Position numbers and translations under genes: made by a program
The notes under the pieces: generated by a model
Told to the model about the DNA's origin: nothing
Seen by the model: the letters and a program-made list of their open reading frames with translations, nothing else
The model's database searches: none
In this document: piece after piece, positions 1-64,000 of the stretch
Numbering within the stretch: the stretch's first letter is position 1
How the letters are laid out: the number at the start of each line of letters is the position of its first letter
Source of the DNA: Paracoccus fontiphilus
Lineage (GTDB): Bacteria > Pseudomonadota > Alphaproteobacteria > Rhodobacterales > Rhodobacteraceae
DNA length: 64,000 bases
Reading direction: 5' to 3'
Assembly: GCF_017356265.1 (NCBI RefSeq)
Contig: NZ_JAFNAW010000009.1
Coordinates: forward strand, 12,501 to 76,500

Positions 1-1621
<1,621 letters not shown>

Positions 1622-1622
<1 letters not shown>

Positions 1623-1918
1623 CACATCCCGTAGAAGAAGCCCGCGTTGTTGGCCAGCGCGCGTTGCAGGATGATGATGACGATGAACAGGACCAGCGGC
1701 GCCAGATCCAGCCCGCCGGTATTGGGCAGCACGTTGCGGATCGGCTGGTAGATCGGCTCCAGCAGGCGGTTGAGGCCGTCCCACAGCTGCGCGACAAGCG
1801 GCTGGCGCAGGTTCAGCACCTGGAAGTTGATCAGCCAGGACATGATGATGTGGACGATCATCACGAACCACACCACTTGCAAGATCAGTTGCAAGGCCTC
1901 GTAAAGCGTTCCCATCAT
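1622..1918 (-). CDS. YggT family membrane protein
   Basis: A 98-residue inner-membrane protein of the YggT/Ycf19 family. Two hydrophobic segments (about residues 8-30 and 70-88) flank a conserved amphipathic stretch with LNRLLEPIYQPIRNVLP and a GGLDLAPLV turn, typical of the family. Relatives have been linked to osmotic tolerance, cell division and chloroplast membrane assembly, but no biochemical activity is established. It is the first gene of a minus-strand pair with recQ, sharing the TGATG junction. The start chosen has two adjacent ATG codons and either may be used. Confidence 0.88.
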
Positions 1919-2047
1919 GCCCCTCTTTTCATCTCGGGCTTGTTATGGGGACGGCGGCCGTGCTTCGCAAGCAAGTTGCCGCAGCGTCCCGGTTGACGAT
2001 CGCGTGGGGCGCGGGCCACCCCTGCCCGGTCAACCGAAGGAGCCGCG

Positions 2048-2608
2048 ATGTATCCCCTGTTCCGCTTCGCCAAGGAACTGGTCAAGTTCCGCAACGCCCC
2101 GCGACTGGCCGTGACGGGAACGCATGTCTCGACTCATGTCTGCTGGCCCTGGGATCTGGACCCCTGGATCGAGTTGAACAACGGCCGCACCCTGACCCTG
2201 TTCGACCTGGGCCGCATCCCGATGGCGCAGCGCAGCGGGCTGATCCCGATCCTGCGCGAACGCGGCTGGGGCATCACGGTGGCGGGCAGCTCGACCCGTT
2301 ATCGCCGCCGCATCCGCATGTTCCATCGCTTCACGATGTTCTCGCGCGTGGCGGGATGGGACGGTCGCTTCATCTACATGGACCAGTCGATGTGGACGGC
2401 GTCGGGCTGCTGCAACCAGGTGCTGATCCGCGCGGCGATCACCGGGCCGGGCGGCATCGTGCCCCCGGCCGAGGTCATGGCGGCGCTTGGCGCGCCCGTG
2501 GAAAGCCCGGCCCTGCCCCTGTGGATGGCCGCTTGGGCCGAGGCCGAGGGCACGCGCCCCTGGCCCCCCGAGATCGCGGCCGAGGCAAAAGCCCACTTGC
2601 CAGCCTGA
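2048..2608 (+). CDS. Acyl-CoA thioesterase-like protein (4HBT_2/THEM6 type)
   Basis: A 186-residue hotdog-fold protein resembling the THEM6/4HBT_2 thioesterase group. The N-terminal region has the pattern DLDPWIELNNGRTLTLFDLGR, matching the '(D)-x-N-H/N-x-x-Y/L' helix that opens the hotdog domain, followed by the SSTRYRRRIRMF strand and a final Trp-rich helix. Fatty acyl-CoA is the likely substrate class but nothing in the sequence fixes it. It diverges from the yggT-recQ pair across a 129-base gap and is followed 41 bases later by a transporter on the same strand. An AAGGAG ribosome site precedes the ATG. Confidence 0.75.
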   Translation: MYPLFRFAKELVKFRNAPRLAVTGTHVSTHVCWPWDLDPWIELNNGRTLTLFDLGRIPMAQRSGLIPILRERGWGITVAGSSTRYRRRIRMFHRFTMFSRVAGWDGRFIYMDQSMWTASGCCNQVLIRAAITGPGGIVPPAEVMAALGAPVESPALPLWMAAWAEAEGTRPWPPEIAAEAKAHLPA

Positions 2609-2649
2609 CGGCGCTTGGGCCTTATGGCCGCGAAACGGGCGAGGGACGG

Positions 2650-4020
2650 ATGGATCGCAAACGGATCTGGGGCTGGTGGTTCTTCGACTGGGCCAGCCAA
2701 CCCTATCACACGCTTCTGCTGACCTTCGTCTTCTCGGTCTATTTCGCCGAGGTCGCGCAGCGCCATTTCCTGGCGATCGGCGGCGACCTGAGGCTGGCGG
2801 GCGCCCAGGCGCAGGCCTTGTGGGGCTATGGGCTGTCCGTCGCGGGGATTGTCATCGCCGTGCTTGCCCCCATTCTGGGCGCCGTGGCCGACACATCGGG
2901 GCGGCGGATGCCGTGGATCTGGTTCTTTTCCCTTCTTTACGTCGCGGGTTCCGCCGGGCTCTGGACGCTGATGCCCGCGCAACCCGCCCTGGTCCAGGCC
3001 GTCGTGCTGTTCGGCATCGGTCTGGTCGGGGTCGAGTTCGCGACGATCTTCACCAACGCCCTGCTGCCGGGCCTCGCCCCCAGGGACGAGATCGGGCGCC
3101 TGTCCGGGTCGGGCTATGCCTTCGGCTACCTGGGCGGCGTGCTGTCGCTGGCCGTCATGCTGGCCCTGTTCCAGGAAACGCCAAGCGGCCGGACGCTGAT
3201 CGGGCTTGACCCCTTGTTCGGGCTGGACCCTGCGGCCCGGGAAGGGACGCGCTTCGTGGGACCTTTCGTGGCGATCTGGTATGCCGTCTTCATGATCCCC
3301 TTCTTCCTGTGGGTCCGTGAACCGCGCGGCCCGGGCCAGCCCCTCCGCCTGGGCGCCGCCCTGGGCAGGCTGTGGACGCTGATCCGCAGCCTGCGCCATC
3401 GCCGCAGCCTTGCCATGTGGCTGGCGTCCTCCATGCTGTCGCGCGACGCGCTGAACGCGCTTTACGGGTTCGGCGGCGTTTACGCGGGAACGGTGCTGGG
3501 GTGGCCGGTCTTTCTGGCGGGCGTGTTCGGTGTCGTCAGCGCCATTGCCGCCGCCATCGTCAGTTGGGCAGGGGGGCGCGCCGACCGGCTCTGGGGTCCG
3601 AAGCCCGTCATCATCGCCACCACGGCGATCCTGACCGCCGTCTGCATCGTCGTGATCGGCATGGATCGCCAGACCCTGTTCGGCATGGCAACGCCCCGGA
3701 ACCCCGTCTTCGGGCGGTTCTTCGTGCCGGATCTGGTCTTCTTCCTTTGCGGGGCGCTGATCGGCGGGGCCGGCGGCGCCCTGCAGGCCGCCAGCCGCAC
3801 CCTGATGGTCCGCCACACCACCGCAGCCCGCGCGACCGAGGCCTTCGGCCTATACGCCCTGTCCGGCAAGGCCACCGCCTTCCTGGCCCCGTTCCTGATC
3901 GCCCTTGTCACCGATCTGACCGGCAACCAGCGTCTGGGCATCTCTCCGCTGATCGGGCTGTTTATCCTGTCGCTTCTTCTGCTAGTCTGGGTGAAACCCG
4001 AAGGAGAGGTAGAGCAGTGA
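2650..4020 (+). CDS. UMF1 family MFS transporter (Atg22-like)
   Basis: A 456-residue, about 12-helix major facilitator. The N-terminus WGWWFFDWASQPYHTLLLTF is characteristic of the UMF1/Atg22 group, whose fungal members export amino acids from the vacuole; bacterial substrates are mostly unknown. The helix 2-3 loop carries ADTSGRRMPW and the second half AGGRADRLWGPKP, the usual MFS-A motif positions. I start at the ATG at 2650 because an open frame further upstream overlaps the preceding thioesterase gene and has no membrane-protein character. The stop overlaps the GTG of mepA, so the genes are coupled. Confidence 0.85.
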   Translation: MDRKRIWGWWFFDWASQPYHTLLLTFVFSVYFAEVAQRHFLAIGGDLRLAGAQAQALWGYGLSVAGIVIAVLAPILGAVADTSGRRMPWIWFFSLLYVAGSAGLWTLMPAQPALVQAVVLFGIGLVGVEFATIFTNALLPGLAPRDEIGRLSGSGYAFGYLGGVLSLAVMLALFQETPSGRTLIGLDPLFGLDPAAREGTRFVGPFVAIWYAVFMIPFFLWVREPRGPGQPLRLGAALGRLWTLIRSLRHRRSLAMWLASSMLSRDALNALYGFGGVYAGTVLGWPVFLAGVFGVVSAIAAAIVSWAGGRADRLWGPKPVIIATTAILTAVCIVVIGMDRQTLFGMATPRNPVFGRFFVPDLVFFLCGALIGGAGGALQAASRTLMVRHTTAARATEAFGLYALSGKATAFLAPFLIALVTDLTGNQRLGISPLIGLFILSLLLLVWVKPEGEVEQ

Positions 4021-4880
4021 TCCGCAAAATCCTGGCCGCCGCCGCCCTCGTGGCCGGCCTGACCCTGCCCGCAGCCGCCGACCCCCTGGCCAAGGATGTC
4101 TTCGGCAGCTTCCGCAACGCAGCCCAGGGCCCGGCCGTGTCCATCGGCTTCTATTCCAAGGGCTGCGGGCAGGGCTTCGTGCAATTGCCCGAAAGCGGGC
4201 CAAGCTGGCAGGCCATGCGCCTGTCCCGCAACCGCAACTGGGGCCATCCCGAACTGGTCAGCTTCCTGATGGGCCTGTCGCAGGCCGCGCAGCAGGCCGG
4301 CTGGCGCGGCCTTTACATCGGCGACATGAGCCAGCCGCGCGGCGGCCCCATGACCTCGGGGCACGCCAGCCACCAGTTGGGACTGGATGCCGATATCTGG
4401 ATGCTGCCGCCGTCCTCGCTGAACCTGTCGCCCCAGCAGCGCGAGAACCTGTCCTCGCAATCGATCACCGACCGGCGCGGCGTCGGGCTGACGAATGTCT
4501 GGAACGGCGGCCACATGGCGATCATGCGCGCCGCCGCTCGCGACCCGCGCGTGGAACGCATCCTGGTCGATCCCGTCGCCAAGGTCGCCATGTGCCAGAT
4601 GGAGCGCGGCAACCGGTCCTGGCTGCGCAAGATCAGGCCCATCAACGCCCACAACTATCATTTCCATGTCCGGCTGTCCTGCCCGCGCGGGTCGATCTGC
4701 GACCGCCAGCCCGCGCCGCCGCCCGGCGACGGCTGCGCCGAGGCCGCCGAATGGATCAGGAACCGCATCAACCCCAGCCGGGTGGAGCCCACCCCGCCGG
4801 ACCCCGACTATCGCCATCCCCGCACCTTCCGCCTCAGCGAGCTGCCCTCGCAATGCCGATCCGTTGCCGGCGCGCGCTAG
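4017..4880 (+). CDS. mepA: Penicillin-insensitive murein endopeptidase MepA
   Basis: A periplasmic M74 metallopeptidase cutting D-Ala-meso-DAP cross-links in peptidoglycan. It has 287 residues with a cleavable signal peptide ending near AAAD (residues 19-22). The zinc motif GHASHQLGLDAD is at residues 115-126 and the C-terminal ligand motif HNYHFHVR at 212-219, both intact. Conserved cysteines occur at 50 and in SCPRGSICD near 221. The GTG start overlaps the upstream TGA (GTGA) and an AAGGAGAGG site sits 8 bases before it. It overlaps the next gene by 28 bases, so transporter, endopeptidase and esterase-like gene form one operon. Confidence 0.93.
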   Translation: MIRKILAAAALVAGLTLPAAADPLAKDVFGSFRNAAQGPAVSIGFYSKGCGQGFVQLPESGPSWQAMRLSRNRNWGHPELVSFLMGLSQAAQQAGWRGLYIGDMSQPRGGPMTSGHASHQLGLDADIWMLPPSSLNLSPQQRENLSSQSITDRRGVGLTNVWNGGHMAIMRAAARDPRVERILVDPVAKVAMCQMERGNRSWLRKIRPINAHNYHFHVRLSCPRGSICDRQPAPPPGDGCAEAAEWIRNRINPSRVEPTPPDPDYRHPRTFRLSELPSQCRSVAGAR

Positions 4881-5749
4881 GCGCCGCCCTTTCATCGCTC
4901 TTGCTGATCGCGGCCGGCGTCCCTGCGCCGGCCGCGTCGCTGGAACATGTCGGCACCTTCGTCTGGTCCGGCGACGACGACAGCTTCGGCGGCTTTTCCG
5001 CCATCGAGCTGAATGCCGACGGCAGCCGCTTCCACGCCCTGACCGACCGCGCGCATCTGTACTGGGGCAGCATCGAGCGGGATTCGCAGGGCGTGATCCG
5101 TGCCGTGAACATCGCCGGGCGGGCGCATCTGAAGGACAGCAAGGGCATTCCCCTGCCTCCCGGCTATACCGGCGACAGCGAGGGGCTGGCCATCGGCGAG
5201 GACGGCACCCTCTGGATCAGCTTCGAAGGACTGGACCGGGTCGCCCGCTATGACGATCCCGACGCCCGCGCCACCGCCCTGCGCCCGCCCCCGAAGGTGC
5301 CCGGCATGTGGATCAACTCGGGGCTGGAGGCGCTGGCGATCCGCGACGGCACCATCCACGCCATGCCCGAGCGGTCAGGCCGAGACGACCAGCCCTTCCC
5401 CGTCCTGACCTTTCGCGACAACAGCTGGGGCCAGAACGGCGGGATCCGGCGCGACCCGCGCTGGCTGCCCGTGGGCGCGGATTTCGGCCCGGACGGCTGG
5501 TTCTACCTGCTGGAACGCGACTTCCGCGGCATCCTGGGCTTCGCGGCCCGCGTGCGCCGGATGAAGCTGACCGAGAACGGCCCCACGGACGAGGAAATCC
5601 TGCTGACCACCCGCCCCCTGCAATACGACAACCTGGAAGGGCTGGCGGTCTGGCATGACGGGCAGGGAATTCGCCTGACCATGATCTCGGACGACAATTT
5701 CCTGGCGCTGCAGCGGACCGAACTGGTCGAATACCGGCTGCGCGATTGA
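4853..5749 (+). CDS. Esterase-like activity of phytase family protein (secreted)
   Basis: A 298-residue exported protein of the 'esterase-like activity of phytase' family (PF13449-like beta-propeller). The N-terminus is a signal peptide (hydrophobic residues 8-25, cleavage near APAAS). Propeller repeats show in GGFSAIELNADGSRF, GDSEGLAIGEDGTLWIS, GADFGPDGWFYLLERDF and YDNLEGLAVWHD. Known relatives are annotated from weak phytase/esterase activity; the true substrate here is unclear. The ATG at 4853 lies inside the end of mepA and gives the signal peptide directly, so I prefer it over longer frames. Confidence 0.8.
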   Translation: MPIRCRRALGAALSSLLLIAAGVPAPAASLEHVGTFVWSGDDDSFGGFSAIELNADGSRFHALTDRAHLYWGSIERDSQGVIRAVNIAGRAHLKDSKGIPLPPGYTGDSEGLAIGEDGTLWISFEGLDRVARYDDPDARATALRPPPKVPGMWINSGLEALAIRDGTIHAMPERSGRDDQPFPVLTFRDNSWGQNGGIRRDPRWLPVGADFGPDGWFYLLERDFRGILGFAARVRRMKLTENGPTDEEILLTTRPLQYDNLEGLAVWHDGQGIRLTMISDDNFLALQRTELVEYRLRD

Positions 5750-5841
5750 CAAGCGCCCGGTCCGGCGCGTAAGGCGCGCGCTGTCCTGCGCATCCGCGCG
5801 GGGCCGAGTTGTTCCGCGACCTTGTAAAACGGAAAAGATCA

Positions 5842-6444
5842 ATGACCCGCCATCTGCCCGGCATCCTTGCCATGGCCATCATCGTCGTGGCCTCGAACAT
5901 CCTTGTGCAATTCACGGTCGGCAACTGGCTGACCTGGGGCGCCTTCACCTATCCCTTCGCCTTCTTGGTCACCGACGTGATGAACCGCGTCCACGGCGCG
6001 GGGGCCGCGCGCCGCGTGGTTCTGGCGGGCTTCGTCATCGGCGTGATCTGTTCGCTGATCGCGGCGGGCCTGGACAAGACCACCCTGCGAATCGCCATCG
6101 GCTCGGGCGTGGCCTTCTTTGTCGCGCAACTGGCCGACATCGCGATCTTCGACGCCTTCCGGCACCGCCGCTGGTGGGTCGCGCCCTTCGTGTCGTCCTT
6201 TGTCGGCTCGGCACTGGACACGGCACTGTTCTTCGGCATCGCCTTCGCCGCCGCCCTGCCCCATGACATCAACACGGGCTGGGCCAACGAGGCCGTTCCG
6301 CTGCTTGGTCACGGGCCGGTCACCGCCTTGTGGATTTCCTTGGCAACTGCCGACTGGGTGATCAAACTTGGTCTGGCGATACTGGCCCTTGTGCCTTTCC
6401 GCATCGCCGTCCGCAATTTGTTGCGGACCGAGCGCACAATCTGA
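5842..6444 (+). CDS. yhhQ: Queuosine precursor transporter YhhQ
   Basis: A 200-residue, roughly six-helix membrane protein of the VUT/YhhQ family, which imports queuosine precursors (preQ0/preQ1) for tRNA modification. Family features seen are the early segment GAFTYPFAFLVTDVMNRVHG and the later FRHRRWWVAPFVSSFVGSALDT, whose charged residues match conserved family positions. I start at the ATG at 5842 (GGAAAAG upstream) rather than 33 bases earlier. I saw no recognisable preQ1 riboswitch in the 92-base upstream gap, which holds only GC-rich short hairpins. Confidence 0.88.
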   Translation: MTRHLPGILAMAIIVVASNILVQFTVGNWLTWGAFTYPFAFLVTDVMNRVHGAGAARRVVLAGFVIGVICSLIAAGLDKTTLRIAIGSGVAFFVAQLADIAIFDAFRHRRWWVAPFVSSFVGSALDTALFFGIAFAAALPHDINTGWANEAVPLLGHGPVTALWISLATADWVIKLGLAILALVPFRIAVRNLLRTERTI

Positions 6445-6473
6445 TTGACACGCCCCCGATCTGTGGCACCCTT
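6445..6473 (+). promoter_or_regulatory. Candidate promoter for the small transcript
   Basis: A consensus -35 hexamer TTGACA at 6445-6450 directly abuts the yhhQ stop codon. A 17-base spacer leads to ACCCTT at 6468-6473, a weak -10. Alphaproteobacterial promoters often have a strong TTGAC and a poor -10, so this fits. It sits 24 bases ahead of the strong ribosome site of the 18-codon ORF. Confidence 0.45.
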
Positions 6474-6511
6474 TTCCTTACAACGGCAACTTTTTGAAAG
6501 GAGGTGGTCCA

Positions 6512-6568
6512 GTGTCTAGAGTGATATTGGAGAGAGGTGTCGGAACAGTCAGGGGGGCCGTGGCCTGA
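6512..6568 (+). CDS. 18-residue ORF with a maximal ribosome binding site
   Basis: A GTG-started ORF encoding VSRVILERGVGTVRGAVA (read Met first), ended by TGA. The AAAGGAGGT at 6497-6505 pairs fully with the 3' end of 16S rRNA and is 6 bases from the GTG. That is much stronger than any other start in the window. The peptide has two short basic-hydrophobic halves, each with an R-G-x-(V/G) element, and no membrane segment. I do not recognise it. Translation may serve regulation rather than a stable product. Confidence 0.45.
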   Translation: MSRVILERGVGTVRGAVA

Positions 6569-6648
6569 GGGCAGCCCCAAGGGTCGTAAACCCTGGTTGG
6601 GACCGGATAACCCGCCATCCCTAACCGGACCATCTCCGTGGATCTCGC

Positions 6649-6681
6649 GGGCCGCCTCATCTGGGCGGCCCGTTCCTTTTT
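6649..6681 (+). terminator. Rho-independent terminator of the small transcript
   Basis: Stem GGGCCGCC at 6649-6656 pairs with GGCGGCCC at 6664-6671 around a seven-base loop. It is followed by GTTCC and a five-T run at 6677-6681. It ends the plus-strand unit before the convergent lactate permease gene. Confidence 0.8.
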
Positions 6682-6708
6682 CGCCGGCGTGGCGGCGCGG
6701 AAAGGCAA

Positions 6709-6733
6709 GGGGGCGGCCTTGAAGGCCGCCCCC
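6709..6733 (-). terminator. Terminator hairpin after lactate permease
   Basis: A perfect 10-bp inverted repeat (GGGGGCGGCC at 6709-6718, GGCCGCCCCC at 6724-6733) with a five-base loop lies 7 bases past the permease stop. The minus-strand T tract after it is broken (TTGCCTTTCC), so it may also act as an mRNA 3' stabiliser. Confidence 0.6.
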
Positions 6734-6739
6734 GTTCCG

Positions 6740-8521
6740 TCACATTGCCCGGGCAGCCTGCCGCTGGCTGCGGTTGGCGCGCATGGCCCCGATGACCAGC
6801 AGCGCCCACAGGACGGCCGCGCCCCACCACAGGCCGCCCTGGATGAAGGCCATGCCGATCAGGCCCGCCTGCACCACATAGTAGCCCATGGTGATCAGCG
6901 TCTTGCGGATCAGGTCGCCCTCGCGATCCACCAGGCCCACCGTGGCCGAGGCCGCGACGACATTGTGGACGCAGATCATGTTGCCCGCCGCGCCCCCGAC
7001 CGCCTGCAGCGCCACCACAAGGGTGATGCCCATCAGATCCAGGCCGATGCCCTGCGCCGTCGAGAACTGGAACAGCGCGAACATCATGTTCGAGACCGTG
7101 TTCGACCCGGCGATGAACGCCCCCAGCGCACCGACGATCGGGGCGAACAGCGGCCAGGCCTCGCCCGTGGCGGCGGCCATGCCCTGCGCCAGCGTGATCG
7201 GCATCGAGGCGATCCCCTCGGAGCCGGAGTTGATGAAGACCTGCACCATCGGCACGGCCAGCAGCAGCGCCGGCGCGGCGGCGATCATGGTCCGGCCCGA
7301 AATCGCCCAGGCCCGGCCGTAATCCGACCCGCGCATCCGGAACAGCGCCACCGACACCAGCGAGGCGATGATCATGATCGTTCCCGGCGAATACAGGAAC
7401 TGGGCCGAGGCGTTGATTCCGGACCCGAACAGGTCGGTCAGGGCAAGCGTCGTGGACGGTCCGGTCAGCCAGGCCTTCAGCGGCGCAACCGTGCGCGTCA
7501 GGACCAGAAGCGCCGCGACGATGACATAGGGCATCCATGCGCTGAAAAGCGAGATTTCCCGCCCCTGCCGGGTGCCATGCGGCGCGATTTCCGCATCGGT
7601 ATCCTCGGGTCCGACGCTTCCCTGCCAGTCGCTGCCCCACTGGGCGCGTGGCGGAAAGTCGAAGCTGTCGGACGGCATGAACAACCCGGCCCGCGCCGCC
7701 GGGATCACGATCAGCAGGCCAAGAAGTCCGCCGACCAGCGACGGGAACTCGGGCCCCAGGAACCGCGCCACGGCCAGGTAAGGCAGGGTAAAGGCCACGC
7801 CCGCGAACAGCGCGAACTTCCAGGCCCTGAAGCCTTCGGCAAAGCTGCGGCTGCGCCCGAAGAACCGGGTCAGCATTCCGACCATCAGCAGCGGGATCAG
7901 AAAGCCGATCAGCGTGTGGATCAGCGCCACGTTCACGGCCACGACCGGCACGTACTGTTCCAGCGTCGCCGGGCCGATGGCCGCCGTCACCTCGGCGCTG
8001 TTCGACAGGCCGGTCTTGACGCCCACCAGCATGGGCGTGCCCACCGCGCCGAAGGACACGGGCGTGGACTGGATGATCAGCGTCACCATCACCGCCGCCA
8101 TGGCGGGAAAGCCGATCGCCACCAGCAGGGGCGCGGCAACAGCGGCGGGCGTGCCGAACCCGGACGCCCCCTCGATCATCGACCCGAACATCCAGGCAAT
8201 GATGATGGCCTGAATGCGGCGATCCGGGGAAATATCCGTGAAGCCGCGCCGGATGGCGCGAATGGCCCCGGATTCCTGCACCGTGTAAAGCAGCAGGATG
8301 GCGCCAAAGACGATGTAAAGCAAAGTGATCGCCGTGACGGCCCCGTTGACGGTGGCGCCGGCGATGCGGGCGAAGGGCGCGCCCCAGACCAGCCACGCCA
8401 GCAGCACCGTCACCAGATAGGCCGCCAGCATCGATAACTTGGCCGACTTGCGCAGGACCACCAGCAGCACGAACACCACCAGCACCGGCAACAAGGCGGC
8501 AAAGAACATCATTCCTTGCAT
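6740..8521 (-). CDS. lctP: L-lactate permease, LctP family
   Basis: A 593-residue proton-coupled L-lactate/glycolate importer with about 14 membrane segments. Family signatures seen are [21 protein letters not shown] in the first half and [18 protein letters not shown] and [18 protein letters not shown] in the second. The length is slightly above the usual 550-590, with a hydrophilic loop near the middle (around residues 300-345). No lactate dehydrogenase genes lie beside it. A large palindrome about 65 bases upstream suggests control by a GntR/FadR-type repressor. The product is secure; the exact carboxylate preference is inferred from the family. Confidence 0.93.
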
Positions 8522-8585
8522 CTGTTTCTCTTCCTCCCAGGAAAACAGGACCCATCCTTGAGGGAAGCGGGCCGCAAATCAAGCG

Positions 8586-8610
8586 CCTCGGTCAAAAAAT
8601 TTGACCAAGG
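8586..8610. promoter_or_regulatory. Operator-like palindrome upstream of lactate permease
   Basis: An 11-bp inverted repeat, GGTCAAA at 8590-8596 and TTTGACC at 8600-8606, extends outward to CCTC/AAGG with one mismatch and a three-base centre. GGTC...GACC with an A/T-rich centre resembles operators of FadR-subfamily GntR regulators (PdhR/LldR group). It sits 65-89 bases ahead of the permease start and includes TTGACC, a possible minus-strand -35. It is 120 bases ahead of the divergent ModE-like gene and could serve both. Confidence 0.55.
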
Positions 8611-8729
8611 CCTGCCGGTCCGGCCGTCGCCCCGCCCTGCGCGTCCGCGGCGATCCCGGCCGCCGAGGCAGTTTGCACCCGGCTCCGCCCTGCGGCTAAC
8701 CTTGCGAAAAGGCAGGAACGCGAATCGCG

Positions 8730-9092
8730 ATGGACAGGAACAGCCCCCGGATCAAGCTGCGGCTGGAATACGATGCGCCGCTGGTCCTGGGCCCGGGCAA
8801 GGCGCAGCTTTTGCGGCTGATCGGGGAACATGGCTCGATCTCGGCCGCCGGGCGCCGCATGGGGATGAGCTACAAGCGCGCCTGGTCCCTGGTCGAGGAG
8901 ATGAACGCTGCCTTCGCCAGCCCGCTGGTGGACAGCAGCAGGGGCGGCGCGGGCGGGGGCGGGGCGACGGTCACGGCGACGGGCTGGCAGGTGCTGCACC
9001 ACTTCGATGCCCTTGAACGATTGCTGCGGGACCGCGGCGCCGACGACCTGGCCGCCATCGGCGCGCTGATGAGGGAGAGAAACGACGTATGA
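8730..9092 (+). CDS. ModE-like winged-helix DNA-binding protein (no molybdate domain)
   Basis: A 120-residue protein equivalent to the N-terminal DNA-binding half of ModE. The helix-turn-helix is seen in [37 protein letters not shown], followed by the wing with [21 protein letters not shown]. The molybdate-binding TOBE/MOP domains of full ModE are absent, as in many alphaproteobacterial stand-alone versions. Family members regulate molybdate uptake and molybdoenzyme genes, but no mod gene is near. Its stop overlaps the ATG of glycerol kinase (ATGA), an unexpected operon partner. Confidence 0.82.
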
Positions 9093-10564
9093 CGATTCTG
9101 GCGATGGACCAGGGGACGACCTCGTCCCGCGCGGTGGTCTTCAGTGACGACCTGCAGGTGCAGGCGACCGCGCAGCACGAATTTCCGCAGCATTTCCCGC
9201 GATCCGGCTGGGTCGAACACGATCCGGGCGATATCTGGACCTCCAGCGCGGGAACCGCCCGCGCCGCCATCGAGAAGGCCGGCGCCCCCCGCATCGACGC
9301 CCTCGGCATCACCAACCAGCGCGAAACCGTAGTCATCTGGGACCGCAGCACGGGCCAGCCCATCCATCGCGCCATCGTCTGGCAGGACCGCCGCACCGCC
9401 GACATCTGCGACAGGTTACGCGCCGACGGGGTCGAGGATCAGGTCACGGACACCACCGGCCTGCTGCTGGACCCCTATTTCAGCGCGACCAAGATCGGCT
9501 GGCTGCTGGACCGGGTCGACGGCGCGCGCGACCGCGCCCGCGCGGGCGAACTGGCCTTCGGCACCATCGACAGCTTCCTCATCTGGAAGCTGACCGGCGG
9601 CCAGGCGCATGTCACGGACGCCACCAATGCCAGCCGCACCCTGCTTTACGACATCCGCAGGAACGACTGGTCCGACGACATGTGCCGCCTGTTCGGCGTG
9701 CCGCGCGAGCTGCTGCCCGAGGTCCGCGACAGCGCCGACGACTTCGGCACGACCCGTCCCGACCTGTTCGGCCGCGCCATCCCGATCCTGGGCGTCGCGG
9801 GCGACCAGCAGGCGGCGACCGTGGGCCAGGCCTGCTTCCGGCCCGGCATGATGAAATCGACCTATGGCACCGGCTGCTTCGCGCTGCTGAACACGGGCGA
9901 CCAGGCGGTGCGGTCGCAGAACCGGCTGCTGACCACCATCGCGTATCGGCTGGACGGCAAGACGACCTATGCGCTGGAAGGCAGCATCTTCATCGCGGGC
10001 GCGGTCGTGCAATGGCTGCGCGACGGGTTGAAGCTGATCCGCGAGGCCAGGGAGACCCAGGCCCTTTCCGGGCAGGCCGATGACAGCCAGCAGGTGATCA
10101 TGGTCCCGGCCTTCACCGGCCTGGGCGCACCCTACTGGGCTCCGACCGCGCGGGGGACGATCTTCGGCCTGACCCGCAACACCGGCCCTGCCGAATTCGC
10201 CCGCGCCGCCCTGGAAAGCGTGGGCTTCCAGACCCGCGACCTGTGGGAGGCGATGCGCGCCGACTGGCCGCAGGCCGGCGACGCGGTGCTGCGCGTCGAT
10301 GGCGGCATGACCGCAAGCGAGCCGGCCATGCAGTTCCTGGCCGACATCCTGGGCGCGCCCGTGGACCGGCCGAGGAACCCCGAGACGACGGCGCAAGGCG
10401 CGGCCTGGCTGGCCGGGTATCGCGCCGGCCTCTGCCCCGCCCCCGAGGCCTATGCGGAGGCCTGGCAGCTTGACCGCCGGTTCGAAGCGGCCATGCCCGA
10501 CGACCAGCGGGATCGGCGGTACTCCGCTTGGAAACGGGCGGTGCAGGCGGTCCTGGCGGTCTGA
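9089..10564 (+). CDS. glpK: Glycerol kinase
   Basis: Phosphorylates glycerol to glycerol-3-phosphate with ATP in the cytoplasm. At 491 residues it is the normal FGGY-family length. It has the N-terminal phosphate-binding motif [13 protein letters not shown], the glycerol-contacting GITNQRET and AIVWQDRR, the ATP-domain motif [16 protein letters not shown], and the second FGGY signature around [16 protein letters not shown]. The start overlaps the ModE-like gene by 4 bases. No glycerol facilitator or G3P dehydrogenase lies next to it, so it is separated from the usual glp operon. Confidence 0.95.
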
Positions 10565-10634
10565 TCTTCCGGCTTTGTGATTTCACCCCCGCGTGATTTT
10601 CCGTAAGATCGCCGGAAAACGACAAGAGGGCAGG

Positions 10635-11216
10635 ATGAGCAGGCTTCTGAAACTCGCGATCGTCGGGCTGGTGGCGTCATGCGGCGGCGGCAACTATTCG
10701 GCGCCGCGCCAACTGGACAATGCCTGTGCCATCGTGGCCGAACGGCCTGCCTATTACCGCGCCATGAAGGCGACCGAGCGCAAGTGGGGCGTGCCGATCC
10801 ATGTGCAGATGGCGGCGATCCACCAGGAATCGAAGTTCATCGGCGATGCCCGCACCCCCCATCAATATGCGCTGGGGGTGATTCCCATCGGCCGTCAATC
10901 CAGTGCCTTCGGCTATTCCCAGGCGCTCGACGGCACATGGGAGGAATACCAGAAGGAAACTGGCAACCGCCGCGCCAAGCGCGACAACATCCGTCACGCG
11001 ACGGATTTCATGGGCTGGTACATGCACAATTCCACCCGCAGGCTCGGCATCTCGAAATGGGACGCGACGGGACAATACCTGGCCTATCACGAGGGACGCT
11101 CGGGCTTTGCGCGCCAGTCCTACCTGGGCAAGCCCTGGCTGGTGCGGGTGGCGGCGCAGGTCGGACAGCGCGCGGCGATGTATCGCGCGCAACTGGTGTC
11201 CTGCCGCAAGGCGTGA
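10635..11216 (+). CDS. Lytic transglycosylase-like lipoprotein
   Basis: A 193-residue exported lipoprotein. The signal ends in the lipobox VASC with Cys16. The mature part has an SLT/lysozyme-like region: an early catalytic-type Glu in HQESKFIGDAR, then SSAFGYSQALDGTW and later YLAYHEGRSGFARQSY, which match the E-S, G-(L/Y)-(M/S)-Q and A-Y-N/H-x-G elements of the superfamily. It probably cleaves peptidoglycan glycan strands at the outer membrane. The ATG at 10635 is preferred because it yields the lipobox at the correct distance. It is followed by a thioesterase 57 bases on. Confidence 0.82.
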   Translation: MSRLLKLAIVGLVASCGGGNYSAPRQLDNACAIVAERPAYYRAMKATERKWGVPIHVQMAAIHQESKFIGDARTPHQYALGVIPIGRQSSAFGYSQALDGTWEEYQKETGNRRAKRDNIRHATDFMGWYMHNSTRRLGISKWDATGQYLAYHEGRSGFARQSYLGKPWLVRVAAQVGQRAAMYRAQLVSCRKA

Positions 11217-11273
11217 CGCTTGCCCTTGGCCGCCTGCCCGGTTGATATGGCCGGGCAGCGGAAGGGACGCCCC

Positions 11274-11687
11274 ATGAACGACGACCACATCAAGCGCGAC
11301 GCCGACGATCAGCCCGAATTCGCCATCCACATCGGGGCGCGCCTGGTCAGCGCCACGCCCGAGCGGGTCGAGTTCGAGATGCCGGTGACCCAGGCCCTGG
11401 CAAACCGCAACGGCGTGCTGCATGGCGGCGCGATCATGGGGCTTGCCGACAACGCCGGCGGCACCGGCACCTTCCTGAACCTGCCCGAGGGGCGGTCCAC
11501 CACGACGCTGGAAAGCAAGACCAACTTCCTGCGCCCGATCCGGCTGGGCGACGTGGCCCGCGCGGTCAGCCTGCCCCTGCATGTCGGCCGGACGACCCAG
11601 ATCTGGCAGACCACCGTCACGCGGGGCGACGGCAAGGTCGCGGCGATCATCACGCAGACGCAGATGGTGATCGACTGGAAGGGCTAG
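11274..11687 (+). CDS. PaaI family hotdog thioesterase
   Basis: A 137-residue single-hotdog thioesterase. The core NGVLHGGAIMGLADNAGG is the PaaI-type motif: HGG binds the CoA thioester and the Asp of the helix is the catalytic acid. ESKTNFLRPI follows as the usual beta strand. Members hydrolyse phenylacetyl- or medium-chain acyl-CoA as a housekeeping function; the substrate here is not evident. I choose the ATG at 11274 with GGAAGGG upstream. It converges on the DUF1127 gene only 6 bases away. Confidence 0.87.
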   Translation: MNDDHIKRDADDQPEFAIHIGARLVSATPERVEFEMPVTQALANRNGVLHGGAIMGLADNAGGTGTFLNLPEGRSTTTLESKTNFLRPIRLGDVARAVSLPLHVGRTTQIWQTTVTRGDGKVAAIITQTQMVIDWKG

Positions 11688-11693
11688 GGCCGC

Positions 11694-11912
11694 TCAAAGC
11701 CAATAGGTATCGCGGAACACATGGGCGACGATCCGGTCTCGGGTCAGGCCCATGCGGGCCAGTTCCTCATCGGTCTTCGCCTCCAGAGCCTCGATCCGGG
11801 CGGAATGGGCCTTTGCTTCCAGATAGGCGTTCATGCCCTGCCCGAAACGGTTGAAGAAGGCATCGATGCGGCCGCGCGTCTCGGGCGCGAAATGGGTGAT
11901 CGTGTAGGCCAT
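11694..11912 (-). CDS. DUF1127 (YjiS-like) small protein
   Basis: A 72-residue basic protein with the DUF1127 C-terminal pattern RIEALEAKTDEELARMGLTRDRIVAHVF. In Rhodobacter sphaeroides a DUF1127 protein (CcaF1) is an RNA-binding factor made with CcsR stress RNAs; Agrobacterium relatives affect phosphate and carbon metabolism. No CcsR-like CCUCCUCCC hairpins follow this gene because the thioesterase converges immediately. The role here is inferred only from the family. Confidence 0.8.
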   Translation of the reverse strand: MAYTITHFAPETRGRIDAFFNRFGQGMNAYLEAKAHSARIEALEAKTDEELARMGLTRDRIVAHVFRDTYWL

Positions 11913-12007
11913 CGGAAACCCTTTCCATGCTGGTATCGGTTTCCTCCCAGGCTTCAGGATAGGTCATGGCGCCTGTCCCAACAACCCTGCGAAGGGTTGC
12001 AGGCCTG

Positions 12008-13216
12008 TCAGCCCTGCTTCTTAGCGGCAAGCCGCGCGGCGGCTGCCTTTCCGGCGTGCAAGCCGCTGCCAAGGCATGCGCTCAGAAGATAGCCGCCGGT
12101 CGGTGCCTCCCAGTCCAGCATCTCGCCCGCGACGAACGTGTCGGGCATGGCAAGCAATTCCTGTTCCTCGCTCAGCGACTCCCATGTCACCCCGCCAGCC
12201 GACGAGATCGTGGTCTCGATCCCTGCCGGGCCGTCATGACGCAACGGCAGCGCCTTCGCGAGGTCCGCCCAGCCCGCCGCATCGCCCGGCAGTGGCTTGC
12301 CCCATTCCAGCAGCAGCGCGACCTTGACCGGGTCGCCCAGAACCCGCCGCAGCCAGTTGCCCATGGACAGCTTGCCCCTGGGCCTTGCAAAGCGCGCCGC
12401 CAGCGTTCCCCGATCCAGGTCCGGCGCCAGGTCGACCTGGCCCGCCGTCCCGTCGCGCAGCGCGGCCGAGACCTCGTAGACTCCGCCGCCCTCGATGCCC
12501 TTGGCGCCGATCACCCACTCTCCCCGGCTGGCCAGATGTCCCACCTGCAGCGCCGTGCCCTTGACCGCCGTCCCGAAATGCCGCGCCATCCGCGGCGACC
12601 AGTCCACGCGAAAGCCCATGTTCGCGGGACGGAACGGCGCGATGCGAACACCTTGCGCTTCCAGCCACGGCACCCAGGCCGCATCAGATCCCAGCCGGGG
12701 CCAGCTTGCCCCACCCAGCGCCAGCACGGTCACGCGCGGCCGGACCACCCGCAGCCCGTCCGGCGTCTCGAACCGGAACCCCGCCCCGATCCAGCGCCAG
12801 CGTGTCCTCATCTCGACCCCGCCCGCCCGCAACCGCGCCAGCCAGGCCCGCAGCAGCGGCGAGGCCTTCATGCCGACCGGAAACACCCGCCCCGTCGATC
12901 CGGTGAACAGCTCGACCCCCAAGCCCCGCGCCCAGGCCATCACCTCTGCGGGACCAAAGGCCGCTTCTCCGTTGTCCAAATACCCCGGGGTCCGGGGCAG
13001 CGCCCCGGTGCCGACGATGAACCGTCGCGCGAACGCCTCGAGCGGCTCGTCCTTGGTCAGGTTCAAACCCGACTTGCCCGCCATCAGGAACTTGCGCGCC
13101 GGAGTCGGCATCGACTCGGCCACCACCACGCGGCGTCCTGGCGCCATCAGCGCCTCGGCCGCCATCAGCCCGGCCGGGCCCGCGCCGATGACCAGCGCAT
13201 CGACCTGTTCCGTCAC
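12008..13216 (-). CDS. TIGR03862-type flavoprotein (HI0933/BaiN family)
   Basis: A 402-residue FAD-dependent oxidoreductase-like protein. The dinucleotide fold VIGAGPAGLMAAEAL spans residues 9-23, followed by KFLMAGKSGLNLT typical of the HI0933 group; the C-terminus has the FAD motif GGYLLSACLGSGLHAG. Family substrates are largely unknown (BaiN acts on bile acids). Its ATG overlaps the holA stop (ATGA). Residues 70-85 (TGALPRTPGYLDNGEA) are encoded by a copy of the chromosome's dispersed palindromic repeat, an apparent in-frame insertion. Confidence 0.87.
   Translation of the reverse strand: MTEQVDALVIGAGPAGLMAAEALMAPGRRVVVAESMPTPARKFLMAGKSGLNLTKDEPLEAFARRFIVGTGALPRTPGYLDNGEAAFGPAEVMAWARGLGVELFTGSTGRVFPVGMKASPLLRAWLARLRAGGVEMRTRWRWIGAGFRFETPDGLRVVRPRVTVLALGGASWPRLGSDAAWVPWLEAQGVRIAPFRPANMGFRVDWSPRMARHFGTAVKGTALQVGHLASRGEWVIGAKGIEGGGVYEVSAALRDGTAGQVDLAPDLDRGTLAARFARPRGKLSMGNWLRRVLGDPVKVALLLEWGKPLPGDAAGWADLAKALPLRHDGPAGIETTISSAGGVTWESLSEEQELLAMPDTFVAGEMLDWEAPTGGYLLSACLGSGLHAGKAAAARLAAKKQG
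12964..13009 (-). repeat. Palindromic repeat, short subtype, inside the flavoprotein gene
   Basis: Read on the minus strand this has the GGGGCGCTGCCCC hairpin, GGACCCC, then GGGGTATTTGGACAACGGAGA. It matches the copy after serC in layout and the copy after radC in its tail (TATTTGGACAACG). It lies entirely in frame within the coding sequence, unlike the other copies, which are between genes. Confidence 0.75.
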
Positions 13217-14241
13217 CGCCGCCCCCGCGGCGTCATGGCCAGCCGGATCAGCGCGCGTTCGACCAGAGCCATCTGCGGCGCGCGCGTCGTGCTGCGCAGC
13301 GTCAGGTCGGTGTCCAACAGCAGCCGCACCGCATCTTCCAGCGGGCCCATGCCCCAGGATTGCGCCTGCCGCTCCATCCGGTCGCGGCGCGGACCGAAGA
13401 CGGGCGGGCGCATCCGCGACAAGGCCACGCCCGGCCCGGCAGGATCGGCGGCGGCCCCGTGCAGCGTCCGGAAATGGCGCAGCGCGGCGATGCAGAGCGT
13501 CACCGGGTTCACGCCTTGCCCCTCGATCCGGCGCATCATCGTGCCGAATTCGGCCTCGCGCCGTTCGGCAACGATATGGATCAGTTCGTCCAGATCGGCC
13601 TCGATGGTGGCGGGGGCCATCAGGGCGATCTCGTCCCCGGTCAGCGGGGTGTCGTCGCCATGCTTGTAAAGCCCGATCTTCTCGATCGTCTGGCGCAGGT
13701 CGCCCGGATCCAGCGCGCGAGCCAGGGCCATCATGTCCTTCATCGCCGGGGGCGGCACCTGGCGAATACCGGCCCCGGCCAGCCAGCGCGCGACCTCCTC
13801 CTCGCCCGGAGGGTCGTCATAGATGGGCGCGGTGACGGCGGTCGGATGCGGATCGAACAGCTTGCGCAGGGCCGAGGACTTGCCCAATCCCCCTGCCGTG
13901 ACCACGATGGCCGCATCGCCCGCACGCCATTCCGAAAGCGCCGCGCGAATCGCATCGGCGGCGGCGTCCGGCGCATCCTCGACCAGAACGACGCGCGGGC
14001 CGGGGAAGAAGCCCACTTCCTTGACCGCATCCAGAAGCTGGGCCGGGTCCTTGCGCAGCCCGGCGCCGGGCAGGCGGGTCAGGCGCATCTCCTCGTCCGC
14101 CTTCTCGCCCACCAGGGCCTTGACCGCCTCGGCCCGCTTCATCGCGACCCGCATGGCGTCTTGCCCGTAAATCAGCAGCGCCGGGCGCGAGGGATCGGGC
14201 CGCGCCAGATAGCGCGCGATTTCCGCGCCCTTGAGGATCAT
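13213..14241 (-). CDS. holA: DNA polymerase III subunit delta
   Basis: The delta subunit of the clamp loader, which opens the beta sliding clamp. It has 342 residues with the HolA layout: N-terminal LLIYGQDAMRVAMKRAEAV, the RVVLVEDAPDAAADAI strand, the mid-domain VARWLAGAGIRQVPP, and the C-terminal collar helices ending ALIRLAM. It follows lptE by 7 bases and overlaps the flavoprotein by 4. The order leuS-lptE-holA is a widely conserved operon, which supports the call. Confidence 0.92.
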   Translation of the reverse strand: MILKGAEIARYLARPDPSRPALLIYGQDAMRVAMKRAEAVKALVGEKADEEMRLTRLPGAGLRKDPAQLLDAVKEVGFFPGPRVVLVEDAPDAAADAIRAALSEWRAGDAAIVVTAGGLGKSSALRKLFDPHPTAVTAPIYDDPPGEEEVARWLAGAGIRQVPPPAMKDMMALARALDPGDLRQTIEKIGLYKHGDDTPLTGDEIALMAPATIEADLDELIHIVAERREAEFGTMMRRIEGQGVNPVTLCIAALRHFRTLHGAAADPAGPGVALSRMRPPVFGPRRDRMERQAQSWGMGPLEDAVRLLLDTDLTLRSTTRAPQMALVERALIRLAMTPRGRR

Positions 14242-14248
14242 GCAAGGA

Positions 14249-14731
14249 TCATCCGGGCAGTTGCGCGGATGCCGCCAGCAGCCGCGTCACCACCTGGTCG
14301 GCCAGCATCTCGGCCAGACGCGACCGGGCATCGCCTTCCGCGGCCAGCGTGGCAATGGTCGTGCCGGTCGTCGAATAGGACGTGAAGTTGCTGACCCGGC
14401 CCTGCACCAGCACCCCTCCCGCCCGGTCTGTCAGGGCGAAATCCACGGTGCCGTTCAGCGAATAGCGGTTCGTGACCTCGTCCGTGGTGATGGCTTGGGG
14501 AACGACGCCCACGGTGATGCGGTAATCCAGGTCGTAATCCGTGCCCTCGCCCCCCAGCCGTTCGCCCAGGCGGCGGTTGAAGGCGAAATCCTGATAGGTC
14601 TGGGGATCGCGCGGGCGGACCTTGCCGAACAGCCGCTGGCCCGCCCCGTTCGGGCCGTAGACCGGCGTCAGCCCGCAGCCCGCCACCGCCAGAAGACCCA
14701 GCAAGGCGGTGCGCCGGTCAGGCGACCACAT
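14249..14731 (-). CDS. lptE: LPS assembly lipoprotein LptE
   Basis: The outer-membrane lipoprotein that plugs LptD for lipopolysaccharide insertion. It has 160 residues, a twin-Arg-containing signal segment ([16 protein letters not shown]) and a lipobox with Cys near residue 19. The mature part has the family's [19 protein letters not shown] beta region and a C-terminal helix with [12 protein letters not shown]. The ATG lies 14 bases inside the end of leuS, so the two are translationally coupled. Such proteins are poorly conserved in sequence, but the leuS-lptE-holA order is diagnostic. Confidence 0.9.
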
Positions 14732-17276
14732 TGACGATCCGCCCCGGCACCACGATCAGCTTCTTGGGCGCGGCACCCTCCAGGAAGCGGCGCACGGTTT
14801 CGTCCGCCAGCACCATGGCCTCGATCTGGTCCTTGGGCATGTCCTTGGCGACGCTGATCTCGGCCCGGCGCTTGCCGTTGATCTGGATCGGCAGGATCAC
14901 CGTGTCATCCTCCAGCATCGCCGGGTCCGCCTTGGGCCAGGGCGCATCGACCAAAAGGCCTTGCCCGCCCGCCATGGTCCAGACGTCTTCCGCCAGATGC
15001 GGCACCATCGGCCCCATCAGTTGCGCCATGATCCGCAGCGCGGCGCGGCGAGCCTCTCCGCCCGCCTTCGACTTGCCGACGGCGTTCGCCAGTTCATAGA
15101 TCTTGGCGACGGCCTTGTTGAAGGCGAAACCCTCGATGGCCTTGGTCACGTCGTTGATCGCCCGGTGCGCGGCGCGGGTCAGGTCGGGATCCTCGCCCCC
15201 TTCCCCGGCCTCGTCGGCCAGACGCCAGACGCGGGCCAAGAACTTGTTCGCGGCCTCGGCCCCGGCAGCGGTCCATTCCACGTCACGCTCGGGCGGGCTG
15301 TCGGACAGCATGAACCAGCGCGCGGTGTCGGCGCCGAAGGACTGCACGATGTTGACCGGGTCCACGACGTTCTTCTTGGACTTCGACATCTTGGCCGAGG
15401 GAATGATCTCGACCGCCGTTCCGTCGGCCAGCCTGCCGTCGGTCACATCCTCGGGCAGGTGATAGACCGGGCGGCCGCGGTCGTCGGTCGTCTTGTAGAT
15501 CTCGTGCGTCACCATGCCCTGCGTGAACAACGCATCGAACGGCTCCTTCGCGCTTTCCGGCAGATGCCCGGTCTTGACCATGGCGCGGGCGAAGAAGCGA
15601 GAATACAGCAGGTGCAGGATCGCGTGCTCGATCCCGCCGATATACTGGTCCACGTTCATCCAGTAATCCGCATCGGCCCGGTCGGTCGGGGTCGCGGCAT
15701 GGGGCGAGGTGAAGCGCGCGTAATACCAGGACGAATCGACGAAGGTGTCCATCGTGTCCGTCTCGCGCAGCGCAGCCCCGCCGCATTGAGGGCAGGTGGC
15801 CCTGCGCCAGGTCGGGTGGCGGTCCAGCGGGTTGCCCGGCACGTCGAAGGTCACGTCCTGCGGCAGCAGGACCGGCAGGTTCCCCTTCGCCTCGGGCACC
15901 GTGCCGCATTTCTCGCAATGCAGGACCGGGATCGGGCAGCCCCAGTAGCGCTGCCGGGAAATACCCCAGTCGCGCAGGCGGAATTTGGTCACGCCCTCGC
16001 CATAGCCATTGGCCTCGGCATGGGCGATGGCGGTGTCCACGGCGGCCTCGCCCGTCTGGTCCGCCTCGCCCGCGAAGCCGCGGACATAGGTGACGGTTTC
16101 GGACTTCAGCGGCACGAAAGGTGCCTTGGCCACCCTCGCATCGGCCTGTTCAAGCGACATCCCACGTTCGCCAAAGGTCGCGCGGATCGGCAAGCCGTAT
16201 TTTGTGGCGAACTCGTGGTCGCGTTCATCATGGGCGGGGCTGCCGAAGATCGCGCCGGTCCCGTAGTCCATCAGCACGAAGTTCGCGATCCAGATCGGCA
16301 GGTGCCAGCCGTCATCCAGCGGATGCTTCACGGTCAGGCCGGTGTCGAAGCCCAGCTTGGGCGCGGTTTCGATGGCTTCCTCGGTGGTGCCGATCTTGCG
16401 GCATTCCTCGATGAAGGCCGCGACCTTCGGGTCCGCCGCCGCCAGATCGCGGACCAGCGGATGATCCGGCGACAGCGCGACGAAGCTGGCGCCCATCAGC
16501 GTGTCCGGCCGGGTCGTGTAGACCTCGATCGCGGCGAAATCCTCGGGCGCGTCGACCGTCTCGAAGCGGAACTGCAAGCCACGCGACTTGCCGATCCAGT
16601 TCGACTGCATCAGCCGCACCTTGTCCGGCCAGCCGGTCAGCCCGTCCAGCGCCGACAACAGCTCGTCCGAATAATCCGAGATGCGGAAGAACCACTGCGT
16701 CAGCTCGCGCCGTTCCACCGTGGCGCCCGACCGCCAGCCCTTGCCGTCGATGACCTGCTCGTTGGCCAGCACGGTCATGTCCACCGGGTCCCAGTTCACC
16801 TGCGCCGACTTGCGGGTGATGAGGCCCGCCTCCAGCATGTCCAGGAACATCGCCTGCTGCTGATGGACGTAGTCGTCGTCGCAGGTGGCGAATTCGCGGC
16901 TCCAGTCGATGGACAGGCCCAGCGGCTTCAACTGGTCGCGCATCGTGGCGATGTTGGCATAAGTCCAGTCGCGCGGGTGGCCGCCCTGTTCCATCGCGGC
17001 GTTTTCGGCGGGCATCCCGAAGGCGTCCCAGCCCATCGGGTGCAGCACGGAATACCCTTGGGCGCGCTTGAACCGCGCCACCACGTCGCCCATCGTGTAG
17101 TTTCGCACATGGCCCATGTGGATGCGACCCGAGGGATAGGGGAACATCTCCAGCACGTAATACTTGGGCCGCTCGTCGCGGGTGGCGGTGAAGCTGCCCG
17201 CATCCGCCCAGGCGGCTTGCCAGCGGGATTCGGTGCTGGAGGGATCATAGGGCATCGTGCGGACCTTTGGCGTCAT
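14718..17276 (-). CDS. leuS: Leucine--tRNA ligase
   Basis: A class I synthetase charging tRNA-Leu. At 852 residues it is the usual bacterial length. The HIGH-type motif [11 protein letters not shown] ends at residue 56 and KMSKSKKN lies near 615. The CP1 editing domain contains [12 protein letters not shown], and two CxxC pairs (CEKCG, CPQCGG) form a zinc-finger insertion. It may start at the Met at residue 8 ([12 protein letters not shown]), since relatives usually begin there. It leads the leuS-lptE-holA operon. Confidence 0.97.
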
Positions 17277-17349
17277 TCGTCGCGCCTCGGTTTATACGCC
17301 GCCCCCTGTCGGGTCCAGCCCGTAGGGCGGGGTTCTACCCCGCCACGCC

Positions 17350-17829
17350 CTAAAGCCGGCCGTCCTGGATGCGCAACTGGCGCGCGCGGGTCAGGATCGC
17401 GTCTTCCACCGCGCGGACGGTGCCGGGCTCCACTGCCGCGCCGCCCGGTCCCTGCAGCGACAGCTTCAGGCTGCGCGCGTCCAGCGCCGGGTCGGCGATC
17501 TTGATCGTCGCGCGATACGACCGCCCACCGCCCGGCGGCGTGCCATAGCCCGTCTGGATGACACCGGTGAAGGGGTCCACGGTCTGGATCGGCAGGAAGT
17601 TCAGCACCTCCAGGCTGGCGTTCCACAGGTACTTGTTCACGCCGACCGTGTTGTTGGGATTTTCCGAGCCCTCGAAGACATCCCAGATGGTGGTCTTGCG
17701 AACCTCGGGGCTCATGTCGGAGCCGTCGTTGGGCCCGCTGTTCCGCCCGCCATTGCCGCCGCCGCAAGCGGCAAGCCCGGCGCAAAGAGTCGCTGCGATC
17801 ATCAGGCGCGCGGCTTGTGCGGTTTTCAT
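17350..17829 (-). CDS. DUF3576 domain lipoprotein
   Basis: A 159-residue exported lipoprotein. The signal peptide ends in LAAC followed by a Gly/Asn-rich linker. The globular part shows the DUF3576 pattern TTIWDVFEG...VNKYLWNASLEVLNFLPI and GYGTPPGGGRSYRATI. This family is nearly confined to Alphaproteobacteria and has no assigned biochemical role. I start at the Met that gives the lipobox, because the longer frame has only a charged N-terminus. It is separated from leuS by 73 bases and may be transcribed with it. Confidence 0.85.
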   Translation of the reverse strand: MKTAQAARLMIAATLCAGLAACGGGNGGRNSGPNDGSDMSPEVRKTTIWDVFEGSENPNNTVGVNKYLWNASLEVLNFLPIQTVDPFTGVIQTGYGTPPGGGRSYRATIKIADPALDARSLKLSLQGPGGAAVEPGTVRAVEDAILTRARQLRIQDGRL

Positions 17830-18042
17830 GCGGTCCCCCGTCCTTGTCGGCGTCTTTCTTGTCGGCGCCAGCTTTAGCGCGGATCGCCCCCGCCCCACAA
17901 GCGCCTTGCTCCGGGCGTTCCCGGCCGGGCGGGCGGGCGTTCACAAGAAGGTGTGGCCCTTGTGCATCACAGACTTAGCCACAGCCGCCCCCACAGCGCG
18001 ATTCCGTTGCATCATGGGAACGGACGGGGGAAACAAGGCAGC

Positions 18043-18073
18043 ATACCCAAGGCGGTAATGCCGGTTTGGGCAT
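18043..18073 (+). promoter_or_regulatory. Hairpin in the porin leader
   Basis: An inverted repeat ATACCCAA/TTGGGCAT encloses CGG-TAATG-CCG just ahead of the porin start. It lies 25 bases upstream of the ATG and 9 bases before AAGAGGGA, the ribosome site. It could stabilise the abundant porin mRNA or be a target for translation control. The rest of the 269-base gap to the DUF3576 gene is GC-rich with no other gene visible. Confidence 0.4.
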
Positions 18074-18098
18074 CAGAGAGACAAGAGGGAACTTGACC

Positions 18099-19133
18099 AT
18101 GAAAAAGGCTCTTATCGCCTCCACCGCGCTGGTTCTGATCGCCGGTGCCGCCGCCGCCGACGTGACCATCTCGGGTTACGGCCGCACCGGCGTGATCTAT
18201 TACGAAGACGCTCAGCAGACCGGCCTCGACGCTTTCGGCGGAGAAGGCAGCGACACCCAGGTGATCTCGCGCTTGCGGATGAACATCGACGCCGCGACCT
18301 CGACCGACCAAGGCGTTGACTTCGGTGCCCGCTTCCGCATCCAGTGGGACCAGAACAGCGATAACGCCGGTGAACTGAACGCCGGCAAGCTGTATATCAC
18401 CTCCAGCGGCCTGACCGTCGAAGTCGGCAACACCGAAACCGCTCTGGACTCGGCCGGCCTGCTCTACGCCACCGAACTGGGTTCGTACGACCGCTCGGTC
18501 GGCGGCAACGCCCTGGGCGCCTTCTTCGCCTACGAAAGCGAAGCCTATGCCGATGAGGACCGCCTGGGCGTCTTTGCGTCGTATGCTCTCGACAACCTCG
18601 AAGTTCGCGCGTCGTACATCGACCCGGATCAGACCGGCACTGTCGAAGACGCGGACCTGTTCGGCGACGTCAAAGAAGAATACAGCTTCTCGGTGGACTA
18701 CACCTGGAACGAGCGTCTGGAACTGTCGGGCGGCTTCGCTCTGAACGGCGCTGGCAATGACGACCACGACGTGTACTTCGTCGGCGCCCGCTATGCCGTC
18801 ATGGAAAACGCCCGCATCGGTCTGAACTGGATCGACAACGGCGATGCCGGCGACTACGAAGGCCAGACCTCCAGCGACCCGGATTTCGATCCTGAAAACG
18901 ACGACTTGGGCAACACCGTCGCCCTGTATGGCGACTACACCCTGGCCGACGGCCTGACCAACATCGAAGCCTATATCGCCAACAACAGCGGTGACTGGGC
19001 TGCGAAAGAAACCGACAACTCGTTCGGTATCGGCGTCAACTACGACCTGGGCGGCGCCCGTCTGGGTGCTTCGATCCAGCGCGACTACCAAGAGCGCGTG
19101 ACCGCCGACATGGGCGTGCGCTTCGACTTCTGA
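18099..19133 (+). CDS. Outer-membrane porin, Rhodobacter/Paracoccus type
   Basis: A 344-residue beta-barrel general porin (Gram-negative porin family 4). The signal peptide MKKALIASTALVLIAGAAAA is cleaved before DVTISGYGRTG. The acidic mature chain alternates polar/hydrophobic strands and ends in aromatic Phe (MGVRFDF), the outer-membrane sorting signal for BAM. Codon choice (many GCT, GGT, CGT) differs from its neighbours and suggests strong expression. It is a single-gene unit with its own terminator. It could equally be called Omp/porin F; substrate selectivity is not readable. Confidence 0.93.
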   Translation: MKKALIASTALVLIAGAAAADVTISGYGRTGVIYYEDAQQTGLDAFGGEGSDTQVISRLRMNIDAATSTDQGVDFGARFRIQWDQNSDNAGELNAGKLYITSSGLTVEVGNTETALDSAGLLYATELGSYDRSVGGNALGAFFAYESEAYADEDRLGVFASYALDNLEVRASYIDPDQTGTVEDADLFGDVKEEYSFSVDYTWNERLELSGGFALNGAGNDDHDVYFVGARYAVMENARIGLNWIDNGDAGDYEGQTSSDPDFDPENDDLGNTVALYGDYTLADGLTNIEAYIANNSGDWAAKETDNSFGIGVNYDLGGARLGASIQRDYQERVTADMGVRFDF

Positions 19134-19159
19134 TCCCCGGATCGGACGTCAAACTTGAG

Positions 19160-19190
19160 GAGCGGGCCTTGCGCCCGCTCTTTTCTTTTT
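19160..19190 (+). terminator. Rho-independent terminator of the porin gene
   Basis: GAGCGGGC at 19160-19167 pairs perfectly with GCCCGCTC at 19173-19180 around a five-base loop. It is followed by TTTTCTTTTT, the clearest terminator in the window. Confidence 0.92.
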
Positions 19191-19203
19191 GTCTTGTCGC
19201 GTC

Positions 19204-19857
19204 ATGGGACTGGATGACATCAGGCGCCGCATCAGCGCGGCCGAGGAACGGGCCGGGCGCGCCCCGGGAAGCGTCACGCTGATCGCGGTCAGCAAGGTGC
19301 AGCCCGAGGGCCGCGTGACCGCCGTGCTGGACGCAGGCCACCGCGTCTTCGGCGAAAACTACGTGCAGGAAGCGCAGGGCAAATGGCCCGGCTGGCGCGC
19401 CCGCTTTCCGGGCGTGGAACTGCACATGATCGGCCCCCTGCAGTCCAACAAGACCAAGGCGGCGGTGGAACTGTTCGACGCCATCCACACCCTTGACCGC
19501 ATGACCCTGGCCCGCAAGCTGGCCCAGCAGATCGCGGACCAGGGCCGAAGCCCGCAGTTGTTCATCCAGGTCAACACCGGGGACGAGCCGCAGAAGGCCG
19601 GCATTCTTGCTGACGAACTGCCGGTCTTCCTGTCGTCCTGCGGCGACCTCGGCCTGTCGCCCCAAGGCCTGATGTGCATCCCGCCCGAGGACGCCGACCC
19701 CCTGCCTCATTTCCGCCTGCTGCGCCGCCTGGCTGCGGATCACGGGCTGCCGAACCTGTCCATGGGCATGAGCGCGGATTTCGAAACCGCCATCGCCGAG
19801 GGCGCGACCCATGTGCGCGTCGGATCGGCCATCTTCGGCGCGCGCGACTACGGCTGA
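19204..19857 (+). CDS. yggS: YggS family pyridoxal phosphate homeostasis protein
   Basis: A 217-residue single-domain PLP-binding barrel (YggS/PROSC/PLPBP) that buffers PLP and affects amino-acid and keto-acid balance. The PLP lysine is K31 in LIAVSKVQ. Other family motifs are [21 protein letters not shown] and [15 protein letters not shown]...VRVGSAIFG. The ATG begins only 14 bases after the porin terminator's T run, leaving little room for a promoter or ribosome site. Translation may be leaderless, or the transcript may read through. Confidence 0.93.
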
Positions 19858-19875
19858 TTCCGTCTTGCCAAAAGG

Positions 19876-19930
19876 CGCGGTCCCGCGTATGTCCGGCGGC
19901 GGGACACCCTTCCCCAACGAAGGGCTTTTA
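19876..19930 (+). promoter_or_regulatory. serC leader RNA motif with attenuator-like hairpin
   Basis: Two tandem hairpins precede serC. The first is GTCCCGC (19880-19886) with GCGGGAC (19899-19905) and a GTATGTCCGGCG loop. The second is CCCTTC (19907-19912) with GAAGGG (19919-19924), followed at once by CTTTT. This matches the alphaproteobacterial serC motif, a conserved element known upstream of serC-serA. The second hairpin with its U tract looks like an intrinsic terminator placed just before the serC ribosome site, so attenuation is likely. The ligand or factor is not established. Confidence 0.85.
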
Positions 19931-19945
19931 GCTGGAAGGCTAGTC

Positions 19946-21094
<1,149 letters not shown>

Positions 21095-21100
21095 GCGAAA

Positions 21101-21157
21101 GCCGGGGGACTTTGCGTCCCCCGGACCCCCTGCAGGATATTTTCACCAAGATGAAAC
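21101..21157 (+). repeat. Palindromic repeat, short subtype, between serC and serA
   Basis: A hairpin GGGGGAC/GTCCCCC is followed by CGGACCCCC, then TGCAGGATATTTTCACCAAGATGAA. Hairpin plus [A/G]-CCCC-GG-TATTT tail is shared with three other sites in the window. It begins 7 bases after the serC stop, so its hairpin may dampen read-through into serA. Confidence 0.75.
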
Positions 21158-21205
21158 GGCATCCGCGAGGCTGTGCCCGGATGCACCATGAAAGGATGAA
21201 CTGAC

Positions 21206-22795
21206 ATGCCGAAGGTTCTCGTCTCCGACAAGCTGTCGGAAACCGCCGTCCAGATCTTCCGCGACCGCGGGGTCGAGGTCGACTACCTGCCCGACCTGGG
21301 CAAGGACAAGGACAAGCTGGCCGCCGTGATCGGGCAGTATGACGGCCTGGCGATCCGGTCCGCAACGAAGGTGACGGAAAAGCTGCTGGAGAGTGCGCCG
21401 AACCTGAAGGTGATCGGCCGCGCCGGGATCGGGGTGGATAACGTGGACATCCCGGCGGCGTCGAAAAAGGGCGTGATCGTGATGAACACGCCTTTCGGCA
21501 ACAGCGTGACGACCGCCGAGCACGCTATCGCCATGATGTTCGCCGTGGCCCGGCAACTGCCCGAGGCCAGCGTCAGCACCCATGCGGGCAAGTGGGAAAA
21601 GAACCGCTTCATGGGGGTCGAGCTGTTCAACAAGACCCTGGGCGTGATCGGCGCGGGCAATATCGGGTCCATCGTCATCGACCGCGCGTTGGGGCTGCAC
21701 ATGAAGGTCTTGGCCTATGACCCCTTCCTGTCGCCCGAACGCGCCAAGGAGATCGGCGTGACCAAGGTGGAACTGGACGATCTGCTGGGCCGCGCGGATT
21801 TCATCACCTTCCACGTGCCCCTGACCGAGAAGACGAAGAACATCCTGTCGCGCGAGGCCATCGCCAGGCTGAAGCCGGGCGTGCGCATCATCAACTGCGC
21901 CCGCGGCGGCCTGGTCGATGAGGAGGCGCTTGCCGAGGCCTTGAAGGACGGCCGCGTCGCCGGCGCCGCCTTTGACGTCTTCGCGGTCGAGCCGGCCACG
22001 GAAAGCCCGCTGTTCAACTTGCCGAACGTCGTCGTGACCCCGCACCTGGGCGCATCCACCACCGAGGCGCAGGAGAACGTGGCCCTTCAGGTGGCCGAGC
22101 AGATGTCGGATTACCTGCTGACCGGCGCGGTTCAGAACGCGCTGAATATGCCCTCGGTCACGGCCGAGGAGGCCGCCGTGATGGGGCCGTGGATCAAGCT
22201 GGCCGGCCATCTGGGCGCCTTTGTCGGCCAGATGACGGACGAGCCGGTCAAGGCGATCAACGTGCTGTATGACGGCGTGGCCGCGACGATGAACCTGAAC
22301 GCGCTGAACGCATCGGTCATCGCGGGCGTGATGAAGGCCACGAACCCGGACGTGAACATGGTCTCGGCGCCGGTCATGGCCAAGGAACGCGGCGTGCAGG
22401 TGGCCACCACCACGCAGGACAAGGCGGGCGTGTTCGAGGGCTACATCAAGCTGACCGTCGTCACCGACACGCGCGAACGGTCCATTGCCGGCACGGTGTT
22501 CAGCGACGGCAAGCCGCGCTTCATCCAGATCCGCGGCATCAATGTCGATGCCGAGGTCGGGGAACACATGCTTTATACCCGCAACAAGGACGTGCCGGGC
22601 GTGATCGGCGCGCTGGGGACGACCCTGGGCGATCTGGGTGTCAACATCGCGAACTTCACCCTGGGCCGGTCGGCGCAGGGCAATGACGCCATCGCGATCC
22701 TGTACCTGGACGAGCCGATCAGCGACGCCGCCCTGGCCGCCTTGCAGAACACCGGCAAGTTCCTGCAGGCCCGCCGCTTGCAGTTCGCCGTTTGA
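21206..22795 (+). CDS. serA: D-3-phosphoglycerate dehydrogenase
   Basis: Oxidises 3-phosphoglycerate to 3-phosphohydroxypyruvate with NAD, the first step of serine synthesis. It has 529 residues, the long SerA form: substrate domain, NAD domain with GVIGAGNIGSIVIDRAL, the catalytic Arg in INCARGGLVDE and His in TPHLGASTTEAQ, then an intervening domain and a C-terminal ACT domain (TRNKDVPGVIGALGTTLGD onward). The ACT domain often gives serine feedback control. An AAAGGATG site precedes the ATG. It is expressed with serC. Confidence 0.97.
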   Translation: MPKVLVSDKLSETAVQIFRDRGVEVDYLPDLGKDKDKLAAVIGQYDGLAIRSATKVTEKLLESAPNLKVIGRAGIGVDNVDIPAASKKGVIVMNTPFGNSVTTAEHAIAMMFAVARQLPEASVSTHAGKWEKNRFMGVELFNKTLGVIGAGNIGSIVIDRALGLHMKVLAYDPFLSPERAKEIGVTKVELDDLLGRADFITFHVPLTEKTKNILSREAIARLKPGVRIINCARGGLVDEEALAEALKDGRVAGAAFDVFAVEPATESPLFNLPNVVVTPHLGASTTEAQENVALQVAEQMSDYLLTGAVQNALNMPSVTAEEAAVMGPWIKLAGHLGAFVGQMTDEPVKAINVLYDGVAATMNLNALNASVIAGVMKATNPDVNMVSAPVMAKERGVQVATTTQDKAGVFEGYIKLTVVTDTRERSIAGTVFSDGKPRFIQIRGINVDAEVGEHMLYTRNKDVPGVIGALGTTLGDLGVNIANFTLGRSAQGNDAIAILYLDEPISDAALAALQNTGKFLQARRLQFAV

Positions 22796-22806
22796 CGATC
22801 CCGCCG

Positions 22807-22828
22807 CGTCCCCTTACGCAAGGGGGCG
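22807..22828 (+). terminator. Possible terminator after serA
   Basis: CCCCTT (22810-22815) pairs with AAGGGG (22820-22825) around ACGC, extended by GCG/CGC on the outside. There is no proper T tract, so it may be a weak terminator or a repeat-like hairpin in the 69-base gap. Confidence 0.35.
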
Positions 22829-22864
22829 CGGCCTTGTTCGCCGCGCGGCGCAGCGGGGGCGACC

Positions 22865-23602
22865 ATGCGACTGTATGTCATTGGCGATGTCCACGGGCAT
22901 CTGGACAAGCTGAAGGCCGCGCATGACCGCATCTTCCGCGACGGCGGCCGGGACGCGGTCATCGCCCATGTGGGCGACCTGATCGACCGGGGCCCCGATT
23001 CCCGCGGTGTCGTCGAATACCTGATGGCCGGTCAGGCCGAGGGGCGGCCTTGGACCGTGACGCGCGGCAACCATGACCGCTTCCTGCCGCAATACCTGCT
23101 GCAGCCCGACTGGGTCGATCCGGGGCTCAGCTCGAAGCTGCACTGGACGCTGCATTCCGGCCTTGGCGCGCCCGAGACGCTGCGATCCTATGGCGTCGAC
23201 ACCGCCTTGCCGCCCGAGCGGATGCTGGCCGAGGCCAAGCGCGCGGTGCCGGCGGAACATGCGACCTTTCTGGCCTCGCTGCCGCTTTATTTCCTGCACC
23301 CGCTGGGTCTCGTGGTTCATGCCGGCGTCCGGCCCGGGGTCGATCTGCAGGACCAGGTCGAGGAGGATCTGGTCTGGATTCGGCAGGGCTTTCTCAACAG
23401 CCTGCACGATCATGGCCCGCTGGTGATCCATGGCCACACCGCCATCCAGACCGCCACGCATTACGGCAATCGCCTGAACGTCGATGGCGGGGCCGCCTAT
23501 GGCCGTCCGCTTTGCGCGGTGGTCATCGAAAAGGGCGCCGTTCATCTGCTGACCGATGACGGGCGCGTGCCGTTGAAGCCGGAGAATCTGCCATGCGACT
23601 GA
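22865..23602 (+). CDS. Metallophosphoesterase (serine/threonine phosphatase type)
   Basis: A 245-residue calcineurin-like phosphoesterase with all the metal motifs: GDVHGHLDKL at the N-terminus, GDLIDRGPDS, GNHDRF, HAGVRPG and HGHT. This order matches small bacterial PPP-type phosphatases (PrpA/ApaH-like). Possible substrates are phosphoproteins or diadenosine polyphosphates; the sequence does not decide. Its stop lies 10 bases inside creA, so the two are coupled. Confidence 0.88.
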   Translation: MRLYVIGDVHGHLDKLKAAHDRIFRDGGRDAVIAHVGDLIDRGPDSRGVVEYLMAGQAEGRPWTVTRGNHDRFLPQYLLQPDWVDPGLSSKLHWTLHSGLGAPETLRSYGVDTALPPERMLAEAKRAVPAEHATFLASLPLYFLHPLGLVVHAGVRPGVDLQDQVEEDLVWIRQGFLNSLHDHGPLVIHGHTAIQTATHYGNRLNVDGGAAYGRPLCAVVIEKGAVHLLTDDGRVPLKPENLPCD

Positions 23603-24057
23603 CCACCCTTGCCCTGCTGATGCTGCCCACCTTGGCCGGGGCCGAGGAGGTGGCGAAGGTCGGCGTCGACTGGGTCGGCAACGACATCGTCATCGAGGCC
23701 GTCGCCGATCCCGTCGTGGGCGGCGTGACCTGCCACCTGGCCTATTTCGAACGCTCGGTCCTGGACCGGCTGAGCCAGGGCAACTGGTTCGAGGACCCGT
23801 CGAACAGCGCCATCCAGTGCGCCCGCACCGGCCCTGTCGATGTCAGCACCCTGCGCCCCGGCAGGTCCGAGGACGTGTTCAGCGAAGGCCGCTCGCTTCT
23901 GTTCAAGTCGCTGCGGATCAAGCGGATCTATGATGCCAAGAACCAGGTGCTGATCTACCTGGCCCATGCCAGCGAACTGAGCGAGGGGTCGGCCAAGATG
24001 TCGATGTCCACCGTGCCCCTGCTGGCCGGCGACGCGGGCGCGTCCCCCGCGGACTGA
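23593..24057 (+). CDS. creA: CreA family exported protein
   Basis: A 154-residue periplasmic protein with a short signal peptide ending LAGAEE. The mature chain shows the CreA pattern VGVDWVGNDIVIEAVADPVVGGVTCHLAYFE, an internal Cys pair, and FSEGRSLLFKSLRIKRIYD. E. coli CreA sits with the CreBC two-component genes, but no creB or creC is here and the function is unknown. It overlaps the upstream phosphatase by 10 bases. The 133-base gap to hspQ shows no further gene. Confidence 0.85.
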   Translation: MRLTTLALLMLPTLAGAEEVAKVGVDWVGNDIVIEAVADPVVGGVTCHLAYFERSVLDRLSQGNWFEDPSNSAIQCARTGPVDVSTLRPGRSEDVFSEGRSLLFKSLRIKRIYDAKNQVLIYLAHASELSEGSAKMSMSTVPLLAGDAGASPAD

Positions 24058-24190
24058 TGCCCCGGCCTGTGGCCTTTGCGTCGCGTCCGTTGCGTGGAAA
24101 TCGTGCAAATGCTGGTGATCTGGTGGACAGAATCGTCCGCCGGGATTAGAACACCCGTCAGTCCTGTCCCGACAGCGCAGTGGAACATTC

Positions 24191-24523
24191 ATGCAGGCAC
24201 ATCATCGCATCGCAAAATACGGCCTGGGTCAGGTGGTCCGTCATCGGAACCGTCCGTTCCGCGGGGTGATTTTCGATGTGGACCCCGAATTCGCCAATAC
24301 CCAGGAATGGTACGATTCGATCCCCGAGGATGCGCGTCCGGCCAAGGACCAGCCTTTCTACCATCTCTATGCCGAGACCGAGGCAACCTATTACGTCGCC
24401 TATGTCTCGGAACAGAACCTGGTTCCCGACCACTCGGGCGAACCGCTGGATCATCCCGAGGTGTTCGAGATGTTCGGCGATTTCGAGGACGGCCGCTATC
24501 CGCTGATGGGGCCGCTCAACTGA
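24191..24523 (+). CDS. hspQ: Heat shock protein HspQ
   Basis: A 110-residue HspQ/YccV-type protein that binds hemimethylated DNA in vitro and acts as a specificity-enhancing factor for Lon protease. The family pattern is clear: KYGLGQVVRHRNRPFRGVIFDVDPEF, then KDQPFYHLYAE...YVAYVSEQNLVPD and the final HPEVFEMFGDFEDGRY. It converges with the anti-sigma-type gene with an 8-base overlap of the 3' ends. I could not identify a convincing heat-shock promoter in the 133-base upstream gap. Confidence 0.93.
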   Translation: MQAHHRIAKYGLGQVVRHRNRPFRGVIFDVDPEFANTQEWYDSIPEDARPAKDQPFYHLYAETEATYYVAYVSEQNLVPDHSGEPLDHPEVFEMFGDFEDGRYPLMGPLN

Positions 24524-24998
24524 GCTGCTGATAGGGCACGGTGAAGGCCAGGCAATTGCGGTGGTCTTCGCGGTAATAGCACAGGGACTGGGTCAGGCCC
24601 TGGATCAGGAACCAGCCGAATCCGCCTTCGGGCAGGTCGAGGGGGTCGATCGCGGGCAGGTTGCGCGGCTTCAGGCAATCGGCGGGCAGCTTGCCGCCGT
24701 CATCGGTGATCGCGCAGGACAGGCCGCCATCCTGCATGACGATGCACAGATGCATCGCCCCCGAGCCGACGCCTTGGGTCGCGGAATGTTCCGCCACGTT
24801 GTTCATCACCTCGGCCAGGACCAGCTCCAGCCGCCCCAGGGTGTCGGCCGTGATCGCCGGGGCGAAGCGGGCGCGCAGGTCGGTCAGCGCCCGGCGGACC
24901 TCCTGCGGGTCCGCATGGAGCACGCGGTGGAACATCGGTCGAACCCGTGTCGCCGGGCGCGGATCGGGTCCGGCATTCTGCCGTTCGGTATGGGCCAT
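24516..24998 (-). CDS. Anti-sigma factor-type serine kinase (HATPase_c_2, RsbW-like)
   Basis: A 160-residue GHKL ATPase of the RsbW/SpoIIAB class. The N-box is ELVLAEVMNNVAEHS, the G1 box ITDDGGKLP, and EGGFGWFLIQGLT forms the G2 region. Such kinases phosphorylate a STAS antagonist and bind a sigma factor or other partner. The start at 24998 is preferred (CAGGAG ten bases upstream); it lies 7 bases past the STAS gene. No sigma factor gene is adjacent, so the controlled partner is unknown. Confidence 0.87.
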   Translation of the reverse strand: MAHTERQNAGPDPRPATRVRPMFHRVLHADPQEVRRALTDLRARFAPAITADTLGRLELVLAEVMNNVAEHSATQGVGSGAMHLCIVMQDGGLSCAITDDGGKLPADCLKPRNLPAIDPLDLPEGGFGWFLIQGLTQSLCYYREDHRNCLAFTVPYQQLS

Positions 24999-25005
24999 CG
25001 TTACT

Positions 25006-25332
25006 CTACTCCTGCTGGGTGGCGACGGGGCGGATGTCAAAGACACCATCCATCCGCGTCAGCCGGAACACACGCTCGACATTGGGGGTCAGCCCGTCCA
25101 GGACCAGCGGCAGGGCTTCGGGCAGGGCCTTGCGGACGGCGATCATCGCCCCCAGGCCGGAACTGTCCATGAAATCGACGCGCCGCATGTCCAGCTGGAC
25201 CGGCTTCCTGCCGCGCAGCACGATTTCCCGCAGCCGATCCTTGAACCGGGTGGCGATGGCCGCGTCGATGCGCGCTTCATCGACGATGACGACCATCTGG
25301 GCTTCGGTTTCGTTGATGATCAGTTTGGGCAT
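25006..25332 (-). CDS. STAS domain anti-sigma factor antagonist (RsbV-like)
   Basis: A 108-residue STAS protein. The phosphorylatable serine motif DFMDSSGLGAMIAVRKAL is in the expected centre, after LDMRRV. It pairs with the downstream kinase in the usual antagonist-kinase switch: when unphosphorylated it would sequester the kinase and free its partner. It diverges from the ATP-grasp/Anbu operon; the 276-base gap between them would hold both promoters, but I saw no clear consensus there. Confidence 0.9.
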   Translation of the reverse strand: MPKLIINETEAQMVVIVDEARIDAAIATRFKDRLREIVLRGRKPVQLDMRRVDFMDSSGLGAMIAVRKALPEALPLVLDGLTPNVERVFRLTRMDGVFDIRPVATQQE

Positions 25333-25608
25333 GTCGTTCCTCTGGGCTTGCCCTCACAGCCCTAGGGGAAAAACGTTACCATCCGGTAAGCAGGGCTATC
25401 CTTTCAGGCCGGCCCCCTTCCTAAATCCCGGCCTGCCCAAAACTTCGGCATACGCCTGGGCGGGGGTCGTCGTCTGCCCATGCCTTGACCCGCCCCTGCG
25501 GAACTTTCGCGCAGCAAGCGCCATTCCTTTGTGGACTTGGCAAAAACCGTCTCCGATCATCAAGGGGAAAGAAGGCCTGTGAAGGGTCCGGTGTCAGCGG
25601 GTGGATGG

Positions 25609-27018
25609 ATGTCATACTACAACGAGATGTACGAGGGGTCGCGGGTCCGCGAGCCCTATGCGCGCCTGAGCCAGTGGGTCGAGACGATGCCGGCCGACTT
25701 CCGGCAGATGAAGCAGGCCGAGGCCGAGGCCCTGTTCCGCCGCATCGGCATCACCTTCGCGGTCTATGGCGAGGGCGGCGACCCGGACCGGCTGATTCCC
25801 TTCGACATGATGCCCCGCGTCTTCGAGCAGGCCGAGTGGCGCCGTCTGGAACGCGGCATCAAGCAGCGGGCGCGCGCGCTCAACGCATTCCTGCGCGATG
25901 TCTATGGCCGGGCCGAGATCGTCCGCGCGGGCCGCATCCCCGCCCGGCTGGTCTATCAGAACGAGGCCTACGAGAAGGCCGTGGTCGGCGTTGTCCCTCC
26001 GCGCGGCGTTTATTCCCACATCATCGGCATCGACCTGGTGCGCACAGCCAAGGACCAGTTCTATGTGCTGGAGGACAACTGCCGCACGCCCTCGGGCGTC
26101 AGCTACATGCTGGAAAACCGCGAGATCATGATGCGGATGTTCCCGGGCCTGTTCCGCGGCAACCGGATCGAGCCGGTGGACCAGTATCCCGACCTTCTGC
26201 GCCGCACGCTGGAGTCGGTCGCGCCCGCCAAGTGCCAGGACCGGCCCACCTGCGTGATCCTGACGCCGGGCCACTTCAACAGCGCCTATTACGAGCACAG
26301 CTTCCTTGCGAACCTGATGGGTGTCGAATTGGTCGAGGGCGCGGATCTGTTCGTGGATGGCGAGTTCGTCTTCATGCGCACCACCCAAGGGCCGAAGCGC
26401 GTGGACGTGATCTATCGCCGGATCGACGATCCCTTCCTGGACCCCCTGTGCTTCCGCCCCGATTCGATGCTGGGCGTGCCGGGGCTGATGGATGTCTATC
26501 GCTCGGGCGGGGTGTCGATCTGTTCCGCGCCGGGCGCGGGCGTGGCCGACGACAAGGCGATCTATACATTCGTCCCCGAGATGGTCCGCTTCTATCTGGG
26601 CGAGGAGCCCTTGCTGCAGAACGTCCAGACCTGGACGCTGTGGAAGGACGACGACTACAGATACGTCATGGAGAACCTGCCCGACCTGGTGGTGAAGGAG
26701 GTCCATGGCTCGGGCGGCTACGGGATGCTGGTCGGGCCGAAATCCACTCGGGAGGAGATCGAGGCCTTTCGCGCCAAGATCGAGGCCAATCCCGGCAACT
26801 ACATCGCCCAACCGACGCTGGCCCTGTCCACCTGCCCCACCTTTGTCGCCGAAGGGCTGGCGCCGCGCCATGTGGACCTGCGCCCCTACTGCCTGTGCGG
26901 CGACCGGATCGAGCTTGTGCCGGGGGGCCTGACCCGCGTGGCGCTGCGCGAGGGCAGCCTTGTCGTGAACTCGTCGCAGGGCGGGGGCGTCAAGGACACC
27001 TGGGTCTTGTCGGAATAA
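25609..27018 (+). CDS. Circularly permuted type 2 ATP-grasp protein (COG2308)
   Basis: A 469-residue protein of the DUF404/DUF407 circularly permuted ATP-grasp family, relatives of glutathionylspermidine synthase that form peptide bonds via acyl-phosphates. Recognisable blocks are FDMMPRVF...WRRLERGIKQRARALNAFL, VLEDNCRTPSGVSYMLENRE, ILTPGHFNSAYYEH, VKEVHGSGGYGMLVGP and QPTLALSTCPT. The ATG at 25609 begins SYYNEMYEG; an in-frame GTG at 25579 is possible. First gene of the operon ATP-grasp, alpha-E, transglutaminase, Anbu, a linkage known by comparative genomics. The ligated substrates are unknown. Confidence 0.9.
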   Translation: MSYYNEMYEGSRVREPYARLSQWVETMPADFRQMKQAEAEALFRRIGITFAVYGEGGDPDRLIPFDMMPRVFEQAEWRRLERGIKQRARALNAFLRDVYGRAEIVRAGRIPARLVYQNEAYEKAVVGVVPPRGVYSHIIGIDLVRTAKDQFYVLEDNCRTPSGVSYMLENREIMMRMFPGLFRGNRIEPVDQYPDLLRRTLESVAPAKCQDRPTCVILTPGHFNSAYYEHSFLANLMGVELVEGADLFVDGEFVFMRTTQGPKRVDVIYRRIDDPFLDPLCFRPDSMLGVPGLMDVYRSGGVSICSAPGAGVADDKAIYTFVPEMVRFYLGEEPLLQNVQTWTLWKDDDYRYVMENLPDLVVKEVHGSGGYGMLVGPKSTREEIEAFRAKIEANPGNYIAQPTLALSTCPTFVAEGLAPRHVDLRPYCLCGDRIELVPGGLTRVALREGSLVVNSSQGGGVKDTWVLSE

Positions 27019-27032
27019 GGGGGGTTTCAGCC

Positions 27033-27989
27033 ATGCTCAGCCGCACCGCCGCCAACCTGTTCTGGATGGGCCGCCACCTGGAACGCGCCGACACTGCCGC
27101 CCGCCTGCTGGACGTGGGCCAGCGCATCACGCTGCTGCCCAACACCGCCTCGGGCTATCAGAACGAATGGAACTCGCTTCTGCAGGCATCGGGGACCGCC
27201 ACCCTGTTCGCCAAGAAATACGGCGAGGTCAGCCAGGAAAACATCGAGGAGTTCATCTTCTTCGACCGCCAGAACCCGTCCTCGGTCCTGTCCTGCATCG
27301 AGAAGGCCCGCGAGGCGGGCCGCATCGTGCGCACCGCCCTGACCAGCCAGGTCTGGGACGCGCTGAACGTCACCTATCAGGATCTGCGCAAGCTGGAAAA
27401 GACGCCGCGCGGCAAGCTGGACACGGCCTCGCTGACGGATTTCACCACCAGCCACACCTCGACCGTGCGGGGCGCGATCAACGCTACGCAGTTGCGCAAC
27501 GACGGCTGGCATTTCATGAACCTGGGCTATGGGCTGGAACGCGCGGATGCGACGGCGCGGCTGCTGGACGTCAAGTATTACGTCCTGCTGCCCCGGATCG
27601 AGTTCGTGGGATCGGGGCTGGACACCTATCAATGGCAGGTGATCCTGCGGGCGCTGTCGGCGCACCGGGCCTATCACTGGGCCTATGGCGGCGACATCAC
27701 GGCGGGACGGGTCGCGGATTTCCTGATCCTGAACGGCGAAAGCCCCCGGTCGCTGATCACCTCGCTGTACGAGGCGGTGTGGAACCTGGAGGGCATCGCC
27801 AAGCGCTATGGCGAGACGGTGCCCACGACCGCGCGGGACAAGGCCCGAGAGGTCCTGGGCCGCTTGCAGGCCCATGACATCGACATGATCTTCGACGAAG
27901 GCCTGCATGAATTCCTGACCTGGTTCATCGGAGAGATCGGCACGATCTCGACCTTGGTGCACGAGGATTACCTGCTGGGGGGATCGTGA
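27033..27989 (+). CDS. Alpha-E domain protein (COG2307)
   Basis: A 318-residue all-helical alpha-E protein. The signature N-terminus MLSRTAANLFWMGRHLERAD is repeated in spirit at NLGYGLERADATARLLDVKYY, reflecting the internal duplication of the family. Acidic, Arg-rich helices are conserved in relatives and are thought to act with the ATP-grasp partner in making a peptide-like product. The ATG follows the ATP-grasp stop by 14 bases, and its stop overlaps the transglutaminase ATG (TGATG). No catalytic role has been proven. Confidence 0.9.
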   Translation: MLSRTAANLFWMGRHLERADTAARLLDVGQRITLLPNTASGYQNEWNSLLQASGTATLFAKKYGEVSQENIEEFIFFDRQNPSSVLSCIEKAREAGRIVRTALTSQVWDALNVTYQDLRKLEKTPRGKLDTASLTDFTTSHTSTVRGAINATQLRNDGWHFMNLGYGLERADATARLLDVKYYVLLPRIEFVGSGLDTYQWQVILRALSAHRAYHWAYGGDITAGRVADFLILNGESPRSLITSLYEAVWNLEGIAKRYGETVPTTARDKAREVLGRLQAHDIDMIFDEGLHEFLTWFIGEIGTISTLVHEDYLLGGS

Positions 27990-28831
27990 TGAAGCTGCGC
28001 GTCTTTCATCAGACGGCTTATCGCTATGACCGGCCGGTCCGGAACCTTGTGCAAAGCTTGCGGCTGACGCCCTCGGCCTTCGAGGGCCAGCGCACGCATG
28101 ACTGGGCGATCGACGTGTCCGGCGGCGCGCGCGGCCCTGGCTTCCGGGACGGCGCGGGCGACTGGATCGAGGGCTGGACCGTGCGCGGTCCGACCGAGGA
28201 GGTGGTCGTCACCATTTCTGGCCGGATCGAGACGCGCGACACGGCGGGCGTGCTGCGGGGGCATCGCGAGTTGATCCATCCGCTTGCCTACCTGCGCGAC
28301 ACGGCGGCCACGAGGGCGGATGCAGGGCTGCGGGATCTGGCGGCCCTGGCCACGGATGCCGCCGATCCGCTGGATCTGGCCCATCGGCTGTCGGCCACGG
28401 TGTCGGACGCCATCGCCTATGCTCCGGGCCGGACCGCGTTCCACACCACCGCGGCCGAGGCCCTGGAGCAGGGCGAGGGCGTCTGCCAGGACCATGCCCA
28501 TGCGCTGATCGCGGTGGCCCGGTTGCGCGACCTGCCGGCGCGCTATGTCTCGGGTTATCTGCACAGCACCGCCGAGGGTGAAGCGCACGAGGCCGCCCAT
28601 GCCTGGGCCGAACTTCACGTGCAGGGCCTGGGCTGGGTGGGCTTCGACCCTGCCAACCGCTGCTGCCCCGACGAACGCTATGTCCGGCTGGGATCGGGGC
28701 TGGATGCATCCGATGCGGCGCCGATCCGGGGGATCGCGGCGGGCCAGGGGATCGAGACGCTGGATGTCGCGGTGAATGTCGAGGAAGTCGAGCGCTTCCA
28801 GAACCAGAGTCAGAGCCAGACGCAAAGCTGA
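27989..28831 (+). CDS. Transglutaminase-like cysteine protease (COG1305)
   Basis: A 280-residue protein with an N-terminal bacterial transglutaminase-associated domain (KLRVFHQTAYRYDRPVRN) and a C-terminal transglutaminase-like fold. The catalytic triad is seen as C166 in GEGVCQDHAH, H204 in AHAWAEL and D220 in GFDPANR. It could cleave or cross-link amide bonds of the product made by its operon partners. A GTG one codon upstream is an alternative start. The tail is Gln/Ser-rich (QNQSQSQTQS). A palindromic repeat separates it from the Anbu gene. Confidence 0.9.
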   Translation: MKLRVFHQTAYRYDRPVRNLVQSLRLTPSAFEGQRTHDWAIDVSGGARGPGFRDGAGDWIEGWTVRGPTEEVVVTISGRIETRDTAGVLRGHRELIHPLAYLRDTAATRADAGLRDLAALATDAADPLDLAHRLSATVSDAIAYAPGRTAFHTTAAEALEQGEGVCQDHAHALIAVARLRDLPARYVSGYLHSTAEGEAHEAAHAWAELHVQGLGWVGFDPANRCCPDERYVRLGSGLDASDAAPIRGIAAGQGIETLDVAVNVEEVERFQNQSQSQTQS

Positions 28832-28833
28832 AG

Positions 28834-28902
28834 AAGGGGGCTGCCGCCCCCTCTTGGCCTGCGGCCAATTCACCCCTGCGGATATTTGGACCAAGGCAAA
28901 GG
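28834..28902 (+). repeat. Palindromic repeat, long subtype, inside the Anbu operon
   Basis: GGGGGCTGCCGCCCCC hairpin, then a second hairpin TTGGCC-TGC-GGCCAA, then TTCACCCCTGCGGATATTTGGACCAAGG. Arrangement matches the copy after radC. It begins 2 bases after the transglutaminase stop and 99 bases before the Anbu start, so it may set the relative level of the protease. Confidence 0.75.
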
Positions 28903-29000
28903 GCATGGGAGTGGGGCGCCCCTGTTCCCGAAAGGACGGATTGCGACCGGATGGCTGCGCCTTTAGATTGCAACGCGATCATGACGGGAAAGACACAGCC

Positions 29001-29726
29001 ATGACCTATTGCGTCGGCTTGAAGCTGAATGCCGGACTGGTGCTGCTGTCGGACACGCGCACCAATGCGGGCCTGGACAATATCGCCTGCTATCGGAAGA
29101 TGTTCTTCTTCGAACAGTTGGGCGAACGCGCCATTGTGGTGATGACCGCCGGGTCGCTGTCCGTCACGCAGACCACGCTGGCCCGCCTGACCGAGGCCAT
29201 CCATGACGAGATGGCGGACGAGACGACCTCGATCATGAAGGCCCAGACGATGCTGCAGGTCGCCACGATCATCGGCGACACCCTGTCGCGCACGCGTCGA
29301 GAGATCGCCGAGCAATGCCGCGACCTGCGCCAGCAGGCATCCGCCTCGATGATCGTCGCGGGCCAGCGCTGCGGCGGCGACATGCGGATGTTCCTGATCT
29401 ATCCCGAGGGCAACTTCATCGAGGCGACGGACGACACCCCCTTCCTGCAGATCGGCGAGCACAAGTACGGCAAGCCGATCCTGGACCGCGTGGTGACGCC
29501 CGCCACCAGTCTTGCGGATGCGCAGAAGGCGGTGCTGCTGTCGATGGATTCGACCCTGCGGTCGAATCTGTCGGTCGGGATGCCGCTGGACCTGGCGATC
29601 ATCGAACGGGACGCCTGCGCGGTGACGTCGCGGCGGCGCATCCTGGACGGCGACCCGGACTTCGCCCGGATGAGCGCGGCGTGGTCGGCCGCCCTGCGCG
29701 AAAGCTTCGTCAACATCTCGATCTGA
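29001..29726 (+). CDS. Proteasome-type protease Anbu (BPH)
   Basis: A 241-residue self-compartmentalising Ntn hydrolase of the Anbu family, ancestral-looking relatives of the proteasome beta subunit and HslV. The nucleophile Thr directly follows Met (MTYCVGLKL), so only Met removal is needed. Asp17 in LLSDTRTNAG and Lys32 in YRKMFFF complete the active site. Structurally studied Anbu proteins form open-ring or lock-washer assemblies. Earlier in-frame codons lie in the repeat region, and T1 fixes the start. Substrate unknown; operon partners suggest it degrades a special peptide or tagged protein. Confidence 0.93.
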   Translation: MTYCVGLKLNAGLVLLSDTRTNAGLDNIACYRKMFFFEQLGERAIVVMTAGSLSVTQTTLARLTEAIHDEMADETTSIMKAQTMLQVATIIGDTLSRTRREIAEQCRDLRQQASASMIVAGQRCGGDMRMFLIYPEGNFIEATDDTPFLQIGEHKYGKPILDRVVTPATSLADAQKAVLLSMDSTLRSNLSVGMPLDLAIIERDACAVTSRRRILDGDPDFARMSAAWSAALRESFVNISI

Positions 29727-29773
29727 CGGGCATTCGGCGCCGCCGCGCGACAAAGCTTCGCGTGGAAAGCGTG

Positions 29774-29802
29774 TTGAGCCGGTCGTGACGCAACGTTAAA
29801 CG
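29774..29802 (+). promoter_or_regulatory. Candidate promoter for maeB
   Basis: TTGAGC at 29774-29779, a 17-base spacer and TAAACG at 29797-29802 lie 28 bases before the maeB ATG, which has GGAGGA at 29818-29823 as ribosome site. The leader would be about 20 bases. Support is by eye only. Confidence 0.35.
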
Positions 29803-29829
29803 GGGCCACCACCCCCCGGAGGATCGCCC

Positions 29830-32109
29830 ATGACCGACAAGACCTCTCGCAGCGCCCGCGTCACCCCCGAGGAGGCGCTGGCCTATCACATGGAACCGCG
29901 TCCGGGGAAGTTCGACATTGTCGCCTCCACCCCCATGACCACGCAGCGCGACCTGTCGCTGGCCTATTCGCCGGGCGTGGCCGTTCCCGTGCAAGCCATC
30001 GCCGATCGGCCCGAGACGGCCTACGATTACACCACCAAGGGCAACATGGTCGCCGTGATCTCCAACGGAACCGCAATCCTGGGGATGGGCAACCTGGGCG
30101 CGCTGGCCTCGAAGCCGGTGATGGAAGGCAAGGCAGTGCTGTTCAAGCGCTTCGCCGACGTGAACGCCATCGACATCGAGCTGGACACCGAGGACGCGGA
30201 CGAATTCATCAACGCCGTGCGCTTGATGGGTCCGACCTTCGGCGGCATCAACCTGGAGGACATCAAGGCGCCCGAATGCTTCATCATCGAGCAGCGCCTG
30301 AAGGAGATGATGGACATCCCCGTCTTCCACGACGACCAGCACGGCACGGCGGTGATCTGCGCTGCGGGCCTGCTGAACGCGCTGGAACTGTCGGGCAAGA
30401 AGATCGAGGACGTGAAGATCGTCCTGAACGGCGCGGGCGCCGCCGGGATCGCCTGTCTTGAACTGCTGAAGGCCATGGGCGCGCGGCACGAGAACTGCAT
30501 CATGGCCGACACCAAGGGCGTCATCTACCAGGGCCGGACTGAAGGAATGAACCAGTGGAAGTCGGCCCATGCGGTCGTGACGGATGCCCGCACGCTGGAA
30601 GACGCGATGAAGGGCGCCGACGTGTTCCTGGGCGTGTCGGCCAAGGGCGCGGTGACGCCCGCGATGGTGGAAAGCATGGCCGACAACCCGGTCATCTTCG
30701 CCATGGCGAACCCCGATCCCGAGATCACGCCCGAGGACGCCCATGCCGTCCGCCCCGACGCCATCGTCGCCACCGGACGCAGCGACTATCCGAACCAGGT
30801 GAACAACGTCCTGGGCTTTCCCTACCTGTTCCGCGGCGCGCTGGACATCCACGCCCGCGCCATCAACGACGAGATGAAGATCGCCTGCGCCGAGGCGCTG
30901 GCGGCCTTGGCGCGCGAGGATGTCCCCGACGAGGTCGCCGTGGCCTATGGCCGCAAGCTGCAGTTCGGGCGCGACTACATCATCCCGACGCCCTTCGACC
31001 CGCGCCTGATCCATGTCGTGCCGCCGGCGGTGGCGCGTGCGGGCATGGATACCGGCGTCGCCCGCCGCCCGATCATCGACATGGACGGCTATGTCCAGTC
31101 GCTGAAGAACCGTATGGACCCGACCGCCGCGATCCTGCAGGGCATCCATGCCCGTGCCCGCCAAAGCCAAGCCCGCATGATCTTCGCCGAGGGCGACGAC
31201 CCCCGCGTGCTGCGCGCCGCCGTCGCTTGGCAGCGCGGCGGCATGGGCCAGTCGCTGGTGGTGGGCCGCGAGGCCGACGTGAAGGAAAAACTGGAAGCGG
31301 TGGGCCTTGCGGATGCGGTGCGCGAACTGACGGTGGTCAACGCCGCCAATTCGCGCCACCTCGATGCCTATCACGAGTTCCTGTATGCCCGGCTGCAACG
31401 CAAGGGCGTGGACCGCGAGGACGCGCACAAGCTGGCCAACCGCGACCGCCATGTCTTCGCCGCGCTGATGCTGGCGCATGGCCATGGCGACGGACTGGTG
31501 ACGGGGGCCACCCGCAAGAACGCGCCGGTGCTGGCGCAACTGGGCACCGTCTTCGACCTGCGCCCGCAGGATGGCGCGGTGGGCATCACCGCCGTGCTGC
31601 ACAAGGGCCGGATCGTGCTGATCGGCGACACGCTGGTCCATGAATGGCCCGAGGCCGAGGATCTGGCCGACATCGCGGTTCGCGGCGCCGCCGTGGCGCG
31701 CGGCCTGGGGCTGGAGCCTCGCGTGGCCTTCCTGTCATTCTCGAACTTCGGCTATCCGGTCAGCGAGCGCGCGATCAAGATGGCCGAGGCGCCCAAGGTC
31801 CTGGACCGTCGCGGCGTCGATTTCGAGTACGAGGGCGAGATGACCGTGGACGTCGCGCTGAACATGGAATCGGCCGCGCGCTATCCCTTCAGCCGCCTGA
31901 CCGGGCCTGCCAACGTGCTTGTGGTGCCCGCGCGGCATTCGGCATCCATCAGCGTGAAGCTGATGCAGGAAATGGCGGGCGCCACGGTGATCGGCCCCAT
32001 CCTGACCGGCGTGCCGCAGCCCATCCAGATCTGCTCGACCACCTCAACGGTGAACGACATCCTGAACATGGCGGCGATTTCCGCCGGCGGGTTGGGGACG
32101 GGGCGCTGA
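29830..32109 (+). CDS. maeB: NADP-dependent malic enzyme with phosphotransacetylase-like domain
   Basis: Converts malate to pyruvate and CO2 with NADP(H). It has 759 residues in the MaeB architecture: malic enzyme N-domain (DLSLAYSPGVAVPVQAIADR, then FHDDQHGTAVICAAGLLNAL), NAD(P) fold (NGAGAAGIACLELL near residue 200), and from about 430 a phosphate acetyl/butyryl-transferase-like domain (RARQSQARMIFAEGDDPRVL to the C-terminus). The PTA part is thought to be regulatory, sensing acetyl-CoA, rather than catalytic. It stands alone with its own apparent promoter. Confidence 0.96.
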   Translation: MTDKTSRSARVTPEEALAYHMEPRPGKFDIVASTPMTTQRDLSLAYSPGVAVPVQAIADRPETAYDYTTKGNMVAVISNGTAILGMGNLGALASKPVMEGKAVLFKRFADVNAIDIELDTEDADEFINAVRLMGPTFGGINLEDIKAPECFIIEQRLKEMMDIPVFHDDQHGTAVICAAGLLNALELSGKKIEDVKIVLNGAGAAGIACLELLKAMGARHENCIMADTKGVIYQGRTEGMNQWKSAHAVVTDARTLEDAMKGADVFLGVSAKGAVTPAMVESMADNPVIFAMANPDPEITPEDAHAVRPDAIVATGRSDYPNQVNNVLGFPYLFRGALDIHARAINDEMKIACAEALAALAREDVPDEVAVAYGRKLQFGRDYIIPTPFDPRLIHVVPPAVARAGMDTGVARRPIIDMDGYVQSLKNRMDPTAAILQGIHARARQSQARMIFAEGDDPRVLRAAVAWQRGGMGQSLVVGREADVKEKLEAVGLADAVRELTVVNAANSRHLDAYHEFLYARLQRKGVDREDAHKLANRDRHVFAALMLAHGHGDGLVTGATRKNAPVLAQLGTVFDLRPQDGAVGITAVLHKGRIVLIGDTLVHEWPEAEDLADIAVRGAAVARGLGLEPRVAFLSFSNFGYPVSERAIKMAEAPKVLDRRGVDFEYEGEMTVDVALNMESAARYPFSRLTGPANVLVVPARHSASISVKLMQEMAGATVIGPILTGVPQPIQICSTTSTVNDILNMAAISAGGLGTGR

Positions 32110-32155
32110 AAGGAGGCGCTACGGAGAGGTCGCTGCAGCGTTCAATGGATGCCAG

Positions 32156-32193
32156 AAGGAAGCCCGCACCCCGTCGGACAGGCAGGCTTCCTT
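32156..32193. terminator. Inverted repeat between maeB and the PEBP-like gene
   Basis: AAGGAAGCC (32156-32164) pairs perfectly with GGCTTCCTT (32185-32193) around a 20-base loop. It lies between convergent genes and could end transcription from either side, although neither strand has a long T run. Confidence 0.4.
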
Positions 32194-32211
32194 CCGATCC
32201 GGTTCCTGAAA

Positions 32212-32616
32212 TCACTCGGGATATTGCCGGGAGGCTTGAGCAGTACCCAGTACCTTCCCTTCTCGTCCTGCCTGATCCTTGGCAGTGGCGGTCCAGACAT
32301 AAGTATGGCTGCCGTTCGGGGGACACGGGCTCTTGTACTTGAAAACACCCGGCGGAACCGTCCCGTCGGTGCTGATACCGACGGCTCCTCCGCCGTGTCT
32401 GTAGGACCGGGCGTCGAGATCCGTCAGCTTGAACTCGACCACCTGTGTGCCAGGCGGAAGGCCTTTGACCGCGAAAGCCGGATTGGGCACCGTTTTCGGC
32501 TTCCCGGTCGTGCAGCTTGCCAATCCGTTCCACGAAAAATCGATCTGGAAATCAGATCCGAAAACCGGTGCCGTCATGCATGTCACGCAAAAAAGGGCAG
32601 CAGTTATCAAGCGCAT
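32212..32616 (-). CDS. Small secreted PEBP-like (YbhB/YbcL-type) protein
   Basis: A 134-residue exported protein: signal peptide (MRLITAALFCVTCMTAPVFG) and a mature region resembling the phosphatidylethanolamine-binding fold. GLPPGTQVVEFKLTDLDAR matches the DPD-type strand region and GVFKYKSPCPPNGSHTYVW matches the Y-x-G-P-C-P-P-x-G-x-H-x-Y motif. It is shorter than typical YbhB (about 160-180). The ligand is unknown. GGAG lies 10 bases before the ATG. The gene and its flanks are visibly more AT-rich than the window, hinting at recent acquisition. It lies 79 bases downstream of trhO on the same strand. Confidence 0.75.
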   Translation of the reverse strand: MRLITAALFCVTCMTAPVFGSDFQIDFSWNGLASCTTGKPKTVPNPAFAVKGLPPGTQVVEFKLTDLDARSYRHGGGAVGISTDGTVPPGVFKYKSPCPPNGSHTYVWTATAKDQAGREGKVLGTAQASRQYPE

Positions 32617-32695
32617 CTAAAAATTCTCCAATCCGTCAAAGGACATCTTGCCGGACTATGCACGGCCTTTTGTCCGGATCAAGAAATACACTCTT

Positions 32696-33619
32696 CTAGT
32701 TTGAAGAAAAACGTGCAGGATTATCCGTATCATAGCCTGCGAACAACTCGCCCCGCGCGACCTGCCGCTGCCGTTCCCGGAATCGCGCCCGGTCAGCTTC
32801 GTCGTATTCCCCGACGCAGCGGTGGCAACTAACGCCTTCCTCGTATTCGGGGCGGGCGCGGTCCTCGGGGGCCAAGGGGCGGCGGCAGGCGTGGCATAGC
32901 CCGTGGCGGCCCTGCTGCAGGCCGTGGGTCAGGCTGACCCGACTGTCGAAGACGAAGCATTCGCCCTGCCACAGGCTGTCGGCCTCGGGCACCTCCTCGA
33001 GGTATTTCAGAATGCCGCCCTTCAGGTGGAAGACCTCCTCGACCCCCTGCGACAGCAGCCAGTTCGTCGATTTCTCGCAGCGGATGCCGCCGGTGCAGAA
33101 CATCGCCACGCGCTTGCCCGCGAAGCGGTCGGCATTGGCCTGCCACCAGGCGGGGAAATCGCGAAAGCTGCGGGTGCCGGGATCGACGGCGCCGGCGAAG
33201 GTGCCGACGGCGACCTCGTAGTCGTTGCGGGTGTCGATCACCGCCACGTCGGGCGCGCTGATCAGCGCGTTCCAGTCGGCCGGATCGACATAACGGCCGA
33301 CGGCAGCGCGCGGATCGACATCGGGCTGGCCCATCGTCACGATCTCGCGCTTGAGCCGCACCTTCATCTTGCCAAAGGGCATCGCCTCGGCCGTGCTTTC
33401 CTTCCAGTCCAGTGCCGCGCATCCCGGCAGGGCGCGGATATGGGACAGCACCGCGTCGATCCCCTCGCGCGATCCGGCGATGGTGCCGTTGATCCCCTCG
33501 GGGGCCAGCAGCAGCGTGCCCTTGACCCCGTTCGCGCAGGCGACCTTGGCCAGCGGGCCCTTCAGGGCAGCGGGGTCGGGAAAGCGGGTGAAATGATACA
33601 AGGCGGCGACGATGGGCAT
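32696..33619 (-). CDS. trhO: tRNA uridine 5-oxyacetic acid hydroxylase TrhO
   Basis: A 307-residue YceA/TrhO rhodanese-related protein that hydroxylates U34 of tRNAs using O2, the oxygen-dependent route to cmo5U. The acylphosphatase-like N-domain has [14 protein letters not shown]; the rhodanese loop CTGGIR begins at Cys175, followed by CEKSTNWLL. The C-terminus adds a zinc-ribbon-like pair ([14 protein letters not shown]). It diverges from pncA across 101 bases. Length and motifs are normal for the family. Confidence 0.94.
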
Positions 33620-33720
33620 GGCCGGGCCATAGCCAGCATCGGCTGCCCTTTCAAGACAGGACCATTGACCCCGTGCCCGTCAGTTTCTAGGCATTGTCAC
33701 AATCACCGGAAAGGGACGGA

Positions 33721-34317
33721 ATGGCACGGGCCTTGATCGTCATCGACATGCAGACCGATTTCTGTCCCGGCGGCGCCCTGGCCGTGGCGGGCGGGGACGA
33801 GATCGTGGCCCCGATCAACAGGCTGATGGCCGGTTTCGACGCGGTGGTCCTGACGCAGGACTGGCATCCCGCCGACCATGCCAGCTTCGCCACGAACCAT
33901 CCCGGCGCCACGCCGTTCAGCCTGACCGACATGCCCTACGGCCCGCAGGTGCTGTGGCCCCCCCATTGCGTGATCGGCACGCCGGGCGCCGGTTTCCACC
34001 CCGGCCTGGACCTGTCCCGCGCCGACCTGGTGATCCGCAAGGGCTTCAGGCGGCAGATCGACAGCTATTCCGCCTTTTTCGAGAACGACCATGCGACGCC
34101 CACGGGACTTGCCGGATACCTGCGCGAACGCGGCCTTTCCGACCTGTCCTTCGCCGGCCTCGCCCATGATTTCTGCGTCGCCTGGAGCGCGGTCGACGCT
34201 GCCCGCCTGGGCTTTTCCGCCACCGTGATCGAGGGGGCGACCCGCGCCATCGACCTGAACGGCAGCCGCGACCGCGCCCGCGCCGAGATGCGCGAAGCGG
34301 GCGTCATTCTGGAGTAA
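33721..34317 (+). CDS. pncA: Nicotinamidase
   Basis: Hydrolyses nicotinamide to nicotinate for NAD salvage. The 198-residue protein has the catalytic triad D9 ([13 protein letters not shown]), K107 (VIRKGF) and C152 ([13 protein letters not shown]), and metal-binding residues in [12 protein letters not shown]. It is the first gene of a two-gene salvage operon; pncB starts 4 bases after its stop. A GGAAAGGGACGG site precedes the ATG at 33721. Confidence 0.95.
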
Positions 34318-34321
34318 GCCG

Positions 34322-35614
34322 ATGGTCGATATCGCCACCCGCGTCTACAACCACAAGTGGAAGATCGACCCGATCGTCCGGTCGCTGATCGACACCGACT
34401 TCTACAAGCTGCTGATGTGCCAGTCGATCTTTCGCAACCGGCCCGACACGGTGGTCCGGTTCCAGTTGATCAACCGCACCCGCTCGATCCGCCTGGCCGA
34501 CCTGATCGACGAGGGCGAGCTGCGCGAACAGCTGGACCACGTGCGCGGGCTGTCCCTGACGCGCGGAGAATCCACCTGGCTGCGCGGCAACACCTTCTAC
34601 GGCAAGCGCCAGATGTTCCGCCCCGACTTCATGGAGTTCCTGGAGAACCTGCGCCTTCCGCCCTATCAGCTTGAAAAACGCGACGGCCAGTACGAGCTGA
34701 CCTTCGAGGGCCGCTGGCCCGAGGTGATGCTGTGGGAAATCCCTGCCCTGGCCATCCTGATGGAACTGCGGTCCCGCGCGGTTCTGGAAACCCTGGGGCG
34801 GTTCGAACTGCAGGTGCTTTACGCCCGCGCCATGACGCGCCTGTGGGAAAAGATCGAGAAGCTGCGCGAGATGCCCGACCTGCGCATCGCCGATTTCGGC
34901 ACGCGCCGCCGCCACAGCTTCCTGTGGCAGGACTGGGCCGTGCAGGCCATGATCGAGGGCTTGGGCGAACGCTTCACCGGCACGTCGAACTGCCTGATCG
35001 CGCAGCGCCGCGACATCGAGGCCATCGGCACCAATGCCCATGAACTGCCGATGGTCTATGCCGCCCTGGCCGACACCGACACCGAGTTGCGCCGCGCCCC
35101 CTACGAGGTCCTGGCCGACTGGCACGAGGAGCATGACGGCAACCTGCGCATGATCCTGCCCGACACCTACGGGACCGAGGGCTTCCTGGCGGGCGCGCCC
35201 GACTGGCTGGCGGGCTGGACCGGCATCCGCATCGACAGCGGCGATCCCGCCGCCGGTGCCGAGACCGCGATCCGCTGGTGGCAGGAACGGGGAGAGGACC
35301 CGCGCCGCAAGCTGGTGATCTTCTCGGACGGCCTGGACGTGGCGAAGATCGTCGAGCTGCACCACCAGTTCCATGGCCGGGTCAAGGTCAGCTTCGGCTG
35401 GGGCACGCTGCTGACCAACGACTTCCGGGGCCTGGTCGCGGGCGACGGGCTGGCCCCCTTCAGCCTTGTGTGCAAGGCGGTTTCGGCCAATGGCCGCCCC
35501 ACCGTCAAGCTGTCGGACAATCCCGCCAAGGCCACCGGCCCGGCCGAGGAGATCGCGCGCTATCGCCGGGTCTTCGGCGCGGGCCAGCAGGCGCGGCTGG
35601 ACGTGGTGGTCTGA
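34322..35614 (+). CDS. pncB: Nicotinate phosphoribosyltransferase
   Basis: Joins nicotinate and PRPP to give nicotinate mononucleotide, the next step after PncA. At 430 residues it has normal PncB features: [21 protein letters not shown] near the N-terminus, [20 protein letters not shown] with the catalytic region, [21 protein letters not shown], and [13 protein letters not shown] for phosphate binding. It converges with the phosphate transporter gene with 6 bases between them. Confidence 0.96.
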
Positions 35615-35620
35615 CGGGCC

Positions 35621-37060
35621 TCAGATCCCCGCAAGCGACAGCATCGCAAGGCAGCACAAGGCGCCCAGCAGGGCGGTGATCGGGACCGTCACCATCCAGG
35701 CGGCGGTGATCGTGACGACATGGCTGCGGCGGATCAGCTGGCGGCGCCTGCGTTCCTCGACCGGAAGGTCGGCGCGCATGGGGGCGCTGCGGCGGTCCAG
35801 CATCTCGCGCACGAAACCGACGCCGAACACCCCGCCCACGGCCACATGGGTCGACGACACCGGCAAGCCCAGGCCCGAGGCGAACAGGACGATCATGGCG
35901 GTGGCCAGGGTGATGCAAAATGCACGGGCGGGGTTGAGTCGGGTGATCCCCTCGCCCACCATGCCGACAAGACGACGCCCGAACAGCGCAGCCCCCAGCG
36001 CGATGATCGTTCCCGCGACCGCCAGCAGCAGCAAGGGCGCCTGCAACTCGCCCGGCTGGGCGGACGTCAGGATCACCAGCAGCGGGGCCGCGACGTTGCC
36101 GGCGTCGCCCGCGCCGTGGGCAAAGGCCATCATCACGGCGGCGAACAGCAGCGGTTGGCGCAGGATACGCTTCATGCCCGGCTTGTCGCTGCCCGATTCG
36201 GCCAGAACCTGATCCACACGGCGGCGCATCAGAAGCATGGTCGCAAGCCCTGCGGCCAGGCCCAGCAACAACGGAAGGATCAGGCCAAGCGAAACGGCCG
36301 GAAACAGGGTCGCGATATAGGCCGTGAACAGCCCGACCATGGCGCCCACCATCGGCGGCAGCCAGGTGCGGGCCCCTCGGCCCCGGTCCTCGGCCTCGGC
36401 CACCCGGACGCGCAGCAGCGCAAGCAGCGCACCGGCCAAGATGGCCGCGGCGACAGGCGTCAGAATCCAGGCGAGCGCCATGACGGCGATCCCGTCCCAG
36501 GACACCGCCTGCGACCCCGCCGCCGCCAGCCCCGCCCCCGCGATGGCGCCCACGATGGAATGAGAGGTGGACACCGGCAGGTTGGCCCCGGTCGCGACCG
36601 TGATCCAGCCCGCCGCCGCGATCAGCGCGGCCAGCATGACGATCTGCCCGCCCGCGCCGCCCTCCAGCACGGCGGTGTCCACGATCCCTTCGGCCAGCCG
36701 GTGCGTCACGGCATGGCCCGCCAGTGTCGCGCCCGCGATCTCGGCCAGTCCCACAAGCACGAGGCCCGGACCGATGGCGATGGCCCCCGCCCCGACCGCG
36801 GGCCCCAAGGAGTTCGAGATGTCGTTCGCCCCGATGGACAGGCCCAGCCAGCCGGCCACGACAAAGCCCGCCCCCGTCACGATCAGGCCGGGCTGCTGGC
36901 CGGTCAGGCCCAGGGCAAGGAAGATCAGCGACACCGCCAGAAGGATGCCCGCGCCCAGCCGCAGCACAGGGCGAACGGCATAGAACTGGGCGGATTCGGC
37001 AACCGTGATCCGCCCCAGATCCTTGTCGAGCGTGCGGTATTCGCGATCAGGTCGGGTCAT
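35621..37060 (-). CDS. Inorganic phosphate transporter, PiT family
   Basis: A 479-residue low-affinity phosphate (metal-phosphate/H+) symporter with about 11-12 membrane segments. The duplicated PiT signature is seen as SIGANDISNSLGPAVGAGAIAIG and, in the second half, FAHGAGDAGNVAAPLLVIL; the second copy has GAGDAGN in place of the usual GANDVAN. It lies 9 bases after a NUDIX gene in a minus-strand run. The window also has the high-affinity Pst system, so the cell has both classes. Confidence 0.92.
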   Translation of the reverse strand: MTRPDREYRTLDKDLGRITVAESAQFYAVRPVLRLGAGILLAVSLIFLALGLTGQQPGLIVTGAGFVVAGWLGLSIGANDISNSLGPAVGAGAIAIGPGLVLVGLAEIAGATLAGHAVTHRLAEGIVDTAVLEGGAGGQIVMLAALIAAAGWITVATGANLPVSTSHSIVGAIAGAGLAAAGSQAVSWDGIAVMALAWILTPVAAAILAGALLALLRVRVAEAEDRGRGARTWLPPMVGAMVGLFTAYIATLFPAVSLGLILPLLLGLAAGLATMLLMRRRVDQVLAESGSDKPGMKRILRQPLLFAAVMMAFAHGAGDAGNVAAPLLVILTSAQPGELQAPLLLLAVAGTIIALGAALFGRRLVGMVGEGITRLNPARAFCITLATAMIVLFASGLGLPVSSTHVAVGGVFGVGFVREMLDRRSAPMRADLPVEERRRRQLIRRSHVVTITAAWMVTVPITALLGALCCLAMLSLAGI

Positions 37061-37069
37061 CCCCGCATG

Positions 37070-37522
37070 TCAGCCGGGCGTCGGAGGCAATGCAAGCAGG
37101 ATCTGCTTCAAACCCGGTTCGACCACGCGTCGCGCCGCTTCCTCGGGCGAAAACCAGCGGCGCTTCCGCTCCTTGGCCTCGGGGAAATCGGACTGGAGAT
37201 CGTCCGCCTCCATCAGGAAGACGCGGACCTCGACCGGGACCGAGTATCCCTGGTCCTGTTCCTTGTCATAGCGATAGCGGCCGATCTCGGCCTCGTGGAT
37301 ATGTCCCCGGACGCCCGCCTCCTCCCAAGCCTCGGTGGCGGCGGCGCCGGGCAGGGTCTTGCCTGCCATCGGCCATCCCTTGGGAATGACCCAGCGGCCC
37401 GTGCCCCGGCTGGTGACCAGCAGCACCTCGCCGGTTGTCCTGGACCGGCAGACCGCACCGACCTGCATGGCGGCGGGACGCCATCCCATCAGCAGGCGCA
37501 GGGATTGGCGCCACTGCTTCAC
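37070..37522 (-). CDS. NUDIX hydrolase
   Basis: A 150-residue NUDIX protein. The box GKTLPGAAATEAWEEAGV fits G-x5-E-x-x-x-x-x-x-x-E-x-x-E-x-G with Ala replacing the usual Arg of REU. The preceding strand LLVTSRGTGRWVIPKGWP resembles diadenosine/diphosphoinositol polyphosphate hydrolases (DIPP type). Substrate not proven. Its GTG start overlaps the arfB TGA (GTGA), which fixes the start and indicates coupling. The phosphate transporter follows directly, an appealing but unproven link to polyphosphorylated signals. Confidence 0.87.
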   Translation of the reverse strand: MKQWRQSLRLLMGWRPAAMQVGAVCRSRTTGEVLLVTSRGTGRWVIPKGWPMAGKTLPGAAATEAWEEAGVRGHIHEAEIGRYRYDKEQDQGYSVPVEVRVFLMEADDLQSDFPEAKERKRRWFSPEEAARRVVEPGLKQILLALPPTPG

Positions 37523-37947
37523 TCTCCCTCCTCCACCCTGCCGCGCAGGGCCTTGACCTCTCCCCTCGTGTTCTTGGCCTTGAGGCGCCGCTGCTGGCTG
37601 CCCCAGGTGGGCTTGGTCGCGACCCGACGCTTGACGGGTTCGGCCGCCTGCCGGATCAGGTCGGCCAGCCGTTCGCGGGCGATGTCGCGGTTGCGGGCCT
37701 GGCTGCGGGTTTCCTGGGACAGGATCACCACCGCGCCGTCGCGCGTCCACCGCCGCCCCGCCAGCCGTTCAAGGCGGCGTTTGACCGGGTCGGCCAGGTT
37801 CGGGGAACGCGCGGCCTCGAACCGCAATTCGACCGCGGTTTCGACCTTGTTGACGTTCTGGCCGCCCGGCCCCTGGGATCTGGTGAACTGTTCGGTCAGC
37901 TCCCACTCCTCGATTGCGATGGTGTCAGTGATATGCAGCATAGCCAA
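37519..37947 (-). CDS. arfB: Alternative ribosome-rescue factor ArfB (peptidyl-tRNA hydrolase)
   Basis: A 142-residue release-factor-like hydrolase that frees ribosomes stalled on mRNAs lacking stop codons. The catalytic GGQ motif is present in SQGPGGQNVNKVET, with the domain core ELRFEAARSPNL. The basic C-terminal tail (KPTWGSQQRRLKAKNTRGEVK) that enters the empty mRNA channel is intact. The second Met (two codons in) could be the start. It overlaps the NUDIX gene by 4 bases. Confidence 0.95.
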   Translation of the reverse strand: MAMLHITDTIAIEEWELTEQFTRSQGPGGQNVNKVETAVELRFEAARSPNLADPVKRRLERLAGRRWTRDGAVVILSQETRSQARNRDIARERLADLIRQAAEPVKRRVATKPTWGSQQRRLKAKNTRGEVKALRGRVEEGE

Positions 37948-38026
37948 GACATATGGCGCGGACAGGCACCATGAAAAGCGTCGCCATTGATAAAACGCAA
38001 ATGGTTAAGAAAGGGTTGCGCGCCCG

Positions 38027-38884
38027 TCAGGCCATGAGGCCGATCTTGTGGCTTTCGGGCCAGTGGGCGAACGGCAGGACGGCGCCGTTGCGGCGGCTTT
38101 CCGCGACCCGCGACAGATCGACATCGGACATGACCCAACCCGGCCGGTCCATGCCGCCCTCGGCGATGATGCCGGTTTCCGGCCAGAAGCCGTCCGGCGG
38201 GCCATAGATCGCGGCGCGCCCGCGGTTTTCATCCAGTGCGGGCATCCAGTCGCAGGCGCCCACCGTGGGCGACTGGACGACGACGCACTGGCCTTCCAGC
38301 GCGCGCGCCATGGCGCCGATGCGCACCCGGTTGAAGCCCGCGACCGTGTCGGTGCAGCTTGGCACCAGCAGCAGTTCGGCCCCAGCCTGCGCCAGCACCC
38401 GCCCCAGCAGCGGAAATTCGCTGTCATAGCAGATCAGGATGCCGATCCGCCCCAGGGCGGTGTCGAAAAGACGCAGGCCCGGCGCGCCTGTCACGTCCCA
38501 GTCCTCGCGTTCGAAGCGGGTCATGATCTGCTTGTCCTGGTGGCCTATGACGCCTCCAGGACCATACAGGACCGCGCGGTTGACCGGGCGCGGCCCTTCG
38601 AAGACCGGGCCGGACGCGCCAAGGATATGGCAGCCATGCGCCGCCGCCAGCCGTTCGTGCAGCGCCCGGACCTGCGGCCAGTGCCGCGCGACCTCGTGCA
38701 GGGACGCCTCCAGGTCGCCTGCAACGTCGTGCCCGCCCAGCGAGGCAAGCTCCATCGCGCCGTATTCCGGAAAGACCAGCAGGTCGGCGCCTGCCGCATC
38801 GGCGACCCAGGCGGTCAGCTTGGCCTCGTAGTCGGCGAAGCTGTCGAACCAGTCGATCGGATAGGCGCTAGCGGCGATCCTCAC
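38027..38884 (-). CDS. Carbon-nitrogen hydrolase (nitrilase superfamily)
   Basis: A 285-residue amidase of the nitrilase fold with the Glu-Lys-Cys triad: E in LLVFPEYGAMEL, K in HQDKQIMTRFE and C in ILICYDSEFPLLG. Substrate unknown. The GTG start overlaps the stop of the upstream acetyltransferase (GTGA). With that gene and an NTF2-like protein it forms a compact three-gene cassette found in other proteobacteria. Confidence 0.9.
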   Translation of the reverse strand: MRIAASAYPIDWFDSFADYEAKLTAWVADAAGADLLVFPEYGAMELASLGGHDVAGDLEASLHEVARHWPQVRALHERLAAAHGCHILGASGPVFEGPRPVNRAVLYGPGGVIGHQDKQIMTRFEREDWDVTGAPGLRLFDTALGRIGILICYDSEFPLLGRVLAQAGAELLLVPSCTDTVAGFNRVRIGAMARALEGQCVVVQSPTVGACDWMPALDENRGRAAIYGPPDGFWPETGIIAEGGMDRPGWVMSDVDLSRVAESRRNGAVLPFAHWPESHKIGLMA

Positions 38885-39465
38885 AGGCGGCGCATCCAGA
38901 ATTGCAGGGGTTTCTCGGTCTCGGCGGCTTCGCCCAGATCCTTCCAGGAAAAATACGCGATGACGCCCGGCAGCGGCTGATAGCCCCGCTTGCGCCAGAA
39001 ATCGTCCAGGGGGCGATAGTCTGCGGGCCGCGCCGGGTGATCGGCGGGACGGATCACGCTGCAAAAGGCGCTGTAGTCCAGGCCAAGGTCGCGGGCATGG
39101 GCTTCGCGCGCGTCGAAGAAGGCATGGCCGATGCCCTGCCCGCGGTATTCCGGCAGCAGCACGGATTCGGCGCAATAGAAGATCCGGTCCAGAGGCTCGG
39201 GGCGATCGGCGAAGGCCGCCGCGAAATCGGCGGCATGGTCGGCCATGGGCGCGCCGGTCGCGGCGCCCACGACCTTATCGCCGTCCATCGCCGCCACGAC
39301 CACCGCGCCGGGCGATTGGTAGGCGCGCAGGTAGTCGCGTTCGTAATCTGCGTCCCCGTCGTAAAGATAGGGAAAGTCGCGGAACACGCGGATGCGCAGA
39401 CGCGCGACGTCTTCCAGCGCGGCGGCCAGGGCCTCTCCGGTCAGGACGCGCGTCGTGACGGTCAT
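38881..39465 (-). CDS. GNAT family N-acetyltransferase
   Basis: A 194-residue GNAT enzyme. The acetyl-CoA loop is seen in ESVLLPEYRGQGIGHAFFDAREAHA, the R/Q-x-x-G-x-G pattern of motif A, preceded by VVVAAMDGDKVVGAATG. The C-terminus ends with DFWRKRGYQPLP and an aromatic strand. The acceptor is unknown. It overlaps both neighbours by 4 bases, so all three genes of the cassette are translationally coupled. Confidence 0.88.
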   Translation of the reverse strand: MTVTTRVLTGEALAAALEDVARLRIRVFRDFPYLYDGDADYERDYLRAYQSPGAVVVAAMDGDKVVGAATGAPMADHAADFAAAFADRPEPLDRIFYCAESVLLPEYRGQGIGHAFFDAREAHARDLGLDYSAFCSVIRPADHPARPADYRPLDDFWRKRGYQPLPGVIAYFSWKDLGEAAETEKPLQFWMRRL

Positions 39466-39863
39466 TGGCTGACCTGCCGCATCCAGTCGGCCAGGTTGTA
39501 ATAGGTCGTCACGCGCGCGATCTTGCCGTCGCGGATGGTGAAGAACGACCCGGCGGGCAGGCGATAGGTCTGGCCCCTGGCCTCGGGCAGGCCCTCGTCG
39601 GTCTTCAGGTAGGTGCCATTGACCACGAATTCCGCCGCCGCGCGGTCGCCCGCCTCGTTGGCGAAGATCACCATGTCGGTCAGGTTTTCCTTGTAGCTTT
39701 CCGTCATGTGGGCGTTGAACTGCGCGAACAGCGCCATGCCGCGGCGGATCTGGCCTTCGTTCACGTGATGCTCGACCTCGTCGTGCAGCAGGTCCAGCAT
39801 CGCGTCGGTCCGGCCCGCGTTGAAGGCATCGTAGTAGGCGGCGATCAGAGATTTCGTGTCCAT
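39462..39863 (-). CDS. NTF2/SnoaL-like ketosteroid isomerase-related protein
   Basis: A 133-residue cone-fold protein (TIGR02096-like). The family start LIAAYYDAFNAGRTDAMLDLLHDEVEHHVNEG is clear, then the pocket-lining strands with GSFFTIRDGKIARVTTYYN. Catalysis or binding specificity is not known. The ATG at 39863 has GAGGGG seven bases upstream, better than the Met nine codons earlier. First gene of the cassette with GNAT and nitrilase; 140 bases separate it from divergent phosphomannomutase. Confidence 0.88.
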   Translation of the reverse strand: MDTKSLIAAYYDAFNAGRTDAMLDLLHDEVEHHVNEGQIRRGMALFAQFNAHMTESYKENLTDMVIFANEAGDRAAAEFVVNGTYLKTDEGLPEARGQTYRLPAGSFFTIRDGKIARVTTYYNLADWMRQVSQ

Positions 39864-40003
39864 TTGCCCCTCTTGTGCGTTTGCCGTCATCTAGCGCAAG
39901 GCGCGTGCCGCGTCACTTGGTCCGAAGGGACCAAACCCTTGAATATCCGGGCCAAGCTGCTAGCGCTTGAACCCATCCATAGCGCAAGAAGGATTCGCGC
40001 CCC

Positions 40004-41392
40004 ATGACCGACAAATCCAACCTTGGCCATCGTGAGATCACCTGTTTCAAAGCCTACGACGTGCGCGGCGAGTTGGGCAAGAACCTGGACGCCGATGTCG
40101 CCTATCGCATCGGCCGCGCCTTTGCCCAGGCGCGCGGGGCCAAGCGCGTCGTGGTGGGCCGCGACAGCCGCGAAACCTCGCCCGAACTGGCGGCCGCGCT
40201 GATCGAGGGGCTGACGGATGGCGGCGCCGACGTGCTGGACCTGGGCCTGGCGGGCACCGAGGAGGTGTATTTCCACACCGGCTTTCACGACACCGACGGG
40301 GGCATCGAGGTCACGGCGTCCCACAACCCGATCAACTACAACGGCATGAAGATCGTGGGGCGCGGATCGGCGCCGCTGGACCCGGCGACCGAACTGCCGC
40401 CCATCGTGGAACTGGCGACTGGCGGCAGCTTCGCGCCCGCGACCAAGGGCAGCGTCACGGATTTCAGCCACGCGCGCGCGGACTATGCGCGTGCCATGGC
40501 GGATTTCGTGGACGTGTCGGTGCTGAAGCCGATGAAGATCGTGGTGAACGCCGGCAACGGCACGGCGGGCCCGACCTTCGACGCCATCGCGGCGGAACTG
40601 GAAAAGCGCGGCGCGCCGCTGACCTTCGTGCGGATGCACCACGATGTGGACAGCAGCTTCCCGAACGGCATCCCGAACCCGCTGCTGGACGAGAACCAGC
40701 CCCCCACCGTCGAGAAGGTCAAGGCCGAGGACGCGGACCTGGGCGTCGCCTGGGACGGCGATTTCGACCGCTGCTTCTTCTTCGACGAGAACGGCCGCTT
40801 CATCCCCGGCGAGTACATCGTGGGCCTGCTGGGCGCGGCCTTCCTGGAGAAAAGCCCCGGCGAGAAGGTCGTCCACGATCCCCGCGTCATCATGAACACC
40901 CGCGCCATGATCCAGGAGGCGGGCGGAGAGCCGGTGGTCAGCAAGACCGGCCACGCTTTCATCAAGCGCAAGATGCGCGACGTGGGCGCCATCTATGGCG
41001 GAGAGATGTCGGCGCACCACTATTTTCGCGACTTCTACTATTGCGACAGTGGCATGATCCCCTGGCTCTTGATGATCGAACTGCTGTCGCGCAAGGGACA
41101 GACGCTGGCCGAACTGCTGGAAGAACGGATGCGGCTTTATCCGTCCTCGGGCGAGACGAACTATCACATCGACGACCCCGACGCGGCCATCGCCCGCCTG
41201 ATCGAGAAGTATGAATCCCAAGCGGATTCACGCGACGACCTGGACGGCGTGTCGCTGGATTTCGGGAACTGGCGCTTCAACCTGCGCAAGTCGAACACGG
41301 AACCCGTGGTGCGGCTGAACCTCGAATCCGATGGCGACGCGGCGCTGGTGCGTGAAAAGCAGGCGGAACTGGCCGCGCTGCTTCAGGGCTAG
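40004..41392 (+). CDS. manB: Phosphomannomutase/phosphoglucomutase
   Basis: Interconverts hexose-6-phosphate and hexose-1-phosphate for sugar nucleotide synthesis. The 462-residue alpha-D-phosphohexomutase has the phosphoserine loop TASHNPINYNGMK, Mg-binding DGDFDRCFF, sugar-binding GGEMSAHHYF and phosphate-binding RKSNTEPVVRL, all intact. It feeds mannose or glucose nucleotide pools for the glycan genes that follow. Its stop overlaps the convergent sulfotransferase gene by 4 bases. cpsG/algC are equivalent names. Confidence 0.94.
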   Translation: MTDKSNLGHREITCFKAYDVRGELGKNLDADVAYRIGRAFAQARGAKRVVVGRDSRETSPELAAALIEGLTDGGADVLDLGLAGTEEVYFHTGFHDTDGGIEVTASHNPINYNGMKIVGRGSAPLDPATELPPIVELATGGSFAPATKGSVTDFSHARADYARAMADFVDVSVLKPMKIVVNAGNGTAGPTFDAIAAELEKRGAPLTFVRMHHDVDSSFPNGIPNPLLDENQPPTVEKVKAEDADLGVAWDGDFDRCFFFDENGRFIPGEYIVGLLGAAFLEKSPGEKVVHDPRVIMNTRAMIQEAGGEPVVSKTGHAFIKRKMRDVGAIYGGEMSAHHYFRDFYYCDSGMIPWLLMIELLSRKGQTLAELLEERMRLYPSSGETNYHIDDPDAAIARLIEKYESQADSRDDLDGVSLDFGNWRFNLRKSNTEPVVRLNLESDGDAALVREKQAELAALLQG

Positions 41393-42786
41393 GGCATCAG
41401 CTCGAACCCGAAGGTGACGTAGTCGCGCAGGTATGCAGCCTGCGCGGCCTCGGCCAGCCGGGGATCGCGGAGGATGTCGGGCACGGCGGCAGGGGCCAGC
41501 CCGTCCAGCCTGGCGTCCCCTATCCCCGCCATGCGGGCCAGATGATCCAGTTCCTCGGCCAGCCGGTCCTCTCGCACCAGCATGTCCGGCGAGGCGAAGC
41601 GGGCAAAGCCTGACAGCACCTCGGTCTGGCTGGCCCAGAGGGGATGGGTCGGCAGGGATGTCTGGCCGTTCAGGTTCCGGCGCAAAAAGCCCAGGAAATC
41701 GGCGAACACCGCGACCCGCGCGGTGCCGGTCAGGTCGGCCAGGGCGTCCTCGGGCGGCAGGGCCACGCGGTGCATGCCGCGCAGCAGGTCGCGCTGTTCG
41801 GGATTGCCGCGCGCCAGCAGATGGTCGAACGCGTCCCAGGCGCGCAAAAGGGGATGGCGCAGGACCGCGAAGCTGCGATGGCCGGGATGGGCGCGCTTCC
41901 ACTGGCGCAGCGTCGATTGGGTAAAGCCGCCCTCGACCGGCCCCAGCGCCGCAAGCCAGTCGCGGATCGCCCGCTCTGGCCCGCCCTTGACAGGCATCGA
42001 CAGCAATCCCCGGCCCGCATCCGCGGCCAGGAAGCTGGGCACCGCGGGGCCGCGGCGGGATTCGAAATGGGGCAGGCGGTGCAGCCCGAAAGGGTCCAGA
42101 TCGCGCAGGTCAGCCTGCATCGCGTCGAAATTGGCGACCTTGCGCGCCAGTTCCTGCGGGTTCTGGGGCACCTGGTCGCGGGCAGGCTCCACCCGTTCCA
42201 GATCAGGGCGGCCCAGCCAGTGCAGAAGGCCGGTCATCACCTCCGCATCGCGCAGGTCGTCATAGCCGACCCAGAACGCCGCCTGCCCTGCCGCCTGCAG
42301 CCGGTTGACCAGATCCAGCCGGAAATCCTCGGCCGCGGCCAGCATCCGGCGGAACTCGGCCCCGTCATAGGCGATGCGGGCGGGGATCGGGGTTTCCGAC
42401 TCGTTCAGCTTCCACTGGTTCGTTTCCCAGGCCAGCCGGGTCGAGACATAGCTGTCCAGCGGATTGCGGGTCAGGATGATCTTGGCGCAGCGCCGGTCCC
42501 GGATGATCGGGTCCAGGACGCGGGGATCGTGGTCGTGGAAATAGCGAAACCCCGCCATGTGGCCCGGCTTGTCGGCCAGCCTGGCCAGCAGGGGCAAGGG
42601 ATCGGCCTCGCGTTCCGCGCGCGTGATTCCCAGCATCTCGTCCTTGTCGGGCCAGCCCATCATGTAAGGATTGAAGGCCTCGCCAAAGCAGGTGATGCCC
42701 TTGACGGCGTTCAGCGTCGCTTCCAGCAGGTTGGACCCTGTGCGCATCTCGGCAAAGATCACGAAGCTTCGAAACCCCTGGCTCAT
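41389..42786 (-). CDS. PAPS-dependent sulfotransferase, two-part
   Basis: A 465-residue cytoplasmic sulfotransferase of the Stf0/NodH type. The 5'-phosphosulfate loop FAEMRTGSNLLEATL is at residues 11-25 and the 3'-phosphate motif LTRNPLDSYVS at 105-115. Residues beyond about 245 form a second part with VLRHPLLRAWDAF at 308-320, resembling the 3'-phosphate motif of another sulfotransferase family but with no obvious P-loop before it. It would transfer sulfate from PAPS to a glycan. Last gene of the galU operon, overlapping GT14 by 4 bases. Confidence 0.85.
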   Translation of the reverse strand: MSQGFRSFVIFAEMRTGSNLLEATLNAVKGITCFGEAFNPYMMGWPDKDEMLGITRAEREADPLPLLARLADKPGHMAGFRYFHDHDPRVLDPIIRDRRCAKIILTRNPLDSYVSTRLAWETNQWKLNESETPIPARIAYDGAEFRRMLAAAEDFRLDLVNRLQAAGQAAFWVGYDDLRDAEVMTGLLHWLGRPDLERVEPARDQVPQNPQELARKVANFDAMQADLRDLDPFGLHRLPHFESRRGPAVPSFLAADAGRGLLSMPVKGGPERAIRDWLAALGPVEGGFTQSTLRQWKRAHPGHRSFAVLRHPLLRAWDAFDHLLARGNPEQRDLLRGMHRVALPPEDALADLTGTARVAVFADFLGFLRRNLNGQTSLPTHPLWASQTEVLSGFARFASPDMLVREDRLAEELDHLARMAGIGDARLDGLAPAAVPDILRDPRLAEAAQAAYLRDYVTFGFELMP

Positions 42787-44471
42787 TCGGCGGCGGCCCT
42801 TTCATTCGTCAGCAGTTCGACCGGGGGCAAATCCTCGCCCGTCAGGCGCGGGCGCAGGCCCGAATTGCGAAGCCGGCGCAGCATCTGGTCCAGCCCGGTC
42901 AGGTCGCGCATGGCGGGCAGCGTGGTCACGGGCGCCGAATGCGGGTCGATCTGCAGCATGAAGTCCTGGAGGATGCCCTTGGGGTTCATCAGGAACTCGC
43001 CCAGGTCATGCTGGACAAGCCGGGCGCGCACCCAGACCGAGTTCAGCACGTCCAGATGCTCAAGCTCGATCCGCTGCAACTGGGCAAAGACGCGGCGCAC
43101 GTCGTCGAAGGGCATGCCGGAATGCAGCAGCGGCAGCTTCCACGCCCCGGTCACGACCAGCATGTTCGCATGGGGATCGGTCGCCATGAACCAGTTGAGC
43201 GCCTGGTTGTCGCGCGGGCTGAACTGGAACACCTGCATCCGCTCCGTGATGCGGATCAGCGAGGTCAGGAACCCGTGCGGATCGCGGTCGCGCACCTGCG
43301 GATTGGACGAAATCGCGCCCGGCCCCGTGCGATGCCGTCCTGCGAATTCCACCAGCGACGGGTCCAGCAGATGGCCGTGGACATCGCAGGACAGATGCTG
43401 GCGCAACCAGTCCTCGAATTCCGGGAAGATGTCGCTTAGCCCTTGGATCACCGCATAGGGGGCGGATGTCTTGCCGTTTTCCGCGTCTTTCCGGGGAAAG
43501 CGGCTTTGCATGTAAAGCCCCGGCCTGCCCAGCACGCGGCGGCGGACGGTCTGGTTGATGATCCGCGAAATCCGCGCCGGCTGGGGCGGGTCGACCTGCG
43601 GGTGGCCGTCGTCCGGCGGCGGGAAATGCGCCAGAAGGCGCGAGGCGCCGGGCCAGATCTTGCGGGCCACGAAGCAGCGCGATTCGGCCAGGATCTCGAT
43701 ATGGTCGTCATAAAGCGAATAGGGGCGGCCCATGTGGTCGAACTTGGCCATGGTCAGCGACCAGCTTTCGATCCGCGTCGAATGGCGCCGCACCAGGGTC
43801 TGAAAGTAGCTTTCGTCCGGAATCCAGGTCAGGCGGAAGAAGCGGTCGAATTCCGCCCGCTGCGGGTCGGTCAGGATCGCGCGCAGGGTGCGCGCCGTCA
43901 GGCACCACCATTGCGATCCCAGATGCGGCGCAAGGCCGCCGGGCATCTTTCGCCGGATGCCCCGGCGCCGCTGCCAGTCCACGAAGCGGTCGAACAGCCA
44001 GCGGTGCCGCTTCCAGTCGAAGGGGAAGAACAGCGTGAAGCGTTCCTCGTTCAGCCCGCCCACGGTCCAGCCGACATCATGGGTGCTGACGCTTTCGATA
44101 TGGTCCCGGTCGGGATCGGCGCCCAGATAGGCGATCAGGTCCGATACCGGCCGCAAGGGCAGGCAGGCACCCGAGGCCAGATAGACATGGGTCGTGTCGG
44201 GGAACCGCTGCAGCAACTCCTCGGCCGCGTCTTGGGTGGCGCGGACCAGGCTGAAGCGGCCCCAGGAACAGCGGTGGCGGCGGGTAAAGAGGATGCGGTC
44301 GCAGTCCTTCAGCGTGTGCTTCAGCCGCGCAAGCGGGGCCGCCGACACCTTGGCGTCCACATGGATTGCCACCCTTGCGCCGTCATCGACCCAGATCCGG
44401 GCCAGCCGGGCCGCCAGGCCCAGGTCCGCGTGGCACAGCAGCACCACCCCAAGACGCACGTCCGCCGTCAT
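42783..44471 (-). CDS. GT14 (Branch-type) glycosyltransferase with C-terminal extension
   Basis: A 562-residue transferase. The first 290 residues match the core-2/I-Branching GT14 family: VVLLCHADLGLAARLARIW...IHVDAKV, then RHRCSWGRFSLVRATQDAAEELL, YLASGACLPLRP, LGSQWWCLTARTLRAIL and PDESYFQTLV. Animal relatives are beta-1,6-GlcNAc and xylosyltransferases. The rest is a bacterial DUF5927/5928-like extension with no motif I recognise. The start at 44471 overlaps the previous stop (ATGA); an upstream in-frame Met lies inside that gene. No signal peptide, so it acts in the cytoplasm. Confidence 0.85.
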   Translation of the reverse strand: MTADVRLGVVLLCHADLGLAARLARIWVDDGARVAIHVDAKVSAAPLARLKHTLKDCDRILFTRRHRCSWGRFSLVRATQDAAEELLQRFPDTTHVYLASGACLPLRPVSDLIAYLGADPDRDHIESVSTHDVGWTVGGLNEERFTLFFPFDWKRHRWLFDRFVDWQRRRGIRRKMPGGLAPHLGSQWWCLTARTLRAILTDPQRAEFDRFFRLTWIPDESYFQTLVRRHSTRIESWSLTMAKFDHMGRPYSLYDDHIEILAESRCFVARKIWPGASRLLAHFPPPDDGHPQVDPPQPARISRIINQTVRRRVLGRPGLYMQSRFPRKDAENGKTSAPYAVIQGLSDIFPEFEDWLRQHLSCDVHGHLLDPSLVEFAGRHRTGPGAISSNPQVRDRDPHGFLTSLIRITERMQVFQFSPRDNQALNWFMATDPHANMLVVTGAWKLPLLHSGMPFDDVRRVFAQLQRIELEHLDVLNSVWVRARLVQHDLGEFLMNPKGILQDFMLQIDPHSAPVTTLPAMRDLTGLDQMLRRLRNSGLRPRLTGEDLPPVELLTNERAAAE

Positions 44472-45496
44472 GCCCAGTTCCCGCGCGAAATCAGGCCCAG
44501 ATCCTCCAGTTGCCGCCAGTCGCGGTATTCGCGCGATTCGCTGCACCACAGTTGCACGCCGCGATGCAGCCCGGCGTGATACGCACGGTATTCCTGGCTG
44601 TTGCCGTAATGCTGGCGGCGGTCCAGTTCCTCGGCCGACTTGGAGGTGAACGAGGACAGGAACTTGGCATGAAGCAGGCAGCCCGACACCTGCTCGCCGC
44701 CGTCCTCGTCATAGACGAGGTTCAGCCCGCGCGGTAGCAGCATGTGGGTGGAACTGGCATAGGCATAGCGCAGGTGCCACTTGACCAGCGGGATCTTGTT
44801 CAGTGCCGGGCCGGACAGGGGATCATCCGTGAAGAACGCCCGCGTCCGCGGCCCGCCCTGAATCCACAGGTTGCCGAAATACTCGTTCTTCTGGATCGAG
44901 TAGTTGGCCGGATCGAACCAGCGCGCGACGGCGAAGGGATCCTCGCCCTCGGTGCAGATCGCATCCTCGACCGGGCCCTTGGGATACATGTCCAGCAGCA
45001 TGGCCGGGAAGGACCGGCGCCCCGTGTCGTCAAGCCAGGCGGTCAGCGCGGCCAGGGGCCGCTGGTCCATGTGCGGATAGACCAGGAATTCGTCGGGATC
45101 GACCGTCAGGCACCAATGGCCCCGGCCATGGCGCAGAAGCAGCCAGTTGATCCAGTCCATCCCGAAGCGCGAGCCCTTGTAGCTGTGGTCGGTCCACCAC
45201 AGGGACACGTCAGGCTGGCCGCGCAGCCAGTCGGCGCTGCCATCCGTGCTGGCATTGTCGACCATCAGGAAGTGGCGCACGCCAAGGGCGCGATAGTAGT
45301 TCAGGAAATAGGGCAGCCGGGCACGTTCGTTGCGCAGCGTGACAAGGCACAGGATGTCGTCCGGGGCGATCTGCCGCGTGCGGTCCGCCACCGGGCGCAG
45401 GGCGCGCCTGCGGCGGATGCCCCGTGCGATCAGGCGCTGCCGCTCCAGGCGTCGGCGCAGGCGAACCCTGGCCTGATGCACGTCTAGCCCCGACAT
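44468..45496 (-). CDS. Glycosyltransferase family 2 protein (copy A)
   Basis: A 342-residue GT-A-fold glycosyltransferase (Glyco_tranf_2_4 type). NASTDGSADWL matches the early nucleotide-binding turn, CLTVDPDEFLVYP carries the metal-binding D-x-D, and the acceptor region has KWHLRYAYASSTHML. A paralogue of the next gene (copy B), sharing DNASTDG, SRFGMDW and LLLRHGxGHWCLTVD. The ATG at 45496 is preferred because the longer frame lacks family similarity. It overlaps GT14 by 4 bases. Confidence 0.87.
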   Translation of the reverse strand: MSGLDVHQARVRLRRRLERQRLIARGIRRRRALRPVADRTRQIAPDDILCLVTLRNERARLPYFLNYYRALGVRHFLMVDNASTDGSADWLRGQPDVSLWWTDHSYKGSRFGMDWINWLLLRHGRGHWCLTVDPDEFLVYPHMDQRPLAALTAWLDDTGRRSFPAMLLDMYPKGPVEDAICTEGEDPFAVARWFDPANYSIQKNEYFGNLWIQGGPRTRAFFTDDPLSGPALNKIPLVKWHLRYAYASSTHMLLPRGLNLVYDEDGGEQVSGCLLHAKFLSSFTSKSAEELDRRQHYGNSQEYRAYHAGLHRGVQLWCSESREYRDWRQLEDLGLISRGNWA

Positions 45497-45589
45497 CGCC
45501 GTCCCCGCCCATCGACCCCATATCGTCCGTCTGCCATGATGCCCGGATTGCTGCGCATACACGCATTTGGCAAAGGCGTTCGGTCCGCG

Positions 45590-46639
45590 TCAACTAGCGG
45601 TCGTAAACCAATCCCCCCTGCCCATCAAGCCAAGCTCCTGCAACTGCCCCCAGTCGCGATACCGGACCGAGCCCTCGTGCCACAGCACCGGCGCCCGCGC
45701 GACCGAGGCGTGATAGTCGCGATAGGCCGGGGGGTCGATGAAATGCTGGGCGCGCCGAAGCTCCTCGGCGGCGCGGGCGGCGCTGTCGGGCAGGAACTTG
45801 CCATGCAGCAGGATGCCCGACAGGCGCGGGTCTCCGGGGCCGTCGTATTCGTCGTTCAGCCGGGGCGGCAGCAGCGAATGGGTCGAATTGACGTAAACAT
45901 ACCGCCGGTCCCAGCGGACCAGCGGCAGCTTGTTCAGGGTCGGCCCGCGCCGTGGATCATCGGGAAAGAACACCCGTTCCCGCACACCGCCCCTCAGGAT
46001 GCGGTTACGCTTAGGGTGGACGAGTTCGCAGCGGTATGGGGCGGCATCGAACCAGGGCAGCTGTTCCGTCAAGGGCGCATCGGCCGGTGCCTCGGCCCGG
46101 TCCAGCGGTCCCTGGGGATAAAGATCCAGCATCATGGCGCCCATGGCGGGACGGCGGGCGGCATCAAGATGCGCCACAAGGTCGGGCAAGGGGCGGCTGT
46201 CCCAATGGGGATAGATCAGCAACTCGTCCGCATCGACGGTCAGGCACCAATGCCCATGGCCATGCCGCAACAGCAAGGCGCCCAGCCAGTCCATTCCGAA
46301 GCGGGAAGCCCGGTATCCCCCCGCCGCCCGCCACAGCGAAACGTCCGCCCGGTCGCGCAGGAAGCGGTCGGTCCCATCGGTGCTGGCATTGTCCACGATC
46401 AGGAAGGCCGTGACGCCCAGCTTGCGATAATGGTCCAGAAACTGCGGCAGGCGCAGCATCTCGTTGCGGACGGTCGCGAAGCAGAGAATGTCGCCGGGCC
46501 GGATCGCCCCCGTGCGGTCCACCAAAGGCGACAGCGCACGGCTGGCCTTCATGCAGCGCCACAGCAGCTTGCGGCGCTTCCATCGCTGACGATAGGCCGA
46601 CCAGGCCCGCCGCATGGCGCTTGGCCGGCCCTTGCTCAC
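45590..46639 (-). CDS. Glycosyltransferase family 2 protein (copy B)
   Basis: A 349-residue paralogue of copy A, from which it is separated by 93 bases. It has VDNASTDGTDRFL, CLTVDADELLIYPH with the D-x-D metal site and VRWDRRYVYVNSTHSLLP. The basic N-terminal helix (YRQRWKRRKLLWR) may contact the membrane. The GTG at 46639 overlaps the galE stop; an ATG eight codons later (46615) aligns better with copy A's start and is also plausible. Sugar and acceptor are unknown. Confidence 0.85.
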   Translation of the reverse strand: MSKGRPSAMRRAWSAYRQRWKRRKLLWRCMKASRALSPLVDRTGAIRPGDILCFATVRNEMLRLPQFLDHYRKLGVTAFLIVDNASTDGTDRFLRDRADVSLWRAAGGYRASRFGMDWLGALLLRHGHGHWCLTVDADELLIYPHWDSRPLPDLVAHLDAARRPAMGAMMLDLYPQGPLDRAEAPADAPLTEQLPWFDAAPYRCELVHPKRNRILRGGVRERVFFPDDPRRGPTLNKLPLVRWDRRYVYVNSTHSLLPPRLNDEYDGPGDPRLSGILLHGKFLPDSAARAAEELRRAQHFIDPPAYRDYHASVARAPVLWHEGSVRYRDWGQLQELGLMGRGDWFTTAS

Positions 46640-47622
46640 GCCTGGTAGGAACCGTTCTGGTGCCAGCGCCAGGCATCCGCGATCATCTGCCTCATCGTGG
46701 AGCGATAAGGCTGCCAGCCAAGCTCCGCCTTGGCGCGGGTGCTGCCGCAGACCAGCTTGACGGCATCGCCGCCCCGGCGCGGACCATCGACCATCGGCAC
46801 CGGGCGGTTGGTGACATGGCCCGTGGCATCCACGACCTCTCGCACCGAAAAGCCCGTTCCCGTGCCCAGGCAGAAGATCCGGCTGCCACGACCCGCCCGC
46901 AACCATTCCAAGCCTTGCACATGCGCGTCCACCAGGTCCATGACATGGACATAATCGCGGATGCAGGTGCCGTCCGGGGTCGGATAGTCGTTGCCATGCA
47001 CGGTCAGGGCCGCGCGCTTGCCATCGACGGCATCCAGGATCAGCGGGATCAGGTGCGTCTCGGGGCGGTGATGCTCGCCCACCTCGCCGTCGGGGTCGGC
47101 GCCCGCGACGTTGAAGTAGCGGAAGATCACCGACCGCAGCCCGTGGGATGCGCCGAAGTCGGTCAGCATGTCCTCGATCGCGCGCTTGGAGGCGCCATAG
47201 GCGTTCAGCGGCGCCTGGGGCGTGTCCTCGTCCAGAACCTCGCCATCGCGGTCGCCATAGGTCGCGCAGGTCGAACTGAACACGAAGTCGAGGCAGCCCG
47301 CGTCGATGGCGGCCTCGATCAGGTTCAGCGATCCGCTGACATTGTTGCGCCAGTATTTGCCCGGCTCGGCCATCGCCTCGCCCACCTGGCTCAGCGCCGC
47401 GAAATGCAGCACGGCAAGCGGCTTGTGCTCGGCGAAGGCGGCATCCAGGGCGGCGCGGTCCAGCAGGTCGGCCTGCACGAAGGGCCCGAACTTCACGGCA
47501 TCGCGCCAGCCCGTGGACAGGTTGTCCAGCGTGACCGGCACATAGCCGGCCGCAGCCAGGGCCTTGCAGGCGTGCGAGCCGATATAGCCCGCGCCGCCCG
47601 TCACCAGAACTGTTTTCGACAT
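46636..47622 (-). CDS. galE: UDP-glucose 4-epimerase
   Basis: Interconverts UDP-glucose and UDP-galactose. The 328-residue SDR-type epimerase has the NAD fold VTGGAGYIGSHACKAL, catalytic Ser/Thr region SSTCATYGD and Tyr-Lys in YGASKRAIE, plus RYFNVAGADPDGEVGE. It follows galU by 4 bases and overlaps copy B, so nucleotide-sugar supply and transferases share a transcript. Confidence 0.95.
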   Translation of the reverse strand: MSKTVLVTGGAGYIGSHACKALAAAGYVPVTLDNLSTGWRDAVKFGPFVQADLLDRAALDAAFAEHKPLAVLHFAALSQVGEAMAEPGKYWRNNVSGSLNLIEAAIDAGCLDFVFSSTCATYGDRDGEVLDEDTPQAPLNAYGASKRAIEDMLTDFGASHGLRSVIFRYFNVAGADPDGEVGEHHRPETHLIPLILDAVDGKRAALTVHGNDYPTPDGTCIRDYVHVMDLVDAHVQGLEWLRAGRGSRIFCLGTGTGFSVREVVDATGHVTNRPVPMVDGPRRGGDAVKLVCGSTRAKAELGWQPYRSTMRQMIADAWRWHQNGSYQA

Positions 47623-47626
47623 GAGC

Positions 47627-48523
47627 CTATTCGGCCGCCCGGCGCATCGACATCACGTCGTGGAGGTATTCGGCGAATTCCTCCTTCAACTCGTCGCGTT
47701 CCAGGCCGAAGGCCACCGTCGCCTGCAGGAAGCCCGCCTTGGACCCGCAGTCGAACCGCTGGCCCCGGAAGCGCAGGCCGTAAACGCCGCGCCCGGCCTC
47801 GATCTCGTCGGCGATGGCATCGGTCAGCTGGATTTCCCCGCCCGAACCGGCCTTCAGCTTGTTCAGGTTCTGCATCACCGTCGGCGCCAGGATATAGCGG
47901 CCGATCACCGCCAGGTTCGACGGCGCGGTGCCCAGCTTCGGCTTTTCGACCATGCCGCGCGCCTTGACGATGGCGCCCATGTCCTCGGCCACGTCGAGGA
48001 CGCCATAGGCCTGCGCCTTCTCGGGCGCCACTTCCATGGTGGCGACCATGCTGCCGCCGGTCTCGCCATAGGCTTCGATCATCTGCTGCAGGCAAGGAGG
48101 CTCGCCCATGATGACGTCGTCGGTCAGAACGACCGCGAAGGGCTCGTCATCGGCCAACAGGCGGCGGGCGCACCAGACCGCGTGGCCCAGGCCCAGCGCC
48201 TTGTGCTGGCGGATATAGGCGATGGCGCCCGATTCCATGTTGGTGGTGCGCAGGATTTCCAGAAGGTCGTTCTTGCCGGACTTCTTGAGGCTGCTTTCCA
48301 GCTCGTGCGCGTGGTCGAAATAATCCTCCAGCGCGCCCTTGCCGCGCGAGGTGACGAAGATGAATTCGGTGATGCCCGCGGCACGCGCCTCGTCGATCGC
48401 GTACTGGATCAACGGACGGTCAACCAAGGTCATGATCTCTTTCGGAATACTTTTCGTGGCGGGAAGAAACCGCGTGCCCAGACCCGCCACGGGAAAGATG
48501 GCCTTAGTTACCTTACGAGTCAT
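47627..48523 (-). CDS. galU: UTP--glucose-1-phosphate uridylyltransferase
   Basis: Makes UDP-glucose from UTP and glucose-1-phosphate. The 298-residue nucleotidyltransferase has the signature VAGLGTRFLPATKSIPKE, VVLTDDVIMG, GVLDVAEDMG and VEKPKLGTAPSNLAVIGRY. It is the promoter-proximal gene of a six-gene run to the sulfotransferase. Upstream lie a hairpin, a palindrome and a plausible promoter. Confidence 0.96.
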   Translation of the reverse strand: MTRKVTKAIFPVAGLGTRFLPATKSIPKEIMTLVDRPLIQYAIDEARAAGITEFIFVTSRGKGALEDYFDHAHELESSLKKSGKNDLLEILRTTNMESGAIAYIRQHKALGLGHAVWCARRLLADDEPFAVVLTDDVIMGEPPCLQQMIEAYGETGGSMVATMEVAPEKAQAYGVLDVAEDMGAIVKARGMVEKPKLGTAPSNLAVIGRYILAPTVMQNLNKLKAGSGGEIQLTDAIADEIEAGRGVYGLRFRGQRFDCGSKAGFLQATVAFGLERDELKEEFAEYLHDVMSMRRAAE

Positions 48524-48547
48524 TGCATTGACACCTTTTCTGATCCT

Positions 48548-48573
48548 TGCCGTAGACGGGGCCGCCTACGGCA
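48548..48573 (-). promoter_or_regulatory. Hairpin in the galU leader
   Basis: Perfect 8-bp inverted repeat TGCCGTAG (48548-48555) and CTACGGCA (48566-48573) with a 10-base GC-rich loop, ending about 25 bases before the galU ATG and next to the ribosome site region (AAAAGGTGT on the minus strand). Confidence 0.5.
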
Positions 48574-48601
48574 CAACGCAAATCAGCCGCAAAAGCTGCA
48601 C

Positions 48602-48643
48602 CCTGCAAGCAGGATATTATCGGTCTGAGCGGATTGACGCCAA
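48602..48643 (-). promoter_or_regulatory. Candidate galU operon promoter with operator-like palindrome
   Basis: On the minus strand TTGGCG (48643-48638) and TAATAT (48619-48614) are 18 bases apart. Immediately downstream is the 12-base palindrome CCTGCAAGCAGG at 48602-48613, where transcription would start. The combination suggests repressor control of the glycan operon. Confidence 0.45.
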
Positions 48644-48709
48644 TGCAATCATGAAGATCCCGGCTGATTTTCGGCAATCCTGACCCTGCGGCAATCGGGA
48701 CGTGTGCCT

Positions 48710-49510
48710 TCAGTCCAGATTCATCGCCCGCATCATGGCTTCCAGCCTGGAAACATCCTCGGGATTGTTCAATTCCCAGAACTGGCGGCCATGCGATTCG
48801 ACCTCGACGCACCGGATGCGGCGGCCCCGCTCCAGGAAGCGAAGCTGCTCCAGTCCCTCCAGCCTTTCCAGCCGACCCTCGGGCCAGGATGCGTATTCCG
48901 CAAGCGCCGCCGGGCGATAGGCATAGACCCCGACATGATGGAAGACCGGGCTTGGATCGTCCTCCCCGAACGCATCCGCCGCGAAGGGGATGACCTCCTT
49001 GGAGAAATAGAGCGCCTGCCGGTCATGGCCGAAGACCGCGGTGGTGCCGCCGACCCGGCCCGCATGGCGGTCGGCGATCAGGTCGGCCCGCATCCGCCCG
49101 GTGCAGCGCAGGACAGGCGTCGCCACATCCGACCCCGGATCGGCGCGAAGGGCGGCGACCAGATCCTCGACGAACCAGGCGGGGGTCAGGGGCGCGTCGC
49201 CCTGCAGGTTCACCACGATATCGGGGGGCAGGCCCAGCCTGGCGACCGCCTCGGCGCAGCGTTCGGTCCCGTTGCGGCAGGTCGTGGCGGTCATCACCAC
49301 CTCGGCCCCGAAGCCCTGCGCATGGTCGCGGATGCGGTCGTCGTCGGTCGCGATCACCACCCGGTCCACCCCGCCGACCGCCATGGCCGCATCCCAGCTG
49401 CGCCGGATCAGGCTGCGCGGCTGGCCCGATGCGCCGCGCAGATCCACCAGCGGCTTGCCCGGATAGCGGGTCGAGGCATGGCGGGCGGGAATGACGATCA
49501 GGACCGACAT
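48710..49510 (-). CDS. kdsB: 3-deoxy-manno-octulosonate cytidylyltransferase
   Basis: Activates Kdo to CMP-Kdo for lipopolysaccharide core or Kdo-linked capsule anchors. The 266-residue protein starts with VLIVIPARHASTRYPGKPL and has the KdsB features NLQGDAPL and YAYRPAALAEYA. It follows the PAP phosphatase gene by 3 bases on the minus strand, so cysQ-kdsB form a pair. Duplicate kdsB copies are often associated with capsule loci; whether this is the only copy cannot be seen. Confidence 0.92.
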   Translation of the reverse strand: MSVLIVIPARHASTRYPGKPLVDLRGASGQPRSLIRRSWDAAMAVGGVDRVVIATDDDRIRDHAQGFGAEVVMTATTCRNGTERCAEAVARLGLPPDIVVNLQGDAPLTPAWFVEDLVAALRADPGSDVATPVLRCTGRMRADLIADRHAGRVGGTTAVFGHDRQALYFSKEVIPFAADAFGEDDPSPVFHHVGVYAYRPAALAEYASWPEGRLERLEGLEQLRFLERGRRIRCVEVESHGRQFWELNNPEDVSRLEAMMRAMNLD

Positions 49511-49513
49511 GCC

Positions 49514-50311
49514 TCAGGCCTTCACCAGCAGGACACCGGGCGCGAAGGCGATGAAGAAGGGGTTCTCGTAGCCCGGCTTGCCGTATTCCAGGGGCGCATG
49601 GTCGTCGAAGCGCACGACCTCTCCGCCGGCGCCGCGCAGAACCGCGTCTCCCGCCGCCGTGTCCCACTCCATCGTGCGGCCTAGGCGCGGATACAGATCC
49701 GCCTCTCCGGTCGCGACAAGGCAGAACTTCAGCGACGATCCCGCGCTGGTCATGTCGCGCACGGCATACTGGGCGATGTAGTCGTCGGTCGCCGCGTCCC
49801 GGTGCGACTTCGAGGCCACGACCATCAGCCCGCGGTTGTCGGGGATCGGGTTGACGCCGATGGGGTGGGTCTGGCCGGGCATGTCGCCGAAGGGCCCCTG
49901 CTCCTCGACCGAGCGGCCGTCGGCGGTGGTATAGAACAGCCGCCCCTTGGCGGGGGCATAGACCACGCCGCGCAGGGGCACGCCGTTTTCCACATAGGCG
50001 ATGTTGACGGTGAAATCGCCGCGCCGCTGCACGAATTCCTTGGTCCCGTCCAGCGGATCGACGATCAGGAATGTCCGCGCGGCCTGGGCGTGGCTGGCCG
50101 CCTGCTCCTCGGTGATCAGGGGGATGTCGGGAAACGCCGCCCGCAGCCCGGCCGAGATCAGGGCATCGGCCGCCTCGTCCGCAGCGGTGACGGGCGATTC
50201 GTCGGACTTGGCACGGACGTCGAAATCCTCTGCCTCGTAGATTTCCATGATGCGCGCTCCGGCCTGCAACGCCAGGCGCCGCATTTCGATGGTCAGTCGT
50301 TCAAATTGCAT
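49514..50311 (-). CDS. cysQ: 3'(2'),5'-bisphosphate nucleotidase CysQ
   Basis: A 265-residue inositol-monophosphatase-fold enzyme that dephosphorylates PAP, the by-product of PAPS-using sulfotransferases, to AMP. Metal-binding motifs are present: LITEEQAAS, DPLDGTKEFVQRRGDF and the C-terminal WDTAAGDAVLRGAGG. The start at 50311 gives the usual N-terminus; the much longer frame upstream is antisense to other genes. Proximity to a sulfotransferase operon makes a linked role attractive. It is divergent from the export permease. Confidence 0.93.
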   Translation of the reverse strand: MQFERLTIEMRRLALQAGARIMEIYEAEDFDVRAKSDESPVTAADEAADALISAGLRAAFPDIPLITEEQAASHAQAARTFLIVDPLDGTKEFVQRRGDFTVNIAYVENGVPLRGVVYAPAKGRLFYTTADGRSVEEQGPFGDMPGQTHPIGVNPIPDNRGLMVVASKSHRDAATDDYIAQYAVRDMTSAGSSLKFCLVATGEADLYPRLGRTMEWDTAAGDAVLRGAGGEVVRFDDHAPLEYGKPGYENPFFIAFAPGVLLVKA

Positions 50312-50440
50312 CCAGTTTCCTTCCGCATCGGCCGGTTCGGCGCAGCCCCGCCGATTGTGACGGGCACCGGACCTCCTTATGATCGCGGCGGACGGCTTGG
50401 GCAAGCGCCCGCAGGCCGGCAGGCAGGAGGCGGCGCGGCT

Positions 50441-51262
50441 TTGTTCAACCAGCGAAAGAACAGCACCATCATTCAGGCTGCGGGAACGACGCTGGGCCTG
50501 ATCTATCACCAGACCGTCTACAACCTGCGCAACGACCACCGGAACGCCATCGTGGGGCTGCTGCTGACCATCCTGCAGTCGGCGATCTTCCTGATGGCGT
50601 TCCTGATCATCTACCTGATCCTGGGGGTGCGCAATTCCCCGATCCGCGGCGACTTCACGCTGTACCTGTTGTCGGGCATCTTCATGTTCATGGTCCATGT
50701 CCAGGCCTCGGGCGCGGTGTCCGGCAGCCACTCGGTCTCGAACGGCCTGATCAAGCACGAGCCGCTGAGCCCGGCGATCCTGATCGCCGCGGCCGCCCTG
50801 GCGGTGCTGTATCGCCAGACGGTCAGCTGCATCGCGATCCTGTGGCTGTACCATGTCGTGATCGCGCCGGTCCATTTCGACTTCTGGCCGGGCTGCCTGG
50901 CGATGTACCTGCTGTCCTGGTTCTCGGGCGGCTGCATCGGGCTGGTCTTTTTGGGCATCCGGCCCTGGTCGCCGCGCGCGTCGAAGCTGATCACCACGAT
51001 CTTCCAGCGCGTCAACATGTTCGCCTCGGGCAAGATGTTCGTGGCCAACGTGCTGCCCAACATGCTGCTGCCCTGGTTCATCTGGAATCCCTTGTTCCAC
51101 ATCATCGACCAGCAGCGCGGCTTTTTGTTCATCAACTACACGCCCTTGAAGACCGACCCGATGTACGCCCTGTGGTTTTCGCTGGCCGCCATGATGATCG
51201 GGCTGCTGATCAACTTCACCACCCGCAAATACGAATCGCTCAGCTGGGGCGCGGCCGACTGA
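50441..51262 (+). CDS. Polysaccharide ABC export permease (KpsM/Wzm-like)
   Basis: A 273-residue ABC-2 type membrane protein with about six helices, of the capsule/O-antigen export class. It has an N-terminal amphipathic segment, the helix LLLTILQSAIFLMAFLIIYLIL and YLLSGIFMFMVHVQASGAV. I choose a TTG start at 50441 because AGGAGG (50425-50430) is 10 bases upstream and no ATG or GTG fits. No ATPase, KpsE or KpsD partner is adjacent, so those would be elsewhere. It may export the glycan of the neighbouring cluster. Confidence 0.8.
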   Translation: MFNQRKNSTIIQAAGTTLGLIYHQTVYNLRNDHRNAIVGLLLTILQSAIFLMAFLIIYLILGVRNSPIRGDFTLYLLSGIFMFMVHVQASGAVSGSHSVSNGLIKHEPLSPAILIAAAALAVLYRQTVSCIAILWLYHVVIAPVHFDFWPGCLAMYLLSWFSGGCIGLVFLGIRPWSPRASKLITTIFQRVNMFASGKMFVANVLPNMLLPWFIWNPLFHIIDQQRGFLFINYTPLKTDPMYALWFSLAAMMIGLLINFTTRKYESLSWGAAD

Positions 51263-51289
51263 GCCCCTGCAAATTGCCCGCATCGGGCG

Positions 51290-51316
51290 CTTGCGGGGGT
51301 TGAAACCATGCCTATA
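51290..51316 (+). promoter_or_regulatory. Heat-shock-like promoter of dnaK
   Basis: CTTGCG at 51290-51295 and CCTATA at 51311-51316 (15-base spacer, continuing TATA) resemble the RpoH pattern CTTG...CCTATAT of alphaproteobacteria. It is 111 bases ahead of the dnaK ATG. The leader contains a GTCCGG/CCGGAC hairpin. Confidence 0.5.
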
Positions 51317-51426
51317 TACACCCCGAAGCGTCCGGGCAGCCGGACCTGGAACGTGTTTTTGGGATCGGGCCTCGGGGGCCGCAACGGACCCGAAGTCCAG
51401 ACAATCGCCGCAAGAAGGAAACCAGT

Positions 51427-53343
<1,917 letters not shown>

Positions 53344-53363
53344 TCCGGGCCGCACCCTTTCGG

Positions 53364-53400
53364 GGCCGGTCCGCGACCTGACGCGGGCCGGCCGTTTCGT
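53364..53400 (+). terminator. Strong hairpin between dnaK and dnaJ
   Basis: A 12-pair stem, GGCCGGTCCGCG at 53364-53375 with CGCGGGCCGGCC at 53382-53393 (one G-U pair), loop ACCTGA, followed by GTTTCGTT. The T tract is poor, so partial termination or mRNA processing between the genes is more likely than a full stop. Confidence 0.5.
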
Positions 53401-53423
53401 TGGGGAACCAGACAGGACGACAC

Positions 53424-54581
53424 ATGGCCAAGCGTTGCTATTACGAGGTTCTGGGCGTGACGCGCGGGGCCTCGGCCGAGGAAATCAAGAAGGCCTATCG
53501 CCAGAAGGCGAAGGAACTTCATCCCGACCGCAACAAGGACAATCCCCAGGCGGAAGCCCATTTCAAGGAAGCCAACGAGGCCTATGACTGCCTCAAGGAC
53601 GACCAGAAGAAGGCGGCCTATGACCGTTTCGGCCATGCGGCCTTCGATGGCGGCATGGGCGGGTTCAATGGTCGCGGCGCGCATCCGGGCGATTTCGGCA
53701 CCGCTTTCGCCGATGTGTTCGAGGATCTGTTCGGCGACATGATGGGCCGTCGCGGCGGCGGGGGCGGCCGGTCCCGCGCCCAGCGTGGCCAGGATCTGCG
53801 CTACAACCTGCGCGTCAGCCTCGAGGAAGCCTATGCGGGGCTGAAAAAATCCATTACCGTTCCCGGATCGGTCGCCTGCGGCGAATGCGAGGGCACGGGG
53901 GCCGAGGGCGCGACCCAGCCTGCCGCCTGCCCCACCTGTGCGGGCATGGGCAAGGTCCGCGCGCAACAGGGCTTCTTCACCGTCGAACGCACCTGCCCCA
54001 CCTGCGGCGGCCAGGGCCAGATCGTCAAGAATCCCTGCAAGGCCTGCCACGGCGCGGGCCGCATCGAACGCGAACGCACCCTGTCCGTGAACATCCCGGC
54101 AGGCGTCGAGACCGGCACCCGCATCCGCCTTGCCGGAGAAGGCGAGGCCGGATTGCGCGGGGGTCCGGCGGGCGACCTGTATATCTTCATCGAGGTCCAG
54201 GACCACGCGATCTTCCTGCGGGATGGCAAGATTCTGGCCTGTCAGGTGCCGGTCAGCATGGCCACCGCCGCCCTGGGCGGAGAGGTCGAGGTGCCGACGA
54301 TCGACGGCGGCCGCGCCCGCGTGAAGGTTCCGGCAGGCAGCCAATCCGGCCGGCAGATGCGCCTGCGCGGCAAGGGGATGCCACCCCTGCGCCACGGCCC
54401 GGGCGCTGCCGGGGAACCGGGCGACATGCTGATCGAACTGTCGGTCGAAACCCCCGTGAACCTGACCGCCCGCCAGCGCGAGCTGCTGCGGGAATTCGAG
54501 GCCGAGCAGGCCGACAACAGCCCGCAGTCCGACAGCTTCTTCAACAAGGTGAAAAGCTTCTGGGACGGAATGACCCGCTAG
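53424..54581 (+). CDS. dnaJ: Chaperone DnaJ (Hsp40)
   Basis: Co-chaperone stimulating DnaK ATPase. The 385-residue protein has the complete class I layout: J domain with HPD at 33-35, a Gly/Phe-rich region ([10 protein letters not shown]...), four zinc-finger CxxCxGxG repeats ([32 protein letters not shown]) and the C-terminal substrate domain. [12 protein letters not shown] fixes the start. It lies 80 bases after dnaK with a strong hairpin between. Confidence 0.97.
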
Positions 54582-54629
54582 GGCAGCGCGTTAACCGTTT
54601 CTTCACGGGCACGGATCCATGCTGATGCC

Positions 54630-55397
54630 ATGGACCCGAATCGCACCTTTGGCGAAATGCCCCTGCCGCTGTTCCAGCCCGCCCTTGACGAGGCGCTTCC
54701 CGCGCCCCTGGCCCGGGGCAAGGCGCCGTCCTATCTGGCCGATCATCGCGCCCGGCTGCGCGACCGCTTCATGACCGGCGGCGCGGGGGCCATGCCGGAC
54801 TACGAGATGCTGGAACTGGTCCTGTTCCGCGCCATTCCGCGCCAGGACGTCAAGCCCCTGGCCCGCCGCCTGATCGAGACCTTCGGCGACTTCAACCGCG
54901 TCCTGACCGCCCCCGCGACACGGCTGGAACAGGTCGATGGCGTGGGCCCCGCCGTCGTCACCGAACTGAAGATCGTCGAGGCCGCCGCGCAGCGCATGGC
55001 GCGGGCCCGCATCATGCACCGCCCGGTCCTGTCCGGCTGGGACGCGCTTCTGGATTACTGCCACACCGCCATGGCGCATCGCGAGATCGAGCAGTTCCGC
55101 GTCCTCTATCTCGACCGCAAGAACGTCCTGGTCGCCGATGAGGAACAGGCCCGCGGCACCGTCGACCACGTCCCGGTCTACCCGCGAGAGATCATCCGCC
55201 GCGCCCTGGAACTGAACGCCTCGGCGCTGATCCTGGTCCACAACCATCCGTCGGGCGATCCCACGCCGTCGGATGCCGACATCGCCATGACGGCCCGCAT
55301 CGCCCAGGCGGCCGACAGCATGGGAATCACCATCCACGACCACCTGATCATCGGCAAGTCGCGCGAGCTGTCCTTCCGCAGCCAGGGACTCTTGTGA
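54630..55397 (+). CDS. radC: RadC family JAB/MPN protein
   Basis: A 255-residue RadC protein. The N-terminal helix-hairpin-helix-like region (LEQVDGVGPAVVTELKIVEA) precedes a JAMM metalloprotease-like domain with HNHPSGDPTPSDAD at residues 204-217. Despite the name a role in DNA repair is doubtful and biochemical function is unknown. Its position after dnaKJ, 48 bases downstream, may make it co-transcribed. Confidence 0.92.
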   Translation: MDPNRTFGEMPLPLFQPALDEALPAPLARGKAPSYLADHRARLRDRFMTGGAGAMPDYEMLELVLFRAIPRQDVKPLARRLIETFGDFNRVLTAPATRLEQVDGVGPAVVTELKIVEAAAQRMARARIMHRPVLSGWDALLDYCHTAMAHREIEQFRVLYLDRKNVLVADEEQARGTVDHVPVYPREIIRRALELNASALILVHNHPSGDPTPSDADIAMTARIAQAADSMGITIHDHLIIGKSRELSFRSQGLL

Positions 55398-55399
55398 CT

Positions 55400-55470
55400 T
55401 CTTCGTTGTCCAAATACCCTCGGGGGTGAAGGCCACGCCGGCGGCCGAGGGGGCTGAAAGCCCCCTGCCT
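55400..55470 (-). repeat. Palindromic repeat, long subtype, after radC
   Basis: On the minus strand: GGGGGCTTTCAGCCCCC hairpin, TCGGCC-GCCGGCGT-GGCC second stem, then TTCACCCCCGAGGGTATTTGGACAACGAAGA. Layout matches the copy in the Anbu operon. It lies just past the radC stop in the 265-base gap before the bc1 operon. The rest of the gap holds GGATAAT at 55561, a possible -10, but no clear -35. Confidence 0.75.
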
Positions 55471-55662
55471 TCCCGGCCCCTGCGACGAAATGCCCGCGAC
55501 AATTTTCCAACAATGGCTGGCCCTTCCGCTTGCTCATGCAGGCTTACCCGCTGGACTGACGGATAATTGAAGGCTAGAACCGCCCCCGCGAAGGCTGCGA
55601 AGAGACGCGGCCCGGATTGTCGTATCGGCCGGTCAATCCGGCCCGAATTGGAGAATACACCC

Positions 55663-56223
55663 GTGTCCCACGCAGATGACCACGTAGGCACCCGGAGGGA
55701 TTTCCTCTACTATGCCACGGCGGGCGCAGGCACGGTGGCTGCCGGAGCCGCCGCCTGGACGCTTGTGAACCAGATGAACCCCTCGGCCGATGTGCAGGCC
55801 TTGGCCTCGATCCAGGTGGATGTCAGCGGCGTCGCGGAAGGCACCCAGCTGACCGTGAAGTGGCTGGGCAAGCCCGTGTTCATCCGCCGCCGCACCCCCG
55901 AGGAGATCGAGGCGGGCCGCGCGGTCAACGTCAGCGAGCTGATCGACCAAAGCGCCCAGAACGCCAACGACCCCACCCTGCAGGCCACGGACGAGAACCG
56001 TACCCTGGACGAGGCCGGCGAATGGCTGGTCCAGATCGGCGTCTGCACGCACCTGGGCTGCGTTCCCATCGGTGACGGCGCCGGGGAATTCGGCGGCTGG
56101 TTCTGCCCCTGCCACGGTTCGCACTACGACACCGCCGGACGCATCCGCAAGGGCCCGGCGCCGCAGAACCTGCACATTCCCGTCGCCGAATTCCTCGACG
56201 ACACCACCATCAAGCTGGGCTGA
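55663..56223 (+). CDS. petA: Ubiquinol-cytochrome c reductase iron-sulfur (Rieske) subunit
   Basis: The 2Fe-2S subunit of the cytochrome bc1 complex, carrying electrons from ubiquinol to cytochrome c1. The 186-residue protein has a Tat-like N-terminal anchor ([19 protein letters not shown]), cluster motifs CTHLGC (128-133) and CPCHGSH (148-154), and the conserved end of the family. The sequence strongly resembles Paracoccus Rieske proteins from memory. A GTG start with GGAG nine bases upstream is chosen. Also called fbcF. First gene of petABC; cytochrome b follows after 12 bases. Confidence 0.97.
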
Positions 56224-56235
56224 GGAGGGATCTCG

Positions 56236-57558
56236 ATGGCCGGAATTCCGCACGACCATTACGAGCCCAGGACGGGCTTCGAAAAGTGGCTTCACCGCCG
56301 CCTGCCGGTTGTCAGCATTCTTTACGACACGCTGATGATCCCCACGCCGAAGAACCTGAACTGGATGTGGATCTGGGGCATCGTCCTGATGTTCTGCCTG
56401 GTCCTCCAGATCGTCACCGGCATCGTGCTGGTGATGCACTACACGCCGCATGTGGACATGGCCTTCGCCAGCGTCGAACACATCATGCGCAACGTGAACG
56501 GCGGCTACATGCTGCGCTACCTGCACGCGAACGGCGCGTCGCTGTTCTTCGTGGCGGTCTACCTGCACATCTTCCGCAACCTTTACTACGGCAGCTACAA
56601 GGCCCCGCGCGAAGTCACCTGGATCATCGGCATGTTGATCTACCTGGCGATGATGGCGACGGCCTTCATGGGCTACGTTCTGCCCTGGGGCCAGATGTCC
56701 TTCTGGGGCGCCACGGTGATCACCGGCCTGTTCGGCGCGATCCCCGGCGTCGGCGGCGCGATCCAGCAATGGCTGCTGGGCGGACCGGCGGTGGACAATG
56801 CCACGCTGAACCGCTTCTTCTCGCTGCACTACCTGCTGCCCTTCGTGATCCTGGGGCTGGCCATCGTCCACGTCTGGGCCTTCCACACCACCGGCAACAA
56901 CAACCCCACCGGGGTCGAGGTGCGCCGGACCAGCAAGGAAGAGGCCGCCAAGGACACCCTGCCCTTCTGGCCCTACTTCGTGCTGAAGGACCTGTTCGCG
57001 CTTGGCGTCGTCCTGGTGGTCTTCTTCGCGGTCGTGGGCTTCATGCCCAACTACCTGGGCCACCCCGACAACTACATCGAGGCGAACCCGCTGGCGACGC
57101 CCGCCCATATCGTGCCGGAATGGTACTTCCTGCCCTTCTACGCGATCCTGCGCGCCTTCACCGCCGACGTCTGGATCGTGCAGATCGTCCAGTTCCTGTC
57201 CTTCGGCATCATCGACGCCAAGTTCTTCGGCGTGCTGGCGATGTTCGGCGCGATCCTGGTCATGGCGCTGGTGCCCTGGCTGGATACCAGCCGGGTGCGT
57301 TCGGGCCGCTATCGCCCGCAGTTCAAGTGGTGGTTCTGGCTTCTGGCCTTCGACTTCATGCTGCTGATGTGGTGCGGCGCGATGCCGGCCGAGGAACCCT
57401 ATGCCTCGATCTCGCTGATCGCCTCGGCCTACTGGTTCGCCTACTTCCTGGTCATCCTGCCGCTGCTGGGCGTGATCGAGAAGCCGGAACCGATGCCCGC
57501 CACGATCGAGCAGGACTACCTTGCGCATTACGATTCGCCCACGCGCATGGCCGAGTAA
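56236..57558 (+). CDS. petB: Cytochrome b of the bc1 complex
   Basis: The membrane subunit with both quinone sites and two b hemes. The 440-residue protein has heme ligands H97, H111, H198 and H212 in the expected spacing, eight membrane helices and the Qo motif PEWY at 294-297. It is the long form that includes both cytochrome b halves. GAGGAGGG precedes the ATG. Also called fbcB. Cytochrome c1 begins 13 bases after its stop. Confidence 0.98.
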
Positions 57559-57571
57559 GGAGAGCCAAAGA

Positions 57572-58975
57572 ATGATGCTCAGAACCAAGACGCTCTCGGC
57601 TGCCCTGGCCATGGCGATTTCCGCAGGGGGCGCCGCCCTTGCGCAGGACGCGGCCACACCCGCCCCGGTCCAGCAAGGGGCGGGGACGCAGCAGTCGTCC
57701 GAGCCCAGCGCCGCGACGGCCCCCGCCGGTCAGTCCGACGCGGGCCAGGCCCTGGCCACGACGCCCGGGGCGACGGTGGAAGGCGGCTCGGGACAATCCC
57801 CGACCGGCGAAACCGCGACCGCCCCGACCCAGTCCTCCGAGCCGACCTCGACCCCCAGCCCGGCCGAACAGACCCCGATGGAGGCGCCTGCCGCCCCCGC
57901 CGTGACCACCGCCCCCGCGACGGAAGATGCCGCCGCTCCGGAAGGCGCGACCGAAGCCGCCCCCGCGGCCGAGGAAGCACCCGCGACCGAGCAAGCGCCG
58001 GCAGCCGAGGAGCCTGCGGCGGAGGCCCCGGCCGACGAGCCGGCAGCCGAAGCCCCGGGCGAGGAGGCCGGTGACGCCGTCCAGGTGACCCCTGGCGACG
58101 AGGCTGCCGTTCCCGCCGAAACCACCGGCAGCGTCGTGGCCGAGGAAGGCCATGACGACATCGAAGGCACCCCCGAGGGCGAGGCCAGCGAGGCCGAGGG
58201 CGGTCACGCCGCGGCGGAAGGCGAGGAAGAGCACGCCGACAGCCATGGCGCGGTCCATATCGAGGATATCGCCTTCAGCTTCGAAGGTCCGTTCGGCGCC
58301 TATGACCAGTTCCAGCTGCAGCGCGGCCTTCAGGTCTATACCGAGGTCTGCGCGGCCTGCCACGGCATGAAGTTCGTGCCGATCCGCACGCTGCATGACG
58401 AAGGCGGCCCCGGCCTGCCCGAGGATCAGGTCCGGGCCTATGCGGCCAACCTGAACCCGATCCTGGACCCCGAAACCGGCGAGGAGCGCCCGCGCCTGCC
58501 GACCGACCACTTCCCGACCATCACCGGCGACGGCATGGGCCCGGATCTGTCGCTGATGGCCAAGGCCCGCGCGGGCTTCCATGGTCCCTACGGCACCGGC
58601 ATCAGCCAGCTGGCGAACGGGATCGGCGGGCCGGAATACATCCACGCCCTGCTGACCGGCTACACGGGCGAGGAGATCGAGCAGGCGGGCACGGTCCTGT
58701 ACCAGAACACCGCCTTCTCCAGCGGCAACATCGCCATGCCGCCGCCGCTGTCGGACGACCTGGTCACCTATGAGGACGGCACCCCCGCCACCGTGGACCA
58801 GATGGCCCGGGACGTCTCGGCCTTCCTGATGTGGACCGCCGAGCCCAAGCTGATGGACCGCAAGCAGGTCGGCCTTGTGGCGGTTCTGCTGCTGGTCGTG
58901 CTGACCTCGCTGCTGTATCTGACCAACAAGCGGCTGTGGGCGCCCCACAAGGGCAAGCTGCACCACAAGCGCTGA
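57572..58975 (+). CDS. petC: Cytochrome c1 with long acidic extension
   Basis: Periplasmic heme subunit of bc1, membrane-anchored at its C-terminus. The 467-residue protein starts with a signal peptide (cleaved after AALAQ), then about 190 residues of Ala/Pro/Glu/Thr low-complexity acidic sequence. The heme site CAACH lies near residue 260, with the axial Met expected in the later PPPLSDDL... region and the anchor [16 protein letters not shown] near the end. This extension is a Paracoccus hallmark. Two in-frame ATGs adjoin; AAGGAG is 9 bases before the first. Also called fbcC. Confidence 0.97.
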
Positions 58976-59002
58976 TCCCGATCAGATTTCGAACGCATCG
59001 AA

Positions 59003-59027
59003 CGCGCCCCGGTCGGGGCGCGTTTTT
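59003..59027 (+). terminator. Rho-independent terminator of the bc1 operon
   Basis: CGCGCCCC (59003-59010) pairs with GGGGCGCG (59015-59022) around a four-base loop and is followed by five T's (59023-59027), 28 bases after the petC stop. Confidence 0.9.
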
Positions 59028-59089
59028 CATTGCTGGACAAGCCGCGCCGTTCCGGCAACATCGCCGCAAGCAGCGGAGGAAGCGGTCTC

Positions 59090-59983
59090 ATGGCAATCTG
59101 GAATCTGGGGTCGATCAACATCGACCATGTCTATCGGCTGGACCAACTGCCCCAGCCGGGCGAAACGCTGGCCGCACGCAGCTACACCCAGGGACTGGGC
59201 GGCAAGGGCGCGAACCAGTCCATCGCCGCCGCCAGCGCCGGGGCCGACACCCATCACCTGGGAGCCATGGGTCCGGCCGACGACTGGGTCATCGACCGGC
59301 TGTCGAAGCGCGGGGTCGTGTCCACCGACATCCTGCGAATGGACGGCCAGGTCACGGGCCATGCCATCATCCTGCTGGACGCAGGGGCCGAAAACGCCAT
59401 CGTCATCCATCCCGGCGCGAACCGGGCGATCACGCTGGGCATGCTTGCGGGGCCACTGTCGGAGATCAGGCCGGGCGATACCCTGCTGATCCAGAACGAA
59501 ACCAGTTGCCAGGTCGAGGCGGCGCGGACGGCACGCGCGGCAGGCGCCCGCGTGATCTATTCCGCCGCGCCCTTCGACATCGCGGCGGTCCGGGCGATCC
59601 TGCCGCATGTCACGATCCTTGCCGTGAACGCGGGCGAGGCCGAGGCCCTGTTCGCCGCCCTGCCCAACGACCTGCCCGGCGACCTGCCGGTCGAGGGGCT
59701 GCTGATCACCCGGGGCAGCGAAGGGGCGGAGTATCGCGACCTGACCTCCGGCGCGGTTCACCGTCAGGCGGCATTCAGGGTTGATCCCGTCGATACCACG
59801 GGCGCGGGCGATACCTTCACCGGCTACTTCGCCGCCAGCCTGGACCGCGGCGACCCCGTATCCCAGGCATTGCGGCTGGCATCGGGCGCCGCCGCGCTGC
59901 AGGTGACGCGGCCGGGGGCGGGCGACGCCATCCCCGCCCTGGCCGAGGTCCAGGACTTTCTTGGCGGTCAGCCCAGCGAATAG
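59090..59983 (+). CDS. rbsK: PfkB-family sugar kinase, ribokinase-like
   Basis: A 297-residue ATP-dependent sugar kinase. The N-terminal GLGGKGANQSIAAASAGAD is PfkB signature 1, and VDTTGAGDTFTGYFAASL near the C-terminus is signature 2 with the catalytic Asp. N-x-D-H and the G-K-G-A-N-Q motif favour ribokinase, but no ribose transport genes are near. GGAGG ten bases before the ATG fixes the start. Its 3' end overlaps that of convergent phoB by 16 bases. Confidence 0.85.
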   Translation: MAIWNLGSINIDHVYRLDQLPQPGETLAARSYTQGLGGKGANQSIAAASAGADTHHLGAMGPADDWVIDRLSKRGVVSTDILRMDGQVTGHAIILLDAGAENAIVIHPGANRAITLGMLAGPLSEIRPGDTLLIQNETSCQVEAARTARAAGARVIYSAAPFDIAAVRAILPHVTILAVNAGEAEALFAALPNDLPGDLPVEGLLITRGSEGAEYRDLTSGAVHRQAAFRVDPVDTTGAGDTFTGYFAASLDRGDPVSQALRLASGAAALQVTRPGAGDAIPALAEVQDFLGGQPSE

Positions 59984-60657
59984 CCCGTGCCGCGCACGGT
60001 GCGGACCGGGTTGTTGCCGCCGTTCTGCATCAGCGCCTTGCGCAACCGGCCCACATGGACGTCGATGGTGCGGGTATCCACATAGATGTCGCGTCCCCAG
60101 ACCCGGTCCAGAAGCTGCTCGCGCGTCCAGACCCGGCCCGGCTTTTCCATCAGCGTGGACAGCAGCCGGAACTCGGTCGGGCCAAGGTGCAGCGCCTGGC
60201 CCGCGCGAAAGACGCGATGCTCGGCGGCGTCCAGGATGATGTCGCCGAAGGACAGCCGCTCGCCCATGCTGGCGGGACGCGTGCGGCGCAACTGGGTGCG
60301 CAGCCGGGCCATCAGCTCGACCACGGAATAGGGCTTCACGACGTAATCATCGGCCCCGGTTTCCAGGCCCCGCACGCGGTCGGTTTCCTCGCTGCGTGCG
60401 GACAGCATGATGATCGGGATGGACCGGGTGGCGGGATCGGCCTTGACCTGGCGGCAGACCTCGATGCCGGAAACCTTGGGCAGCATCCAGTCCAGCACCA
60501 TCAGGTCGGGCTGTTCCTCCTGGACCAGCAGCAGCGCATCCTCGCCGTTGTCGGCGACGACGACGGCGAAGCCCTCGGCCTCGAGGTTGTATTGCAACAC
60601 CTCGCGCTGCGCGCCCTCGTCCTCGACCACCAGGACGCAGGGGGATTGCCGCGCCAT
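59968..60657 (-). CDS. phoB: Phosphate regulon response regulator PhoB
   Basis: A 229-residue OmpR-type response regulator activating genes at Pho boxes under phosphate limitation. The receiver domain has acidic E12/D13, phospho-acceptor D56 in MVLDWMLPK and the conserved Lys in VKPYSV; the C-terminal winged helix ends VRTVRGTGYSLG. Last gene of the pst-phoU-phoB run on the minus strand. The sensor kinase phoR is not next to it and may lie beyond the window end. Confidence 0.95.
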   Translation of the reverse strand: MARQSPCVLVVEDEGAQREVLQYNLEAEGFAVVVADNGEDALLLVQEEQPDLMVLDWMLPKVSGIEVCRQVKADPATRSIPIIMLSARSEETDRVRGLETGADDYVVKPYSVVELMARLRTQLRRTRPASMGERLSFGDIILDAAEHRVFRAGQALHLGPTEFRLLSTLMEKPGRVWTREQLLDRVWGRDIYVDTRTIDVHVGRLRKALMQNGGNNPVRTVRGTGYSLG

Positions 60658-60662
60658 CGCGC

Positions 60663-61388
60663 TCAGGCCCCGCTCGCCGCGTCCGATTCGACGAACGGCA
60701 CGCTGTTGTCCTTGGGACGGCTGTCATCGGGCAGTTCGCCCGACACGAGGTAGATCACCTGTTCGGCGATGGCGGTCGCCAGGTCGCCCATGCGCTCGAC
60801 GTTCTTGGCGATGAAATGCAGGTGCATGCAGGCGGTGATGTTGCGCGGATCTTCCATCATGTGGGTCAGGAACTCGCGGAACAGCGCGTTGTACATCTGG
60901 TCCACTTCCAGGTCGCGCTGGCGCACGTCCTCGGCCAGGCCGGCATCCCGGCGGATATAGCTGTCCAGCGCGTCCTGGACCATCCGGCCGACCGCATGGC
61001 TCATCCGGCGCAGGGCAAGGCCCGCGCCCTCGATCGGGGGCATCTGCGCCAGCACATGGGTGCGCTTGGCCATGTTCTTGGCATAGTCGCCCACGCGTTC
61101 CAGCGAATGGGCGATCTTCATGACCGCAAGCACCATGCGCAGGTCGGTCGCGGTGGGCGCGCGCAGGGCGATCAGCCGGGCCGCATCCTCGTTGATCTGC
61201 AGCTCCAGCGCGTCGATGGCCTTGTCGCGGCGGCGGACCTGTTCGGCCAGTTCCTCGTCACGGGTGTCCAGCGCGGTCGCGGCGTCCGTGATCGCGGCCT
61301 CGACCATGCCGCCCATCTTGACGGCCAGGGCCTGGATCGTTTCCAGGTCGCGGTCGAAGGCCGAGGAGATATGCTTCTCGCGGTTCAT
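60663..61388 (-). CDS. phoU: Phosphate signalling protein PhoU
   Basis: A 241-residue two-repeat helical protein that links PstSCAB to PhoR and restrains phosphate uptake. Family sequences seen are HISSAFDRDLETIQALAVKMG, EIIARRDKAIDALE-like RRDKAIDALELQI, LERVGDYAKNMAKR and, in the second repeat, NVERMGDLATAIAEQVIYLV. These carry the E/D-x-x-x-D metal-cluster motifs. It lies between pstB (23 bases upstream) and phoB (5 bases downstream). Confidence 0.95.
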   Translation of the reverse strand: MNREKHISSAFDRDLETIQALAVKMGGMVEAAITDAATALDTRDEELAEQVRRRDKAIDALELQINEDAARLIALRAPTATDLRMVLAVMKIAHSLERVGDYAKNMAKRTHVLAQMPPIEGAGLALRRMSHAVGRMVQDALDSYIRRDAGLAEDVRQRDLEVDQMYNALFREFLTHMMEDPRNITACMHLHFIAKNVERMGDLATAIAEQVIYLVSGELPDDSRPKDNSVPFVESDAASGA

Positions 61389-61411
61389 GAGTCCTGCCCT
61401 TTATGAAAATG

Positions 61412-62209
61412 TCAGCCGATGCGGCCCGAGATATAGGCTTCGGTCCGGCTGTCCTTCGGCTTGGTGAAGATGTCGTCGGTGTCGCCGTATTCGACCAAGT
61501 TGCCCAGGTGGAAGAAGGCCGTCTTCTGGCTGACCCGCGCGGCCTGCTGCATCGAATGCGTGACGATCACGACCGAGAACTGGCTGCGCAGTTCCTCGAT
61601 CAGTTCCTCGACCTGCGCGGTGGCGATGGGGTCCAGCGCGGAACAGGGCTCGTCCATCAGCAGAACCTCGGGGCTGGTGGCGACGGCGCGGGCGATGCAC
61701 AGGCGTTGCTGCTGGCCGCCCGAGAGGCCGGTGCCGGGTTCCTGCAAGCGGTCCTTGACCTCGTTCCACAGGGCCGCGCCGCGCAGGGCCCGTTCGACGA
61801 TGGCGTCCAGCTCGGCCCGGTTGCGGGCCAGGCCGTGGATGCGGGGGCCGTAGGCCACGTTGTCATAGATCGACTTGGGGAAGGGGTTCGGCTTCTGGAA
61901 CACCATGCCCACCTTGGCGCGCAGCTGGACGGGGTCCACGCGGCGGTCATAGACATCCTCGCCGTCCAGCAGGATCTCGCCCTCGACACGGGCGATGGGG
62001 ATGGTGTCGTTCATGCGGTTGATGCAGCGCAGAAAGGTGGACTTGCCGCAGCCCGACGGCCCGATGAAGGCGGTCACGGTCTTGTCCAGGATGTCCACGT
62101 CCACATCCTTCAGCGCGTGCTTGTCGCCGTAATAGACCTGGACCTTGCGGGCCTGGATCTTGATGTCCTTCTGGGTCACGGCACTCTCCGGGCGATTGAT
62201 ATCGTACAT
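61412..62209 (-). CDS. pstB: Phosphate ABC transporter ATP-binding protein PstB
   Basis: The ATPase of the high-affinity phosphate importer. In the 265-residue protein Walker A GPSGCGKS is at residues 50-57, with Q-loop [15 protein letters not shown], signature [14 protein letters not shown] and Walker [14 protein letters not shown]. The start at 62209 has AAGGAGG a few bases upstream; an upstream Met in frame lies inside pstA. It is followed by phoU. Confidence 0.97.
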
Positions 62210-62229
62210 ATTGGCCTCCTTCGGGCCGA

Positions 62230-63588
62230 TTACCAACGGCGTTCGAACTTGCGACGTAACCAGATGGCGAGCACATTCATGCAAAGCAGGAAGATCAGCA
62301 GGACGATGATCGCGCCCGAGGCCCGCTCGATGAAGGCGGGGTCGGACCGCTGCGTCCAGTTGTAGACCTGCACGGGCAGGGCGGATGCCGGGTCGAACAG
62401 GCCGGAAGGCAGCCCGGCGGGATAGTCGCGGATGAACGCCACCATGCCGATCAGCAGCAAGGGCGCGGTTTCCCCCAGGGCCTGGGCCAGGCCCAGGATC
62501 ATCCCCGTCAGGATGCCGGGCGTCGCCAGCGGCAGGACGTGGTGGAAGACCGACTGCATCTTGGACGCGCCCACGCCCAGGGCCGCGTCGCGGATCGACG
62601 GCGGCACCGCCTTCAGCGCGGCGCGCGTCGGGATGATGATGCGCGGCAGCGTCATCAGCGTCAGCACCAGGCCGCCGACGATGGGTGCCGATTGCGGCAG
62701 CCCCGCGAAGTTGATGAAGGCGGCAAGACCCAGGATGCCGAAGACGATCGACGGCACCGCGGCCAGGTTCGAGATGTTGACCTCGATGATGTCGGTGATG
62801 CGGTTCTTGGGGGCGAATTCTTCCAGGTAGATCGAGGCTGCGACGCCGATCGGCACGGCCAGGACCAGCACCACCAGCATCATGTAGAACGACCCCAGGA
62901 TCGCGACGCCCACGCCCGCGGCCTCGGGCCGCTGGTCGGATGCGTCGGCATTGGTCAGGAAGTTCCAGTTGAAGCGGGTGACGATCTCGCCCCGGTCGGC
63001 CAGTTCCTGGGCCAGTTGCAGCTGCTGGGGCGAGGTGTTGCTGTCGCGCGCCGCGCTGTCCATCGTGACGCGGCCCTTGAAGAAGCCGTCGATGCGGCCC
63101 CCGGTCAGCACGTCGAACTCGACGGTCTGCCCGATCAGGTCCGGGTTGGCCAGAACCCGGTTGCGGACCTGGGCCGAGGCTTCCTTCGAGATCAGGTTGT
63201 CGATGTCCTTTTCGCTCAGCCCCTCGATCTGGATGCCGTGGCGGGCCACCGTCGCCTCGACGGCGGCGTCCAGGACCTTGCCGTAGGACAGCGTCAGCAC
63301 CTTGGCTATCTCGGCCGGGTCGCGGTTGCCTTTGGGGTCCAAAACGGCGGCGTCCAGCGCCACCGGGATGTTCAGGTAGGTCTGGCGGAAGGCGCCCGCG
63401 CCGCCCGTCAGGATCGTCGCCAGCAGCACCACCAGCGCGATCATGGAGATCGCGATGGCGGCGACGCCATACAGGCGGAAGCGCTTTTCGGCGGCGTTGC
63501 GGGCCTTGGTGCGCGCATCCTGTTCCAGAAGCGAGGCGGGCTTGCGGTCGGGGACCGAAGCGGCGGGGGACAGCGGCATGTCGGTCAT
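62230..63588 (-). CDS. pstA: Phosphate ABC transporter permease PstA
   Basis: A 452-residue inner-membrane permease. The N-terminal 230 residues form a long cytoplasmic/periplasmic extension (DUF3333-like) seen in alphaproteobacterial PstA; the permease core contains the EAA-type loop [28 protein letters not shown] overlaps the pstC stop (ATGA). It is 20 bases ahead of pstB. The extension makes it longer than enteric PstA (about 296). Confidence 0.95.
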
Positions 63589-64000
63589 TCGTATTGCTCG
63601 CGATATTTGCGCACGATGTAGAGCGCGACCACGTTCAGCGCCAAGGTGATGACGAACAGCGTCAGGCCCAGGGCAAAGGCCACCAGCGTCTCGGGAGAGT
63701 TGAAGTCGCTGTCGCCGGTCAACTGGCTGACGATCTTGACGGTGATCGTCGTCATCGCCTCCAGCGGGTTGAGGCTCATCTGGGCGCTGGCGCCCGCGCC
63801 CAGGACCACGATCATGGTCTCGCCGATGGCGCGGCTGGCGGCCAGCAGGACGGCGCCGACGATCCCCGGAAGGGCGGCGGGCAGCACCACCTGGCGCACG
63901 GTTTCCGATGGGGTCGATCCCAGGCCAAGCGCGCCGTCACGCAAGCTTTGCGGCACGGCGTTGATGATGTCGTCCGACAGCGAGCTGACGAAGGGGATCA
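63585..64000 (-). CDS. pstC: Phosphate ABC transporter permease PstC (5' part beyond window end)
   Basis: The other permease of the Pst importer; only the C-terminal 138 codons are visible. The EAA-type loop is [26 protein letters not shown], followed by helices [21 protein letters not shown] and [20 protein letters not shown]. The frame continues through the window edge ([13 protein letters not shown]), so the internal GTG is not a start. It leads pstA by a 4-base overlap. Confidence 0.95.

Follow-up and report, generated by a model that had tools for sequence, protein, structure and literature searches.

A conserved alphaproteobacterial small-RNA gene with a near-perfect ribosome site, an apparently translated 18-codon reading frame and a predicted anti-Shine-Dalgarno segment of its own

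The locus and its ribosome site

Why should the strongest ribosome site in 64,000 nt of Paracoccus fontiphilus DNA (the whole stretch analyzed, here called the window) stand before an open reading frame (ORF) of only 18 codons, in the gap between yhhQ and lctP? A preliminary description of the sequence offered three options for the product: a tiny abundant protein, a dual-function small RNA (sRNA), or an RNA that titrates ribosomes. The upstream neighbor encodes a YhhQ-type queuosine precursor transporter (5842..6444, + strand; PF02592, E 1.1e-25; TIGR00697 above cut-off), and the convergent downstream gene is the L-lactate permease gene lctP (6740..8521, - strand; PF02652, TIGR00795). A predicted -35 element, TTGACA (6445..6450, +), abuts the yhhQ stop codon (6442-6444), just where it had first been placed. 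TTGAC lies 48 to 52 nt 5' of the Shine-Dalgarno (SD) sequence in 81 of 108 Rhodobacterales-type loci and was found anywhere in shuffled upstream sequences in 7%. CACCCT at 6468-6473 is its putative -10 partner; because this partner is poor, a consensus promoter scan of 2,801 bases did not list the TTGACA/CACCCT pair, and its sole promoter-like match was at 6494-6522. The predicted transcript of about 200 nt would extend from 6481 to 6681 (+), its 5' end being placed from the promoter and its 3' end from an intrinsic terminator (6647..6681, +) with an 11-pair stem and a T-rich tail. The terminator scan recovered this feature of the preliminary description as a hairpin at 6647-6673 followed by TCCTTTTT, with 5 such sites in 2,801 bases versus 1.8 expected as background. 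Folding of the whole RNA was in modest excess over shuffled sequences (z -1.75; 10 of 200 shuffles folded equally well).

The anti-16S nonamer, AAAGGAGGT (6497-6505, +), is followed by the six-base spacer GGTCCA and a GTG at 6512; direct reading thus confirmed the GTG ORF of 18 codons with an anti-16S site six bases before it (VSRVILERGVGTVRGAVA; 6512..6568, +; TGA stop), a frame supported by the evolution of its stop codon and of Ser2, described below. Pairing with the 16S tail runs for 17 nt through GAAAGGAGGUGGUCCAG (6496..6512, +), with one G-U pair, and spans the SD and the G of the start codon, so that the "full pairing" claimed at the outset was, if anything, understated. Scored against a 16S tail from other genera of the family, which may not be the window genome's own, the duplex of the site reaches -29.1 kcal/mol and ranks first among 4,823 ATG, GTG and TTG positions on both strands; the best site outside the 18-codon ORF reaches -18.7 kcal/mol, and the window indeed holds no other site so strong. 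A 25-nt stretch that includes the anti-16S site gives -32.2 kcal/mol.

A search for the 16S end with up to three mismatches recovered none in 16 genomes (nine of the same genus, the window's included, and seven of other genera). Tails were recovered in 5 of 35 genomes, all of them GGATCACC, with genome G567 among them. We considered whether the A/G variant within the anti-16S stretch had coevolved with the tail and rejected this: in G567, whose element carries the G variant, the 16S tail is the ordinary GGATCACC, so that the variant makes a G-U pair and not a compensated pair.

Taken alone, the nonamer is weak evidence, with 0.13 occurrences expected per window by chance and an occurrence in 12 of 100 window shuffles; AAAGGAGGTGNTCCA occurs once in the whole genome. 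These frequencies, with a fold that is only mildly unusual, would suit a functionless SD-like sequence that arose by chance in an intergenic gap, but conservation across genomes and the pattern of stop codons refute that reading, to which we attach practically no probability. It is conservation that makes the site real.

Conservation and evolution of the reading frame

The 251-base region has a match in 36 of 61 genomes, one apiece, namely in 36 of the 37 genomes of the same genus (the window's own and 35 of the 36 others); no match was found in 24 genomes of other families. Shorter probes reach much further. The exact 20-mer AAAGGAGGTGRTCCAGTGTC is present in 19 of 385 genomes of the class (18 genera), in single copy in each, and its reversed control has zero matches in the same 385 genomes. 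An 18-mer with at most one mismatch is found in 146 of 198 genomes of the family, nearly all of distinct genera, a few of the matches, AAAGGCGGTGGTCCAGTG for example, being to sites other than this element. The 20-mer marks at least 119 loci in a named collection; among the matches listed, at least 54 belong to Rhodobacterales, at least 41 to Hyphomicrobiales, at least 3 each to Caulobacterales and Acetobacterales, at least 2 to Rhodospirillales and at least 1 to Sphingomonadales, and at least 15 are coarsely placed or lie outside the class. On this comparative evidence the element is a conserved and old alphaproteobacterial gene for a candidate small RNA, spread across several orders. A comparison of the ORF and hairpins in related genomes, proposed in the preliminary description, was among the analyses run, and the finding survived it.

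A probe free of the SD, a 21-mer inside the ORF, matched 117 of the 198 family genomes, 108 of which are also in the 18-mer match list for the SD. Among the other nine, seven keep AAAGGAGGTG with an altered extension (GTGCTCTA, GTGCTTCA or GTGCTCTT), one lacks a single base, which shifts the site by one base, and in the last the SD and the ORF are both disrupted. The AAAGGAGGTG core is thus nearly invariant even at loci found through the ORF alone, and a strict need for the 17-nt pairing is rejected; full pairing seems dispensable in those seven genomes provided that their 16S tail is of the ordinary kind. At one locus (L254, genome G575) the SD core (AAAGGGTGTG) and the ORF (GTG TGA) are both broken, as if decaying jointly.

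The comparisons that follow draw on 187 distinct loci, which remained after removal of loci near a sequence end and of duplicates over the first 120 nt. A peptide pattern over residues 1 to 13 picked out 108 of these as Rhodobacterales-type; this choice is blind to codon 19 and misses loci that are broken earlier or carry another peptide (e.g., L188, L189 and L093). Of the 108, 104 have a stop at codon 19 (TGA in 52, TAG in 32 and TAA in 20), and TGG is found there in none of them, though both variable bases take both values. Changes were counted on a YhhQ protein tree, made independently of the RNA sequences, for the 100 of the 108 loci that have yhhQ, 97 of which have a stop at codon 19. At least 33 switches of stop type took place among the 97 loci, with 21 changes at the second base and 20 at the third. 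The first base of the stop codon, T, underwent zero changes in 100 loci, and the bases of codons 17 and 18 underwent 13 to 33.

Within the peptide the pattern is mixed. Ser2 shows 22 codon changes and 0 residue changes, with all four TCN codons in use, and Gly11 shows 19 codon changes and 4 residue changes; variation is scant at codons 7 and 12. A core, LERGVGT, is kept fairly well, and third positions too are fixed over much of the conserved core, a sign of constraint on the nucleotides. At codons 4, 5 and most of 13 to 18, residue changes nearly equal codon changes (50 codon and 43 residue changes at codon 16; 41 to 45 residue changes at each of codons 16 to 18).

Other orders have different peptides that are recognizable among themselves. 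In a Bradyrhizobium type (15 loci; VS..KRCHLAGIAR), codon 15 is TAG in six, TAA in four, TGA in four and a sense codon in one, and codons 6 to 10, 13 and 14 never vary. A VSH type (46 loci; VSHCH...TW..AS) ends in TGA in 30 loci, TAA in 9 and TAG in 7; since ORF length varies in this type and an ORF by definition closes with a stop, its stops are not usable as evidence. ORF length is 14 to 26 residues in all but two of the 187 loci, and the peptides of different orders are dissimilar. The switching of stop types, the pattern at Ser2 and codon 15 of the Bradyrhizobium type together make a strong comparative case for translation of the 18-codon ORF and for selection on its end. This comparative evidence for translation is what our analysis adds. 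Start and stop appear to be preserved more than the peptide between them.

Pairing of the ribosome site with the 3' part of the RNA

Three helices are predicted in Rhodobacterales from an alignment of 72 sequences, out of the 73 left after thinning of the 108 loci at 93% identity (L194 was left out). One of them joins the SD, GGAGGUG (6500-6506), to an anti-SD segment in the 3' untranslated part, CAUCUCC (6631..6637, +); with CAYCUCC or variants on the 3' side, 97.7% of cells are paired over the 72 sequences. A second helix is a hairpin at the start codon between UCCA (6508..6511, +) and UGGA within the ORF (6528..6531, +). It is paired in 72 of 72 sequences (100%), three of its four pairs being invariant, and has one compensatory change, in L250; by eye, it is kept in five of the seven genomes with an altered extension, with one pair lost in each of L251 and L256. 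The third helix, UCGG of codons 10 and 11 (6540..6543, +) with CCGG inside the conserved CUAACCGG (6625..6628, +), is 95.1% paired, and three of its four pairs show a two-sided change in at least one sequence. Pairing over the whole structure, 97.6% in the alignment as it stands, fell to 35-63% when the partners were slid; when the 3' letters were redistributed it still reached 97.2%, given the strong conservation of the columns. The helix that masks the SD is without two-sided covariation because the SD side is fixed and variation falls on the 3' side only. The alignment shows complementarity, in Rhodobacterales, between the SD and a conserved, putative anti-SD near the 3' end of the RNA itself.

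Folding of single loci with RNAfold, with the 3' end set by a rough terminator rule and single letters downstream of position 18 shuffled five times per locus as the control, gave a mean SD pairing probability of 0.92 versus 0.66 for shuffled sequences in the 106 loci whose ORF has 18 codons, almost all of Rhodobacterales. Exceptions among these are L012 (0.19; shortened by the terminator rule), L193 (0.18) and L073 (0.02). The 81 loci with a shorter or longer ORF, almost all outside Rhodobacterales, gave 0.705 versus 0.705, and masking of the SD as a rule for the whole class is rejected on this result.

Proposed mode of action and alternatives

Our preferred reading, to which we would give a probability of roughly 45%, is that the gene has its own promoter and terminator and specifies a self-masking small RNA that is translated; engagement by ribosomes would matter more to it than the peptide, and it would exist in a ribosome-open and a self-masked form, the RNA being the output. 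Ribosomes would load on the SD while the RNA is being made and, in reading the 18 codons, would disrupt all three helices by which the SD and the ORF are held to the 3' part. Once translation ceased, the SD would be covered by the anti-SD segment near the 3' end, so that the RNA would alternate between an open form with a ribosome on it and a closed form in which it masks its own SD. The useful output would most likely be the RNA, the open form freeing the CUAACCGG-CAUCUCC strand, and the peptide may be largely a by-product. In other orders the closing helix is another one (CAUUGUC/GACAAUG in the Rfam model); it joins the first codons to the stretch preceding the terminator and would presumably be opened by the ribosome in like manner. 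What seems to be selected is the act and the extent of translation and not the peptide. The dual-function sRNA of the preliminary description is the best fit among its three options, and it stands insofar as the locus appears to encode a conserved, structured RNA whose ORF is, by comparative evidence, translated.

Should the 18-residue peptide instead be the product, the RNA would be a very well translated mRNA whose folds tune expression. Comparative support for translation favors this view, as do the excess of codon over residue changes at Ser2 and Gly11, the near lack of variation at codons 7 and 12 and the recognizable alternative peptide of other orders, and it would also explain the fairly conserved LERGVGT. 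Yet at codons 4 and 5 and through most of 13 to 18 residue changes almost keep pace with codon changes, sequence and length (14 to 26 residues) differ between orders, and the conserved core is largely fixed at third positions too; the residue drift and the dissimilarity of the peptides across orders make the peptide an unlikely main product, and the idea of a tiny abundant protein is weakened. The idea that the RNA titrates ribosomes is weakened as well. Here the long anti-16S stretch would hold free 30S subunits, and the ORF would merely release trapped ribosomes. The 17-nt pairing and the -32.2 kcal/mol of the 25-nt stretch would suit such a decoy, the AAAGGAGGTG core is nearly invariant even where the ORF alone led to the locus, and loci whose ORF is not of 18 codons show no preferential masking of the site. 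In Rhodobacterales, however, the site is masked by the 3' segment, 7 of the 117 ORF-probed genomes alter the extension and still keep the core, and a pure decoy needs no stop codon fixed at one position; we regard it as distinctly unlikely. A further proposal is a class-wide switch that senses free 30S subunits, in which the 16S tail and the imitation of that tail in the RNA would compete for the SD, a ribosome loaded on the small ORF would free the imitation, the freed imitation would block the SDs of other mRNAs, and the ORF would serve to provide an occupied state of fixed length and not a peptide. If this were true, the RNA would be a feedback brake on translation; we consider it a long shot.

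The neighboring genes bring in one more possibility. At 101 of the 187 distinct loci a YhhQ-like frame precedes the element on its strand, at a median of 58 nt from the SD. The ribosome-rescue hydrolase gene arfB follows downstream on the same strand at 58 of the 187 (51 by a count of flanking frames), starting 178 to 368 nt after the SD; its identity was checked for one copy (NF006718, 188.9 bits against a cut-off of 100), and all arfB-linked loci in a 520-nt scan are of the Rhodobacterales type or L188. With arfB behind the terminator in many Rhodobacterales, the order ORF-terminator-gene resembles that of an attenuator, and the element might be a leader in which translation of the ORF decides on readthrough into arfB. 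In the window, however, arfB is absent and the next gene, lctP, lies on the opposite strand; at 19 of the 58 loci, moreover, a TANNNT box stands exactly 12 or 13 nt before the arfB start, which suggests that in at least those 19 loci arfB may have its own promoter and a leaderless mRNA. An attenuator of arfB was set aside for these two reasons and is, in our judgment, very improbable; the linkage may reflect a shared ribosome theme. Among these 58 loci, of which L104, L148 and L059 are Rhodobacterales examples, an SD-like 4-mer precedes arfB at only 11, which likewise suggests a leaderless arfB mRNA. Ten non-Rhodobacterales loci (L069, L072, L080, L101 and six more) share the same flanking frame within 2.5 kb, and some of the downstream frames at these loci we take, by eye, to resemble the YaiI/YqxD family.

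Relation to known small RNAs

At gathering cut-offs, an Rfam search of the window found no SRP, 6S, tmRNA or RNase P RNA, which agrees with what had been judged from the letters; its only matches lie elsewhere, a serC leader (RF00517, 65.7 bits; 19897-19948, +) and the Cis2_sRNA of Ruegeria (RF02645, 60.9 bits against a cut-off of 50; 51005-51157, -). A tRNA called by ARAGORN at 1741-1832 (+), with an unreadable two-base anticodon, is probably spurious. A low-stringency search of the region gave as its best match RF01867 (CC2171, an sRNA of Caulobacter), at 32.1 bits and E 3.1e-5 and in register at the 5' end. The original Caulobacter report is that of Landt (2008). In a search of the whole window genome the site is the only match to RF01867 at E 0.001 or better (E 8e-5), although its 32.1 bits fall short of the gathering threshold of 75. 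Matches at E 0.001 or better occur in 61 of 289 genomes of the class, 9 of them above cut-off, and among 14 control genomes in Caulobacter alone. When 17 loci found through the 20-mer were scanned with RF01867, seven scored above cut-off (five Hyphomicrobiales, one Caulobacterales and one Acetobacterales) and ten, including three Rhodobacterales and three Bradyrhizobium, below it.

The likeness to CC2171 extends over several features. The 5' segment GAAAGGAGGUGRUCCAGUGUCU at the start of the model is also found at the window site, and two alignments of the seven above-threshold loci show the same 5' start; a short ORF begins at that GUG, a GC-rich terminator hairpin closes the 3' end, and most genomes with a match have a single copy. 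The closing helix of CC2171, CAUUGUC/GACAAUG, is absent at the window site, where the alignment marks non-standard pairs, and the predicted closing helix of Rhodobacterales differs from it in joining the SD to the 3' anti-SD. Since the Rhodobacterales branch scores below the Rfam threshold and is without the closing helix of CC2171, the predicted gene in the window is a distant relative of RF01867 and not a member, and the relation is real. Rfam classes CC2171 as an sRNA gene, whereas the ORFs of the relatives studied here look translated, in two alphaproteobacterial groups at the least (Rhodobacterales and the Bradyrhizobium type).

An open-access literature search returned no functional study of this RNA; in the parts of the texts it retrieved, RF01867 appears only as an entry in a table of Rfam 15 (PMC11701678) and in one of Mesorhizobium sRNAs (PMC5596092). 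Other matches to "CC2171" use the string in an unrelated sense, judged by title. A conserved and very abundant sRNA of Paracoccus denitrificans, "Intergenic 60," is mentioned in the part retrieved of another report (PMC5107571), and its position is not matched to the present locus.

The rnTrpL and Spot 42 RNAs have known targets. Both resemble the present RNA in carrying a tiny ORF on a small RNA: according to the portion consulted of one account, rnTrpL of Sinorhizobium, which encodes peTrpL, and Spot 42, which encodes a protein of 15 residues, are small RNAs with a translated ORF of 14 to 15 codons, and rnTrpL differs in being leaderless and derived from the trpE leader (PMC10117765). The peptide at the present locus, in contrast to those of rnTrpL and Spot 42, drifts over much of its length, and what the locus would offer beside these systems is a defined case of one RNA that has a near-perfect SD together with an anti-SD of its own.
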